Assembly: GCA_037783545.1 (NCBI GenBank)
Contig: JBBELK010000093.1
Location: 1,860,001 to 1,924,000, forward strand
Direction: 5' to 3'
Origin: Henricia sp. BOLD:AAB3569
Taxonomy: Eukaryota; Echinodermata; Asteroidea; Spinulosida; Echinasteridae
Length of the DNA: 64,000 nucleotides
A program made the position numbers and the translations under genes. How positions within the stretch are numbered: position 1 is the first letter of the stretch; each line of letters begins with the position of its first letter. The notes under the pieces were generated by a model that was given only the letters and a program-made list of their open reading frames with translations, did not search any database and was not told the DNA's origin. Below are positions 1 to 64,000 of this stretch, in pieces.

Positions 1-540
1 CGCTCAAAATCAATTATAAGTTGTTCTGAACACAGAAAACAGCAAATATTGAAAATCGAACTCAATATTATTAATTTGCAAACTCCAAACTACTAATAGA
101 TATCACAATTATAAATTATTATATTGCATTTAATTTACAATTTACCAAGGACCCAATACTTCCTCAATGTTAATAACTGAATTCTGATAAAGTTGAGGTT
201 CAATGACCTGTAGTCCTTCAGTGAAACTAGATATTTTTGTGCTACGCTATATAATATGATTGGCGTCATTTGCAGTCCCCCATGTTTTTACTTCACTGGT
301 TGACATGAAAAACCTGACTAAAAGTGTTGATAGCAATGGTAACAAACACCACATGATTTTTCCCTTGATGTAACTTTGTTGTAGAAATTGCCAACTGAAT
401 GTGCATTTCAGAGACCTGGAGGAGATTGATTTTTTTCCTCGGGTCTCTGGTGCTTTTTAAAACAGAAACATCGTTTGCAAACATTTTTTATACCATTCAT
501 TCAAAAACCATGCATGGATTTTTAAGGTTTTCCCTCTCGG
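1..540 (+). repeat. Dispersed repeat family D, copy 1, left part
   Basis: Shares its sequence with 9855-10640, including CAAATATTGAAAATCGAACT-like start text, the GTTGAGGTTCAATGACCTGTA stretch and the block TGATAGCAATGGTAACAAAC. The copy stops at about 531 and resumes at 1744 (GAAGTATTACTG), so about 1.2 kb was inserted into it. Confidence 0.7.
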
Positions 541-647
541 GGACTTCTATTCAAGAATTACATTTTAGCGTATAGTACAATTTATAACGGGATAAGTTAT
601 TCATTACATAAAAGTGAAAAAGAGTCCCATTTGAGATTAAACTTAAA

Positions 648-1115
648 TATAATATACATGATTGGTAAACTGTTACAAATAGTTTTATTCCCCTGTGTGA
701 TTGAAGATATGCATGATTAAAACCAACCTGAGCAAAAACCAGCTCTGTACTTCATCTAACTTTTGAGAAAACAGTCAAAAAAGGATTTACAGTCATTTCG
801 CCCCAAAACCACTTCGCCCTAAACCATTTCGCCCTGAACCACGGCCTGTGCACGAAGTTTTGGGGCCTAGTGGCATTTGGGCGAGGTAGTGTTTGGACGA
901 AGTAATTTGGGGCAAAATAGCACTTGTGCGAAATGGTTTTGGGGCGAAATGAATTTTCGTTTCATGAGACGAAAAATAATTGTTTTACTCTTTTCTAGCA
1001 CTTCAGACAAAACCATTTCAGGGGAAGTTTTCTACGGTCATCATGTTTATATTGTGTAAGTTAGGCGTAAATCTGTGAACATTTCTGATTTTCAAGATAC
1101 CAATCATGTATACTG
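648..1115. mobile_element. TTAA-flanked MITE family 1, copy (GGCAGTATACAT ends)
   Basis: Left part reads ATATACATGATTGGTAAAC and the right end ACCAATCATGTATACTGCC then TTTAA. The centre is built of TTCGCCCCAAAACCA-like repeats in both orientations. Other copies show TTAA at both ends, typical of piggyBac-type insertion (inference). No coding capacity. Confidence 0.7.
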
Positions 1116-1262
1116 CCTTTAAGTAAGTTACCATTTGCAGTAAATATATATTCTTCTAACTGACATAATATCGTTTAAACTCTTCTTTAAACAAGAATAA
1201 AAATGGTTTACCGCCATTCATCTTCATTTTGTAAATATGGAAACGACAAAGAAGTAAACTTA

Positions 1263-1701
1263 AGTTAAGTGTGCTCTGATTTGTTACTGGGAATTTCAGA
1301 AAGAAATCTTCCCTTATCCAAATCACATTTTATACTCAAAGTCGTCTTAATCCAATTAATAATTTCTCCCCAAAACGACCAATTTTACAATCACAAAATA
1401 AGTGGATCATTGTTTCTGTTTCAGCATTACAAAATGAGCACCGTTCGTTATCCCCTCTTCCAATTTTAACTAGATATGAATTAACACCAAGTATTCTATG
1501 AACTAATCTATACTGGAACCATCGTAATGTTATGTCACAAGTAATCACAATTGGCATGCCACTTAACACTGACCATTTACTTTCTGTGAAGTTCATTCCC
1601 AGCTTAGTTTTCCATTCGACAATACATTTTCTAGTAACCGGCTTTTTCACAGCAGAAATAAAAATTTGATAAATACGAGTAGAACCCTTCTTATCCATCA
1701 A
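1263..1701 (-). mobile_element. LINE (non-LTR retrotransposon) 3' ORF fragment
   Basis: An open stretch of about 121 codons reads W-K-T-K-L-G, LRWFQYRLVHRILGVNSYL, then RCSFCNAETETMIHLFCDC. The C-x2-C-x7-H-x4-C spacing following the W-F/Q-Y-x-L-x-H-R-I-L motif is the C-terminal region of L1/Tx1-like LINE reverse transcriptases. Only this tail is present; the polymerase domain and any tail repeat are missing, as in 5'-truncated LINEs. Confidence 0.75.
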
Positions 1702-1743
1702 AAGTGTCCGGAAATTAAAAGGGATAAAAGGAAAACATACATT

Positions 1744-1935
1744 CGAAGTATTACTGCTGTGGCTGAAAATTCCACAAGGCAGTTTATCAGTAATATTCTT
1801 TTGTAGTTATGTAATGGTGTTGTTTCTGAAACTTGTAAAAGGTTTCATCATGCAAATGATATAATGGGCCTTGAAATTGCCACTCGGGAACAAGATCATT
1901 TATTGAGAAAGTTCGTTCAAAAAGGCTCCGTACAC
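1744..1935 (+). repeat. Dispersed repeat family D, copy 1, right part
   Basis: Begins GAAGTATTACTGCTGTGGCT and continues through CAAGGCAGTTTATCA, exactly the text that directly follows GGTTTTCT in uninterrupted copies such as 17220-17280. It is the downstream half of the copy at 1-540. Confidence 0.65.
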
Positions 1936-2037
1936 TAACGTTAATTCGCTTATAATTACAAATTTTATTATATTCGAAAAGTATAATTCCATTGTAATTT
2001 ACTTAGTATCATAATAACTAAGGCTTTGTTCGAGATC

Positions 2038-2122
2038 CCCCCCCCCCCAACCCCCCACCCCCACCCCCACCCACAACCCCCCACCCCCACCCACAACCCC
2101 CCACCCCCACCCCCACCCACAA
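2038..2122. repeat. C-rich minisatellite (CCCCCA/CCCAC)
   Basis: About 85 bases of CCCCCACCCCCACCCACAA-type units on the plus strand. The minus strand has many G runs of 4 or more and could form G-quadruplexes. The translated glycine-rich frame here is an artefact of the repeat. Confidence 0.85.
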
Positions 2123-2240
2123 TGGCATTTTAATTCTATTATTTTTTAAAACAACGTTTCGTTTATGAATATTAAAAAAAAAAAACGTATCACCAATAGA
2201 CAACAATTACGTTGAATGTACAATTTGTTTAATGTTTCTT

Positions 2241-2272
2241 ATTCTCATATTCACAATTCTGTGTGAATATGA
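2241..2272. repeat. Short perfect hairpin
   Basis: TCTCATATTCACA and TGTGTGAATATGAGA pair around a few unpaired bases. No poly-U run follows; function unknown. Confidence 0.6.
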
Positions 2273-2978
2273 GATTCATTCGTAGTATGTGGAGTATATG
2301 GAGTGGAAACCAGTCTACTCGCACGGGTTCTTTTCAATGTCAGTTAACAAATGGGTCATGAAAAGTCTCCGCATTTGGATATTTTGCATGGAGGTTCCCG
2401 TTGTGAGTAGAAATTATGCTATTAGCACTATGAAATATACTCGGAAAAGCCAACTTTAGTCATGTCAGTCAGATTTCGAGTTCTGGTGTTGAAGCGAAAC
2501 AGCGCGATACCGATTCGTGTCACTACTTGCGATCAAGACGTGAACTTACTCTCAAATTTTCACCTTAATATTTTGTATTTTCTTGTTTTCTTGTCATGAA
2601 TACTATTTTTGGGAGGTATTTAATACGATTAAGTTAGATCGAGATCAAATTTCCAGAAAATCTGGACACGCTCCTTTTTGATGGCAGCTATTCGATAGAG
2701 TTTATACACATGCGTTTGACGTGTATGGCGTACTTGTTGCATGTTATAAATTACACCGGCATCTGATGATCACACCAGGCATCTGAAACCGTGGCACTAA
2801 ACTGCGAGTCCAAACTGCAGTAGTCTATATTTTATATACAGTCATAACGAAGGAAAGGAACGATGAACATATGCTTACAAAATTGTAATTTTAACTTAAG
2901 TGGCTTGTAGCTTGTCTGATGGTTGCAGGGCCTTGTTAAAACTGTGACTAAAGAGTGGAGATCAAAACGTATAGTGTT

Positions 2979-3240
2979 AATGCACCTATAAATTGTTCCC
3001 CCCGCCCCCTAACAACCCCCCCGCGCTGCCCCAGGTGACTTTTGGTGTGCCCCAGGGTGGGGATTTTGACCCATTGAAATACATGTTGAAATACATGTTT
3101 TGCACCCGAGGGTGGGGATTTTTGTGACCTAAATTGTGCCCCAGGGGTGGGGATTTTGTCACGCGAAAAGTGACAATCCCCACCTCTTAGGTGGGGCAGC
3201 CCGGGGGGGAGGGGGAGGGGGGAACAATTGATAGGTGCAT
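2979..3240. mobile_element. MITE with TGCACCTAT ends, C/G-rich core
   Basis: Left end ATGCACCTATAAATTGTTCC and the inverted right end GGAACAATTGATAGGTGCAT bracket about 220 bases rich in CCCC/GGGG and GGTGGGGATTTTG repeats. No transposase. Confidence 0.65.
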
Positions 3241-4639
3241 ACGTGGCGAGACATCCCGATGTATCTTTCCGGCTCGCCCTGTGTGATGGAGTATCTGAAG
3301 GAGGAAAATACAAGACATTACCATTTTGTATAGGTTAATGTGTGACTTAAAAAGATGTGCTTTGTTTAATGATAAAAACATTATTTTTCACTAAAAGGTA
3401 AATAAAACCATGCAGCAAATTGAAAATCCACACTTTATCAAGCAAATTTATTTTATAAGTTCAGTGAAAAAGAGTTTGGCTTAAATAGAAAATAAAATAC
3501 TAAAAAACAATTAAAATGTTGGTTTGTTTTCTTTTTCTTTTTTAAGTTTGATGGTGGGCGTAGTTTTCACAAAGTGTTGGTGCTCAGAAACATTCAAGTT
3601 GTCGATTCCAATAAAATTTGCGGGTTTTGTCTTCAACTATATATATGTATATGCCTATTTATTCTGTTGGATTTTCTTTTAGACGTCTTTGCATAGGCCT
3701 ACCTTGAATATTGCTCATTGAAAGGGCGGAAAACACACATAGCTTGTGCCTGGCATACCACACGGCGTTTCACAACATTTCTTGGATCTTTCTGTGCAAT
3801 CGCTGTCTATTCTGCAATATTTTTTCAATTGTTAGCTGAGCTAACCGATTTGCATAAGAATGTTTTGCAGGAAGGACTCGGGTGCAATGGGGTGTGGAAG
3901 CATTTGCAGTAGGCACTGACCTCGTTCGGCACGCAAGACAACGGACGTGCAATTTTGAGATAAGAAGTTCACGAGTGTTGGAGGAATAAGGCAGGAGCGG
4001 AACTTCGGAACAAGTTAACAGGAATAGAAGAACAGAATCTGGTCTCTTCCAAGCTCTGGCCTCATCCGGCACACAGAAGGAAGAGGTAACGCGTAGAGAC
4101 GGGACATCTTGGAAGGTACCGGTAATGGAGCTGGTGAGTACTGTTAGTGAGGAAGAGCAACACGGAGATGCTACATAGCTGTCCCGTAACGTTGGTAAGC
4201 ACCAGCTCAGTCTCGGTTTCGCCCGCTCTGTCTTGTCGTCGAAGCTTGGTGCTCCCCAAGTTCATGGTATGTTATTGTTATGTTTCTTTTTCAGCTTATG
4301 CAATAGGGTAGGAATGCGGAATTGAAAATACTTTATTCACGGTTGAGTACGCGAATAAGGGAATAATTGCATTGGACACGTCCCACCTTCAGGCTCAGCG
4401 TATATATGAGGGCACCCGATTCACGGGGCGGACATCTTCCCCGTCTCTTAACATCTAGTTGATGGAAAACAAAACAAAAGAAATACAGCCTTCCAAAGCA
4501 AAGATAATACAGGGTGGTAAAAAACGAGATATTATTGCTGATTGTAATTAAAGAAGTGACCAATGTTATGCGAGGGTCTAAATAGTTAGATGATTGCTCC
4601 ACTTTCATTAGTGGCATGGGATGTTCTAAATAAGGAAAT

Positions 4640-4991
4640 TTAAAGGAGCGTGATTTTTCCAAAAACTGGATTTTGTTCGAACCGAACGATCATATAAAAT
4701 ATACCTCTCCGAAATACTATCCATGTGAAGAAAACAGGAACTTTGCAATACCCAATTTGAATGTGGAAGCAAAAAGGTCGGTGTAATCATTGAACTTCTT
4801 TATGTAACAGCATAAATTAGTTTACTAAACTTCAATGGATTTTTGACGATATCCCTATAGAGGTATACGGAGTCAGGGCGCAAAATTTCAGAATGGTAAA
4901 GAAAATGTGACACATGATATGACATTAAAATCTCAAAACCCATGGGGAAAAATTAGGGGGTCAAAAATGTGATCTGGTTACGCTCCTTTAA
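4640..4991. mobile_element. TTAA-flanked MITE family 2 (GGAGCGTGA ends)
   Basis: TTAA then AGGAGCGTGATTTTTCC on the left, GTGATCTGGTTACGCTCCT then TTAA on the right. A second full copy is at 20806-21172 and a right half at about 28562-28712. TTAA duplication suggests piggyBac-type mobilisation (inference). Confidence 0.7.
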
Positions 4992-5105
4992 CATGATGAT
5001 AAAATAAATGGTGGTACATGTAGGCCTATAGGGAAAAACCTCTTGTGGTGTAATGTGTGTTGTGGCGAAAATGTCAAACACACAAGGCCGAAGTAGTACG
5101 AAAGG

Positions 5106-5858
5106 CATATGTGAGCCGCTCTGCAAAAAAAGGGTCTTAAAGTTGCATTGCCCGTGTTTCGGTGAAAGGATTTTAAAAAAATAATTTACACAAGCGAACG
5201 AATTTAGAAAGCTTACGTGTCTCTGTAACGAAAAAATATAAAAAGCTTAAATTTCCGACGTCGGGAATTGGAGATACAAGCCTTTTTCTTGAAACGTGCT
5301 TCACATGTTGTAATGTGCGCGTACGCTCATATGTACATAGTATGTGTACAATGTACACATGTACGCGCACATGTACATTTACGTCATAACCCTGTCGATT
5401 AAATGACCTGCCAGCCATTTAATAATTTCTTGTTTTTAATCGACTGGCATTAATCCTTGACGGATTTTTACGTTCTTGGTACCAAATGAAAGCTGATAAC
5501 TTTTTCTATTCTAGAAAAATACCTATTTAACTTTTTTTTTTAAATTGTACGCCCAAATCGGCCCAAACACGGGCAGTCAACTTTAAGTCGCGCTGGCTAG
5601 TATTCTTTTTGCGACCATAAAAAGAAATCCGCGGCAAATCCACGCTCAATAAAATACCAAAACACAATGGAAATTCCTGACGGTGCCCAGATACCGCCTG
5701 GAATGTCTGTGTTCCCCCTAGAATGTCTGCGTTACGCCTGGAATTTCTTTTGTGTTTAGGTATTTTAATGAGCGTAGAAATGCCACAGATTTCTTTTTAT
5801 GGTCGCAAAAAGAATACTAGTCAGCGCGACCCTTTTTTTGCAGAGCGGGTCACATATG
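5106..5858. mobile_element. Foldback element, outer, interrupted
   Basis: Ends are CATATGTGAGCCGCTCTGCA and its near-complement at 5839-5858. Arms continue inward with AAAAAAAGGGTC, GCGCTGGCTAGTATTC and TTTTTGCGACC. The left arm is split at 5136 by a second element, while the right arm is intact. Confidence 0.7.
5137..5586. mobile_element. Nested MITE inside the left arm of 5106-5858
   Basis: Ends TTAAAGTTG-TGCCCGTGTTT and inverse AAACACGGGCAGTCAACTTTAA-like (ends shown shortened). It is flanked by a GTC on each side (5134-5136 and 5587-5589), while the intact arm has a single GTC. This fits a 3 bp target duplication, though the TTAA at both tips leaves a piggyBac-type reading open. Confidence 0.6.
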
Positions 5859-5950
5859 GTCTATATCTTACGCCTATATACAGCGCTATATATATATCGG
5901 TTCTATGCTGGAAACATGGCCCTATTTCAGTGACCATAATAATTGGCGGC

Positions 5951-6348
5951 AGTGTTGTAGTCGAGTCACCCATATCGAGTCCGAGTCTCGAGTCATTAGC
6001 CTCCAGTCCGAGTCAGGAGTCACTTTCCTCGAGGGGGAGTCCGAGTCACGAGTCACTTGTTCACCAAAATGAAACTGAATCTTCTATGGATTCGTTCACT
6101 CAATGTGTGAAATGGTCACATGCTCATGTGCTCCTCGCCGGCCTGGTGGGGGTATCAGTAGTATACATATTCACGCGTCGTATGTGCTTTTCCCTAAATA
6201 ATCCTGCATTAAGCGCGCGATTATATATATTTTGAATTATGTGACTCGAGTCCGAGTCATTTTCCAAGTGTGACTCGAGTCGAGTCCGAGTCACGAAAAA
6301 TGTGACTCGAGTCGGACTCAAGTAAGTCCTGGACTCGAGTACTACAAA
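5951..6348. mobile_element. Inverted-repeat element with GAGTCCGAGTC minisatellite
   Basis: Starts AGTGTTGTAGTCGAGTC and ends GACTCGAGTACTACAA, with both flanks built from short GAGTCCGAGTCACGAGTCAC-type repeats around a unique core with no gene. The Ser/Pro/Glu-rich frame across it is a repeat artefact. Confidence 0.6.
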
Positions 6349-7170
6349 CCGATAATTGGTGAAGTAACCAATGATCAGCTTGAGTTGACAAAACCAAAGC
6401 CGATCATTGGTTGAACGAGTGATAGCGTTAGATGTTTCTTGTTATATGGTCGCGAAAACAGGCCCCATTATAGTTGCGACAGAATGTAATTTGCCAACGG
6501 ATTTAAACAAAAATTTAAGACTGGGCCTGACTGAGCGTTTTTGTCCGAGAGGGTGAGATATATATAAAAGGCAAGATACAAAAACAATTCAGAATCTGCG
6601 CCTTTCGACTTGGTGTCCTCCAAATGTCGATACATCGCTGGAGACAGTGCATGGCAGAAAGCGCGTGCTGTTGAATCATCCAACCTGCTTGCTCGTTTTG
6701 CGCAAATTATTATATTTCTGTGTTTTGGGTTGTTGTTTTTTTTCGTTTGGTTTTAAATATCAACCTCTCGGTCAAAGCTAACGCAAGTCGCTCATGCAGT
6801 AAACTAGAAAATGTCACACTGAAAAAAAGATCAACGCAGGAGCTAATGTGTCTACACATTTGTATCAGTTCGGATCGAGAATTGTACTATTTAAACTTTA
6901 AGGACTGGGGGAGTTGTATTTCTGAGGGGCCATTTGTGCGCTCTTTATATAACGCGAGAAAACTCTCAAAACTTACATCCTGAAGAGGCTCGGCGTACAA
7001 TTCCCGTGTTGGCGGGTTCAAGATGCCAAAATACCACGACCAGAATGGTAGTGAAAAGTAGACTCCACAAATGCATGCTGGCACCGCGTACGCGTCCTCA
7101 CCAATGCAATAGAAAGTATACTTCGATATTTATCACGAAAGTCTATTGACCCCTTTCGAACACGTGCGAA

Positions 7171-7362
7171 TATGCCATTTTGGGAGTCAAATAATGCTGA
7201 GTCATTGTGGAAGCAATGTGCGTGCGCGTTGTGTGTGTCTCTGGCGGGCGTAACGCGGTTTAGTTCACCAATGGGAGCCCCAGCATAGCGCGTTACGCGC
7301 GCTATGGACACACACAACGCGCACGCACACCGACGCGGCATTGTTTTACTCCCAAAATGACG
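7171..7362. mobile_element. Foldback element with GTGCGTGCGCGTTG arms, copy 1
   Basis: ATTTTGGGAGTCAAATAATG and its inverse CATTGTTTTACTCCCAAAAT bracket GC-rich arms GTGCGTGCGCGTTGTG / CACAACGCGCACGCAC around a loop. The core recurs at 9435-9532. Confidence 0.65.
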
Positions 7363-7807
7363 TCATTGGCACGAGCTCAATACAAGCATTGACTACTATT
7401 ATACACGACACATATAATTACAAAGATAATATGGCACGTTCGAGAGGCGTTTTCCACTGATAAGCACGAGCTTCATTACCGACTGAGCTTTACTTGTGAA
7501 CTTTTAAACAAATACCAACAAACAAATGTCATTTCGTATGTCAGAGTCGCAATCGTAGATACACGACTATTAATTATTAAAAACAAATTCAACAAAACGT
7601 TCCGTTCAATCTATTGTGTAAATTTAGATGCCGTTATACGGTAGCAGATGTGTAACGTCGGTACACTTGACTGGTTTATTCACTTTCGGGTACCGACATA
7701 CGGCCCTTTAATGCCACGACAGCTGCCTGATGCACGTCAACTGGGGTTTAAAAATAAAGATAACAAATAAACAGTACTTAATAAATAGCTAAACTCTTCC
7801 AAAACAC

Positions 7808-8004
7808 TAGACTTGGTTTCAAGTCCGAGATTGTGGTTTGGTTTCCGTAGCGCCCTCTTTTGGTTTGTGAAATGTAGGGACAGGGAACTAGTCTATTTCG
7901 GTTCACAATGCCGAAATAGACAAGTTCCCTGTCCCTACATTTTACAAACCAAAAGAGGGCGCTACGGAAACCAAACCACAATCTCGGACTTGGCATCAAG
8001 TCTA
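7808..8004. mobile_element. Near-perfect 197 bp foldback element with 9 bp target duplication
   Basis: Arms of about 90 bases (TAGACTTGGTTTCAAGTCCG and inverse) meet near 7905. Flanks read CCAAAACAC on the left and CCAAATCAC on the right, a 9 bp duplication with one difference. Long arms plus 9 bp duplication fit a Mutator-type non-autonomous element. Confidence 0.7.
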
Positions 8005-9128
8005 CCAAATCACGGGCGCATACAACACCATCGCGAGAGGGCGGTATTACCTGCAGCGGCGAATAACGTTGCAAACTCGCCCCAGGTAGGCACACAGGAC
8101 GGGGTGAAAATCCATCCAAAACTGCAACAAATTTAACTTTAAACACTGTCCCATGAGTCCAGATAAACCGGGCAACTTTCTCCTTCAACTGCAAGGTATT
8201 GATGTTGGCAAAAGAAAAAGTTCACTGTACGGCAATAAAGCTAATGCCGGGGCGAAACACCACTTATTTAACTTTCCTGCTGGTTTTGGATCTAGGGTCC
8301 TATGAAACCTTAAAAACTAAATGATTATTCGACAACTTTAGGGCAAAAAACGTTGCCAAAAGCGTGAATGTTGAAACGATTATGCGTAGGCCTACACGGT
8401 TTCCGCGATCCCGCACAGTGTACAGAATTAATAGCGCCCTTTGTCGAGCACTCGCGCACCGTCTATTTCCGTCGAAACATGATGCTTCCGATTATGTTTT
8501 GTTTTTGCTGTTCTTGTTTTGAAACTTTGATGCCGTTCGCTTGAAATCGATTATATGTTGTCAATCTGCAGAACACAGATAGGCCTACTATAACTTTTTT
8601 TTAATGGTTAAAATGAATGTGTGGAAGTGGAAGCCGATAAAAAGGTATTCACAGTGGCCATGCGCCATTTTTATTGGGCAGTTTGTGCATGGCGACATAT
8701 ACGCATAGTCTGCAAAAAAAATCCTCTTGCAAAAGTGCCCCTTTAACGCACTGCTACTCGTGCGTACGACCCTGTTGAAATCAGCCCCTTTTTCGTCGCT
8801 GTGGAACAAGCGACAGAAATCTTGTGGCCTCTCTGGATCAATCAGGACGCTTGTTATATGTGGCGTTCGGTGTTAAAATTTACCACACGTGCGCGCAGTT
8901 TGTAAACACGGTCCATGTCCGATTTAACGCGCTCGCCGATTGGTCGCTATTTATGTTTAACAGGACATTATGTTACTCGTTAACCATCCTTCTGTTTAAT
9001 TTTTTTTAAATGCGAGTAAATAAAAACGTCGCAGGAATTATCGATAGGATGAATGTGACAAGGAACAAAAACCTCAAACCAATTTCGAGAAGAAATTGTG
9101 AATTTTCACCATAACATGACTAATATAA

Positions 9129-9263
9129 ATTGTTGACTGGTGTGGTGTGGGATATGGAGTTTTAACACCCGAGGGAGCTCATAGCACCCGAGGCAACGCC
9201 GAGGGTGCTATGAGCTCCCGAGGGTGTTAAAACCCATATCCCACACCACACCAGTCAACAATT
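9129..9263. mobile_element. Foldback element, 135 bp
   Basis: AATTGTTGACTGGTGTGGTG and its inverse at 9244-9263, then CACCCGAGGGAGCTCATAGC and inverse inside, with a loop of only a few bases. No coding potential. Confidence 0.7.
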
Positions 9264-9434
9264 GTTTTGTTATATCCCGTCTCATGGTCTCCGTACAGCA
9301 TAATAATATCGTTTCTATTATTTGGAATGTTGAAATTGTAAAAACAATTCGTCTCTGCACTTTCGCTAGTTTTCGGACTACTACCTGTGCGTGTGTAACA
9401 TTGCGAAAGTAGCACGCGCACAGCGTGTGGAATA

Positions 9435-9532
9435 ATGCGATGTGCGTGCGCGTTGTGCGCCTCTAGCGGGCGTAACACGCGGTTTCTTTCAATAATGGAG
9501 CCTCATACAGCGCGTTACGCGTGCTATGGACA
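9435..9532. repeat. GTGCGTGCGCGTTG foldback, copy 2 (core only)
   Basis: GTGCGTGCGCGTTGTG, then GCGGGCGTAAC, and the inverse GCGCGTTACGCGTGCTATGG, as at 7218-7331. The outer ends of copy 1 are absent. Confidence 0.6.
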
Positions 9533-9854
9533 GGGGCAAGAACACGCATAGTACGGCCGGGTGATATGAAGTTAAATTCGCACACGGCAGGGTGATATGA
9601 GTTTTTATCACATGGACATGTGACCGTTCTGGACCAATGAAACTGCAGTATACCAAGACGGGGTATAACAAGTTCATTTAATTACATCAAAAAATGACTA
9701 GGGCAACAGCCGCCTTACTACACAGATTTGCGTGGATTTCCTCAGGGGATTGTAACGTCGCTTGGCAGAGTGTGAATTCCCTGAGATCTCGGGATGACAA
9801 AAAGCCACGCGGTGTATGACAATCAAAAATTTTGTCCTTTATATTCGGCCGTTT

Positions 9855-10640
9855 TATTTCGTCAGCAAAATATTGAAAATCGAACTCAATACGATTAATT
9901 TGCAAACTTTCAACTTCTGTTTATCACTTCATCTATTAATATATATCACAATTATAAATGATTATATTGCATTCGATTTATTTACCAAGGGCCCAATACT
10001 TCCCGAATGTTAACAACAGTACTGAATACTGATATAGTTGAGGTTCAATGACTTGTAAGTGGGTCATTCTATAAATTTGGGGTCCACTTTTTCTGTCCCC
10101 GTTACATCTGACATCTTGTAAAATGTTGTATTTTGTAAATTCAGGACATATTCTTTAAATGCCTTCTAGTTCAAAGAGTGATTACATAAAATACAATTCA
10201 TAAAAATATGGTTTAAAGGCATTTTTAATGATACTTGTATGGCAAATAGCAGTATGTCAGGTGTAACGGGGACAGAAAAATGTCACACGTTGGACCCCAA
10301 ATTTATAGAATGACCCATATAGTCTTTTTTTGTGCTATACGCTATATGACTTCACTAGTTGACAAGAAAAACCCGACTAAAAGTGTTGATAGCAATGGTA
10401 ACAAACACCACATGATTTTCCCCTTGTAAAATGGTACCTTTGTGAGAGAAATTGCCAACTGAATGTGTCTTTCAAAGACCTGGAGGATAAGGACTCTGGT
10501 ACTTTTAAAACAGAAAAATCGTTTGCACAAATTCTTTGGACCATTTATTCAAAAACCATGCATGGATTTTTAAGGTTTTCTGATTAGTATTACTGCATGT
10601 GGCTGAAAATTCCACAAATTCACTTATGCATACTTAATAC
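9855..10640 (+). repeat. Dispersed repeat family D, copy 2 (most complete)
   Basis: Matches copy 1 (1-540 plus 1744-1935) throughout and is interrupted only by a MITE at 10060-10317. Its sequence contains no long frame. Shorter copies lie at 16140-16290, 17052-17290, 20470-20705, 29487-29790 and, inverted, 41040-41345. Confidence 0.65.
10060..10317. mobile_element. GGGTCATTC-ended MITE, copy 1 (inside family D)
   Basis: TGGGTCATTCTATAAATTTG and inverse CAAATTTATAGAATGACCCA bound 258 bases. Inner text TGTCCCCGTTAC also recurs inverted. It interrupts repeat family D. Confidence 0.75.
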
Positions 10641-10789
10641 TTGGGCAAGCCGGGCAGGAGTTTGGGGCGTATTTTAAATGATCTATGGAAGGGGGTTATC
10701 TCATTGAAGGGTTTATCCCTCTGTATGGCTTGTTAATTAGCTTACGTGATCAGTGAGGAACACTGCATGCCCTACCGTGATTCGAGACC

Positions 10790-10920
10790 ACCAGTTGGCT
10801 TCATAGCTCAATTGGTAGGGCGTCTGCACGCTAAGCAGAATGTCCGCGGTTCGAATCCCGGTGGGGCCAAGTTGCTTTTCACTGCATCCAGATTTCCCAA
10901 ACTCATGGACATTTGTCGAC
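10790..10920 (+). mobile_element. tRNA-derived SINE head
   Basis: TAGCTCAATTGGTAGGGCG (A-box) and GGTTCGAATCC (B-box) with cloverleaf-like spacing. The T-stem is mispaired and position 33 is C, so a working tRNA is unlikely. The text after it (CTGCATCCAGATTTCC) recurs with the same head at 45425-45535 on the minus strand, which marks a SINE. Confidence 0.6.
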
Positions 10921-11369
10921 ATTTGTATCGAATATTTTTATTTGACACGTCGGTCCGGCTTTTTTAATTACCGACAAATTTTGAAATTAACACCCACTTA
11001 AAGACGCAGGCTCGTCACTGTGCGTGCGAGGAACAAATTCGTGCCACGAAATTCACCGCTCCATGCCTTTCTATGGAGCTGTGAATTTCGTGGCTTCGTT
11101 GTTTTTGTGTGTATTGTAATTTTAAGACGTAGGTTTATAAATCGGGCACGGCCTAAGAATTCGTATTTGTTCCATTTACTTGATGATAAGAATTCCTTCA
11201 GTGTCCCCGTCCAGCATTGGTTGGAATACGGCACCTGAACAGAAACGAGAGAAAGGTGAAGCATTTGCATCACAGATACATGTATATATAGTAAGTTGTG
11301 GGTTCGAGAATGACGTCATTACTTTAGTGAGGTTCGGTCGCACACGGCGAGACAAAACGACGACTTTTA

Positions 11370-11557
11370 GTTGTTGTTGTTGTATATTTTATGGCATCTT
11401 CGGCAACTAAGGCCCTTTGTGCCATCAACTATACGGTTTTAGCTTTATACGGTCAAGTAGGGACTGCAAACCCAATCCACTTACACGCCCCGGATTCGAA
11501 CCCAGGAAGGCAGAGGTGAAAGGCGAGGAAAGAACCCGTACGCCAACCCGACCGCCC
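11370..11557 (-). mobile_element. SINE with (CAA)n tail, minus strand, 10 bp target duplication
   Basis: B-box-like GGATTCGAACCC on the plus strand and a (TTG)n tail at 11371-11382. Flanked by ACGACTTTTA at 11360-11369 and 11558-11567, a perfect 10 bp duplication. The same SINE is at 36665-36949 on the plus strand. Confidence 0.75.
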
Positions 11558-11612
11558 ACGACTTTTACTGTAATTTGCTTCACTGGTATACGGAACTTTG
11601 CGAAAGTGCCAT

Positions 11613-12092
11613 CCGACTAATTGTTGAGATACCGTGATAATTCATCGCAGGATAACAACATATTCAGTGCAAAATGTCATCATCCCGTTATAATTAATTA
11701 TCTCATAGGAAGATAATATCTAGAATATAGGATGTCGACATCCCGAAATAATTTATCACGGGATGTCGACATCCAAAATGTAGATTGACGACATCCCGAC
11801 TCACAGGATGACGACATCCAGAATATAGGATGTCGACATCCCGAGATAATTTCTCATGGTATGTCGACACCCCGAGATAATTTTTTTCACAGAATGACGG
11901 CATAAAAAACATAAAACGACAGCATCCTGAGATAATTCACCACGAAATACCGGTAACAAATTTTCTCGTGATGCTGTCATTCTACATTCTGAATGTCGTT
12001 ATCCCGTGATAAATTATTTCGGGATGTCATCATCCTACATTTTGGACATCGTCATCCCGTGATAAATGATCACGGGATCTCAACGAGTTGGA
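11613..12092. mobile_element. Foldback element of GGATGTCGACATCC repeats
   Basis: Ends ACTAATTGTTGAGATACCG and the inverse CGGGATCTCAACGAGTTGG. Between them short units (ATCCCGAGATAATTTATCA, GGATGTCGACATCC) alternate in both orientations. Confidence 0.65.
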
Positions 12093-12145
12093 TGGCACTA
12101 CTTTCAGAGCTCCGTATTACCGGATAGCAACGCCTCTAACACCTT

Positions 12146-12281
12146 GGCTGCTTTCGAGCGCTCGTCCCTGGTGCTCCCAGGTGGTGGAAACGTTACGTCA
12201 CACACATGCTTACACACGCTTTCGGGCGAGCACTATGGAGCACCATGGAGCACCTGGTGCCGCGCTCGAAAGCAGCCCTTA
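12146..12281. mobile_element. Small foldback element with GGCTGCTTTCGAGCGC ends
   Basis: TTGGCTGCTTTCGAGCG and inverse CGCTCGAAAGCAGCCC, with GGTGCTCCCAGGTG / CACCTGGTG also inverted inside. Confidence 0.6.
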
Positions 12282-12815
12282 TTATGTATATATGAGGTTG
12301 GGCCAATATGCGACCACCATGACTGGAAACATGATATCTGGCGTAAAACTGGTTCAACTAGTGGACGGTTTTAGGTTGCTGACGACCAAAGCTGACGATT
12401 GGTTGAATCAGTAATACGTCAGAAACACGTCTCTATAGTTGCGGTCACGAAAACGGGACACAGCAACAGCTCTTGCGCGTCCGGTTTGTTTGGTACAAAG
12501 CGCGGAACGCGTGAGGGTCTATGCGGTCGTTCTACTGCTTAACTCCCAGCCTGCCGGTGCGTGCATTGATTTTGTGTATATAAAACTGTCAAACCGACAA
12601 CCTACTCTATGCATTCTCAATCTTTTAGTCATAGTACGACTTGCGTTTAACATATTGTAAATCTCTATGTAAAAGTCGTGTCCGGAATTATTAATTTGAC
12701 TGCATCTTGAAATTACACGAGTAGACTATGGAAAGAGATCAAGCCATCTAGCCAGCGTTTATCATTGGCTCTTGTGTAATTTCAAGACCTAGCCGTATAA
12801 TTCAGACGTAGCATA

Positions 12816-13266
12816 TGGGTCATTCCCAAAATTAGGGGTCCAAAATTGTTGGTGTCCCAGTTACGTACGACACTCTCTGCTTCAAAAATCACCCCTCCTG
12901 ATCACAAATTCTCAGTGATGGACTGTGGCCTGTGATCATAGGAGGCAGCATCATTTTCTTCAATAATTTTGTTCTCTGATTCCTGAAAAATATTTAAAAC
13001 AAAAGACCATAAAAGCTTATAATTTGTTCCATGGTATTGAATAGGAGTTTGGTGTCCCGGGTTACCTACGCCAATGAAAATTGGCTGTAGAATGAGTTTG
13101 CATTAACCTTGGTGCCATATTTACACACAAACATTAAATTTAAGTGGCATTTGTTGAAATAAAAATAATTATTATCTACTGGGAAACCACTTTCAATCAC
13201 TAAAAACACTTGGAAATCTTAAAAAGCATGTCACACTTTTGGACCCCTAATTTTGGGAATGACCCA
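12816..13266. mobile_element. GGGTCATTC-ended MITE, copy 2
   Basis: TGGGTCATTCCCAAAATTAG and the inverse CTAATTTTGGGAATGACCCA, 451 bases, longer than the copies at 10060 and 47806 because of extra internal sequence. Flanks CATA / TATA. Confidence 0.72.
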
Positions 13267-13284
13267 TATACCATATACATTGGG

Positions 13285-13850
13285 TGAGGTCACAATTCTA
13301 TGTGTGTTACGTGTTAGTGTTAGTGTTGTGACCACGGAACAAACGCCGTGTTAACACGGCGTGTTAGTGTGTGTGTTAAAAATCGTGCGCAGAACCGCAA
13401 ATTGCAGTGAGTGAGGGCGCAATTATGTGTTCCGTGTTAGTGTTGGTGTAACAGATCTGTTAACACGGCGTCTCCGAAAACCGTGTTAGTGTAACAGATG
13501 TGTTAACAGATCTGTTGACTCGGCATCTTGGGAAATGTCAAGTCGGTATATGGTTCTGCACGACTTTCAACACTAACATTGTGACCTCCGGTCCTTGTTA
13601 CACGAGCTTAACCACTAGTGATTGAAATGATTGGAATGCAAGATCCAACACATTTATAAGTTGTGTTGAAAAATAAAACTCAATTTTTTGAGAATCACGA
13701 AAGTTCCAAATTAATCAAAATTAACACCACCCACTTCGTTCAGATTAACTTAACAGATCTGTTAACAGATCTGTCACACTAACACAATGTGTAACATGAG
13801 GTCTTCAACTAACATGAGATGTAACACTAACACGTCTTAAACATCATTGT
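13285..13850. repeat. GTGTTAGTGT / AACACTAACA-rich element
   Basis: The left half is rich in GTGTTAGTGTTAGTG and GTTAACACGGCG; the right half has the inverse ACACTAACACG and AACAGATCTGTT. A foldback-type repeat is likely; borders are not sharp. Confidence 0.45.
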
Positions 13851-14471
13851 GCGGGCGGGCCGCAGGACACGGTGGGAGAATTTACCACGGCAACGTATAC
13901 TGTCACGATGAGTCAATGGGCAGTGTCAACAACAGTTTTGGAAGCTGAGACGAACTCTTGCTATCCCGAAAACAGATTTTCGCTATTGATGTATTATATT
14001 CCAAGCGATACAAACAAGGGAAAATGTAAAATTCTGTACCGTACCTCCAAAACAACTAGTACCGTCACGTTAATTTTTCACAAATTTTCGTGGTACAAAA
14101 TAATGTGTTCGCGCGCAAAAACGACATACAGTTACAAATTTGGCGTACATGCGGCTGTGTAATTTCGTGTGAAATAACACCATGTTATTTAATAATAATT
14201 TGTTGTTTTTTGGTGTCTGCAAATCATAGCTTTTTAAAGGTGTAACACAACAAGAAAGTAAATCGTTTTTTGTACACGTATCACTCAAAATACTTTAATC
14301 GACATTACAAAAAATTAAAATACTCTTAAATTTTTACAAAATGACCTCTACAAAAGCACCTTTTAATACTGACAAGGTATTTTCGAAAGTCGAAACCCAC
14401 CAACTCTTAAAAAGGAACATGAAAAAGTAATACAGTGCTAAGTTATACGAGCCAAACAGAAAGAATTTGTA

Positions 14472-14767
14472 TATACGTCCGTGCGGGCGACATATAAGTC
14501 GACTATAGCAAGTCGACTATAGTTAACTAGACTAACCTACCCGTACCCCCGAGGCTTGGTCAAACCACGCAGCGTTCGAGTAACATCTAGATCGACTATG
14601 GTTAGTCTAGCTAACTATATAGTCGCCCGCCCGAACTTGCTCTCGGTGTCACTCGAACGCTGCGTGGTTTGGGTTTGACCACTAGCTAGTCTGACTAGAG
14701 GAACCAAGCCCCGGGGGTAGGTTAGTCCAGTTAACTATAGTCGCCCGCCCGAACTTGCTCATGGACG
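14472..14767. mobile_element. Foldback element with GTCGCCCGCCCGAACTTGCTC motif
   Basis: Outer ACGTCCGTGCGGGCGAC pairs with GTCGCCCGCCCGAAC and CATGGACGT. Inner ACGCAGCGTTCGAG pairs with CTCGAACGCTGCGT, and CTATAGTTAACTAGACTAAC with its inverse. Confidence 0.6.
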
Positions 14768-14828
14768 TCGGAAAAAAGTACCATTGCAGAGCACAAGGAC
14801 ACGGTTCAGTGATTTTTAGTTTACAGCC

Positions 14829-14999
14829 AATAGACTACTAAAGTGTGACGTCGGTTGCCATGGTTTTTGGGTCTAAACATTCGCTGGTAATCTGAAATGT
14901 CCATTGGTATAGCGCAGGGAAACAGTTCCTGGTTTTAGTGTAGACCCAAAAACCATGGCAACACACAAAGGGTGACGTTTTCACTTTAGTAGTCTATTG
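14829..14999. mobile_element. MITE with TAGACTACTAAAGTG ends, copy 1
   Basis: TAGACTACTAAAGTGTGACG and inverse CACTTTAGTAGTCTA, with GTTGCCATGGTTTTTGGGTC also inverted inside. A shorter copy of the left part lies at 15338-15445. Confidence 0.7.
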
Positions 15000-15337
15000 C
15001 CTACAGGCAATCGCTTTTAAGACTGTTCCGCTTCAGTGATTTCATCCAAATCCAAGCCGAACTGTTTTGAATTAACAAGGGGATTCCCACATCAATGAAA
15101 TGTGACATTTCCATTTTCTTGGGGAATCCTGTAGTTAAAGGGCTTCCGGGCGCGGAAAACCGACTTTGTTAACTTGACTAAACCTGCGAGGATGAGCTGA
15201 CCTTTGGATCCACGCGTTTCAAAAACAACCCTAAATACAGGTCCTCATGGAACACTTCGGACAAAGTAGCGCACCCTGCCTCAGTGGCTTCTATACGGAA
15301 GCTGTGCAATCAGCTTTGCCACAAGAGGTGATGATAA

Positions 15338-15445
15338 TAGACTACTAAAGTGTGACGTCAGTTGCCATGGTAATTGGTCTAAACATTCGCTGGTAATCTG
15401 AAAGGTCCGTTGGTATAGCGCAGGAAAACAGTTCACTGGTTTTAG
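15338..15445. mobile_element. MITE with TAGACTACTAAAGTG ends, copy 2 (left half)
   Basis: TAGACTACTAAAGTGTGACG through GTTCACTGGTTTTAGTG matches the copy at 14829 and then stops, so the right end is missing. Confidence 0.6.
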
Positions 15446-15698
15446 TGGCTTCTACGGATGAGGTGATGATAATTACTCACTAATTAAAGCCAAATCTATC
15501 AGCCTTCTCGATCTTTCGGTCATAGTACGACTTGCGTTTCTTATTTATGAGCATCTTTTTTGATGGATACCGGCGCATTATAAATTTTCATTATTATTAT
15601 TATTTGAATACTAGCTAATTTCTATGCAAATACCAATTTAAACGATTATATAGTGGACTTGCTCTGGTATTTGTGACAGGCATTTTGCTTGTCATATG

Positions 15699-15924
15699 TC
15701 TCTAAATGCTAAAGAGTGAAAAACTCACTCTTTAACAGAGAGAATCCCTTATAAAACCCCTCTAAAAAGAGTGAAAACCACTCTAAAAAATGAGCCATAA
15801 GGGACAACTCTTTTTCGAGATGTCCTTTATATGGCTCCGCTTTTGAAGTGGTTTTCACTTTTTTTTATAGAGTGGTTTGTACTCTTTTGGAGAGTGAGTT
15901 TTTCACTCTTTTGCATTTAGAGAG
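15699..15924. mobile_element. Foldback element of GAGTGAAAAACCACTC motifs, copy 1
   Basis: TCTCTAAATGCTAAAGAGTG and the inverse CACTCTTTTGCATTTAGAGA bound a palindrome made of AGAGTGAAAACCACTCT-type units. A related copy is at 46241-46580. Confidence 0.7.
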
Positions 15925-17710
15925 TTACGGGTAAATGTTTTGGCAGCACTTCAGACGATTTCGCAATATTTCCATTTTTTGCTTGGAAATTACGGTGCAA
16001 TTCCTTAAAGGTAGTCTACCTGTTTGGTAATTACCCTCCAAAAACATTTCTGAATTATTATCTTTAAGCTTCCTTGTTATCAAGATGGTAATGGTAGTAA
16101 TCATCCTGTGAATTTATTTCGTCTGAATTGCCCCCATTAATGAGAAAAATTACACAATATTTTGAATCTTTAATGATCTGTAGGCGATCTTTGGAGCCAT
16201 TCATTCATGCACAAAAACCGATACTTGGATTTTTCAGGTTTTCTGAAGTTGTGCTATATACTATGTGGCTGAAATTTCTACAAGTTAGTTTTCTAGAATT
16301 AATTTTATGCTTTCAATTACCAGTGGAAATCATGCCATTTTTAACAGTTTACCAAACAAGTATACTACCTTTAGGAAAAATATAATTAAAATGATATATG
16401 TAAAATATACAAACAAACACACTATCCTAAAATGTGTGTGCACATGCAAACGTTCTTTCGGTATTTGTGGTTTCTCCATGTCTTTCTTTTTAGCAATTTT
16501 ATGTAAAATGAAGGTATACTTTCACAAAACAGTGTAACACGATATATATTTTAAAGAAATACACGACCACATTTGAGAGTATATCTTTGTCAAAATGGTT
16601 CTGGGAGTCCGTCGTTTGCCAGATAAAAAGAAAGAAAAAATACAAAGGAAAGCGTTTTCACTAATTATTCGATAATATGGATTACTCGATATTTTTTCGA
16701 ATTCAAATATGGAAAACAGAAAAAGGCACATCGCAAAACGCAACTGCCAAAAGTCAATTCTCGTTAATTAAAATACAACTACACGTAATGATTGGAGTTT
16801 CCTAAGTCGTTAATAAAAAATATTGGAAAAACGAATTGATATTAATGATGGCATTTTGTGTCGGAAGTGTGTACCCAACTGCGCGCAAAATACACAATTT
16901 CCGGTCTTATCAAAGCATGGAAATGATTAATGAAATACAATCCGAGCACACTTGACGCGAAGTGGTCACGACAGTTTTTTCCCCAAGCGAATTATTTTCA
17001 TTTTAGACCCAATTGCATCATTTCCAGTGACCAAAACGTTTACTTTTTTTATGAGTTGACAAGAAAAACCCGACTAAAAGTGTTGACAGCAATGGTGACA
17101 AACACCACATGATTTTTCCCCGTGTAAAACGGTACCTTTGTGGGGAAAATTGCCAAGTGATCTGAAGGTGCTTTAAAAAAAATCCATTCATTCAACACAA
17201 AAAAACATGTATGGATTTTTAAGGTTTTCTGAAGTATTACTGCATCTATGTGGCAGTTTATCAACATTATTCTTCAGTTATGTAATGCTGTTGTTCCTGG
17301 AATTATTTTTAAAAGTTTAATTTAGGGTGGGGAGAGTTTATGAAGCCAATTGTTTGTCAGTTGCATCGACGATTTTCTTAAGGTGTACATCGAAGGAACG
17401 TATTCTAAACAGAAGATACTTTCAGTGGTTTCGAAATCACAATACATTACGATTTTTAATTACAATAAAAATAAAGAATATATTTTTATTTACATTATAT
17501 ACCCCAACAGTATCGTGCTCTGTAAACATTTTCATTCACTAAAGAAAACTCTTAACTTCCTTTCCTTTCTATAAGGTATGACACTTTTCTACAGCCAAAC
17601 TACTTTACAATTTACACCATGTACATAAAAGGTTTGCAGTGAATGCCATATAATTGTAAATTTAGATTACTCTAGTCTCAACTTTGCTACAAGCACCATG
17701 CAAATATTTA

Positions 17711-17730
17711 AGTAAGCAAGCAAGCAAGCA
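17711..17730. repeat. (AAGC)n microsatellite
   Basis: About five AAGC units (AAGTAAGCAAGCAAGCAAGC). Confidence 0.7.
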
Positions 17731-17770
17731 TTTGTAGGTGACAAGACTTAAAAATCATCATATGGTCCTT

Positions 17771-18000
17771 GTTGAGTCTAAACCCAAGACCTCTGGTACA
17801 CCAAGCAGATGATCTACCAGCTGAGCTGCGAAGCACAGTTGTTATGTATACACCCTCAGGTTTTAACTAAAAACACACATTTTCTCTCGGTGTTGCATGG
17901 ATGTGCAACTGAGCAAAGTAATGCTACACTGATCATCACCTTGAATTAGCCTTCAGCCAACTCGAGCACAGTGCGAAAAATGTTACTTGGTGACCTGAGA
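17771..18000. mobile_element. tRNA-derived SINE-related sequence
   Basis: Contains ATGATCTACCAGCTGAGCT (inverse A-box) after ACCCAAGACCTCTGGTACACC, then GTTGCATGGATGTGCAACTGA body text shared with 18450-18660, 39899-40130 and 44273-44545. Degenerate copy. Confidence 0.5.
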
Positions 18001-18209
18001 AAGTAGTACCCAAGGTTTGTGGCAGGGCCTGCAACCTTGAACAAAGACTAGTGTTATAAAAAGGGTCGAGTAATTTTAGCATGCACCTAGATTTAGTTTC
18101 ATGAAAAGCTTAACAAGAGTTTGAATTTTGTACGCACAATATGCAACGAGAGAATTTCTTTAACCTTTAAAACAGTTTCTTTAACCTTTAAAACAGTTTA
18201 GCATATTTT

Positions 18210-21200
18210 CAACACATGCATTTTTACAATTTATTTTTGGTAGAAAATAAGTATTTTTTGGTGTGTTTTAATGAAATCTTGTTGAAGCCCGAGTTTATCT
18301 CTTCAATGTACAGGAAGGGCTTGCCGAGTCAAGGTTCTAGACTTCTGTGGTAATGCTGCTGAATTCTCATTCGGACGCTGCTCAAGGGAGTGAATCTGAA
18401 AAAAAAGAGAACAATTTGTACTCAAAGTTTACATATTTCAGGCAACCAAACATACGATGAGGGGGAAAAATCATTGGGAGACCTCCAACTCTCTGGGCAG
18501 ATACTCTACCAGCCGAGTGATGAGACACACTGGAACACTCCCTCAGATTTTCCCTATGAACCCAATTCTTCTCTCGGTGCGCAACTGAGCAAACTAACGA
18601 ATGCAATATTTAGTACGATGCCTAATCAGAGATTTAAACAACGGTCACAGAGGTGAAAGGAAGTAAATTAGGGCCGTCGGAATTTTTTAAACATATTTTC
18701 TTTCACTGTGATTCACCACAACATACAAAACGGTTATAAACTTGTGTCATATCGTAATCGGAGCAACGTAAATCATATGCTTATAGGTTTGCTCCAACAT
18801 ATTTCAATATACATATCCTTTTTCGTTATTCAGCAAGGCTGGTCCAATGTCAAACTGCTTCCAACGTAAATGTATCACTATACCAACCTAAGCCCAATTT
18901 CATAAAGCTGTTTTGCAGAAAATCCTACTTACCAGTCAATCAAATGTAATATAGATGACATAATATTTAATCCGTTTTTGTTAAGCAGTATTTTTCTGTG
19001 ATTCATAAGCAGTATTTTCCGCTAAAACACATGAAATTGGGCCCTCATATAATTGGGTCCTGGATAATAAATAACCCATAAAAGTACACACAGGCAACTG
19101 TATACTAAAGCCACTAAATGAAGGGGGAAAAAGAAAACAAATTTAAGTTTCTTACCCTCTCCCAAAGTTGTGTATTCTGTGCTTTGACATCCAGAATGGC
19201 TTTCTGCATGGTCGACATGGTTTCACGTAATCCCACAATCATCATCTGCATCTCTTCAAAGTTTTCGCAAGTTGGGCAATCTGTCGTAAGAAAAACATTT
19301 TGGCATCTACTGATGTGCTGATTTAAGCTCATATACAGGATTTGCAATGTACCAAATTTTGTATTAACCATTTGACGAGAAAAAACCTTACCCAGATGGA
19401 AGTGGTTTAAACTGTCCAATGCAATGATTCTGTCCAAGATGATATTTTTGTCGGGTAAGAATACAATAATTGAGGGTGAATACATACACACCCTGGTGTG
19501 AATGGAAATAGGACCCTGACTACCATGCATTTTCTGTACAGTATGGCTAGGGAACCAGCCTAAATAGGACTGTGCCTTCGTACAATTTCATAAAAGCACG
19601 GACACAATTTTTCATTGTTTTCTCAGAACGTAGATGAGCCACTGAGCTGGCTTAGACACAGGTTGTTTTTTATCATACACGTCCTCAATCACACATGGAG
19701 ATAATACAATTTGTAATATTTCTCCTGAGAAAATCTCAAACGGCCGTTTCAAATGATTTCAATGATACCTAATCAACATTGTTGCCAATTCCAATAGACC
19801 TGCTCAACACACAAATTAAAACCAACCAAACAAAACAATGTCTAAATGTTTGAAACATGTCCCTTGAAACAAACAAATCCAATAAAAGCAGTTTCAATGT
19901 TAGATCAAGAAGATGGTACGTTGTCATACTTACGTTGACAGGAATGTGAATCGATACCAAGCTTGAAATTGGGCTGGCAGGAACAGTTATAGCCGCCATT
20001 GTAGTTGGTACAAAGGTGATCACATCCGCCATTTTCCTAAAAATAAAGGAAAACAATTGTGAGCTGTTTTTTATTTTTTCAACATGGTAGCTGGCTTACC
20101 AATAAAAAGTGTATAGTGCACTATACGAAAGATTTATAAGAAAGGTTAACCACTATAGTGGTTAACCTTTCTTATAAATCTATAAGTCTATAAAAGGGTA
20201 TCCGGCCAAAATTGGAGAAGAAAAAAATCTTAAGATTATGTATTTGTATTTTCATATCAACACAGCAACTTTCCATTGAAAAATGTACAGATTTTGCAGG
20301 GGTAATCTTTCATATATACATGTGACTCTCTCTAAAATAGATTTTTCCCCTCCGTCAATAACAAGTAACTTGGCAAAACAAAATGGGGTGAGAAACATAC
20401 GGTTGCTACTGTACTTTAAATTGTATTAAAGTTCCAGTACATCACTTGCAGTTATTCAAAATTTTACTTCATGAGTTGACAAGAAACACCTGACTAAAAG
20501 TGTTGATAGCAATGGTAACAAACACCACATGATTTTGTCCTGTGTCAAAATGGTACCTTTGTGGGAGAAATTGCCAAATAAAAGGTTTTTTTTAAATCGT
20601 TGGCGAGCGATATTTTGAACACCATTCTGAAGTATTACTGCATCTACGTGGCTGAAATTTCTACAAGGCAGTTTATCAACATTATTCTTTAGTTATGTAA
20701 AGTTGTTTTTAAATGTTTTCCAATCATGAAATCTGTCTTTAAAACTGGTATACAAGTGTATCTTCTAAAGAGCTAAATGAGAAATATTTGAACAATTCTG
20801 TTTCTTTAAAGGAGCATGACCAGAGTTTCTGGAAAATAGTTTTCGATGTAACTTACCAATATTATCAAGTAACTCCCATACACACCTCCCATGTCCCAAA
20901 AACCCGAAAACATTCGCGATTTCCAGTAAAAAATTGAACAAAACTATCGAGTCGACTTTCAGTGGATAAACGTTGATACTGGAAAATTAGTTTACAAATA
21001 ATCGGTGGATTTTCGACGATATCCTCGGAAATATGCGGCCTAGAAGCGCGGGAGTTTCAGTTTCGTAATCAGAAAAATATAACGGATGTTATGATATAAA
21101 AATCTCATGACCCATAAGGTAAGTCCCGGGGAGTTATGGGTAAAAAAAAGTGATCTGGTCACACTCCTTTAAGCTCCTTCATTTTTCGGTGGTATTACAG

Positions 21201-24200
21201 TTCTCTGCAAAACGAAACTACTGACCACTAAAGGTATCCGGCGTGATTATTGACACAATGACAGGTGCACACAAATAAGCACCTCGGCTGGTCATCAATC
21301 TACGTCAATTATCAAATTAAATTTGAGTACACAGCACTTTCACAAACAATTAGCGGCCTGCGTTTGTTTGCCCAGGGTAAATAATCAGCAAGGCTAATCT
21401 TACTTGTTGGCATTCGTCGATGTCAACGCAGTGTTTTGAGTTGTTGGGCGTTGCTTCAAAGCCATCTTCACATGAACAGCTATGGCAAAATGATCCAAGA
21501 ACACAAATTAGCAATTTCTGAAAATGTGCTGATACAGAGCAAAATTATTATTATTTTTAAATTTGCCCCTGGCAACTGTGAACTCATTAGCAAAAGCTGA
21601 GGAAGCAACAGTGGTTGCCAAGCCAACAAATGGGTTCCGACAAGCCATTACGGTCGAAAAAGTGTTTGATTGGTAGAAAATATTGAACTTTCCAACCATA
21701 ACATATGCTTAATAGATCAGCTGGCAGAGGTTCTGCTCAGTGTATCAGAGGTCTTGGGTTCTAATCCCACCACAGATTTTACTAAATCTTCTCTAACCCC
21801 TTAATTTATTAAATCCTGTATACACAGTTGAAGTAAAAAGTATAAATACATGTACACCACTTCCATCATCACCCAAAATGGTAAACAGGACTACCCGAAC
21901 CATTGCAAGGTGTGCAAGCTATGTTTTAAGTACTGCATGCACGTGAGGAATTCCACAGAATCAAGAATTTAGTAAAGACTGTTACAAAAATGGTGTAAGC
22001 ACAACAGTTTAAACACTTGGTTGTATACAGTTGTATTTATACTTCTGACTTCAACTGTATGTCCCAAAATTTTTATCAATCAACTTAAAAAAACCAAAAT
22101 GCTATTTAACAAATTTATATAAATGCGTGTGCACACAATTTTTGTACAAGCTTAGATGTCTTTATGTAAACGAAAATGTGCCCCTGAGTACCATGGTATC
22201 AGGGCTCAGCCTGAATAGGATGGGGACTTTGCATATTTTTTTAAAGGTATGGACGCAGTTTTTAAAAAATGATTTTCTCAGAACACATGCAGATGAGGGA
22301 CTGAGCTGATTATGAAAAACCAACATAATGGAGATAATGTCATTTGTAACAGTTTTCCAATCATGTAATTTATCTTTTAAATCCTAGTTTGTAATGTTAG
22401 TCCTCATTTCAATCTCCGACATATTGTTTGTGATAAAGAGAATACTGTTATCTGCTGGACGTCATTTCAAGATTACTCACTTGTAATATCCAGGGTAGTT
22501 AGTGCATATCTGGCTGCATCCTCCATTGTCCTTCTCACATTCATTTATGTCTAGATCGAAAAGGAAATAAAAACCACATAATTAGCAGGCAAATGCACCA
22601 ATGGTATGCCAACAACCATCAATACAAAAAACTGTGAATTAAAAAACTTAACATCTTCAAAATTTGTTGTATTTCACCAATCTCGACATAAAAACCTGGG
22701 GCGTTTCTCATTTCATTTGATGTATCCTTGTTTTAATGCACTGCGGTCACAATTAGCTGTTAATTTTGCGTGTTGAAGGCGTAGTGTAAATGTGGCAAAT
22801 TATCAGATTTGTGGTTGCAATACAAATGCCTGGTCTGTATCATCTTCCTTTCGCAAGGGTCTTTGCTGCACACCGAGTTTCCCAAAACCCTTGCTGCATC
22901 GAGTTGAGCTAAGCTGTATTTTAAGGCCTCGGGCTGTTCGACCAATGAGAGACAAGGGATTTTTTTGACCTGGCACTTTTGACTTTTTAATGAAGCCGTT
23001 TCGAACAATCATCTCGCGCGTTGTATCTCGCGACATCGTAGCCGCAATTACCACAATTTGTATGGGGAGATCTTTTTATGTACATGTATATCATTTTATC
23101 TTGCACGCAGTATAAATGTTCGTAACTGAAGGAAGACTTACTATATTTCGCTAAAAGCAAAACGCAGTTCATCTGAATAAAGATAGGCCTATTAAAAAGT
23201 CCTTACAGTGACTGTTCATTTAAACATTAGACCCCACCCCATAGTAAAAGTGGACGCTACCACTAAACGGAGCGAGGCGCGTGATTGGCTCTTGCTGTTG
23301 GCAGCAGCGTCCGTAGCTATGATGCAATTTTGAATGTCGCGCTACGTGCACGCGCGCTTTAGTATATCGGCACCGCGATGACCGAGCAACATGCGCGGCG
23401 CGTGATTGGTCAGTTGCGATCACTGTCACTTGCTAATCAATATTCATATATATTCCTCAATACAGCCTAGCTCAACTCGTTTCAGCAAGGGTTTTGGGAA
23501 ACTCGATGTGCAGCAAAGACCCTTGCGAAAGGAAGATGGGTCTGTATCTACCTTTGCCATTTCAAGTGCAAACACAGTGTTTTGTTTCATATCCTGAAAG
23601 AAACTTAAGGGTCCAAATTTAAAAATTGTTAAACAAAAAGCAAATGGCATGCGAACGATTTGGTATTTAAAAATGCCAGTAAATCAGTAAAAACTGCATA
23701 GGTAATTGCTCTTTTCTTTAAAATGCCTACTAATTTTTGATGATGGCTAACCCATGTCCCCAATATTTCTTTTTTTTTGGAGCTGTACTTACCTAGACAT
23801 GTGCAGTTATCAGCACTCATGAAGTAGCCAGGGTCACAACTGCACGTGTAGCTGCCTTGTAGATTCAGACAGTTGTTCATTTGATTGCAGCAGGCAAAGC
23901 TGGACTGGCATTCGTTGATGTCCTGGCAGGATCGGCTGTCATCCTGGAGCTCAAAGCCCACATTGCAATCACAGCGGTGTCTACATGAATGAAAGATGAC
24001 AGATGAACAAGTGTAATGAAGCCATTCACGAGTATGTTGCGATTGGATTGCAAGTACATCGCGAGTACATCGTGAGCCTGCTGCAAGCCCACCATGAGCC
24101 CGCCGCGGTTTCACCACGGCTTTGTTTCGAGTCTGTTTCGAGTCCAGTAACAATGAAATCAAATATACTAAAACTTTTTGCAAATCATTAAAATTAAATG

Positions 24201-27200
24201 GGAGTTGGAGAAAACTTGACTAAAGCATCACACAAGCGAGAAGTGGTGCATTTTGCGACTATAATTCACCACTTAATTATGATATGCCAGTTTTAAAAAT
24301 CAATGGAAACTGCATCTCCTGGAAAGAATCTTCAAAGTACAACTTGCGGCCAATTTATTAATGCTGTTAACCACTAAAAACTGCTTATCACAACATTTAT
24401 TTGCTTTGCAAAAATAGGGTACCATACCAGCAAAAATCGTATATGACGTGCATTACATATAATTAATTCATATTCTGCTACTGCTGCTAAGAACAACCTC
24501 TTTGGCTGATAACCCCTTTTTGCAAAGCAAACTGTATCTGTGCTTAAGAATTTGGTTCCTTATGTTTTCTTTAATGTCTGTAGCACACATACCCTCCTTT
24601 GTCATTGATGCATACATGAGCACATCCGCCATTATTGTCTTTACACTCGTTGACATCCGAGCATGACGTCTTGTCAGCCATCAAGTAGTACCCTGGTCGG
24701 CAGTCGCAGGTGAAGCTACCGATGTTGTTAACACAGAAATCATTGTGGTCACATAACTCCTGATCGCATTCATTCACATCTACACAGGGGAAAATGAATT
24801 ACTGGTATGCTAGAATTTGGGCAGTGTTCAAGTGCTGTATTTGTGCACATAAAAGTGTGTGTATTTCCGTATTTTTTGTGACAACTTCATCTGATTTTTA
24901 CAATTTTTATTCTGTTAAATAGGATTCTAAACATTATTTTTATTTATACTTTACATAAAATGGCCTCTTTGTATTTGGTCAATAATTGAATGTATAACCC
25001 CAACATTTTGGAAACATTGTTCTCAACGTTCAACTTTTAAAATGGTTTTGTCGCTATTAACCCTAACCTGTTAGTCCTATGGAAAATCATGTACAAATTG
25101 GAGGATTTTGTATCATTAGGGTTAATTGTCAAACAAAGTCTTTGTGATTTTTTTTCAAAAGTGTGTTCCTTTGGAGAGGTTCTAAAAACTAATCTCTGCA
25201 AACAATACTATCCCATCCCCTTTGGGTCTTTCCACATTAAAAGGGGCTTTTTGGCAACAGACCATATTTTCGAGGAAATCCCTTTGTCTGGTCTCAAAAT
25301 TAAAAAAATAGTTTGAGTTGTTCTGAAGAGACAACTTGTGTTACATTTTAGGCCGTCCCGGTTACGAGCGTATATTGGAAATTTGTACAGAGGGTTTTTA
25401 GAAAGGCATGTTGTCACACTATTTGTAACCTTTTTTGGGCCTAAGTTTTCTCTTCAGAACAACTTAAACTTATTTTTTTTATTTTGAGACCAGACAAAGG
25501 TATTTTCTGGAAAATATGGTCTGTGTTGCCAAAATGCCCCCTTTACCGTGAAAAGACCCAACTCCTTATTGGTTGAACTTGGGTTCTGCCAATACTGCCA
25601 CTTTATTTTTATTTTCAGTCCATTGAAAAAACGATTACTTTCTGAATTTAGAGGTGAAATAAGATGCTTAAAAAAGTAAACCAAGCCTTGATAAAAGACA
25701 TCAGTTAAAATCTTTTAGGGATTTTATTGAAAAGTTTGGCATCCTGTGACCTTTTTACTGACAAGTTTAAAGTTTGGTATAAACCAGTTTGCACCCCAAA
25801 TCTAAGAGCCCAAAATTAAAGCTGTTGCTGGTTGTTTAAGGAAAATCCTGAGAGATTTAATATTTATCGGCTGTCTTGCATGATCAGTCATATTTCAATA
25901 CCATTTCCATTTGTGAAAATTCCCCGGGGTCTAAATCAATGACGTAGTCCAGGGACTCACAAAGTTCCAAGGGGAAGCAATGTTTTAACAGATATTGGAC
26001 TTGACAGTTTAACAGATATTGAACTCAACGTCAGAGACAGAAGTTCAAAGAAAGTTTACACTCTTCAACAGAGGGTCAGAAGAGTTTATTTTATGATAAC
26101 TTAGCCACACAATGTCTACCCTCGCAGATATCCATTCACTCTTGGGTGGAGAGGGGCAATTTATGTCAAAGTGCCTTGCCCAATGACACACACACACACC
26201 CCAACTTGTATTTGCCGGCAATCGTGAACCTAACTCGATTTACCTTATACTGTAGGAAAGAATTTCTTTAATGACACTTAACTAAATTTTACCTAAAGCT
26301 AGAGAGATGAAATTTAAACGTAAATGGTTCTCAAACCTATATAGGTTTGAGAACCAATAATTATAGTTGGTTCTCAAACCTATATAGGTTTGAGAACTAG
26401 TAATTGGTTCTCAAACCTGTATAGGTTTGAGAACCAATTAACTCTAACCCTAACTAATATTGTTCTCAAACCTATATAGGTTTGAGAACCAATAATTATA
26501 GTTGGTTCTCAAACCTATATAGGTTTAAGAACCAACTATAATTACTATTGGTTCTTAAACCTATATAGGTTTGAGAACCAATAATAATTGTAATTTGTTC
26601 TGAAACATATATAGGTTTGAGAACCAATAATAATTAGGGTTAGGGTTAATTGGTTCTCAAACCTATATAGGTTTGAGAATTGGTTCTCAAACCTATATAG
26701 GTTTGAGAACCAATAATAATTATAATTGGTTCTCAAACCTACAGTTGAAGTCAGAAGTTTACATACATGTACACCACTGCCATCGTCACCCAAAATGGTA
26801 AACGGGACTACCCGAACCATTGCAAGGTGTGCAAGCTATGTTTTAAGTACTGCAAGCATGTGAGGAATTCAAACAAATCACGACTTTAGTAAAGACTTTT
26901 ACAAAAATGGTGACCATGCGAGTTTAAGCACACCAATTTTAACACAGTTGTATGTAAACTTCTGACTACAACTGTATATAGGTTTGAGAAACACAGTTTT
27001 ACAACCGTGGAAGGTCCACGTTCGTTAAAAGTCCACAGTTTGAATGTGTTTATTGCTATGAAGGTCATACTTTTATAAAATTATCAAAAGTTTTATGATG
27101 TATATTTTTTATACTTACCATCACAGTGTGTTTCATTGATCATGGAATATCCTTCAAAGCACGTACAATGGAACCTTCAATGGAGGGAAAATGTTAAAAT

Positions 27201-30200
27201 GTCAATGCATCAGCATATAAAAAAGTGGGAAAATTAGAAAAGAAAAAGGAAAGGAGCCGGGTTAGAAATAAAATTGCATGTTTTATTGAAAACATTTTTT
27301 TAAAAGACCAAAAAGTTCCCCCAACACTGTTGAAAGTTTGTCAACCACCCCCCACCCACCTGTACCCCTACCTTCATTCCCCTATCACTGCCTCTCCCCC
27401 TTCTCCACCCAGAAAAGGCCGTTATGCAATCCTGGCAATGCCAGTGCATAGCCAAAGTTGATGATAAATGGTATGCAAATGAGAATTATTAACATGGCCG
27501 TCAATAATTTTTCTGTAAACACAGATACCGATCCAAAAACTTAACATGCATATTTGAAAAAACAATTCAGTGTTTTCTGGTAAAGAATACGTATTCAGTT
27601 AATTCTGCAGCTGGGGCTAAATCAAAGGTTTTGCTACGCACCCGCCCTCAAGGTTGACGCAATCTTGTTGACACTGGTGCATCATGGGATTTAGGCACTC
27701 ATTAATATCTGGGGGGAAAAGACAAAAATAGACAAGAAATCAATTTAAATTATGCACAATAAACAAATGGAAAGTCCTGTAGAATATCGGATTTTAATAT
27801 GAACAAAAAAAAAAGTGGACATTGAACTTGGTGGACAGATGTCATTGACTTTGTCATACAATGGCGGCCGCTTTCATCTGGAATTATATTGCTAAGATAT
27901 TAAACAAAAAACACATTTACAAAAGATATTTTATATAATTGCAAAGGGGAAAACTAGTGTATTTGGCCTGTGGTCCTTCTGTCAAGAAATAATTTTTGTT
28001 TTTAATCAACACTAAAATGTTTGAAATTAAGGCTGATTTTCACCTGTACCGCATAATTATATTTGTTTTAAAATCTATTAAAAAGGGTTGTAAAGAGGTC
28101 ATCATTATTAGGGGCCATCTATATGCATGGAGAGGAGGAGAGGGGGATCAGTACCAGGGGCGGATCCAGGGGGGAGGCGTGGGGGGCGCACGCCCCACCC
28201 CAGCCCCCCCCTTTTAAAAAAAATCAAATAAAACAATAAAAATTCCACTTTTTGTGCACACTTTTCCTGCTTAAAGTGGGTAAATATTGCCTCAGATCGC
28301 ACCTCAGAGCATCTAGAATCCATCTAGAAGCCGTTAGGGCTTCGCGCTACGCGCTCGCTATTTCATTGTCATCAGCATTTCATGCTTACAAATTTCACGG
28401 TCCCCCTTTTCAAAATCCTGGATCCGGCCCCGAGTACAAATCTGGTGTGAGCTGATGATGTGACAGCTACACTGTGGGGTACCATGGCTGAGTGGTTTGG
28501 GTCATTGCCTCACAACATTCAGGAGAAAACTTGGTGTTGCAGGCTTGATACCCGGTCATGGAATTTTACCATATCCTTGAAAATACATACGGATTAAGAA
28601 CACGAAATTTCAGAATGGCGATGAGAAAAATGAAAATTGATATGGTATAAAAATCTCAACACCCATGGGAAAAATGGGTGGGTCAAAAATGTGACTGGAC
28701 CCGCTCATTTAACCACAATTGCCCCATCCTTCAGAAGGGATGCAAAGTCATTAGTCCAATGTGTTGTGTGACACACTTAAAAGAGCAGAGAACACTCTTC
28801 TGTGAAGAGTACATGTAAGGTGATTACCGGGTACCCAGTGTCTCTGGCCGCCGGCTGCCAATGAATCTTGCCACCCACCTTATATTTCGATGTTTGGAAG
28901 ACACTTGTAAAATTCAGGCAATTCAGCCTACGCAGACTGCAAATTGAAATTGCATAAATTCATCAAACAAAATACCTGTGCAGTAGTTCCATTGGTGAGT
29001 CATATAACCAGGGGGGCACAAGCATGTGTAGTTTCCTTCCACGTTTTTGCACACAGCCTGTTCGTCGACTGCACAGCGGTGAGCTTTGGGGCCTGTGGTT
29101 GTGCACTCGTTGACATCGGCACAGTAATCTACATCAGGTTCCTCCTGAAAGTAGCCATCAAAGCAACTGCACAGGAGGAAGTGAGATAATTGATAGATAA
29201 TTTAATTTTTTAATTTAGGTTTTTGTTTTCATCTGATGTTCTTTTTCTAAAAGGTACCATCAGTAGATGTAATCTATAGTGTCATAATGTGTTTTTGTCA
29301 GACCTGTGAAAATTAAAAGCTTTTGGCTTTTTAGCTGTATACTTTATAATAATACTTTATATTTTTTATTTTTTAATTAGTTGACAAAAAGAAACTAAGG
29401 ATATGAAAACGTTTACTAGTTTTAATACAACTGAAATAAAGTTTATATACATGCAGACATAGCATAAACTTAAAGGGCATTTTACTTAATGAGTTGACAA
29501 GAGAAAAAAAACTGTTGATAGCAATGGTAACAAACACCACATGATTGATTTTCTGTCCATGATGGTACTAAGCTTTCTGTAAAATTTCTGTAAGATTTCA
29601 ACAACTGTAGATAGTTTTTTAAAAAGCGTGTGCACACATTTTTTACCATTTACATAACACAAAAACTATTTATGGATTTTGAAGGTTTTCTGATAAGCTG
29701 AAATTTACCAACATTCTTGTTTAGATATGTTATGCCCTAATTCCAGGAATCCGTAAAAAAAGTTTCATCTTGCAAATGAAACGTTGGACCTTTGATATAA
29801 TCAAACATTCCTTGATTTAAAATGTTGAAAATTGAACAGTAACTTCTACACATTGACCAAGCCTATATATTCCTTACCCACACTCCCATAAGCCGAGAGT
29901 GTTGTAGCAGCGTTGGGCACAACCTCCGTTTTCATGCACACATTCATCAATGTCCTCGCATCGTAGCATGTTCTCCCTCAAGTAGAAACCAACATCACAT
30001 GTGCACTCAAATGAACCTGACACATCAAAAAGAAAATTATTAATTTAAAAAAAAAATTAATTGAATTTGTTTTGTTATTTGTTACAGTGGTTGAGAACTG
30101 CAGTATCCCACATATACACAAAACTACCTTTACTATTAAAGGCCAAATCCATCATTCGCAATGACACAGAATCTTAAAGGCAGTATACATCATTGGTAAT

Positions 30201-33200
30201 CTCGAAAATCAGAAATGTTCACAGATTTATGCCTAACTTACACAATATAAACATGATGACCGTAGAAAACTTCCCCTGAAATGGTTTTGTCTGAAGTGCT
30301 TATAGTCTTTGAGAAATGAGTAAAACAATTAGTTTTCGTCTCATGAGACGAAAATTCAATTCGCCCCAAAACCATTTCGCCGAAGTGTCATTTCGCCCCA
30401 AACCACTTCGCCCCAAAACCACTTTGTACACAGGCCGTGGTTCAGGGCAAAATGGTTCAGGGCGAAGTGGTTTTGGGGCAAAATGACTGCAAACCCTTTT
30501 TTGACTGTTTTCTCAAAAGTTAGACGAAGTACGGAGCTGGTTTTTGCTCAGGTTGGTTTAATCATGCATATCTTCAATCACACAGGGGGATAAAACTATT
30601 TGTAACACTACAGTTTACCAATCATGTATACTATGCTATAATGTAAATGTCGGCATGGTCGCCAGGTCCATGAGACCATGACCTAGCCACCCTATTGAAG
30701 AACAATGGCTGATGAATAGGGTGGCGAGGTCACGAACCTGGCGCAATGCCGACATTTACGTTAGTCACACATTCCCGGTTTCTGCGTGCCAGTGGTGCTA
30801 CGATTGGACTTCGTAGTTAATCCTAGTTAATCCTAGTTAGACCGTACTCAAACCTAGTGACCCGTAGTCAATCCTTACCAACCGTCTTCAATCGGCAATG
30901 TGTCCCAGTGGAGTTTTGCAAGCAATACTTTGCTGGGATCAACCAGGAAGAAATTAAAATCGTAGTAACACACCTAGCAGGACCCTACTAGAGCCCTAGT
31001 GGACCCTAGTGGCCCGTAGGGGGCCCCAAGTGCAACCTTGCATAATCCTATTGAAGCCGGGACACTGCTGTTGCTTCTTGGGGGCATTGGCAGCGGCGGC
31101 GCTACGGGGGGGAAACATTTTTTTTTTTTGCCCCCCCCCCAGTTTTCACCCCCCATTTTTTTCCCCGATGGTGGAAATTGAGTTTAATCCCAAACCATTA
31201 CACCCAATTTGTTAAAATGTTGTTTGCGCTGTAAATAATAAACTCAATTTCATTCATCATAATTAGCTGGCACCATCAAAAAAGCCCAAAATACTTTACA
31301 AAATTACATTATAGATTTTTGTTTGCCCCCCCTAAATTTAAGTTTCCCCCTCTTGCCCCACCCCCCCCCCCCCCCAGATTAACAGGTCTGGTGCCGCCGC
31401 TGGGCATTGGACTTGCCCTTAGACTTCCCAGCTCCCTTCCTAGCATTCCTTGGTAGGATCGCGAGATCAGAAATTCATCCTGGTTTAGAGTCAAAACCGT
31501 AGTTGACCATAGTAGAGGGACACCTGAATGCACCAGGGCCAACCAAGAATGTGTGACAAGGCCCTTACATCATGAGTTGAAAAGAGAGCCATGCTGGGCG
31601 TTGGTAGCAAAATGATACCTTTCTGAGGGAAGTTTTTTTTTTTAATGAGTGTGTTCCCTTTTTTGGTTTTACAAAACAAACAACACCATAACTGAATTTC
31701 AAAGATTCTTTGAAACACTGCTATATTTAATAATTGGACTTAACAAAATTGATACACTAGGATGAAAATGAAGTCACAAATCTTGTGGAGAAAACTATAC
31801 CTTCTGTGTTTGTACAAGAATGATCACAAGGCCCTCTCCTGTCCGCAGCACACTCGTCAATATCAACACACACACGATTGGTCAGATCTGTTCCCTGGTA
31901 ACCGATGCGACAACGACAATCATGACTACCAGGCAAGTTGACACACACGTGTTGGCAGTCACCGTTGTGTTGTTCGCACTCGTTTATATCCAGGCAACCG
32001 GTGCGATTCTCATTCTGTACAAAGCCTAGTTGGCACTCACACTCAAACCTGTGGGAATAAATAAAATATAATAATATAAATATTTGAATAACCCTGGATG
32101 CAGCAATAGGGTGACAATTCGGGAAGCCTTTCCCCGGGGACCACCAAAATTTCGGGAAGAATCACTCAAATTGACACCAAATTTCTGTACCCAAAGCTTC
32201 CAAAAATTGTTACAGACCTAAGAGAGACGATTCTAGACCTAATAAAAATGGTTCTCGATTTAAAAAAAATGGTTTTTGACATACAAAAATGGTTTTTAAT
32301 CTAAAAAATATTAGGGCGACACCAAATTGTGCTATAGTCTTTGAGAAATGAGTAAAACAATTAGTTTTCATCTCATGAGACTAAATTCAATTCGCCCCAA
32401 AACCATTTCGCCCAAGTGCCATTTTGCCCCAAACCATTTTGCCCGAGTGCCATTTCGCCCCAAAACCACTTCGTGCACAGGCCGTGGTTCAGGGCGAAAT
32501 AGTTCAGGGCGAAGTGGTTTTGGGGCGAAATGACTGCAAACCCTTTTTTGACTGTTTTCTCAAAAGTTAGACGAAGTACGGAGCTGGTTTTTGCTCAGGT
32601 TGGTTTTAACCCAACATGTACATGTGCGTACAATGCAGGTAACGCGCGATTTAAGAAAAACAACCTGACGCATGTAAAAAGACGTGTAGGAAGTACACAA
32701 AATGGCAAATTGGCTAATTTTCACTGATTTACACAAAAAGGTATTTATGAATGGGAATAAAATTGTGGTTGGCCAGTTGGGAACCTGGACGCTGAAAATG
32801 TCCCTCACCTTTGGCTCAGGCCATTATCAGCTTCCAACCATACTTTTATTCACTTTCTTTTCTTACTAATTAGTACTGAGTGCTATATTTGTATGGTGCC
32901 TAATCACTATTAAAATTAAACATCCAAATTTGGGATGAGAGAAAAATCATATGGCCCTTATCGGAATTCGAACCCGAGACCTCTGACTCACCAGGCAGAT
33001 GCTAGACCAGGTAAGCTATTGGCCATTCCGGTACAGAGAACTCCTTCCCCATACGTCTGCCGTAGCTGGGACGCGGCTAGTGCCTGAACTACATGCGCTA
33101 TGTGATGGTGCTGAGCTGTTACATTATGTCGTCACTTTGAACAATTTGCGCATTTACTGTAAGTTTGTGTTTGCGAAGAGCATATTGCACGCGTCATGAA

Positions 33201-36200
33201 TGTGCGCTGTTCGATTTAACAACACAAAATGCACAGTATGGGCAAAAAGGCTGCATCCTAGCTATGGCGGATGTGTACAGGGAAGGAGTCCTTGGAATGG
33301 TCTGTAAGGCACAGTGGTACGCTCCCTCAGGTTTTCCCTACAAACTTAATTTAGCACTAAAATTTATAAAGACATTATTTTTACTGTGAATGTTTGACAT
33401 ACCACGCCCAAGAGAGAAGGAAGATTAAAGCGTGTGTCACATCTGCAATTTAATGCAATTTCACAGAATTCTGTCTGGCATTTCTTGCCACAATCCTTCC
33501 TGAATTCCTTCAGGTAACCATATGTCCCTTGGAGACATTTACCAAGCAGGATGAAATTATTTATGTGTAACCAGAGTTAAGTGTACCCACTTCCAGTGCT
33601 GCAAAAAGGTTACAGGATGGGTGCGACAAAGCCACTTCATAGGTGATGACAGATAAGCTTTTAAAGAGAATTTGCCCACAAGGATGTGGTAAGACCGGTG
33701 ATGGGAGTGTAGAAGAGGGTAGGTGAGTTCTTTCTGTAAAATTTATGATCTTTCGATAAAAATGGAAGCCAAAGTGCAATATTTTCATGGATTTGTAAAA
33801 ATGGCTTTTCTAAGTTACCATTTAAAAAAAAAATTCTTAAAGTAGTGCAGAATAAAAATTTATAAACAGTTTAATAGACATGTCTTGTTATGATAGTTTT
33901 GATACTATTTAAGTTATCTTCTTAAAACGACTTAAACAATCCTTTTACTTTGAGACGAGATAAATTAACTTACAATGTATTTCATATAATCTTCTGTAGG
34001 ACATTCAAACCAACCATTCCTCACTGGCAAGCTTGGTAGTCGAGTGGTTAAAAAATCTTCTTTTGAGTCCCACCCGAGCACTCTATAAGATTTTCAGCAT
34101 GTTCTCAGGAAAGGCATTTAGTATAGTGCATATACTACATCATGTATGGGCAAATTTCATTCCATTTTACATCATATGGACCGACGCAATAATTAACCTT
34201 TTTTATATAACACTCGCCCACTGCAGGACATTAAAACCTGCCATCCGTCAGTGGAAGCTCAGTGGTTGAGTGGTTAAGATGTCTGCCTAGAATGCAGAAG
34301 GTCTAGGGTTCAAGTCCCACTCGGGCATGCTATATGTTTTTAACATGTTCTCGTGTATGGGCAAATTACATTCCATTTAACAAGATAACTTTAGGCATTT
34401 GTACAAAAGTATGGTCTTGGTTGCCAAACTGCCCCCTTTTACCGTGGTAAGGGGCCGTCCATAAAGTATGTACGCACGAAATACAGACCCTCCCTCCCCC
34501 CCTGTACGCACGGCGTACGCAGTGGCTCCAACCCCCCTTCCCCTTGTACACATGAATATGCATTCCTTATATACCTCAGCATTGGTAAGCATTGGTAAGC
34601 ATTGGTAAATGGTTCAGTACTACATGTATAGTGCTATATAGGCCTACTACTAGTACGATTCGCATGTCGCCTCCAAAGTCTGAAATAAATGAGATTTCTT
34701 TTGCATTTTTAAAAAATTAAATGACATCAAGCATCAGAAACTGCAGATTTAATAGAAAAACCTAAATTGAGGAGTGAAAAAAAAATGCGAGTTGAGTGAG
34801 AAAAATGTGTGGCCTGTCTAATATGTTTTGTACATAAGGTCTGACGCCATGGTCAACTTTGTCCATCCTTTCCCAATTTAGTAAAAGCACATTTTCAGTT
34901 TGCGTACATATGCATTGGCTTGGACCCCGCCTCCCCCTGTACGCATTGTGTACGCAATGTCAACAAGCCCCCCTCCCCCCCCCCCATCCCCCCTCCGTGC
35001 GTAAGTATGGACGGCCCCTAAGACCCTGTATACGCACCAGCCTTCCTGATTGATACATGTGTGGCAGTCCTCAGGTTGTGGGTTGCACTCGTCAATGTCT
35101 AGGCACTGCATGACATCCCGGTGGACAATCTCGTTGTCTGGGTAAAACCCCTTGTAGCACTCGCAGCGAAATCCCCCAGGGAAGTTGACGCATGTGTGGT
35201 GGCATTGGTTGGAAAGCTCGGTGGCGCATTCATCAATATCTGACAAAAGATGACGTTAAAAGATATATACAGTTGAACCTTGATAACAAGAGCACTGTTA
35301 ATACAACATTCTGCTTATAACAAGGACAATTTCAGATCCCAATCTCTTGTTTTCATTGTTTTTATTCCTAATAATACAGGGTTCCTGTTATAATAAGGTA
35401 ATTTGCAAAGTCCAAAGGACCTGCGAAGTTCGAGTGTATTGCTAAAGGAGTACACCTAAGAAGTCATGTACATGTATGTATAGACTAATCCGACGATTGA
35501 AAACTGCAGTGTATCTCCAAGGTATTTACATGACGTCACAATAGAAATACACCGCAGTAACAATGGAATAACCACAAAAGGGCGGGCTCACTAAATGTTG
35601 CTCGGATTACACTATACCAAGAAACAAAACACACAGTTGTGTTCACTGAGTGGAACCTGTACATTATTCTCACACAAAGAACAAGAAATATGACCCACTG
35701 AGAAATGGATACAAACTTTAAAAAGTATCCCTTATGGACGGCAACATTTTGTCCACAAATTTGGCAAACAATGACATTTTTGAACACAACTTTTTCATGT
35801 ATTGCTATAAGAATGCATGAGGGGGCTACAGGTATACAAAAACATAATTCTCTGCCAAATTCTCAAACAAAACGGTGGCATCCCAACAACAAGGTATCAC
35901 CGCAATTGTCATTCTTTGTTTCCACTTTTGCGTTGATCAATTTCCTGTTCTTCATATAATAAGGATGTACGGGTAGCATTTGTTTAGCACAGTGTCTTGT
36001 TTCACAGGTATAATTATTCTTTATGTGATTCATACTCATGTGGAAATGAGACCTTTTTGAGGTTTTTTTCAGAGGTTTTCTTGTAAACCTAATAATAGGT
36101 ACATCATATCCATCTCGTTGTGATTGTGTTACTAAATTTACCAACTCTTGCACATACGCCTAAAGTCTGGTATGGAATATATTTGCCTTTTAGCATGCAA

Positions 36201-39200
36201 AGCTTGAATTGTATCAAATAAGGCAATACTTGTCCTCCAAAGTTACAACAGTTTAAAGTGCCAACAATTCAACAATCTGATCTGGCCAAATGCTGAAGGA
36301 TTTATTTTAAAGGTCAATAACTTGGCTGCATTTGATCTGAAATTTGCCAAAATTGCATGGGAAGATCAAGTTCAGTACTAGTTTCTATTTGGCAAGTAAA
36401 ATTTGATTTTCACAGCAAATTCCTCCGGGTCAACATACAGCAAATTGAATTCGGTTTGGGGCATGGGGCTTCCTTTTATGTAGGTCATTCTTCTTTTTTT
36501 TCAACTGCCCAGAATCCCTTCCTTTCCTTCCCATGACACAGGTACAAATCGGTTTCTATCCCAACTGAGCTCTTCCAGATAGGTAAGGAATAAGTGTGAC
36601 AAAGCATCTTTCTCAAGACCACACATCACAACCTGTCATGATAAGGAATAGGAACTTCCGCTAGGGCGGTCGGGTTGGCGTACGGGTTCTTTCCTCGCCT
36701 TTCACCTCTGGGGTCCCGGGTTCGAATCTGGGGCGTGTATGTGGATTGGGTTTGCAGTCCCTACTTGACCGCGTGGGTTTTCCCCTGGAGATTTCTCTAG
36801 GGGTTTTCCTCCCACTTCTAAAACTGCAACTCCTTCCTCGTCATCTCAAGTTGATAATAAAGTATAGTTAAAGCTAAAACCGTATAGTTAATGGCATAAA
36901 GGGCCTTAGTTGCCGAAGATGCCATAAAATTAACAACAACAACAACAACAACTTCCACTAGACCCCTGAGGTAGATTGCAAACTGTCTTAAGTCTGACAC
37001 ATGTCCCAACTGAATTTATGATATCCTACCAGTGAGGCACTGAAAATGTCTTGCAATAAAACCATCTTAGCCAAGCCATAAAGGTTTATCTGTCTCCACT
37101 GCTTTGGATGTGTTTCAATCACACTTGATGAGTTATATTATTGCCGTAGGAATTTTAGGTAGTGAGCGTGATCCAATTCCATCCCTCACGTGAGGGAAGG
37201 AAATCAGGAGACAAATGCCTTTCCTTAATCAATACAACAAATGAAAACTAAAGTGAACCTGTATGTTTACCTGCTACATCCAGTTTATCACATGTTGAAA
37301 TTGACGGACAACCAATATAATTTACAAAAACTACCATTTTTTACATGCATTCTCAACTATTTCTTGCAAATGTGATGGCACAGTGAGCCCAGCCAAATTT
37401 ATTCTGTAATTGTTTGTAATACGATTGTAAAATATGGACATTTCTTTACTGTTCGAAGTATTATTAGGTGATCGGGCCAACAGCCCGATCACCTATTACT
37501 CTCGTACGATTTCTTTTTAGGTGATCGGGCCAACAGCCCGATCACCTATTACTCTCGTACGATTTCTTTGTCTTTTTTTTTTTTTTTTTTTTCTTCTTCC
37601 ACTCAAACGTTTCCAGAGGTTTTCTTTAAAACGGTTCAAGCTATCAACTTGAAACTTGGTAGGAACATCAACCCCAATGTGAAGGTGTGACGTCACTGTG
37701 ACGTCATCGGGTATCAAATTACAACCAAAAAATGACAAAAATATGCATGTTTTAAAATGCTTCCGTCTGGAAAACCACGTTACCCATGATCTTCGTATTT
37801 GAAAGGCTTATATATCAGATCATGGCCTACAATTTTCTTCGTGTGGGCATTTTTATCTGACCCTTCCTTCTGGGGTCTATCTGAGGTCAAAGTTCAACGA
37901 AAACGAAAATCTCAATTTTTGCACTTATTGAGCAACAATGCCCATCAAACCAAGCTGAATCTTTAAGAAACTAAGTACAGGCATAGGTCCTATAGCAGAC
38001 TTTCACCAGCGTGTTTAATATTATGATGGCATCAAGCGTGACGTCATCGTGACGTCATCAAGTATCAAATTACACCTCCCAAAAAACCAAAATATGCATA
38101 TTTTAAAATCCTTCCGTCTCGAAAACCACGTGACCCAGGATCTTCGTATTTGGCAGGTTTATAGATGACATTCTGTTCTACAACTTTCTTTGTGTGGGCA
38201 TTGTCATCTGACCCTTCCTTCTGGGGTCAATTGGAGGTCAAAGTTCAACGAAAACGGAAATCTCAGTTTTTACACTTACCAGTAACAATGCCCATCAAAC
38301 CAAGCTGAATCGTTAGTAAATTAGATACAGACATAGGCCCTATGACAGACTTTCACCAGCATGTATAGTATCATGATGGCATCAAGTGTGACGTAATCAT
38401 GACGTCATCAGGTGTCAAATTACAAAAATTCAAAGGTTATTATTTTCAAAATTCATATCTCAAGAACCGTAATAGATACTTGAACAATTCTTTCACAACA
38501 TGATAAGTCTAAATGAACTGAACAAATCATACGATGTCATGACCCCTGTGTGACGCCTACTTCCGGTCCAAACCGGAAGTTGTTCGAAAATGTGCAATTT
38601 TTTAGCATTTTGAATGCAAATATATTCAAAGTGGTAGTGAATTTGACCATATTTCTACGGAACGAAATGTTTCCACACATGTGGACCTTTTGACTATACC
38701 ATTGGTGACGTCATTACATGGACGGTGGTTACGTAATGTGGTGTCAAATTACGCAAATTTGGAGCTGAATTGTTTTAAAATGCTGTATCTTGAAAACTAC
38801 AACAGATATTGGTATGATTCCTTCGCCACATTTAAGAACTTGATGTTCAACATATTGTTAAACAATTTGTGCACAAAATTGTGACGTCATGATGTCGTCA
38901 CAGGTGTCACATTACAAGATTTCAAAGGTTATTATTTCAACAATTCATATCTCAAAACGGTGCAAGCTATCAACCCCCAGCTATGGCGGATATGCAGGGA
39001 GGAGATATTAGTTACCGGATTAGTGTATACAGCAGCCGATTTCACGAAACTTTACGCAATTGCGCAAGTCCACTTACGCCATAAGTTATTGCGCAAGTAA
39101 TGGCGTAAGTGGACTTGCGCAATTGCGTAAAGTTTTGTGAAATCGGCTGCTGAAGTTCGATTTTTGCCATTCCACAGGTGATAACAACGTCTAAAATTCA

Positions 39201-42200
39201 TCACAAAATGTTCATTTAACCCGATCACCTGGCGTTTGTAACAACAAACGTCATACCTCTAGTTTTGATTAATTTAAGAAATTTTCATCCAGTGTTTACC
39301 AGTTTTGGATCTCTCTCTAGTGTAAAAACTTTGGGAAAACTTTCATAATTTATAAACTCCTAGCTTGAACTCTAGTAAAATCCTAGTGTAGGAAAGGCAA
39401 ATTTTGCCAAAAATGAAAGTTTGAAGGCTGATTTTTCAAGGAATTGACCGGGAAATATGAAACAATCTTCTAAAGATGTAAGTTATAACATGTGTCCTAA
39501 ATGTTTTAGGACACAAGTTATGACACTTAATCTTGTTATTGCAAAACAAAATAATCCATGATGTCTTAGTGATGTCAGGGTTAAGATGTCTTAAGGGTTA
39601 AAAACCTCTTAACTTTCTTTATTGTAATCCACCTGGACCATAATACATCACTGTTCTCTCACTAACCTTTGCAAACTCTCCCGTTGGGGCTTAGGTGAAA
39701 TCCCTGATCACAGTCACAGTAGTAACTCCCTGGAGCGTTGATGCACTGCTGGTTGCAATGATGGCCCGATATCCCGCTACCTCCTGCATGCTGACATTCA
39801 TCAATATCTGAAATTTGAAAGATCAATTCATGGATAAATAATCAATCACGTGAGTTCAAATCCCTGATCGCAGTCACAGTAGTGTTACTACTAAATCGTA
39901 AGGGCCTTATCGGGATTCGAACCCGAGACCTCTGACTCACTAGGCAGATATTTTTTTCTCATCCCAAGTTTGGTTGTTTCATTCCAATGGTGATCAGGCA
40001 CCATATCAGATGTTGTGTTTGTTACTTTGCCCAGTTGCGCCACCATGCAACACCGAGAGAAGAATTGGGTCCATAGGGAAAACCTAAGGGAGTATACCAA
40101 CTGTGCCTTATTATAGCTCAGCTGGTAGAGCATCTGCCTAGTGAGTCGGAGGTGAATGGGAATTCTCCAAAAGACGGAATCGCGATTCCGATTCTCACTT
40201 TCAATTCTAAATGACTTTAGATAGGATTCACCAAAGCTAAGTACACCCCGTTTTTTCTTTTATTTCTTCTATAGGTTTTCTCACTCGAATTCTTCAGAAA
40301 TGCATTCAAATTTGTTTGTGGAATATATTCATGCGATTTTGATAAGGACGCTATTTCTCTTGTTCTTATTCATTTTCATGTTGTTCAATTTCATCTAAGA
40401 CATTATTCAGGTTAGAATTTGCATCATTCAAATACAAAGCTTAAATCTTAAATATGGCACAAGCTCAGGGCTTGGGCGAATTTTAATGATTTTTCCTGTT
40501 ATTTCCAAATTGAATGCTCGTTGTTTTAAATACGAGTGCGAAATTTTCCCAATTGCGTGCTTGAAAAACCAAATGCTCTCTTTAAAATAAATAAGTGAAC
40601 AATGATCCCAAACTACATTCAAATTTGCTCTAAAACGAATGCACCTGAAACAAACTTTGGTGCTACTTTGTTAAAATTGAGAGAGAAAACCTATATTATC
40701 ATCAGTGTAACCAAATTGCTGTATTTCTCAACCGTGACCTCACCTGTGCAATTGAATCCATCTTCAGCGAGCAGGAATCCCAGATGACAGGAGCAGTAGC
40801 GACCATTAAACTTCTCATGACATACATGCTGGCATCCACCATTATTCTCCCGACAATTGGCTTTGACTGTAAAAAAAATAAAAATCGACATTATTTATTT
40901 GTCTAACATGCAGAGCTGGGCTACAAAGAACTTGAGTGCTGATTTCCAATTAATAGGTGCATAATGCTTGAGAAGCATTATCCAAATCTTGCAAGAGTTA
41001 CCTTCAGTGATGTAAAGAATCTTACAAAATTATCAACTTAAAAAAAAGAAAATGCCCCACAAGCAGTTCTGCCTTGTAAATTTCAGCCACATAGATGCAG
41101 AATACTTCAGAAAACCTGAAAACATTATTTGTGTGTGTGTGTTGAATAAATGGTAAAAAAGTTGTCTGCAGACAAATTATTTTAAAAAGCACATTCATTT
41201 GGCAATTTCGCCCACAAAAGTGCCATTTTACACGGGAAAATAAAATCATGTGGTGTTTGTTACAATTGCTATCAACACTTTTAGTCAAGTTTTTCTTGTG
41301 AACTTGTGAAGTAGAATTTTGTGTAACTGCAAATGTTGTATTGGGCTTTAAGGAAAAACCTCTAATACCATTTTAATATCTACCAAAATATCCCCACTGT
41401 GCCACTTTGTGATAGATGTAAAGGAAGTGGTGTGTTATGACGAAAACTGCCATTTTCTCATTTTCACAGATACCACAGTCTTCTATTGATTGCTTTCCGG
41501 TGACGTCACCCTTCCATCCACCATTTTGGTGGGCATTTTTCGTGACCCACGTGGCTCGAGTAATAACCGGCAAAAAGAGCAAGAAAAGCGCATTGGTTGC
41601 ACTTACCTCTGTTGCTTAACCTTGCTTTATGTTGTTGCGCCATGGCTGTTGTATCGAGAAAGATAAAAACGCATTTCTTCAGGCTAAAAATCGCGATCAA
41701 CTATAAGCACTTTCGTTTTTACAAGCCGAGTGCATGCTCAATAATTTGAACGTATCACAACGCCCGCGTGCGGCATCTTCGAATGAAAATACGCTGGTGA
41801 GTATTTTTTACGCGTGTTCATGTGCGTCCATTGGCGCGCGCGTGTACGCGCGTGACTGTTGCCCACCACACATTCCCGGATGTTCTACGTCATCGAAAGC
41901 AATCAATTGCAGGGCAGAGCAGACAGCGGTTGCATTTGACTCACCTCCACAACTCTGCCCATCCATAAGCAATTCAGTACCAGGGGTGGAACATTCACAG
42001 GTGAACGAACCGATGACGTTATGACAAACCTCCTGACACCCTCCATGGCCAATCTGACATTCATCAACATCTACAAAAGAAAATAGCTTGCGTTTTAAAA
42101 TTTGATATGATCAATTTAACTTTACTGAGCAACAAAAGAAACGCAAAAATGTTCTCCACTTTTCGATTGGAAAAAATATAACAAAAACAGTCAATCTGAG

Positions 42201-45200
42201 AGTGGGAATTTTTAGCACATGGAAGCTTTTAAAGGCAGTATACATGATTAGTATCTCGAAAATCAGAAATGTTCACAGATTTATGCCTAACTTGCACAAT
42301 ATAAACATGATGGCCGTAGAAAACTTCCCCTAAAATGGTTTTGTCTGAAGTGCTGTAGTCTTTGAGAAATGAGTAAAACAATTAGTTTTCGTCTCATGAG
42401 ACGAAAATTAAATTCGCCCCAAAACCATTTCGCCCAAGGGCCATTTCGCCCCCAAACCACTTCGCCCGAGTGCCATTCCCCCCCAAATCACTTCGTCCAA
42501 ACACTACATCACCCAAAAGCTACTTCGTCTCAAAACCACTTCGTGCACAGGCCGTGGTTTAGGGCGAAATTGTTCAGGGCGAAGTGGTTTTAAGGCGAAA
42601 TTACTGTTTTCTCAAAAGTTAGACAAGGTACGGAGCTGGTTTTTGCTCAGGTTGGTTTTAATCATGCATATCTTCAATCACACAGGGGGATAAAACTATT
42701 TGTAACAGTTTACCAATCATGTATACTGTCTTTAATGCAGTCATGCATAATAAAGCTGTTCTGTGAATATTTCGACGTCAACTTAATTACAAAAGAAAAT
42801 TTGCATTTCTTTTGTTGCTTTGTATATCCCAAGCCGATATCATTCCCCGTGTGCCTCTAACATCCAAGGAATTTTAAAGGAATTCCTTTTCAGGTTTTAG
42901 GAGGGTTGGTGCGTTAACAAAAGGGAAGAGTGTGTTGAGGTATAGGGGCGGAAGGGGGACGGGGAGTCCCTTTGTCACATATCGTGCTAGGTATAAAGCT
43001 GAGAAAAGCATCAACTCTTTCACTGCGGCGCGTCGCTCACAGTGGCTTTAGAAATGTCTACTTCCGGCCAGAAAGCCACTGCCAACAGCTGGCCTGTACA
43101 TGTATTAAAATAAACCTGGCCTTTAATTTATTCGGTCACAGCCCTGGACAATCTTTAGTAAAATGTCAATGTTGCATAATCCTGTGCCAAGTCCGTATAA
43201 AACGTTACCTAACCTAACCTTACCTATTAACCTAACCTTACTGACACAGAGGTCAACAAACACTGATAAACCCATATAATTACTTCCTTTGCCGGATAAA
43301 AAAAAAACAGGAAGCTTAAAACAAATCAGCATTGTAAATTTAAAAGGAAATAACAGACCTTTCCAAAATTTTCCTGTACAAATTTCCCAATGTAACCTGC
43401 ACAAGACAGGCACAAGAATTACATACAGTTGAAGTCAGAAGTTTACATACATGTACACCATATACCATCATCACCCAAAATGGTAAACAGGACTACCGTA
43501 CCCAAACCATTGCAAGGTGTGCAAGCTATGTTTTAAGTACGTGAGGAATTCCACAAAATCACGACTTTAGTAAAGACTGTTACAAAAATGGTGACAACGC
43601 AAGTTTAAGCATACCAGTTTTAACACAGTTGTATGTAAACTTCTGACTACAACTGTATTTGTATGTTATATGGGTCTTTTCCTTTGACACTTGCATTACC
43701 TTTTAAAAAAAAAAAAATAAACAACAATTGTAATTTTTTTAAAAACATTAACTGCATAAGTTCACAAAAATGAACTGCAAGTAACAGAATCATGTCCAAC
43801 TACCATGCGCTCCCCCCCCCCCAAAAAAAAAGCAGCAGAAGAGTTTCGTCTTGCAAGATAAATGAACTCCCAAATGCTCCACCAAAAATCTCCACTGGTG
43901 TGGGCTTTATGCGCACGCTCCCTCGCTCAAATGCCAGGAGTTAGAGTTCTGCTTTCATGAAAGCCTACACCCATGGAAACCCTATCAGACAAACCAGTAC
44001 ACAGACCCATACATGCTAAGCTTTTGCAGGATTCCCCTTGTTAGATCAGGTGTGAACGAAATGTCACACATAACTGTAACTGTAACTGTTTTCAAATAGC
44101 ACGTAATGTAATCTCACCGACACATGCCCAGTTGTTACTGCCAAGTCGATAGCCCCTTTGGCATTGGCAGTGGTAACTTCCGTCTGTGTTGACACAGATC
44201 TGAGAACAACGATCATGCGAAGAGCATTCATTCCTATCTGTGCAGAAAGTGATAATAAGCACAATATTAACGAAGGCAATATTTAGTATGGTGCCTAATT
44301 GCCATAGAAATGAAACAACCAAACAGGGAATGAGAGAAAAATCATATGGATCTCATCAGGAATCCAACTTGAAGCTTCTGACACACCAGGCAGATACTCT
44401 ACCAGCTGAGCTAAAATGCATAATGGTATAACTCTCAGGCTTTCCCCATGCCAACCCAATTTTGTTCTTGGTGTTGCATACATGTATAAGTGCGCAGCTG
44501 AGCAAAGTGATGAACGTAACATTTGGTGTGGTACCTATAATCAACATAGAAACACAATATTGCAGGCGCGGACTACTGTGTCCCGACAATTTAGGTGATT
44601 TCCCCTGCAATATAAGGCAGTTTAGGGGCTTTTTATAAGGTTTCAGGAGAGGGATTTGGTCTATGTTTGGCTCTCCACAGGCACTTCCCATTTTCTACCT
44701 TTTATCACAACAGTTCGCCGCTCAAGGGAGGGGTGGCAACCCCCTCAACACCCCCTCCAGATCAGGCACTGTATTGGAAATGTTTTACTTGCTGCATTTC
44801 CTCATAAACACTCACACAAATGTCTCCAGGTGTGAAATTCAGCTCTCCCGAAAGTTTGTAAACTGAATTGTTTTTTTGTTTTTTTGACACAGCCCCCTTT
44901 AATCATCAGAGGAAGTGATCAAAAGGGCCTTAACTTTCCAAGTGGATGTGGTTTCCAACACAGTGTTGCTGAACAATTTATTGTGCGTAACTTGCGGGAA
45001 TGTGGTTTGTTTGGGTTGTCTAGAACAGCAAATTAAATTTTAGCCTTTGTCACTCAACACATATGTACTTTACAAGTTGGCAAGCTGCCTGGCACTTGCT
45101 GCACATGTATTACTGCTTTTAATTTATCAGTTGGCAAACGATTTGTACCGGTAATATTTTTATTTTTTTTATGTTTGAACCTTAACATTTTGCATTTCAT

Positions 45201-48200
45201 GGAATTGGTTCAAACCACAAATTTAATAACTGACCATTATGAAACAGGAAAAAAAACCACTTTCTCTTATAAAGTTTTTTAATTTTAAGCACAAAGCAAA
45301 TCTCTCTCATTTGGCTTTTATACAACCGCAACATATCTGCTTCAGTGAATTTTTGTTTGTAATATAAACTTCAGGACCATTTTTAAAAATATTTTTTATT
45401 CTCCAATTAATTGTTTTTAAATAATTTGTCCATGAGTTTTGGAAATCTGGATGCAGGGAAAACTTGGCTCCACCGGGATTTGGACCATGGACCTTCTACT
45501 TAACGTGCAGACGCCCTACCAATTAGCCTTTTGCGTGTTTCGCATGAATAGCATACGGTGTACTGATGTACATGTACTTCCCTTCACATGCACACTTAGT
45601 ATCCACTTGACCAGACTAATTTTTGTGGTGCACGCGGCAGGTGTGAAGTACAGAATTGGTAAAACTTAAGGCTATGCATGGTGGAAATCAACGTGTGTAT
45701 GGGTTTACGGTAGCACCATGTGAATCTCATTTGTATATGTGTGGTTCTGAAAAGAACCGGTGAGTGTGAACTCAATGTTTCGAACAGCGTGCTCTGTTCG
45801 TCTTCAGGATTAATGCCGGACTCGTGATGATGCAGGGCTATAAGTACTGGTTGAGGGGTTTCAGTGTACAATGTGTGCACTGAAGCGGCTTGGCTTGGGT
45901 GGAGGAGGCGTGGTTGTGCTAGGATCCTAATACTGTGGTTGGCACCAGTGTGCTCACTGGTGCATGACACTGTGGCAGTGGCTGTCGTGGGTGGAGGACC
46001 TAGGGTATAGGTGACCCATCGGTCTGGTTGGATAATAGTACAGAATTAATAAAGTACAGAATTAATACTGTATTCACCGTAAAGGAGGACGACAAAGCAA
46101 CCAGGCTGTTGATTGCTAGGCAACGGCATGCACCACGTAGCAACAATAGCATAGTATGTGACTTTCTAAACTGCACCTCCATTTGAAAGTGAAGGATTCG
46201 GGGCACTTGCCATTATGTAAAATTTTATATGCCAAAGGCTACTCTCTAAATGCAAAAGAGTGAAAAATTCACTCTTTAAAAGAGTGAGTTCCTTATAAAA
46301 CCACTCGGAAACAGTGAAAATCACTCTAAAATGAGTGACATTCTGTAAAAAGAGTGGGAAAAACCACTCCACAAAGGAGCCATATAAAGGACAGCTCGAA
46401 AAAGAGCTGTCCTTCAAATGGCTCCTCCTTTGAGTGGTTTTTCCACTCTTTTTGGAGTGATTGCCACTCTTTTTACACAATTTCACTCTTTTTAGAGTGA
46501 TTTTTACTGTTTCCGAGTGTTTCTTTAAGGGAGTCACTCTTTTGAAGAGTGAGTTTTTCACTCTTTTGCATTTAGAGAGTAATTAAGCTATAAAGCCAAC
46601 AATGGCCGAACTTTGTCTGGGTTTTCGCAGACATTCTCAAACTGAATGAATTTTGTAGCAATTAAGTGCGATATAACGATTATTGAGAGGCAGTACTAGC
46701 GAGTGTAGCACATACCAATGCAGTTGATCTTGTTCTTTGCCAGTTTGTATCCAGTTCTGCACCGGCAAGTGGGCTTACTGTTTCGTATCTCACACAGCTG
46801 GTCGCATCCGCCGTTGTTAACCTGACAGGGATTGCTGGGGGCAAAATCTGCATCTATTACACAGTTCCACAGGGGATAAAAGTACAAGTTTAGTTGTGTT
46901 GCACTTGTAAATAATTGTTGGACTTAATTTTTTTTAAAAATGATTCTGATAAAATTTCAGATTGGCAAATGTACTGTGTGTTTGTATCAAGATTAATTTT
47001 GGCCTGCAGAAAGCATTTACTGTGTAATTTTCCAGTAAGCTAAGCAGAAGTGAAATGCACCTATATACTGTTCAGGATTCCAAGGTCACTTTCTTGCTAA
47101 AAAGCAGTGTGCATGAGCCAAGGAGTATCATGGATGAGTGGTCCAGCTAGCACATCAAACTGGCAATGGATTTGATTTTATAAAGACAATTGACGAATTT
47201 GACATTAGCCCGTTCTGCGCACTTCCGCGTTGAAGCCACAAGGTTCTTCGTGTCAAGTCGGCAGTAAGCATGCGCTACAAGTACAGTATTGTACAGTGAC
47301 CGAGTGTGTACATGTGCTGTTCTAATTCTGCGTGGCATGTAGGAATGATTGTGCATTCACATGTGTACATTAGTTCACTTCGGAGTTTGAGGCGCGCGCT
47401 CTCCGTGTTAAGCTATGTAAGTGTGCAGATCGGTCCCAAATTGGTTAATTTGGGATTCATCTATTGCCTCCAAGTTTTTACACTGAACAGTTTTTGCAGA
47501 CAACTATTCTTTTGTTTCCACACACACTGGCAGGAGTAGGCCTACATATTCTCTATATGCATCCTCAATTTGCCCTTAAATTGTTTGCGTGATTCTTCTA
47601 CTTTGAATTCTCCTACAAGCATAAAACAAATGGAACATTGCTAACAACAAATGCTACTTCTGAATGTAATGGTTAACTGGAGCTCATAAGACTGTTTTAA
47701 TTAGTGTATTAATATGGATTTGGTTACAGATTAGAGTTGATTGAAAATAAGGCAATAAATATATCAACAAATTCAACAAATGTAGCATTCGTATTATTAG
47801 CTACAGGGTCTTTCTATAAATTAGGGGTCCAAAAGTGTGACATTTGGTGTCCCCCGTTACAACTGATATGTGTTATTTTTCGTACAAAAATCATTAAAAT
47901 GGCATTTAAACCATTTTGTATGAATTGTACTTTATGTACACACTCTTTGAGATGGAAAGTATTTAAAGAATGTGTCCTGAATTTACAAAAACAAGATGTA
48001 AAATGTAACGGGGGACACCAAAGCTGGACCCCTAATTTATAGAAAGACCCTACAAGGGGTTAGAAAGCAAAATGGTTGCTTGACCTTAGAAAAGAAAATC
48101 AGAAAATGTAAAAGTAAATGCAGCAAAAATGTAGCAAATGACCAACTTTTCAAAAGATGACGAGTACAATGTTGGACTCTTTTCGTAAATTTAAGTGAAG

Positions 48201-51200
48201 CCAAATTAAAAGTGATGACCATGAGGCTATTTTCATTAATTTGTCATATTCAGGTATCAACTGTAGTATTTTTAGAATACCACATCCACCTTGTCACAAA
48301 CCCACATGCCAGATGTATCAGGCTTGAAAAATATCTTGTATGGATTTTAAATAGAATTCCATTTATAAAGTTACAATTAATAATCACATGTACAATTAAT
48401 CCTCGACATGAATCATGTGTGGTCTTTTAATTAATGCACAAAAGATCTACTGCAGAAACTCGGCTCAGTGATAAATGATTTTTGTTCCTTTTTTTGTGCT
48501 TGGGCAGCCAAATATATCAGCAAACATGCCATAGCATTAACATGTTTTACCACAGCAAAGCAAAACAATAATTTTAGAATTAAGTTTAGGGGATAAAAAA
48601 GGAGAAAAACAGCTTTATGGTACAAAACCACAATCCACTGCATGACAACCTGTCACAGCATGGCCTAAATTTGTTTGCCGATTTGAAAGCTGTTGTGACG
48701 CAAATGGACATGTTAAACTTAGAGACCTCCTTTGGTTTTCTGATTAGAGTCAAACTCCGAAACTAGATTGAAGATAGTCTTGTCACAAGACCGTATTTTG
48801 GTTCCCCCTTCCACGCCCCGCCTACGCGCTGTACCCACTACCGATAGAGGGCACCATTCACACTTCGACCTATTTCGGTAGGTCGAAGTGTGAATGGCAC
48901 CCTCTATTGGTAGTGGGTACAGGGCGTAGGCGGGGCGTGGAAGGGGGAACCAAAATACGGTCTTGTGACAAGACTAGATTGAAGACAGCACTGGGGTTTC
49001 CCCTCAATCCTGAAAGGAAATTATGCATGTGCTGGTTGGCCTAAAGCTTGGTGTGTCTAGACTGAAAATCTAAAGACAGAAGACAAATGATAGAAGACAA
49101 GTTGCTGACAACTTAGGAACTGTTTCATTGGTTGCAATAACATGCATGTCTAGCTTCCAGGATGATAATACACCAACTGCTGAGAGACTTTGACAAATAG
49201 AACAATTATATTTTGCTGAGGTTGTAAATATTTTACGCCTATCGGCCCACAAACCGGAAAGGTGTGCACTGAAACAATTTGGGCCTGCTTGACCATACAC
49301 AGCACATGTTTGATTTTTCCCTCATCCGATGGTCCGGTGTCCGGTGTGCCGGTAAATCGCAAAGGTGTGCGGCGGGCTTATAAGCTGCATTCTGATTTCA
49401 CTTTCTAGGAATTATATGGGAATGATGGTAACTGTTTTCTGTAGCTAAATTATACCAGCTGTTTGTACTTGACTTAGTTCACCATAAGTGTGATAAATAG
49501 AGGTGACTCAGACATAATGTGACATGCTTCAGTGATCACGACTTTAAGGATCGATACCGTCTAGTCCACTTTTGGACAGGTTATTAGGTATGGCATGTTT
49601 ACACCTGATCCCGAGCTAAGGGTCAAACACCAAGCTGCTGGGGATAAAAATTAAACTGAGTGTCAATGCTCACAGGACCTTGGATCAGACCCTGAGATGT
49701 GGTCTTGCGTTAGCGGCGGTTCGAACTTGGGCCGAGCTTGGGATCAGTTTGCAGTTAGATAATTAAACAATTAATCTTTACCACAACCGCTCCACAGCCG
49801 TTGCAGGGGTGTGTGGGGGAAGGGGAAAGCGCGTGAAATTCAAGAGATCTTGCCATGGAGGAAGTCCTCCATAACACGGCAGTATATAGAGGCAGTGTAA
49901 ACACGGCAGTAGAGGTTGACTAAGAAAGACAACTTGGGAAATTAACTGACAAGAAAGTTTCTTGAGCTGTCCACACTGAACTAATTAAAGTATGTTTCAA
50001 ATGACTATTTTTACCTATTCTTGTGGCAAGGTGTGTCTGTCATGCAGATACAATTGTCTAATCATATACAAAATCAATCAAGCAGAATGTATACCCTCAA
50101 TAAAAATATCTGGGTACACCCAACAATATCCCTAACTTATTGTATTGTGAGTAGTGTAAGTATGTAATATAGGCCAAAGACTGTATGACGGATGTGAATT
50201 TGACCTAGATGACCCTTCAAGGAAACAAAATTTCACTCTTACAACTGCCCCAATTTTAGGTCTCCAGTCATGGGGAATGCCAGTAGTAAATCTATCAGGA
50301 ATGTGTTATATGAGTACTCAATAAAACAAGGAATTATGTGTCCCAGTTGCACAGGTACTTACTGAAATGACTTGGCACAGGGAAATTGGGTCAACTATTC
50401 TGTTTCTTCCTAAAATAAAACTTATACCATTAGGATTTTTGTTTTGTCTTACCCAAGGGTGGTTGCCCTGTACGTGGGAAAAAACTGGACTACTCGCAGT
50501 TACATGTATATGAAAGGCATGACTGGGATATCAGCAGTCAATCGTGATTTTCACATTGTTTACTTTTCACCCAAGTTGATTCTGTTGTTTTCAGTGCGTC
50601 GTTTTACTCAAAATTTAGTCCATGCTGCTTTTTCTCAAAGCCACACATGTCAAATTAACATGCGGAAAGGCTCATCAGTGTGAATGCAGTCTGAGTTCAC
50701 TTACTCTTCCTTAGATGTTTGCAGGTTTATCATGTCAGCTGCACAAATTGTCCTTTAAAAATCGCTTGGATCCTTACAGCGTGTTTACACGTGATCCCAA
50801 GTTCAGGGTCGAACACCGAGCTTGGGATCAGCTCCGGATCACAAACTGAGAGTAAACACTCAGGACCAATACTGGCCCCGGATCAGACTCCGAGATTTGG
50901 TCTCGCATCGGCGGAGGGTCATAACCCCATTCTCAGGATCAGTTTGCAGTTAGATAAGCAATTAATATTAGAACATCCGCTCCAAAGCCATTGTGGGGGA
51001 AATAGTACAATGTACGTACATGCACACATTGTTCTGTACATGCACATATCAGGACCTTTGACTGCAACTTCTGGCGCCATACGTGCACGCTCGAGATCAA
51101 CGACAGATGTAAACGCGGCACTCAGAATCATTGCGGTTAACACTGACACTTTCTTATCAAGGAATCAATCTTGATCCCCAGCTCGGGACCAGTGTAAACA

Positions 51201-54200
51201 CCGCGTTAAAGGTCCTTTCACAATATCAAATATCTTGCTGTTGGACCCGGTGGTTTCACTCTAGCAAGCCGGCATGGGTCCTACCTGAGTGTGGCAGTCT
51301 AAAGGCCTTTTCCCACGGCACTTTAACCCCGAGATAACCCGGGTAACAGAAAAATTTAACCCCGAGATTACCCGGGTTAAGGGTTCGTTTCCCACGGCAA
51401 ATCTCGGGGTTACGAATTACCCGAGTTATCTGGCCAAAAATGCCACTTAACCCGGGTAATTTCTAGCCCTGCTCGGGAGGTGGGTTAACCCACCAATCTC
51501 GGGGTTAACGGCGACCTTGAGACGATTCTCCGGGTTAACGTTTGTCGTGGGAAACGACGACAATAGCCTACCCGGGTAGGCTATTTAGCGAGTTAAATTC
51601 TTGCCGCAATAATGATTTGGTCAAAGGTTGCAAGTGCGCCTGCGCTTGAATGGCACTGTCAAACTGGTACTCTTCTGAAGGTAGTGTACAACAAAATACG
51701 CGTGGGGCCAGTGATAAAGCATACATCGATAAATATTATTAAACATGCGAAATATTAACAGCAAAATTGCCAGCGATGTTTCTGTGTCGTCCGCCATGTT
51801 TGTGTGTGCGTGCGCAGCCTGATCGATCGATCGATTTTCCACACGCAATGGTTTCTGGGTATTTGTGCTGATTGGTTTACCCGGGTACGTGCGCATGCAG
51901 AAATGCCGTGGGAAACGGGTCGCTGTTGTACCCGTGTAAGAGACGACCCGGATAAGTGCTTCTCCGGGTTAACGCCTGTCGTGTGAAAAGAAACTCCGGG
52001 TTAAATGTAACCCGGGTTATTTACCGCTACCCGGGTAGAAAAGTTACCCGGGTCGGAGGTGGGTAGTGGGAAAAGGCCTTAAAGGCAGTATACATCATTG
52101 GTAAGCCCTTACAAACAGTGTCATATAGTGTCATCTTCCTGTATGAATAAAGATATGCATTAATAAAACCAACCTCAGTAAAATTTAGCTCCATACCTCG
52201 TCAAACTTTTGAGAAAACAGTGAAAAACCGTGTCGTTTTTCTTCCGAAATTGTGTGAAACAAAATGTCGAGGCGAGTTTTTGTACTAGCGCCCTCTTGCG
52301 ATAAAATACATTACTGCAGGGATAAGCAGGTACTGTTTCATGTTTACGTTTCTTCTAATACAACAGCCGTTTGATATGTGCGCAAATCAAGTACTGGTAG
52401 TTGTAATCCGACACCATCTGTACGCGCTGGCCGGCAGCCGAGGTCAATTATATATACTGTATACAGTGTATATGGCATACATGCACAGTATACTAAACCG
52501 TATTCGTTGTACACGGTACGTGTTTTTTAGTAAATGTGTGTGTGTCATTACAAAAAAAGAGGAAAATGCAGGATTTTTCTTTTATTTTCCGTATAAATAC
52601 CATACACCCGCGCCACTAATCCTTCATAATATGACATAACACCCCACTGAGAAAGTGTAAATATGGCGAGGAAACATGAATTTAGGGGTGAAAATGTAAT
52701 GTTTTTCTTTGAATTTTTATGCCATATGTTCCATAGATTTAGTGCATGAAGTCAATTTTCAATGGGATATGAGGAAACATGAGGAAATCAGCTGATCAAC
52801 TGAAAAGTTTTGTGAATTTTTTACAACTTTTGTGAAAACAAGGTGACGAGTTTGTTGAAAAACGCATGTTTTTGTGAATTTCAAACTTTCGGCCGGTTTT
52901 GTAGAATATTGGCAATTTTTGTAACATTTTCACAAAAGTGGTAAATTAATTTCACAAAACACTTACATGTACTTCTGCACCGCTGACAAAAAGATAAAGA
53001 CCAAAGACATTCTTTATTTTTCTTAAATTGTGTTTATTTCAAATAAAGGCAGTATACATGATTGGTCAAATAGTGTAATCTCCCTGTGTGATTGAAAAAC
53101 AACCTGAGTAAAAAATCAGCTCTTTACTAAGTCAAAAACCGGGCCGTATTGTCCTAAAATATTGCGTGGTTATTAATCTGAGAATTTCACATCAATATAG
53201 GCCTATGTACATGTACACTTTCGCTCACTTCTTGAATAAACACGCAACATTTTGATACAACCACCCGATTTTTCCGAGCCGCATACGTTTCCCGTACGCG
53301 TATCATGGTCCCTTGCGATGATGTTACGCGTACGGGAAACGTATGCGGCTCGGAAAAACTCGGTGGTAATAGACAGTTTCGGCAAGCTCAAAATCCGCAC
53401 GCGTATAGCTATCTGCCATGCATTATCTAACCTACATACAAAGTGACTTGCATTCATATTTTTGATAGAAGGTTCACAATGTCTACTAAGCTCCATATGG
53501 GACTAAACTTCAAGCTCGTGACAAAATCCCATTCCTGTGTAAAGTTTGTGCACTCCCAGTAGATTAGTGCACTGGAAATGTCGATTTAGTTTGTTTTGCG
53601 GAAAATAGGCCTAGTCACACCCGTCTATTGAGATAGGCATGATAGGTGCTTGTACATTTTTTAATATTAGTGGTTATTGATTGCAATCCAGATCATCAGT
53701 CCCAAGGAAACAACCAAACTTGAGATGAGAGAAAAATCGTGAGGGCCTAATCAGGATTTGAACCTGATACCTCTGATTCGTTAGGCACAGTTAATATTAA
53801 TCCTGAGGGGGTATTACCATATAGTATTTCATATCAATGGTGATCGGGCAACATACCACACATGTATGTTGTGTTCAGTCCCAAGTAAAAGAACGTATGA
53901 TGTCAATTGCCATATTGATTAGCCGAAAATATGAAACACCAATTAGTATTATACAGTCAACATGGTCAAACACTGATAATAAGAGCACTGTTAAATCCAA
54001 AGTAGTCATGCCTCTAACAAGGAAACATTTAGGTCCCAAGTCTTTGTTTTCGTTTGTTTTTAAGACTGATAATACTTGATTACTCTTATAACAAAGTAAT
54101 TTATCAGTGTTATCAGTGTTTGACTGTATTTGGTAACACACAAAGGGTGGCGCTTTCACTTGAGTAGATTTATGCACATATCAATTGCATCTGGAAAATT

Positions 54201-57200
54201 GTATTGAATTATGTATAAATCTGCACCTATCTTGGCAGCCTGAAGGTGCTAAATCCGTCACTGGAAGGGGGAAGGGGGAGAGGTAGGCCTTCCAGAGGAA
54301 GGGGGCAAAAAGTCAGCCAGGGGAGGGCCAGAGAAGGCCTAGAGGCAGAAGAGCTGCTCTCCAACCTGTTAGACAAGGCCAACCAGTCATCGATTTACCA
54401 GATCAGCGACGGCAAAGACTAAGAGTATGCAAAACTTAGACTGGGTGAAATAACACAGTAAACTCTCGTCATAACACCCCTGATATAAAGCTCTTCTTGA
54501 TATAAAGCGCCCTGCCATTATTCTCCGCATCGTGTATGCATTGGTTATAGCACTCTCTGGATATAAAGCTCAAATTATTCCGGTCCCTTGAAGAAAGCTA
54601 TAATGAGAGTTTACTGTAACCCTAGAGCTCATTACCATGCACAGACACCCAGAATTTCCCATGTTATAACATATATATACCATATATATACTCTCCAACA
54701 AAAGAAACTGTGCATGGTAAAAATTGCTGTATTTTTTCATGAAGGTAGAAAATAAACACCAAATTCACAGACAATATTCTCTGACATTGTTAGAAAAAGG
54801 TTATGCACTCAAAACCTGCTCATGGCGTAGTGCAGGACTTAGGCATGCCTAGGTGTTGATTTCACAATAGGGGTCCTGCTGGTTGTTATGTAACAGAATT
54901 CCATAAAGTTCAGGTCTCGTTAGCAAGCCGTATAAAAGGACTACCCAAATGCCAGAAGAGCATTTTGCAAGATTGTGTCCAGTACTCAAAACGTCATGCC
55001 GCGTCTGTCCTTAGCTGACCGTCATCAGGCCATTACGCATGTTTGGGATGAGATGGAGCGCCGATTATGTCAATTTCCTCAGCAGCCAACAAACCTGCAA
55101 CAGCTTGGTAGAGATCTCGTCCAGGTGTGGAATGACATCCCACAAGACATTCATGCGCGTGTCATTGGCTCCATGAGGCGAAGATGCACAGCAAAGATGT
55201 TGTAAGCATATGTTCATGTACTGTTATTGTGTAAAGGAAAAGAGATTATACAGTCAAACACTGATAATTAGAGCACTGTTAATACAAAGTAATGCCTATA
55301 ACAAGCAAAAGTTTAAGTCCAAAGTCTTTTGTTTTCAAGACTTATAATACAAGATTATTTCCAAGGACCTCGTATTATCAGTGTTCCATCGATATGAAGT
55401 TTGCAATTGATCACGTTCAAATGACATCACTTCCTACAAGATGTCATGGCATCAGGATTTTTAGCGTAATTTTTGGTGACGCGCTTCGGTTGCGCCGTGT
55501 TTCGAACAAATTTCGAGCAACACGCACGCATGTTTGGAACAATTTTCAGGGTGTGCGTGCGCGTACTTGATGGCGTTTAATACGCAGTAGCATTTTTCCT
55601 ACGAAGATGGCATCAGTGAACGTGATCAATTAGTGGCCAGTTTGCATTAGAAGAGTTATGTTGCATTATGAAAATTATATATTATGCTGTAAGAAAGATG
55701 CAGAAAAGTTGCGCAAACAAAATAGGCATCATACCGGAAATTGACATAGTACTCCATGTTGTTCAAGAACCGCTTGTCCATGGTGATAGACATCAGTGCT
55801 GAATGGGGAGCTTCTCCTGGTGTCAGGTAGTCTTCCCGGGGCTTTTCCAGTGGCTCATGCTCACACTGACCTAACCCAACAGACCCACCCAATGCCCATT
55901 CATGTTTTCCACACACATGGTGGAGTAGGCCCCTCCATTTCTCCTGAAAGGTACGAGAAAATTCACTTATTAACCCTCGTAGCAGGTGATCCTTGGGACT
56001 GTTTTGAACAGTCTGTTTGTATTACGTGTACGGTATACACATATAAGCTTGCCGTGGGTTAGCGCAGGCGCGGGCACACACCCCATAGGGGTGCAAAAAC
56101 CATTTTCGTATCTGTATACAAATTGGAGGAACAAAAATCTGCATGATACATCTTGAATTCGGATTTTCAAGTAGTCCCATTGAGTTGTTACTGAACTTGT
56201 CTATCGACCGTGCCTGGATGAAGAGCTTTTCTTCTTCATTCAAAAAATTTGTTTTTCGTTATAAATTTAGCTTTGCGGTGCTTTAGAAGCCATTCCTTTG
56301 TTGGGAGAGCAAAAATATTCACGTGCGTAACTATATGATGTACGCCAGCGCAGCACGCGCTAACCCAGAGATTGCCTGTGAACCCTTACATGTTACCCCT
56401 GGTTTCCCTCTACAATGCTAACCCTGGGGTTTTGGCTGTTAACCCCGAGATTGCCCTCCTTAATCCTGGTCACTGGCAGGGTTAACCAACCCCGGCGTAA
56501 CGGTCTTATTTTGTCTTAACCCGGGGCGGAAAAACAGTAGTGGCCCCCGGGCATCTCGGGGTTAAGGATTGCAAGTACCTTACATCCTGATTAAATTGGC
56601 CTTTGTAAGGGCCCGATTGCAGATTTTGTTTCTGCACGGTGGCAAAGTGATGATGGGATGAAGAAGTGATGGGCATATTAGCAATGGTGCAAAGTGGATG
56701 TGGGGTAAATTCACTCATACATTCCTGTATTTTTTGGCGGCATATTCACTAATGACTGATGTGTCTCTGACAAATTTTGCAATGTGTTCACTGACTTGGA
56801 ATGAAATGCATAGCACATGCATTCTACTCTTTATAACAACCCTAAATACAGTTTGCCCTTTGAGTTACATACCTGGCAGATGTCTTTTTTTCTCGGAAGG
56901 GTTCCACTCCAGACACCCCTGAGCTGTAAGAGGACAATCTATTTGGAAATACTCAGCTCTGGCAAATGGTAAAAGAACGAGAGAGCTTGGCTGAAGCATA
57001 TACCTCATATAATTTTCTCAAATATAGTTAGAGGTCCAAGTGCTCGATAAAAGCCTACGAAACACAAATATACATCAGACAGTTTTTTTTAGACAAAGAC
57101 TGGACAGTTTTAAACCCTTTTTAGCTTGGCACGTGCTCATGCCCAATTCAGCGAATATGGAACATACCCACATACAAACTACATGTACATGCCCCCATAA

Positions 57201-60200
57201 GCAAAACTGGAATAAACATGATACAATACAGACAAGACAATACCTGTCAGTAGAGTGGGCCATTTCTCCTCCATGTTGTTGGCTCTCAAAGGCGATACAC
57301 CTATCATGGGACTACAAAGAAAAAACCCATCAATTTTTAATGAACTGTTGTCAGCTATGTGTTTCAATCACTGTAGCACAATCCCACTCAATTAATTTAA
57401 ATTATGCATACACCAATCAAAAAGGTGCATAGTGCAATGTGAACATGTAGACTTGTTAGAAAATAACCAATGATTCTTAATCTGTTTTCCTTATGTCCGC
57501 CCCAAAACAACTTTGTGCACAGACAATCAGGAGTGCAGGCCGTGGTTTAGGATGAAGTACATGTAGTTCAGGGCGAAGTGGTTTTGGGGACGGTTAACCC
57601 TTATTTGACAGTTTTCTTAAAAGTTAGACGAAGTACAGAGCTTATTTTTGCTTAGGTTGGTTTTTATCATGAATATCTAATAACGACTCGGAGGGATAAA
57701 ACTATTTGTAATGGTTTACCAATCATGTATACCGCCTTTAAGTGTTTACTGAGAAAAGGCATTATCTGATTTTCTTCAACTCATAGTCTTACCTGGGAGC
57801 TACACCGGATAGATGTGCAGGGGTGGATGTGGCAAATTTTAGTCCTGCAGATGAACTTGGTCCTGGAATGCTTGGTGAAGAACTCCTAAATGCACAGTAA
57901 AACATGTTAGCAAAAAGTTAAACCATGCAAGATTCCAACTTTGCCTTGTCCCATGTTTTTCAGAAAGACATCGATTTGGAGGTTAGAGCCACAGTCACAA
58001 ACCAGTCACAATGTTATTTTTACAATATGAAAGTTCCATTTTTCAACAGCCAAATTTAAATGCCTCAGACGTGTGGCTTAACTTCCTCCTTGCCAGGGCT
58101 AAATATGGAAGTTCAGCAACAAGATCAAAATGTATTTTATTTGCCGTTAATTTCATTACTTTATGCCTTGGGTAAGACAACAAAATACATGAAACAAAAG
58201 TACTGGTTTGTAATACTACATGCATATTTGTTTAACTGCATCATGATATAGGGCGATATAACTGATAGATTAGAAGCATACAATGTCGCAAGGCAAACTC
58301 AAGATTCGGGTGCTTCATATTTTGGCGCATGAGGGCTATTCAAGGCTACTATTTCCGGTAGAAAATATAAATGTTCACCCATGATGCGGAAGACAGAGTT
58401 CCGCAGCCTTGGAAAGCCCCCTGCCAATGTGGAATTCACAGGAAACAGGACAAATCGTACCAGGGACAACTTGCAGCGACCTTTGTCAGGAATTTACCGG
58501 GACATTTTGTCGGGACATTCAGACTTTTGGCAAGAGTTTTAGTGCCACTTTTGCCAGTACTAAATTCTTATCAACGCTCCAGTTGGCAAACGGTCGAGTT
58601 CATGACTCGACGGTATTTTTTTAGTTTATGCCACAACTCGAATTTAAGGAAAATAATTATTGGAATCGATAACTTGGACGATTTTAAAATACCTTTTCCA
58701 TTGGCATTTCCGTCGCAAATGTTGCGTTTCCATGAAAATTCTGTGTTTTTGTCACGCCCGCCTCCATACAAAAGTGTGTGAAACTGCTGCCGGCCGAGCA
58801 GTGTGTAAAGAAATAGGGCGTGCGCGTGATGATCTGTTTGGTTTATGGCCGGCCGCTTTGCGTGCAATCATATGCAATATTTTTTTCCGTGATTTTTCTC
58901 TAAAACTAAGCTTTTGCGACGGAAATGCAACTTATTCTAAAATTGTCAAAGCTATCGATTCCAATCATGCCAATAGTTATTTTCCTTAAATTCGAGTTGT
59001 GGCATAAACTAACAAAATACCGACTCGACTGTGAAGTCGAGTTGGTACGACGGTCGAGTTGGCAGGCAAACGGTCCAGTTGACTGTAAACCTTTCAATAT
59101 AAGTGGAGACTAGCTAAGATAATCTCAGCTCTTGCTTTATCATTTTTCATTGGGATGTGGTCTTTTCACCAGTAGAGCTGAGGGATGTCAGACAAGTCGA
59201 CTGTTGAGACAACTCGACTGTTGAGACAACTCGACTCGAGAAAAGTCGACCGCTGAGACAACTCAGCGGACACACTTAAATTTTGAAATTAAAATAACAT
59301 TTTATTTTCAAACAATAAAAACATGTCGACCAGAACGGCCGTGTCACTGAATGGGTAAGCACCATCACCTCTCCCCTTTGACTTGTCTCAACGGTCGACT
59401 TGTCTCAACGGTCGACTTGTCTCAACGGTCGACTTGTCTTTCTTTTTATCGCACATACGGTCGAGTTGTCTCAACGGTCGACTTGTCTCGAGTCGAGTTG
59501 TCTCAACGGTCGACTTGTCTCGAGTCGAGTTGTCTCAACGGTCGACTTGTCTGACCCCCGAGCTGAGAAGCATTAAGAACATGAGTCATGAACATGCACG
59601 CGCACGCCATCACAAAAACAGGACAAAACAAATCATGTGTCATTTTCTCACCGTGACACACTAATTCCCCCTAAAACTCACCCAAACCTTGTCATGCATA
59701 ACCCCTACGCAGGTCCTTGAGGGAAATAACCAGCCACGATGATTATTTTGCCAACAATTCTAGCAAAACAAACCGGTATGCTCACACAGCCTAACCGTTG
59801 TCATGTTGTGAAGTCTATCTGCCTAGTCTGTGTACAAAGGAATACCAATGCGCATTGGTTACCAGACTTGACCTTATCGCTATTATCGGTCGTGTGAGGG
59901 CAGCATTCAACGAAATGTTTTTAAAAAACGGCTTTTTGTCTCATGAGACAAAAACTATTTCTTTTGCTCATTTCTCAAAGACTATAACACTTCAGACCAA
60001 ATCATTTCAGGGGAAGTTTTCTACGGTCATCATGTTTATATTGTGTAAGTTAGGCGTAAATCTGTGAACATTTCTGATTTTCGAATTACCAATGATGTAT
60101 ACTGCCTTTTTAAGTATACCATGGTAAAACCCTTTTTAGACTTCTTTGTTCATCTTATTTCTAAGCTGCCTTAAACATTTCTTATCTCATGACAGTCCAA

Positions 60201-62618
60201 CTATATAGACAAATTAACTATAAAAGTGGCATGCATCCGTCTTGAAGAAAGACACACAACGTACACATGTAATAGACGTCGTAGTACATGTCTGTCCATC
60301 GGTTAGGAGCGTTGTTACGGACCTCCTCCGAAGATGAAGTGTCCTCATCATCTCTCCTATGTCTATGCTCAGTTAAAGTTTCTATATGGAGATACATTGA
60401 TGAGGGACACTGTATAAACCCAAACATTTGGTGCTCAGATGTACATGTATATGTAATGTTTGAGACTGAAATAGTAAAAATGTGCAGCTCGTTCTTATTT
60501 AGAACACTACTGCTAGAATGACTAACAGATTTTTGTCGGCAGTTTTGAAAGTTAAAGCACCACTGGATCATTTGTATAAAAGAAAGTTTCTTTTAATTCC
60601 CAGAACAGCATTTGTTTTGCAACTGGGAATCACTACTATTTTTACTTTGAAATATGTTTTTAAAAAGAACCAGCCAAATTACTCAATTTAAAATTTATTA
60701 AATATTGCATATGAGTAACCCCAAGGAGTTTGGAACAATGACATTTAGTAAAAGTTATATTCTTATGATTAAAATTTCAAAAGTGGGTAAAACGAAAAGT
60801 GGGTAAGTTTAAATCGAAAAGTGTACCGAGATTTGGTCAGGCTGGATTTTTGCTTAAATGTTTTTCTGGCCTGTTGAATGGCAGGCAAATTGCTTTGAAT
60901 TTCCCCCTCCTTGCCCCCACCCCCTCACTGACGTCAATGTAATCATGATTCATTCCGAGTTTCAGACAACAATGGTCTAAGAAACAGCAGCAGTTTAAGC
61001 ATAGCTAAACTTTGGGGATTTAGAAGTGGCAGATACTTAGCACCTGTGGCAAATTTTCAAATAATGCCGAACTTCCAACAGAATTAGAAAATGCACATGT
61101 TAGCCTGCACATTTGACAAGGAAAAGACAAGCATACACTGGTGGCTTTATGCCGACAGTTGTGCTACCTGCGATGACTCTAGTCTTCTAGTATCTGACAG
61201 CGGCGTCACCAGGGGGACCTGGGGAGGGAGGGGGCGTGCACGTGCCGTGCCTCTCTTGTGCCATGCCCCCCCTCCACCCAAATGAAACTTCAGGTGTGCA
61301 TAACTGTATGGAGGGGAGTGGGGAGGCCAAAGGGGGGGAGGGGGCACAACATGTTGGAAGGGGGTGCATGCAAAGCAGTTTACCAGGGATGTGATTTGTT
61401 CCGCTTTTTCCCGGAAAAGTCTCTGTCACAAACCACTGATACAAAAGTAAAATTCTGGGAAAAACCGGAAAAATCACATACCTGGAAAACTGCTTAGCAT
61501 GCACCCCCCCTTCAAACATGTTGTGCCTCCTCCCCCTTTGGCTGCCCCACTTTGAAACGTCTGGCAACGCCGCTGTCTCATGTTGACTAGAGCATGCTAG
61601 TCAAAACTCTTCCAGAGTCGAACTTCTCTCATGGTGCACCACAAATCATGTATACAACGAATACATTTTTGTGACAATTCAAAGACAAAATTTATAATTT
61701 TTTGGAGGGTGGGGAAGAGGGGGGGCAGGGACGGAGGGTTTGGGAGAGTATTTTCCCAACTGATAAATGACCACGTTTTGGTGGGAAAAAAATATTAAGT
61801 CTGTCACTTATTTTTGAGATATTTTTAGTGTGTTCTGGTCCAAAGGCAAAGTGTTTTAGAAATGTTTGGCACTGTAAGTTTTTAGTTTTCCAACTTGCAG
61901 TGTTATCAGTTTGTTGGAAAGACAAGATTTTCATGAATGAACAAAATATACTGAAAAAAAAGTACTCGGTAATAAAAATTGCCAACAAATGCACAATACT
62001 TACACTTCTATAACTTACAAGAAAGGGGAAAATGTGGGAGACAGATAGCATTGTTTTTGCAGGTGGCAAAAAATAAAGTGACAAAAAATGAAGTGAAAAA
62101 GAAATTACAAAAACTGACATTTCTGAAAAAAAATTAAACAATACGAATACAGTAAATAAATTAAAAACAAATAATAAATAAAGTGAACGATGAAACCATG
62201 TTAGTATCATGCTACATGTACAATCAACAGCATGCTCATATAATTATGCATACAAATCAAGCATGCAAAGAAAAAAAATGAAATAGTCTTGATATTCGGT
62301 CAAACATTTCGTCAAATATTCTATAAATATACCTGTACATGATATTCCACAACAACATTTTAGATGATAAATATTTTAGATTTCAAAATTTCCCTGCATT
62401 TAGCCAGCAGGAAAAAAATCTGCTTAGCAATCACAGCACAGCATCTTTAAGCAAAAATCATGGCTTTAAGAATGACTCACCAACTTCTTCATACTCGATA
62501 TAGAACCCCTGGTAGCCCACGGACTCATCGCTGAGAAATCTCATAAGCATTATGTTACTCGATGTCACGATTGGATCAGGGATATTAGGGCCACAGTATC
62601 GACCAATCAGCTTGGCAT
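18210..62618 (-). CDS. CUB / 17x EGF / coiled-coil secreted protein, 5'-truncated by window edge (19 exons)
   Basis: Nineteen minus-strand exons, each bounded by AG and GT, join in phase into about 840 residues ending at a stop at 18303-18305. Order: second half of a CUB domain (residues 1-46), 17 EGF domains (about 47-760), then a CPTC motif and a heptad-rich tail. Most EGF units open with D-x-D/N-E-C and several have the C-x-N-x4-Y/F-x-C-x-C hydroxylation pattern, so calcium binding and an extracellular, probably matrix or receptor-ligand, role are expected. Introns between EGF units are phase 1. Introns that split a unit are mostly phase 2, between Cys3 and Cys4; two units (10 and 16) are split just before Cys5, and unit 17 is split by a phase 0 intron after its first cysteine. 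The C-terminal cysteine-plus-coil resembles the segment after the EGF domains in CCBE1-like proteins, but CUB-first order and 17 EGF units do not match CCBE1. SCUBE proteins have CUB last. I do not name an ortholog. The first half of the CUB domain and the signal peptide lie beyond 64000. Confidence 0.9.
18230..18235 (-). promoter_or_regulatory. Poly(A) signal AATAAA
   Basis: AATAAA on the minus strand, about 68 bases after the stop codon. It is the first canonical signal downstream, so a short 3' UTR ending near 18205-18220 is likely. Confidence 0.6.
18303..18395 (-). CDS. Terminal coding exon and stop
   Basis: Acceptor TTTTTTTTCAG, then IHSLEQRPNENSAALPQ and a basic, polar tail ending PVH and TGA at 18305-18303. 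The first residues continue the coiled coil (LWER-IHSLEQ). No transmembrane segment or lipid-anchor signal is visible, so the protein is soluble or matrix-bound. Confidence 0.85.
   Translation of the reverse strand: MHSLEQRPNENSAALPQKSRTLTRQALPVH
18450..18660. mobile_element. tRNA-derived SINE-related sequence
   Basis: GATACTCTACCAGCCGAGTGA (inverse A-box-like, shortened here) and the body AACCCAATTCTTCTCTCGGT shared with neighbouring copies. It overlaps no coding exon. Confidence 0.5.
18891..19043. mobile_element. Small MITE with GCCCAATTTCAT ends
   Basis: AGCCCAATTTCATAAAGCTG and inverse ATGAAATTGGGC enclose a core with CAGTATTTTTCTG and its near-inverse. Lies in the last-but-one intron. 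Confidence 0.6.
19156..19280 (-). CDS. Exon: CPTC motif and coiled coil
   Basis: Reads (H)CPTCENFEEM, then a heptad-like stretch (MMIVGLRETM, MQKAILDVKA, NTQLWER) with Ile/Leu/Met/Val at a/d positions. This predicts a short oligomerising helix after the EGF array. The two closely spaced cysteines could make inter-chain disulphides, as in other multimeric matrix proteins (inference). Acceptor TACGACAG, donor GTAAGA; phase 0 out. Confidence 0.88.
19934..20036 (-). CDS. Exon: remainder of EGF 17
   Basis: Reads ENGGCDHLCTNYNGGYNC, then SCQPNFKLGIDSHSC, completing the last EGF unit. Acceptor TTTTTAG, donor GTAAGT; leaves in phase 1 and joins the CPTC exon. Confidence 0.91.
20130..20181. repeat. 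Perfect 52 bp palindrome
   Basis: AGATTTATAAGAAAGGTTAA continues to CACTA and then reads back exactly on the other strand, with no spacer. It is probably a tiny foldback element; no function assigned. Confidence 0.8.
20470..20705 (+). repeat. Dispersed repeat family D, short copy
   Basis: ATGAGTTGACAAGAAACACC through AGCAATGGTAACAAACACC, then CATCTACGTGGCTGAAATTT, as in the other copies. Located in the intron after EGF 17's first part. Confidence 0.6.
20806..21172. mobile_element. TTAA-flanked MITE family 2, full copy
   Basis: TTAA then AGGAGCATGACCAGAG, and on the right GTGATCTGGTCACACTCCT then TTAA. Same family as 4640-4991, with an internal TCGACGATATCCTCGG-like stretch matching GACGATATCCCTATAG. 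Confidence 0.7.
21404..21479 (-). CDS. Exon: end of EGF 16 and start of EGF 17
   Basis: Starts CSCEDGFEATPNNSKHC, then VDIDECQQ, ending between codons (phase 0). It is followed in phase by ENGGC at 20036. This phase 0 break after the first cysteine of EGF 17 is unlike the other splits. Acceptor TGCCATAG, donor GTAAGA. Confidence 0.91.
21823..22060. mobile_element. Tc1-like MITE, copy 1 (degraded)
   Basis: Ends CAGTTGAAGT-AAAAAGTATAAATAC and TATTTATACTTCTGACTTCA-ACTG. Shares ACCCAAAATGGTAAACAGGA and TGCAAGGTGTGCAAGCTATG with copies at 26742 and 43426. No transposase. Confidence 0.7.
22481..22550 (-). CDS. Exon: first half of EGF 16
   Basis: Reads (D)INECEKDNGGCSQIC, then TNYPGYY, leaving AA of an Asn codon (phase 2). 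Acceptor GATCTAG, donor GTGAGT. Confidence 0.91.
22838..23550. mobile_element. Long inverted-repeat element with CpG-rich centre
   Basis: TCTTCCTTTCGCAAGGGTCT to GAGTTGAGCTAAGCTGTATT (about 90 bases) returns inverted at 23455-23550. The centre at 23250-23430 is rich in CpG and GCGCG motifs. Frames inside have no family match I recognise. Confidence 0.65.
23793..23980 (-). CDS. Exon: end of EGF 14 and EGF 15
   Basis: Starts HRCDCNVGFELQDDSRSC, then DINECQSSFACCNQMNNC with GSYTCSCDPGYF and ADNCTC. EGF 15 has two extra cysteines (A-C-C and the terminal C-T-C), so its disulphide pattern may differ from its neighbours. Acceptor CATGTAG, donor GTAAGT. Confidence 0.92.
24593..24779 (-). CDS. Exon: EGF 13 and first half of EGF 14
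   Basis: EGF 13: (D)VNECDQELCDHNDFC, then NNIGSFTCDCRPGYY and a last Cys. EGF 14 starts DVNECKDNNGGCAHVC and INDKGG, cut inside Gly. Acceptor TGTGTAG, donor GTATGT. Both starts are the calcium-binding type. Confidence 0.93.
25220..25560. mobile_element. Inverted repeat with arms of about 120 bp
   Basis: TTTGTCTGGTCTCAAAATTA and AGTTGTTCTGAAGAGA in the left arm return inverted as TCTCTTCAGAACAACT and TTTTGAGACCAGACAAA. Both arms include CATATTTTC and GGCAACA. The short centre has no gene. Confidence 0.65.
26325..26990. repeat. Array of TTCTCAAACCTATATAGGTTTGAGAA palindromes
   Basis: About ten copies of the palindrome GGTTCTCAAACC-TATA-TAGG-TTTGAGAACC, separated by short AATAATTATAGTT-like spacers, some with TTAGGGTTAGGG. 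One copy is split by the Tc1-like MITE at 26742-26974. Located in the intron between the EGF 12 and EGF 13 exons. Confidence 0.85.
26742..26974. mobile_element. Tc1-like MITE, copy 2, with clean TA duplication
   Basis: CAGTTGAAGTCAGAAGTTTA and inverse TAAACTTCTGACTACAACTG, flanked by TA on both sides. Removing the element and one TA restores AAACC-TATATAGG-TTTGAG of the host array. The ends resemble Tc1 inverted repeats of the fish Sleeping Beauty type. Confidence 0.85.
27119..27174 (-). CDS. Exon: second half of EGF 12
   Basis: A 56-base micro-exon reading FHCTCFEGYSMINETHC plus Asp. It completes the unit begun at 27708 and leaves in phase 1. Acceptor CATTGAAG, donor GTAAGT. N-E-T is a possible N-glycosylation site. 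Confidence 0.9.
27340..27420. repeat. C-rich pyrimidine tract
   Basis: CCACCCCCCACCCACCTGTA and CTCTCCCCCTTCTCCACCC-type low complexity in an intron; no gene. Confidence 0.5.
27642..27708 (-). CDS. Exon: first half of EGF 12
   Basis: Reads (D)INECLNPMMHQCQQDC, then VNLEGG, cut inside a Gly codon (phase 1 in, phase 2 out). Donor is GTGCGT, the same rare donor as at the equivalent place in EGF 7. Acceptor CCCCCCAG. Confidence 0.9.
28155..28431. mobile_element. hAT-like MITE with CAGGGGCGGATCCAG end
   Basis: Left CAGGGGCGGATCCAGG and right CCTGGATCCGGCCCC are inverted. AGTAC occurs on both flanks, but an 8 bp duplication is not exact. The CAGGGGCGGATC terminus is common among non-autonomous hAT elements. 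Confidence 0.6.
28478..28900 (+). mobile_element. tRNA-derived SINE split by a TTAA MITE half
   Basis: GGGTACCATGGCTGAGTGGT (A-box) and GGCTTGATACCCGG (B-box), then after a family 2 MITE right half (28562-28712) the body CACAATTGCCCCATCCTTCA resumes. Located in the intron between EGF 11 and 12. Confidence 0.55.
28976..29166 (-). CDS. Exon: end of EGF 10 and EGF 11
   Basis: Starts CFDGYFQEEPDVDYC (end of EGF 10), then DVNECTTTGPKAHRC, AVDEQAVC and NYTCLCPPGYMTHQWNYC. EGF 11 has a long, Cys-richer first half. Acceptor CCTGTGCAG, donor GTATTT. A consensus N-glycosylation site N-Y-T is visible. Confidence 0.91.
29487..29790 (+). repeat. Dispersed repeat family D, short copy
   Basis: AATGAGTTGACAAGAG, TGATAGCAATGGTAACAAAC, then ATTTATGGATTTTGAAGGTT and TTTAGATATGTTATGCC, the usual order of family D blocks. 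Confidence 0.6.
29878..30016 (-). CDS. Exon: end of EGF 9 and start of EGF 10
   Basis: Starts in the Gly codon of GSFECTCDVGFYLRENMLRC, then DIDECVHENGGCAQRC and NTLGLWEC. The exon is cut inside the Gly codon just before the next Cys (C-G-C). Acceptor TGTGTCAG, donor GTAAGG. Phase checks with both neighbours. Confidence 0.92.
30177..30640. mobile_element. TTAA-flanked MITE family 1, right end replaced
   Basis: TTAAAGGCAGTATACATCAT on the left. The core of TTCGCCCCAAAACCA repeats and the CTCATGAGACGAAAATTCAA stretch match other copies. The right end runs ATCATGTATACTA directly into a separate hairpin at 30641. Confidence 0.7.
30641..30762. mobile_element. Small foldback element (AATGTAAATGTCGGCAT ends)
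   Basis: AATGTAAATGTCGGCAT and inverse ATGCCGACATTTACGTT, with CGCCAGGT/ACCTGGCG and CACCCTATT/AATAGGGTG also inverted. Confidence 0.6.
31091..31402. mobile_element. hAT-type MITE with perfect 8 bp target duplication
   Basis: CAGCGGCGGCGCTACGG on the left and inverse GGTGCCGCCGCTG on the right. Flanked by GGCATTGG at 31083-31090 and 31403-31410. The 8 bp duplication and CAG-start ends are diagnostic of hAT-superfamily insertion. Inside are G/C homopolymer runs and no gene. Confidence 0.85.
31801..32048 (-). CDS. Exon: end of EGF 7, EGF 8, start of EGF 9
   Basis: Begins FECECQLGFVQNENRTGC (end of EGF 7). EGF 8 is DINECEQHNGDCQHVC, then CRCRIGYQG. EGF 9 starts DIDECAADRRGPCDHSC and is cut within a Gly codon. 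This is the largest exon of the set, 248 bases. Acceptor TTCCCACAG, donor GTATAG. Confidence 0.92.
32330..32606. mobile_element. TTAA MITE family 1, internal fragment
   Basis: Begins mid-element at CTATAGTCTTTGAGAAATGA and ends at CTCAGGTTGGTTTTAACC; both terminal GGCAGTATACAT ends are missing. Confidence 0.6.
32890..33330. mobile_element. tRNA-derived SINE, minus orientation head
   Basis: GGAATTCGAACCCGAGACCT (inverse B-box) and GCTAGACCAGGTAAGCTA (inverse A-box) with body GTATGGTGCCTAATCACTAT as in the copies at 39899 and 44273. Confidence 0.6.
34020..34380 (+). mobile_element. Two tandem tRNA-derived SINE-like units
   Basis: GGTAGTCGAGTGGTTAAAAA and, about 235 bases on, GCTCAGTGGTTGAGTGGTTA with AGGGTTCAAGTCCCACTCGG (B-box). 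Both are followed by TTTAACATGTTCTC-like or TTTCAGCATGTTCTC text. They form a head-to-tail pair. Confidence 0.55.
34451..35018. mobile_element. PIF/Harbinger-like MITE beside a splice donor
   Basis: GGGGCCGTCCATAAAGTATG and inverse CATACTTACGCACGG-like right end CTAAGTATGGACGGCCCC (sense CGTAAGTATGGACGGCCCC). TAA flanks both ends (34448-34450 and 35019-35021), the 3 bp duplication expected for PIF/Harbinger. Its right end lies 19 bases inside the intron from the EGF 7 donor. Confidence 0.75.
35038..35239 (-). CDS. Exon: EGF domain 6 and first half of EGF 7
   Basis: EGF 6 reads (D)IDECATELSNQCHHTC, then VNFPGGFRCECYKGF and a final Cys. EGF 7 starts DIDECNPQPEDCHTC and is cut inside the codon for Trp after INQEG. 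Donor is the unusual GTGCGT. The intron keeps only 19 bases before a PIF/Harbinger-like MITE begins (34451-35018). The join to the exon at 32048 restores W-FECEC. Confidence 0.93.
35269..35450. mobile_element. pogo/Tigger-like MITE, copy 1
   Basis: ACAGTTGAACCTTGATAACA start, AGAGCACTGTTAATACAACA, TTATAACAAGGACAATTTC, as in pogo/Tigger-type ends. Related copies lie at 53953-54131 and 55249-55397. Confidence 0.55.
36665..36949 (+). mobile_element. SINE with (AAC)n tail, 12 bp target duplication
   Basis: GGCGGTCGGGTTGGCGTACG head with B-box GGTTCGAATCTGG, body CCTACTTGACCGCGTGGG, and an (AAC)n tail. Flanks AACTTCCGCTAG (36653-36664) and AACTTCCACTAG (36950-36961) differ at one base. Confidence 0.78.
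37465..39255. mobile_element. Element with GGTGATCGGG ends and about 350 bp TGACGTCA tandem units
   Basis: Left end carries a hairpin AGGTGATCGGGCC-AACA-GCCCGATCACCT in a 54 bp direct duplication (37465-37572); the right end has CCCGATCACCT. Inside, GTGACGTCATC and ATCAAATTAC recur near 37687, 38037, 38387, 38703 and 38881. No coding frame is recognisable. A 121 bp palindrome is nested at 39031-39151. Confidence 0.65.
39031..39151. mobile_element. Foldback element of 121 bp (AGCAGCCGATTTCAC ends)
   Basis: AGCAGCCGATTTCACGAAAC and the inverse at 39132-39151, with CTTTACGCAATTGCGCAAGT also inverted; nearly perfect, with a short centre. Confidence 0.75.
39667..39807 (-). CDS. Exon: EGF domain 5 (calcium-binding type)
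   Basis: Reads (D)IDECQHAGGSGISGHHC, then NQQCINAPGSYYCDCDQGF and a final Cys in GRVCK. The loop between Cys1 and Cys2 is longer than in its neighbours. Acceptor AATTTCAG, donor GTTAGT; phase 1-1. Confidence 0.93.
39899..40130. mobile_element. tRNA-derived SINE, minus orientation
   Basis: GGGATTCGAACCCGAGACCT (inverse B-box) and later TATAGCTCAGCTGGTAGAGC (sense A-box) with the SINE body in between. Probably two overlapping or rearranged copies. Confidence 0.55.
40744..40866 (-). CDS. Exon: EGF domain 4
   Basis: Reads (V)KANCRENNGGCQHVC, then GRYCSCHLGFLLAEDGFNC. Six cysteines, but the usual D-x-D-E-C start is replaced by VKANC, so calcium binding is unlikely here. Acceptor TTTTTTACAG, donor GTGAGG; phase 1-1. 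Confidence 0.93.
41040..41345 (-). repeat. Dispersed repeat family D, inverted copy
   Basis: Reading the minus strand gives the family blocks in order: AGCAATTGTAACAAACACC, CACATGATTTTA, TGGCACTTTTGTGGGCGAAA and TCTGAAGTATTCTGCATC. Confidence 0.6.
41484..41910. mobile_element. CpG-rich inverted-repeat element with a possible first exon
   Basis: TTGATTGCTTTCCGGTGACG on the left and CGTCATCGAAAGCAATCAAT on the right are inverted. The sequence between is GC- and CpG-rich (GGCGCGCGCGTGTACGCGCG). On the minus strand, ATG in GCCATGG at 41643 opens MAQQHKARLSNR and meets GTAAGT after 41607. Confidence 0.5.
41945..42070 (-). CDS. Exon: EGF domain 3 (calcium-binding type)
   Basis: Phase 1-1 exon reading (D)VDECQIGHGGCQEVC, then HNVIGSFTCECSTPG and a last Cys in DGQSCG. 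Acceptor TTTTGTAG, donor GTGAGT. A CpG-rich inverted-repeat element lies just downstream in the intron (41484-41910). Confidence 0.93.
42123..42826. mobile_element. Tc1/mariner-like MITE split by a TTAA MITE
   Basis: GAGCAACAAAAGAAACGCAA and the inverse TTGCATTTCTTTTGTTGCTT bound the element. Most of its inside is the family 1 MITE at 42229-42735. About 100 bases on each side remain of the older element. Confidence 0.6.
42229..42735. mobile_element. TTAA-flanked MITE family 1, full copy
   Basis: TTAAAGGCAGTATACATGAT on the left and ATCATGTATACTGTCTTTAA on the right. The core has TTCGCCC repeats. TTAA is duplicated on both sides, which is why piggyBac-type mobilisation is proposed. Confidence 0.8.
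43203..43240. repeat. Degenerate CCTAAC repeats
   Basis: TTACCTAACCTAACCTTACC and CCTAACCTTAC: short telomere-like low complexity, too short to claim an interstitial telomere. Confidence 0.4.
43426..43655. mobile_element. Tc1-like MITE, copy 3
   Basis: CAGTTGAAGTCAGAAGTTTA and inverse TAAACTTCTGACTACAACTG with TA on both sides, closely matching 26742-26974 throughout. Located between the EGF 2 and EGF 3 exons. Confidence 0.85.
44118..44237 (-). CDS. Exon: EGF domain 2 (calcium-binding type)
   Basis: One complete symmetrical (phase 1-1) EGF exon: (D)RNECSSHDRCSQIC, then VNTDGSYHCQCQRGY and a final Cys. It carries the C-x-N-x4-Y-x-C-x-C beta-hydroxylation pattern. Acceptor TCTGCACAG, donor GTGAGA. 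Confidence 0.93.
44273..44545. mobile_element. tRNA-derived SINE, minus orientation
   Basis: ACTCTACCAGCTGAGCTAAA (inverse A-box), GCAATATTTAGTATGGTGCC and CCCAATTTTGTTCTTGGTGT, shared with copies at 39899 and 32890. Confidence 0.6.
45425..45535 (-). mobile_element. tRNA-derived SINE, second copy of the 10790 family
   Basis: On the minus strand, AATTGGTAGGGCGTCTGCAC and TCCAAATCCCGGTGGAGCC are followed by CTGCATCCAGATTTCC, parallel to 10796-10910. Confidence 0.6.
45596..45990 (-). mobile_element. Penelope-like retroelement fragment with hammerhead-like core and histone-type hairpin
   Basis: Minus strand, CCTGAAGA (45808-45801), a 6 bp stem GAACAG/CTGTTC, then GAAAC (45781-45777): the CUGANGA...GAAA arrangement with one unpaired base seen in hammerhead motifs of Penelope-like elements. 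Eighteen bases on is GGTTCTTTTCAGAACC (45758-45743), matching the histone 3' stem-loop consensus, followed by ACACA. The open frame spanning it has no recognisable domain. The Penelope assignment rests on the motif alone. Confidence 0.45.
46241..46580. mobile_element. Foldback element of GAGTGAAAAACCACTC motifs, copy 2
   Basis: ACTCTCTAAATGCAAAAGAG and inverse CTCTTTTGCATTTAGAGAGT enclose units such as AAAGAGTGGGAAAAACCACT. Related to 15699-15924 but longer. Confidence 0.7.
46716..46847 (-). CDS. Exon: EGF domain 1
   Basis: Encodes FAPSNPCQVNNGGCDQLC followed by CRCRTGYKLAKNKINC: six cysteines in EGF spacing, without the D-x-D-E-C calcium-binding start. Donor GTATGT. A second in-phase acceptor lies 6 bases upstream (exon start 46853) and would add two residues (D-A). 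The incoming G from the CUB exon makes an Asp at the junction either way. Confidence 0.88.
47806..48050. mobile_element. GGGTC-ended MITE, copy 3, TACA flanks
   Basis: GGGTCTTTCTATAAATTAGG and inverse CCTAATTTATAGAAAGACCC. TACA precedes and follows it. Same internal GTGTGACATT and GTAACGGGG text as the copy at 10060. Confidence 0.75.
48776..48975. mobile_element. 200 bp near-perfect foldback element with duplicated AGATTGAAGA flanks
   Basis: AGTCTTGTCACAAGACCGTA and inverse; arms of about 95 bases meet at TCGGTAGGTC. AGATTGAAGA lies directly on both sides (left followed by T). Long arms and a duplication of 9-10 bp fit a Mutator-type non-autonomous element. Confidence 0.75.
49590..49840. mobile_element. 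GTTTACACCTGATCCC repeat, copy 1
   Basis: Starts ATGTTTACACCTGATCCCGA, then GGGTCAAACACCAAGC, GATCAGTTTGCAGTTAGATA and CAACCGCTCCACAGCC. The same order of blocks occurs at 50775-51205. Confidence 0.6.
50775..51205. mobile_element. GTGTTTACAC element, copy 2 with both ends
   Basis: GCGTGTTTACACGTGATCCC and right GATCCCCAGCTCGGGACCAG then TGTAAACACCGCG are inverted. Internal GGATCAGTTTGCAGTTAGAT matches copy 1. Confidence 0.6.
51294..52081. mobile_element. Foldback element of AACCCGGGTTA motifs
   Basis: Left TAAAGGCCTTTTCCCAC and right GTGGGAAAAGGCCTTA are inverted. Both arms are packed with TTAACCCCGAGATAACCCGG-type units and their inverses. The centre (51640-51830) is unique and has no gene. 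A family 1 MITE start abuts the right end. Confidence 0.7.
52078..52230. mobile_element. TTAA MITE family 1, left half
   Basis: TTAAAGGCAGTATACATCAT through CAAACTTTTGAGAAAACAGT, after which similarity stops. Confidence 0.6.
53046..53150. mobile_element. TTAA MITE family 1, short left fragment
   Basis: AAAGGCAGTATACATGATTG followed by CTCCCTGTGTGATTGAAAA and AACCTGAGTAAAAAATCAGC. Confidence 0.55.
53260..53367. mobile_element. Foldback element of 108 bp
   Basis: ACCACCCGATTTTTCCGAGC and its inverse at 53348-53367, with CATACGTTTCCCGTACGCGTA paired inside (21 bases shortened: CATACGTTTCCCGTACGCGT). Confidence 0.7.
53700..53860. mobile_element. tRNA-derived SINE fragment, minus orientation
   Basis: AGGATTTGAACCTGATACCT (inverse B-box) with CAACCAAACTTGAGATGAGA body text, as in the copies at 32890 and 39899. 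Confidence 0.5.
53953..54131. mobile_element. pogo/Tigger-like MITE, copy 2
   Basis: ACAGTCAACATGGTCAAACACTG-like left end and right end CAGTGTTTGACTGTA, with TAAGAGCACTGTTAAATCCA and CTTATAACAAAGTAATTTAT inside. Confidence 0.65.
54453..54618. mobile_element. pogo/Tigger-like MITE, copy 3 (ACAGTAAACTCTC ends)
   Basis: ACAGTAAACTCTCGTCATAA and inverse TATAATGAGAGTTTACTGT, with internal GATATAAAGCTC repeats, typical of pogo/Tigger-type termini. Confidence 0.7.
54660..55250 (+). pseudogene. Internally deleted Tc1-like transposase
   Basis: From ATG at 54975 a 76-codon frame runs MPRLSLADRHQAI (typical Tc1 transposase N-terminus) straight into THVWDEMERRLC, PTNLQQLGRDLVQVWNDIP and VIGSMRRRC (typical Tc1 C-terminus). 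The DNA-binding bulk and the DDE catalytic core are missing between them. A CAACAAAAGAAACTG-type end lies at about 54688. The element cannot encode an active enzyme. Confidence 0.75.
55249..55397. mobile_element. pogo/Tigger-like MITE, copy 4
   Basis: ACAGTCAAACACTGATAATT, AGAGCACTGTTAATACAAAG, ending ATTATCAGTGTT; it directly follows the Tc1 remnant. Confidence 0.65.
55735..55943 (-). CDS. Nested exon: conserved EKW..LLHH module of an uncharacterised protein family
   Basis: Acceptor ACCTTTCAG and donor GTATGA bound 209 bases reading EKWRGLLHHVCGKHEW, QCEHEPLEKPREDYLTPG, ALMSITMDKRFLNNMEYYV and NFR. This matches, from memory, the layout EKW-x-S/G-x-L-x-H-x4-H-x-W ... C-x-H-x-x-L ... A-x-x-x-L ... 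D-x-R/L-L-x-x-L of a widespread animal family (often beside zinc-finger or transposon genes). Expected continuation H-T-G-x-L-E is not found downstream. It lies within a host intron, same strand; it may be a transposon remnant or a nested gene. Confidence 0.5.
56873..56923 (-). CDS. Possible nested exon (51 bp)
   Basis: CTCTTACAG / GTATGT borders. In the frame that fits the 55943 exon it reads RGVWSGTLPRKKDICQ and would continue EKWRGLL. That frame does not fit the piece at 57244, so the exon chain is unproven. Confidence 0.3.
57244..57311 (-). CDS. Possible nested exon (68 bp)
   Basis: CTTTGTAG / GTATTG borders. Reads SPMIGVSPLRANNMEEKW when joined to the piece at 57793. No domain recognised. 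Confidence 0.28.
57470..57742. mobile_element. TTAA MITE family 1, right half
   Basis: GTCCGCCCCAAAACAAC, CTTAAAAGTTAGACGAAGTA and right end CCAATCATGTATACCGCC then TTTAA. Confidence 0.6.
57793..57885 (-). CDS. Possible nested exon (93 bp)
   Basis: GCATTTAG / GTAAGA borders. One open frame is Ser/Pro-rich (SSSPSIPGPSSSAG), like a linker. A second frame is also open, so the phase is uncertain. Confidence 0.28.
58580..59080. mobile_element. Inverted-repeat element with GGTCGAGTTGG ends
   Basis: AGTTGGCAAACGGTCGAGTT and the inverted ACTCGAATTTAAGGAAAATA/TTTTCCTTAAATTCGAGT arms enclose a core with GAAATGCAACTTATTC and GAAAATTC. No transposase. Confidence 0.65.
59185..59552. repeat. Two opposing arrays of AACGGTCGACTTGTCTC
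   Basis: Left cluster at 59190-59275 (TTGAGACAACTCGACTG) and right cluster at 59385-59552 (GTCTCAACGGTCGACTT x about 8) are inverted relative to each other. The repeated frame (LSQRSTCLNGRLV) is an artefact of the repeat. Confidence 0.75.
59927..60112. mobile_element. TTAA MITE family 1, right half
   Basis: GTCTCATGAGACAAAAACTA, CATCATGTTTATATTGTGTA and right end ACCAATGATGTATACTGCC then TTTTTAA. Confidence 0.65.
61197..61574. mobile_element. Large foldback element with CAGCGGCG ends
   Basis: CAGCGGCGTCACCAGG and inverse CTGGCAACGCCGCTG. Nested arms GCATGCAAAGCAGTTTACCA / ACTGCTTAGCATGC and ACAACATGTTGGAAGG / CAAACATGTTGTG. The terminus is like that of the hAT element at 31091, but no exact 8 bp duplication is seen. 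Confidence 0.6.
62481..62618 (-). CDS. Exon: second half of CUB domain
   Basis: Translates to AKLIGRYCGPNIPDP, a stretch with LMRFLSDESV, then GYQGFYIEYEEV. These are the classic CUB landmarks: the Y-C-G turn after strand 6, the F-x-S/T-D strand, and the G-F-x-x-x-Y end. Acceptor TTCCCCAG and donor GTGAGT flank it; it enters and leaves in phase 1. It splices in phase to the first EGF exon at 46847 across a 15.6 kb intron. The first half of the domain, with its first disulphide, is not in 62619-64000 as far as I can see. Confidence 0.92.
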
Positions 62619-62714
62619 CTGGGGAAGACAACCAATGAGAAAACGGTAAAAAATTAAGGTTCAAATAATTTTTTTTTGGTGGTAGAAGCTAACTAATTTT
62701 CTTACTCTAAAGAT

Positions 62715-63209
62715 AGTAACTAAGTATACATGATTGGTAAACTGTTACAAATAGTTTCATCCCCCTGGCCCTGTGTGATTGAAGATATGCATGATAAAAA
62801 CCAACCTGAGCAAAAACGAGCTCCGTACTTCCTCTAACTTTTGAGAAAACAGTCAAAAAAGGATTTACAGTAATTTCGCCCCAAAACCACTTCACCCTGA
62901 ACCACTTCGCCCTGAACCACGGCCTGTGTACGAGGTTGTTTTGGGGCGAAGTGGCATTTGGGCGAAGTGGTTCAGGACGAAGTGGGCCATGGCGAAATGC
63001 TTTTGGGGCTCAGATGTACATGTATATGTAATGTTTGAGACTGAAATAGTAAAATAATTGTTTTGCTCATTTCTCAAAGACTATAGCACTTCAGACAAAA
63101 CCAATTTAGGAGAAGTTTCCTGCCGTCATCATGTTTATATTTATGTTATGTGTAAATCTCTGAACATTTCTGATTCTTCGAGATACCAATCATGTGTACT
63201 GCCTTTAAC
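62715..63209. mobile_element. TTAA MITE family 1, near-full copy with an inserted patch
   Basis: TACATGATTGGTAAACTGTT on the left and ATCATGTGTACTGCC then TTTAA on the right. Bases 63003-63054 (CTCAGATGTACATGTATATG onward) are not part of the family but match 60432-60483. Located in the intron 5' to the CUB exon. Confidence 0.65.
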
Positions 63210-63937
63210 CAACTTGTGGTCTCTTTCAGTGATGAATCATAAGCTGTATCCGCATTGGACTGATTTTGGTAAAACGTACGGAGATCATCCTAAATTTTAC
63301 CAAATTTAGTCTGAGCCAGAAAACACCCAAAATTGTAAAGTGTCGACCTTTATTCCACATGATCTGCTGTAAATGTTACCCTCCCTCACTGTCATTTTTA
63401 CGGGGCGAGCTGGGTCGCGGAAGAAATACATTGCCAGGTTTACATCGCTGGAAAGTCTGCAGTGCGCACAAGCATTGTAAAATCACGATAGAACACAGGT
63501 TGTGGTCTTCTATGTGGACCTGAATTATGAGGTGACACGTTTTATTAAGGTTTTACGTGTTGAAGGACATACTATGGGCCAAAAATAAATGGAAGTGCAG
63601 ACATGATGATGGAATGTTAACAGAGACTCCCAAAAACCTTTCACATAAATTAGTCCAATTCAGACACAGCTAGACTAAATTGGAAAGAATATATGTAGTT
63701 TCAATAAGTATGGTTGGCTGTTTTAAACTGTATGCCTGGATGTGAATAAATGCCCGAGCTGAAGGCGAAGGCAATTATTATAGATTCAGCCTCTTAACTG
63801 GTTTCAAACGTACTAACTTATACTGGCCAACTACATATTTATTCGCAGTTAATTTATAGTAAGGGTTGAGAGCTTGCATGGTGAATAAAGCATTAAGAAA
63901 TGGGTTTACAGTGGCACAATGCATGTATTGAATCTAT

Positions 63938-63970
63938 CTCTTTTGGAGAATTGTGGCTCTAAAAAGAGCC
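63938..63970 (-). promoter_or_regulatory. Histone-like 3' stem-loop with purine-rich downstream element
   Basis: On the minus strand AAAT-GGCTCT-TTTT-AGAGCC-ACAA is the replication-dependent histone 3' end hairpin with loop TTTT instead of TTTC. Ten bases on lies AAAAGAG, as in histone downstream elements. Any histone coding region would be at or beyond the right edge. Confidence 0.4.
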
Positions 63971-64000
63971 ATTTGGTTTCTGGATGTTTGCCTTCTGGGT

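Follow-up and report, generated by a model that had tools for sequence, protein, structure and literature searches.

The histone-type 3' pathway, in which the histone downstream element (HDE) is the U7 target, is to our knowledge known almost solely for replication-dependent histones. Penelope-like elements (PLEs) and PLE hammerheads are also already known. In PAc (Poseidon of Anolis, a PLE with GIY-YIG), according to the main text of its description, the ORF starts at hammerhead stem II, reverse transcription starts at an AC-rich stem loop, and an optional tail lies between two internal start sites of the reverse transcriptase (RT), the common one being 111-118 nt into the ORF (PMC11167929). 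The element described here is alike in having an RT with a GIY-YIG-like region, repeated copies, a pseudo-LTR (pLTR) whose junction with the ORF holds a hammerhead, and a 30-40 nt optional tail between two RT start sites, putative in our case. Counted from the start of stem II, the first of these sites is at 106 nt in our element and at 111-118 nt in PAc. Our element is different in that a histone stem-loop with HDE is placed between the hammerhead and the RT starts, of which the main text on PAc makes no mention, and in that the likely start codon is farther downstream (PMC11167929). With the minimal type I hammerheads of PLEs, as far as two sources describe them, ours shares the minimal motif, the practical lack of stem III and the expected cutting as dimer (PMC6155905, PMC7761336). 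The 3' ends of replication-dependent histones (RF00032; in the same genome L059, L068, L069 and L071) have the same stem-loop, flank, HDE and spacing, whereas here the bearer is a retroelement, a hammerhead lies just upstream and RT starts 44-80 nt past the expected cut. In the literature on PLEs and other retroelements we found no report of a histone stem-loop with HDE, and a mention in the primary PLE-hammerhead papers is possible.

The window, meaning the whole analysed stretch of 64,000 nt (C93:1860001-1924000 of a 740.7 Mb eukaryotic assembly), carries one truncated copy of this element (Table 1). The letters given in a preliminary description were confirmed on the minus strand: CTGAAGA (45807-45801), a single C, the 6-bp stem GAACAG (45799-45794) with CTGTTC (45787-45782), GAAAC (45781-45777), and 18 bases later the hairpin GGTTCTTTTCAGAACC with ACACA. 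By eye, the copy is flanked by 11-bp duplications. Other copies, which the preliminary description had proposed to collect, exist and are dispersed: with a 421-nt query, the best 40 of 1505 candidates were scored, with 94-100% identity, and most of these 40 began at query position 23-26 and finished at 400-412. Other copies also run upstream of the truncation of the window copy, into an ORF ending ...DIGFNISNIWHSLLSNQTDGSPIP. For the part after the ORF we aligned 42 distinct tail sequences (66 matches minus identical ones). These were chosen for matching the window best, which biases the sample toward intact copies and complete tails.

Table 1. Positions of the features of the PLE copy within the window
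Feature	Position	Strand	Basis
5'-truncated PLE copy, family A, 381 nt, reaching the family 3' end	45658..46038	minus	40 scored genome matches; 32/42 distinct tail sequences end at position 381
Final codons of PLE ORF with TAG stop (LLSNQTDGSPIP*)	46000..46038	minus	Longer copies extend the frame upstream into GIY-YIG-like region and RT
Hammerhead stem I, 5' strand: AATC in window, ACTC in family A	45808..45811	minus	Alignment of 42 tail sequences; family B has TCTC opposite GAGA
Hammerhead core: CTGAAGA, C, stem II, GAAA, C-A-T (family: CGT), U17	45774..45807	minus	Sequence and alignment of 42 tail sequences
Hammerhead stem I, 3' strand GAGT; cut predicted between 45774 and 45773	45770..45773	minus	Sequence and alignment
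Histone-type 3' stem-loop GGTTCTTTTCAGAACC	45743..45758	minus	RF00032, 37.8 bits; pair 3 is U-A in window, C-G in family B
ACACA following the stem-loop	45738..45742	minus	Read from sequence
Histone downstream element CAAATGAGAT, family A form	45724..45733	minus	Present in 40/42 tail sequences
Junction ending four inverted partner copies (345/346): putative first RT start site	45693..45694	minus	Copy ends; analogy with the PAc main text (PMC11167929)
36-nt PLE tail: in direct copies, absent from the inverted partners seen	45658..45693	minus	Copy comparison
ATG of CCACCATGCA: candidate start codon of next tandem ORF	45677..45679	minus	ACCATGCA common to L078, L075 and family A
Target-site duplication AATTCTGTACT, 3' copy	45647..45657	minus	By eye
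Target-site duplication AATTCTGTACT, 5' copy; final two bases overlap the CT of the element	46037..46047	minus	By eye

L050 holds two copies in head-to-head orientation, and a 14-bp duplication, TATAATAGTCATTG, was read by eye on either side of them. An ORF of 403 residues in this longer locus (L050:3583-4791) matched RVT_1 with 33.4 bits (cut-off 29.6). The C-terminal 102 residues of this ORF matched GIY-YIG with an E of 0.00067 and 20.4 bits, below the curated cut-off of 22.6, and the residues VYRIPCECGKVYIGETGR in the PLE protein fit GIY-YIG by eye. An RT-like stretch of 80 residues nearer the N-terminus had no match in Pfam, and a PDB search with the PLE protein gave weak matches only. Inverted and tandem copies were found with a one-sided difference of 36 nt, and an optional tail of 30-40 nt is described for PLEs in the main text of PMC11167929. 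The link to Penelope elements, which the preliminary description had drawn, is supported by the RT match and by these direct and inverted copies; judged from such features, we interpret the site as a PLE's pseudo-LTR end. The parts follow in the order ORF end, hammerhead, histone stem-loop, HDE, putative first RT start, ACCATG and putative second RT start, with the ATG at 79 nt from the start of the stem-loop in family A, 81 nt in L078 and 105 nt in L075. AATAAA or ATTAAA was present in 0 of the 42 tail sequences. One frame is open across much of the PLE tail in many copies, including hammerhead and stem-loop (window 45658-46038, minus strand), and no start codon that explains it was found there.

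Elsewhere in the window, tRNA-like sequences were detected at 10797-10869 and 34256-34328 (by Rfam at both, by ARAGORN at the second only), and a further tRNA-like stretch was read by eye at about 45460-45531 on the minus strand, just downstream of the PLE copy. They are probably tRNA-derived repeats. Tandem arrays were seen at 26320-26709 and 59190-59552, the first with palindromic units such as GGTTCTCAAACCTATATAGGTTTGAGAACC.

The majority of the tail alignment reads ACTC-CTGAAGA-C-GAACAG-AGCACG-CTGTTC-GAAA-CGT-T/GAGT (slash, predicted cut), with a stem I of 4 bp, a stem II of 6 bp and ACGU replacing stem III. One extra C stands between core and stem II, which we presume to be absent from the usual form of minimal type I PLE hammerheads. 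Being self-complementary, the ACGU fits the dimer-type minimal hammerheads of PLEs as described in the two sources available (PMC6155905, PMC7761336). By script, every hammerhead pair was present in 32 of the 42 family A tail sequences, and also in the family B copy L075. CUGANGA, stem II, GAAA, an NUH cleavage site and stem I were likewise found in 32/42 tails and in L075, and not in the window copy, whose hammerhead is broken by an A for C at 45810 (stem I) and an A for G at 45776 (ACGU); the latter G-to-A change belongs to the window copy alone among the aligned family A sequences. So the hammerhead of the preliminary description stands as a minimal PLE-type hammerhead of the family majority, and the core in the window itself is not intact. 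Ribozyme activity of the PLE hammerhead is predicted from its letters and pairs. Rfam hammerhead models gave no match in the window (E up to 10) or in six longer loci (E up to 3), and RF00008 gave none genome-wide with 67 candidates scored, nor in the control genomes. The minimal PLE variant is probably outside the Rfam hammerhead models.

The hairpin after the hammerhead, which had been described as canonical histone-type, is a genuine signal of this type: RF00032 scored 37.8 bits in the window against a curated cut-off of 34 (E 1.7e-7 for the window). The signal is also fuller than first described, with an HDE after the stem-loop. Scores were 35.0 and 34.3 bits in family B and 42.4 bits in L065, a diverged copy with 75% to the tail which was found via its stem-loop score and so is not an independent sample. 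Below the cut-off were L078 (31.4) and the family A copy L040 (23.4). The four histone genes of the same genome scored 38.7-44.0 bits; among them L068 matched the core histone family (69.8 bits), L071 had histone-fold family matches with core histone below cut-off and was H4 by eye, and L059 and L069 were H1-like by eye. The stem-loop with AC was exact in 35 of the 42 distinct tail sequences. The HDE was CAAATGAGAT in 40 of the 42 family A tails, one base off the form CAAAAGAGAT of L065. Family B shares the form CAAAAAAGAGAT with an H1-like gene (L075 and L059 being identical here), and in L078 no HDE was found. From the stem-loop to GAGA there were 14 nt in the window, 14-20 nt in five PLE sequences with HDE and 15-18 nt in four histone genes. 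The SLBP RNA-binding domain is encoded in the genome. The fold z of the whole region was -2.02 in family A (L010), -2.80 in the window and -1.00 in family B, and -2.72 and -5.24 for the stem-loop alone. The lowest-energy folds of family A and of the window had stem II and the stem-loop, without stem I.

In the whole genome, GGNTCTTTTCAGANCCAC was found 1830 times against 20 for the reversed pattern, the 1830 being a mixture of histone genes, other repeats and PLEs. Neighbouring 18-mers gave 18 matches for the rare variant carried by the window and 280 for another, which are not comparable to 1830. The composite GAAACGT-N8..37-GGNTCTTTTCAGANCC was found 435 times against 0 reversed, with a span of 39 nt in 77 of the first 100 places, 35 nt in 13, 36 nt in 7 and other lengths in 3. 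The exact hammerhead pattern occurred 280 times, and 0 times reversed; among 63 exact cores listed on C1-C104, the composite stood where expected in 49 and was missing there in 14. By eye, the stem-loop was of the GGTT..AACC type in about 86 of the roughly 100 places listed for GGNTCTTTTCAGANCCAC. We also took the 23 PLE protein ends on C1-C104, that is the matches reaching residue 398 or beyond among 111 listed matches, from a search in which 103 of 1098 candidates were scored. The composite lay 213-360 nt downstream on the same strand in 16 of them (C61 and C104 each contributing two that look like duplicates of one another) and was absent in seven. A chance origin of the motif is ruled out by the counts against reversed patterns together with the order of parts common to two families. 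At C57:183453-183522, two oppositely oriented composites of the 35-nt class abut at their GAAACGT ends, an extreme inverted pair.

Beyond this genome, the composite pattern had 0 matches in a collection of non-eukaryotic genome contigs and the strict composite pattern had 0 in viral contigs. A relaxed pattern matched 23 viral contigs, 5 of them with both variable stem pairs complementary, which from the pattern length we take as chance. The PLE protein gave two weak matches of 30 residues against viral contigs.

Histone stem-loops with HDE were also seen, up to 46.9 bits, in other dispersed repeats in which no histone gene was seen (L055-L057; L058, L072, L073; L060-L062, L066, L067; L063, L064; L070). 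They mostly bear a motif like TGCCTGA/TGCCTAA, in common with histone genes. Five frames of L057 (two), L060, L063 and L064 gave no Pfam family above cut-off. Outward-facing pairs of histone stem-loops about 5 kb apart occur at C498:139012-144492 and C1010:62334-67282 (L064 being the one read), as if marking the two termini of an element with inverted ends. L074 (C11:76500-77100) has an isolated stem-loop GGCTTTTTTCAGAGCC with HDE and then GTGGTACCACCGTGAAC, by eye like the PLE sequence past the HDE, and is perhaps another PLE family. A tandem array of histone stem-loops with a period of about 4.1 kb is present at C835:231615-336473, and its unit L071 is H4-like by eye, with histone-fold Pfam matches.

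A second PLE family (family B), with 62% protein identity to family A, was read in copies L075 and L079, and has the same order of hammerhead, stem-loop and HDE. The family B hammerhead is TCTC-CTGAAGA-C-GAGCAG-GGTATA-CTGTTC-GAAACGTC/GAGA, followed by GGCTCTTTTCAGAGCC and then CAAAAAAGAGAT, with a longer A run in L079, and the lowest-energy fold of L075 contains stem I, stem II and the stem-loop. These two are among five further PLE ends, of which L078 has the stem-loop with half of the hammerhead missing, and L076 and L077 have lost the 3' part ahead of the stem-loop. A third class, read once as letters (C23:1633560), has GUC/GAGA with GGTT..AACC.

From family A to family B, stem I is changed on both sides (ACUC/GAGU to UCUC/GAGA, A-U to U-A), stem II on one side (A-U to G-U), and pair 3 of the stem-loop on both sides (U-A to C-G). 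Pairs were counted in alignment A1 (12 chosen sequences, 10 distinct, 16 named pairs), where standard pairs filled 97.4% of the named-pair cells against 25.7-43.4% when slid. One pair in this alignment had both sides changed; the change in stem I was uncounted because the aligner placed a gap there. Among 500 shuffles, 10 reached the percent paired, 10 the covariation score, 173 the number of both-sided pairs and all 500 the number of further pair types. On the covariation asked for in the preliminary description, both hairpins differ on both sides of a pair between the two families, and the shuffle control is mixed (173/500 and 500/500). Because family B has the same stem-loop and HDE as histone genes, what looks like compensation in the stem-loop could also come from a histone end that family B captured separately; this would account for the letters of the stem-loop, not for those of stem I.

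The tail sequences end at position 378-381 in 36 of 42 cases. The ends of four inverted partner copies are at 345/346, L065 can be aligned as far as 351, and one inverted alignment is interrupted at 192. Five shorter inverted fragments align to 347-353, where letters of the flank can match by chance. Position 345 is 106 nt beyond position 239, the start of stem II. From histone biology, we take the cleavage to be expected at the end of ACACA, and the copy ends are 44-80 nt past it. The proposal that the ends of inserted copies are set by the ribozyme or by histone processing did not hold for the copies seen here, as these ends lie beyond the expected histone cut. Their pattern matches, by analogy, the two internal RT start sites of the anole PLE as given in the main text of PMC11167929.

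The presence and conservation of a histone signal with a hammerhead in the PLE pseudo-LTR is well supported at the level of sequence, and we propose that the PLE mRNA 3' end would be cut by host SLBP and U7 snRNP about 5 nt after the stem-loop, at the 3' pseudo-LTR. The resulting message would be without poly(A) and under the control of histone mRNA. The template of reverse transcription would be unprocessed or read-through RNA: DNA copies, in a sample that favours complete tails, begin 44-80 nt past the cut, so the template RNA must have escaped processing. Processed and escaped RNA might thus form a switch between message and template, the PLE might be coupled to S phase, and ACCATG, past the first RT start, would probably hold the start codon for the unit that follows. 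That SLBP/U7 processing makes the 3' end, with reverse transcription from unprocessed RNA, seems to us rather probable from the arrangement of the parts. The main difficulty for the SLBP/U7 reading is the 5' signal in a tandem array, which would destroy transcripts begun upstream, so that transcription should start after the signal. A single genome, with two families read well, supplied all the sequence evidence. To the whole reading, that a PLE lineage is wired to the histone-mRNA pathway, with SLBP/U7 making the mRNA and unprocessed tandem RNA, left by weak processing, being the RT template, we would give a probability of about one in three.

We regard it as rather unlikely that the PLE protein lands on the stem-loop and that the stem-loop is histone-like by descent or convergence, without action of SLBP and U7. 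The position of the stem-loop does fit, with the hammerhead on one side, the RT start sites on the other and, close by, the region that the anole protein needs according to the main text of PMC11167929; however, a landing site has no need of an HDE, while in both family B and L065 the HDE is still of histone type and spaced as in histone genes, and loop and flanks pass the RF00032 cut-off in both families. The several other dispersed repeats with histone stem-loop and HDE would rather fit a histone gene 3' end that was captured once or per family and is carried without function, as would the stem-loop and HDE of family B, equal to those of the H1-like gene, and the HDE of family A, one base different. 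This capture is nevertheless improbable in our view: both families, whose other flanks are hard to align, hold a near-equal distance to the hammerhead, the stem-loop is beside 49 of the 63 listed intact hammerhead cores, and it is exact in 35 of 42 tails, in a sample leaning to intact copies. The GAAACGT-to-stem-loop spans of 39, 35 or 36 nt in 97 of the first 100 places could also mean that the hammerhead alone sets the RNA ends, and a cut at GUU/GAGU would create a 5' end near which the stem-loop, 15 nt away, would protect the RNA or aid translation. We find this very hard to accept, as the hammerhead of the anole PLE was uncut without protein and dispensable for insertion in vitro, and the anole reads neither began nor ended at the hammerhead site, as given in the main text of PMC11167929.

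A histone-type 3' signal in the pseudo-LTR gives a testable answer to the question of how the PLE mRNA ends. If the reading through SLBP and U7 is true, a single signal would decide whether PLE RNA serves as message or as genome, transposition would be bound to S phase, and histone genes would have hundreds of PLE copies as competitors for SLBP and U7. This would place a mobile element on the histone-RNA pathway, directly linked to S phase, and our results suggest that a mobile element has borrowed the histone-RNA machinery of the cell.
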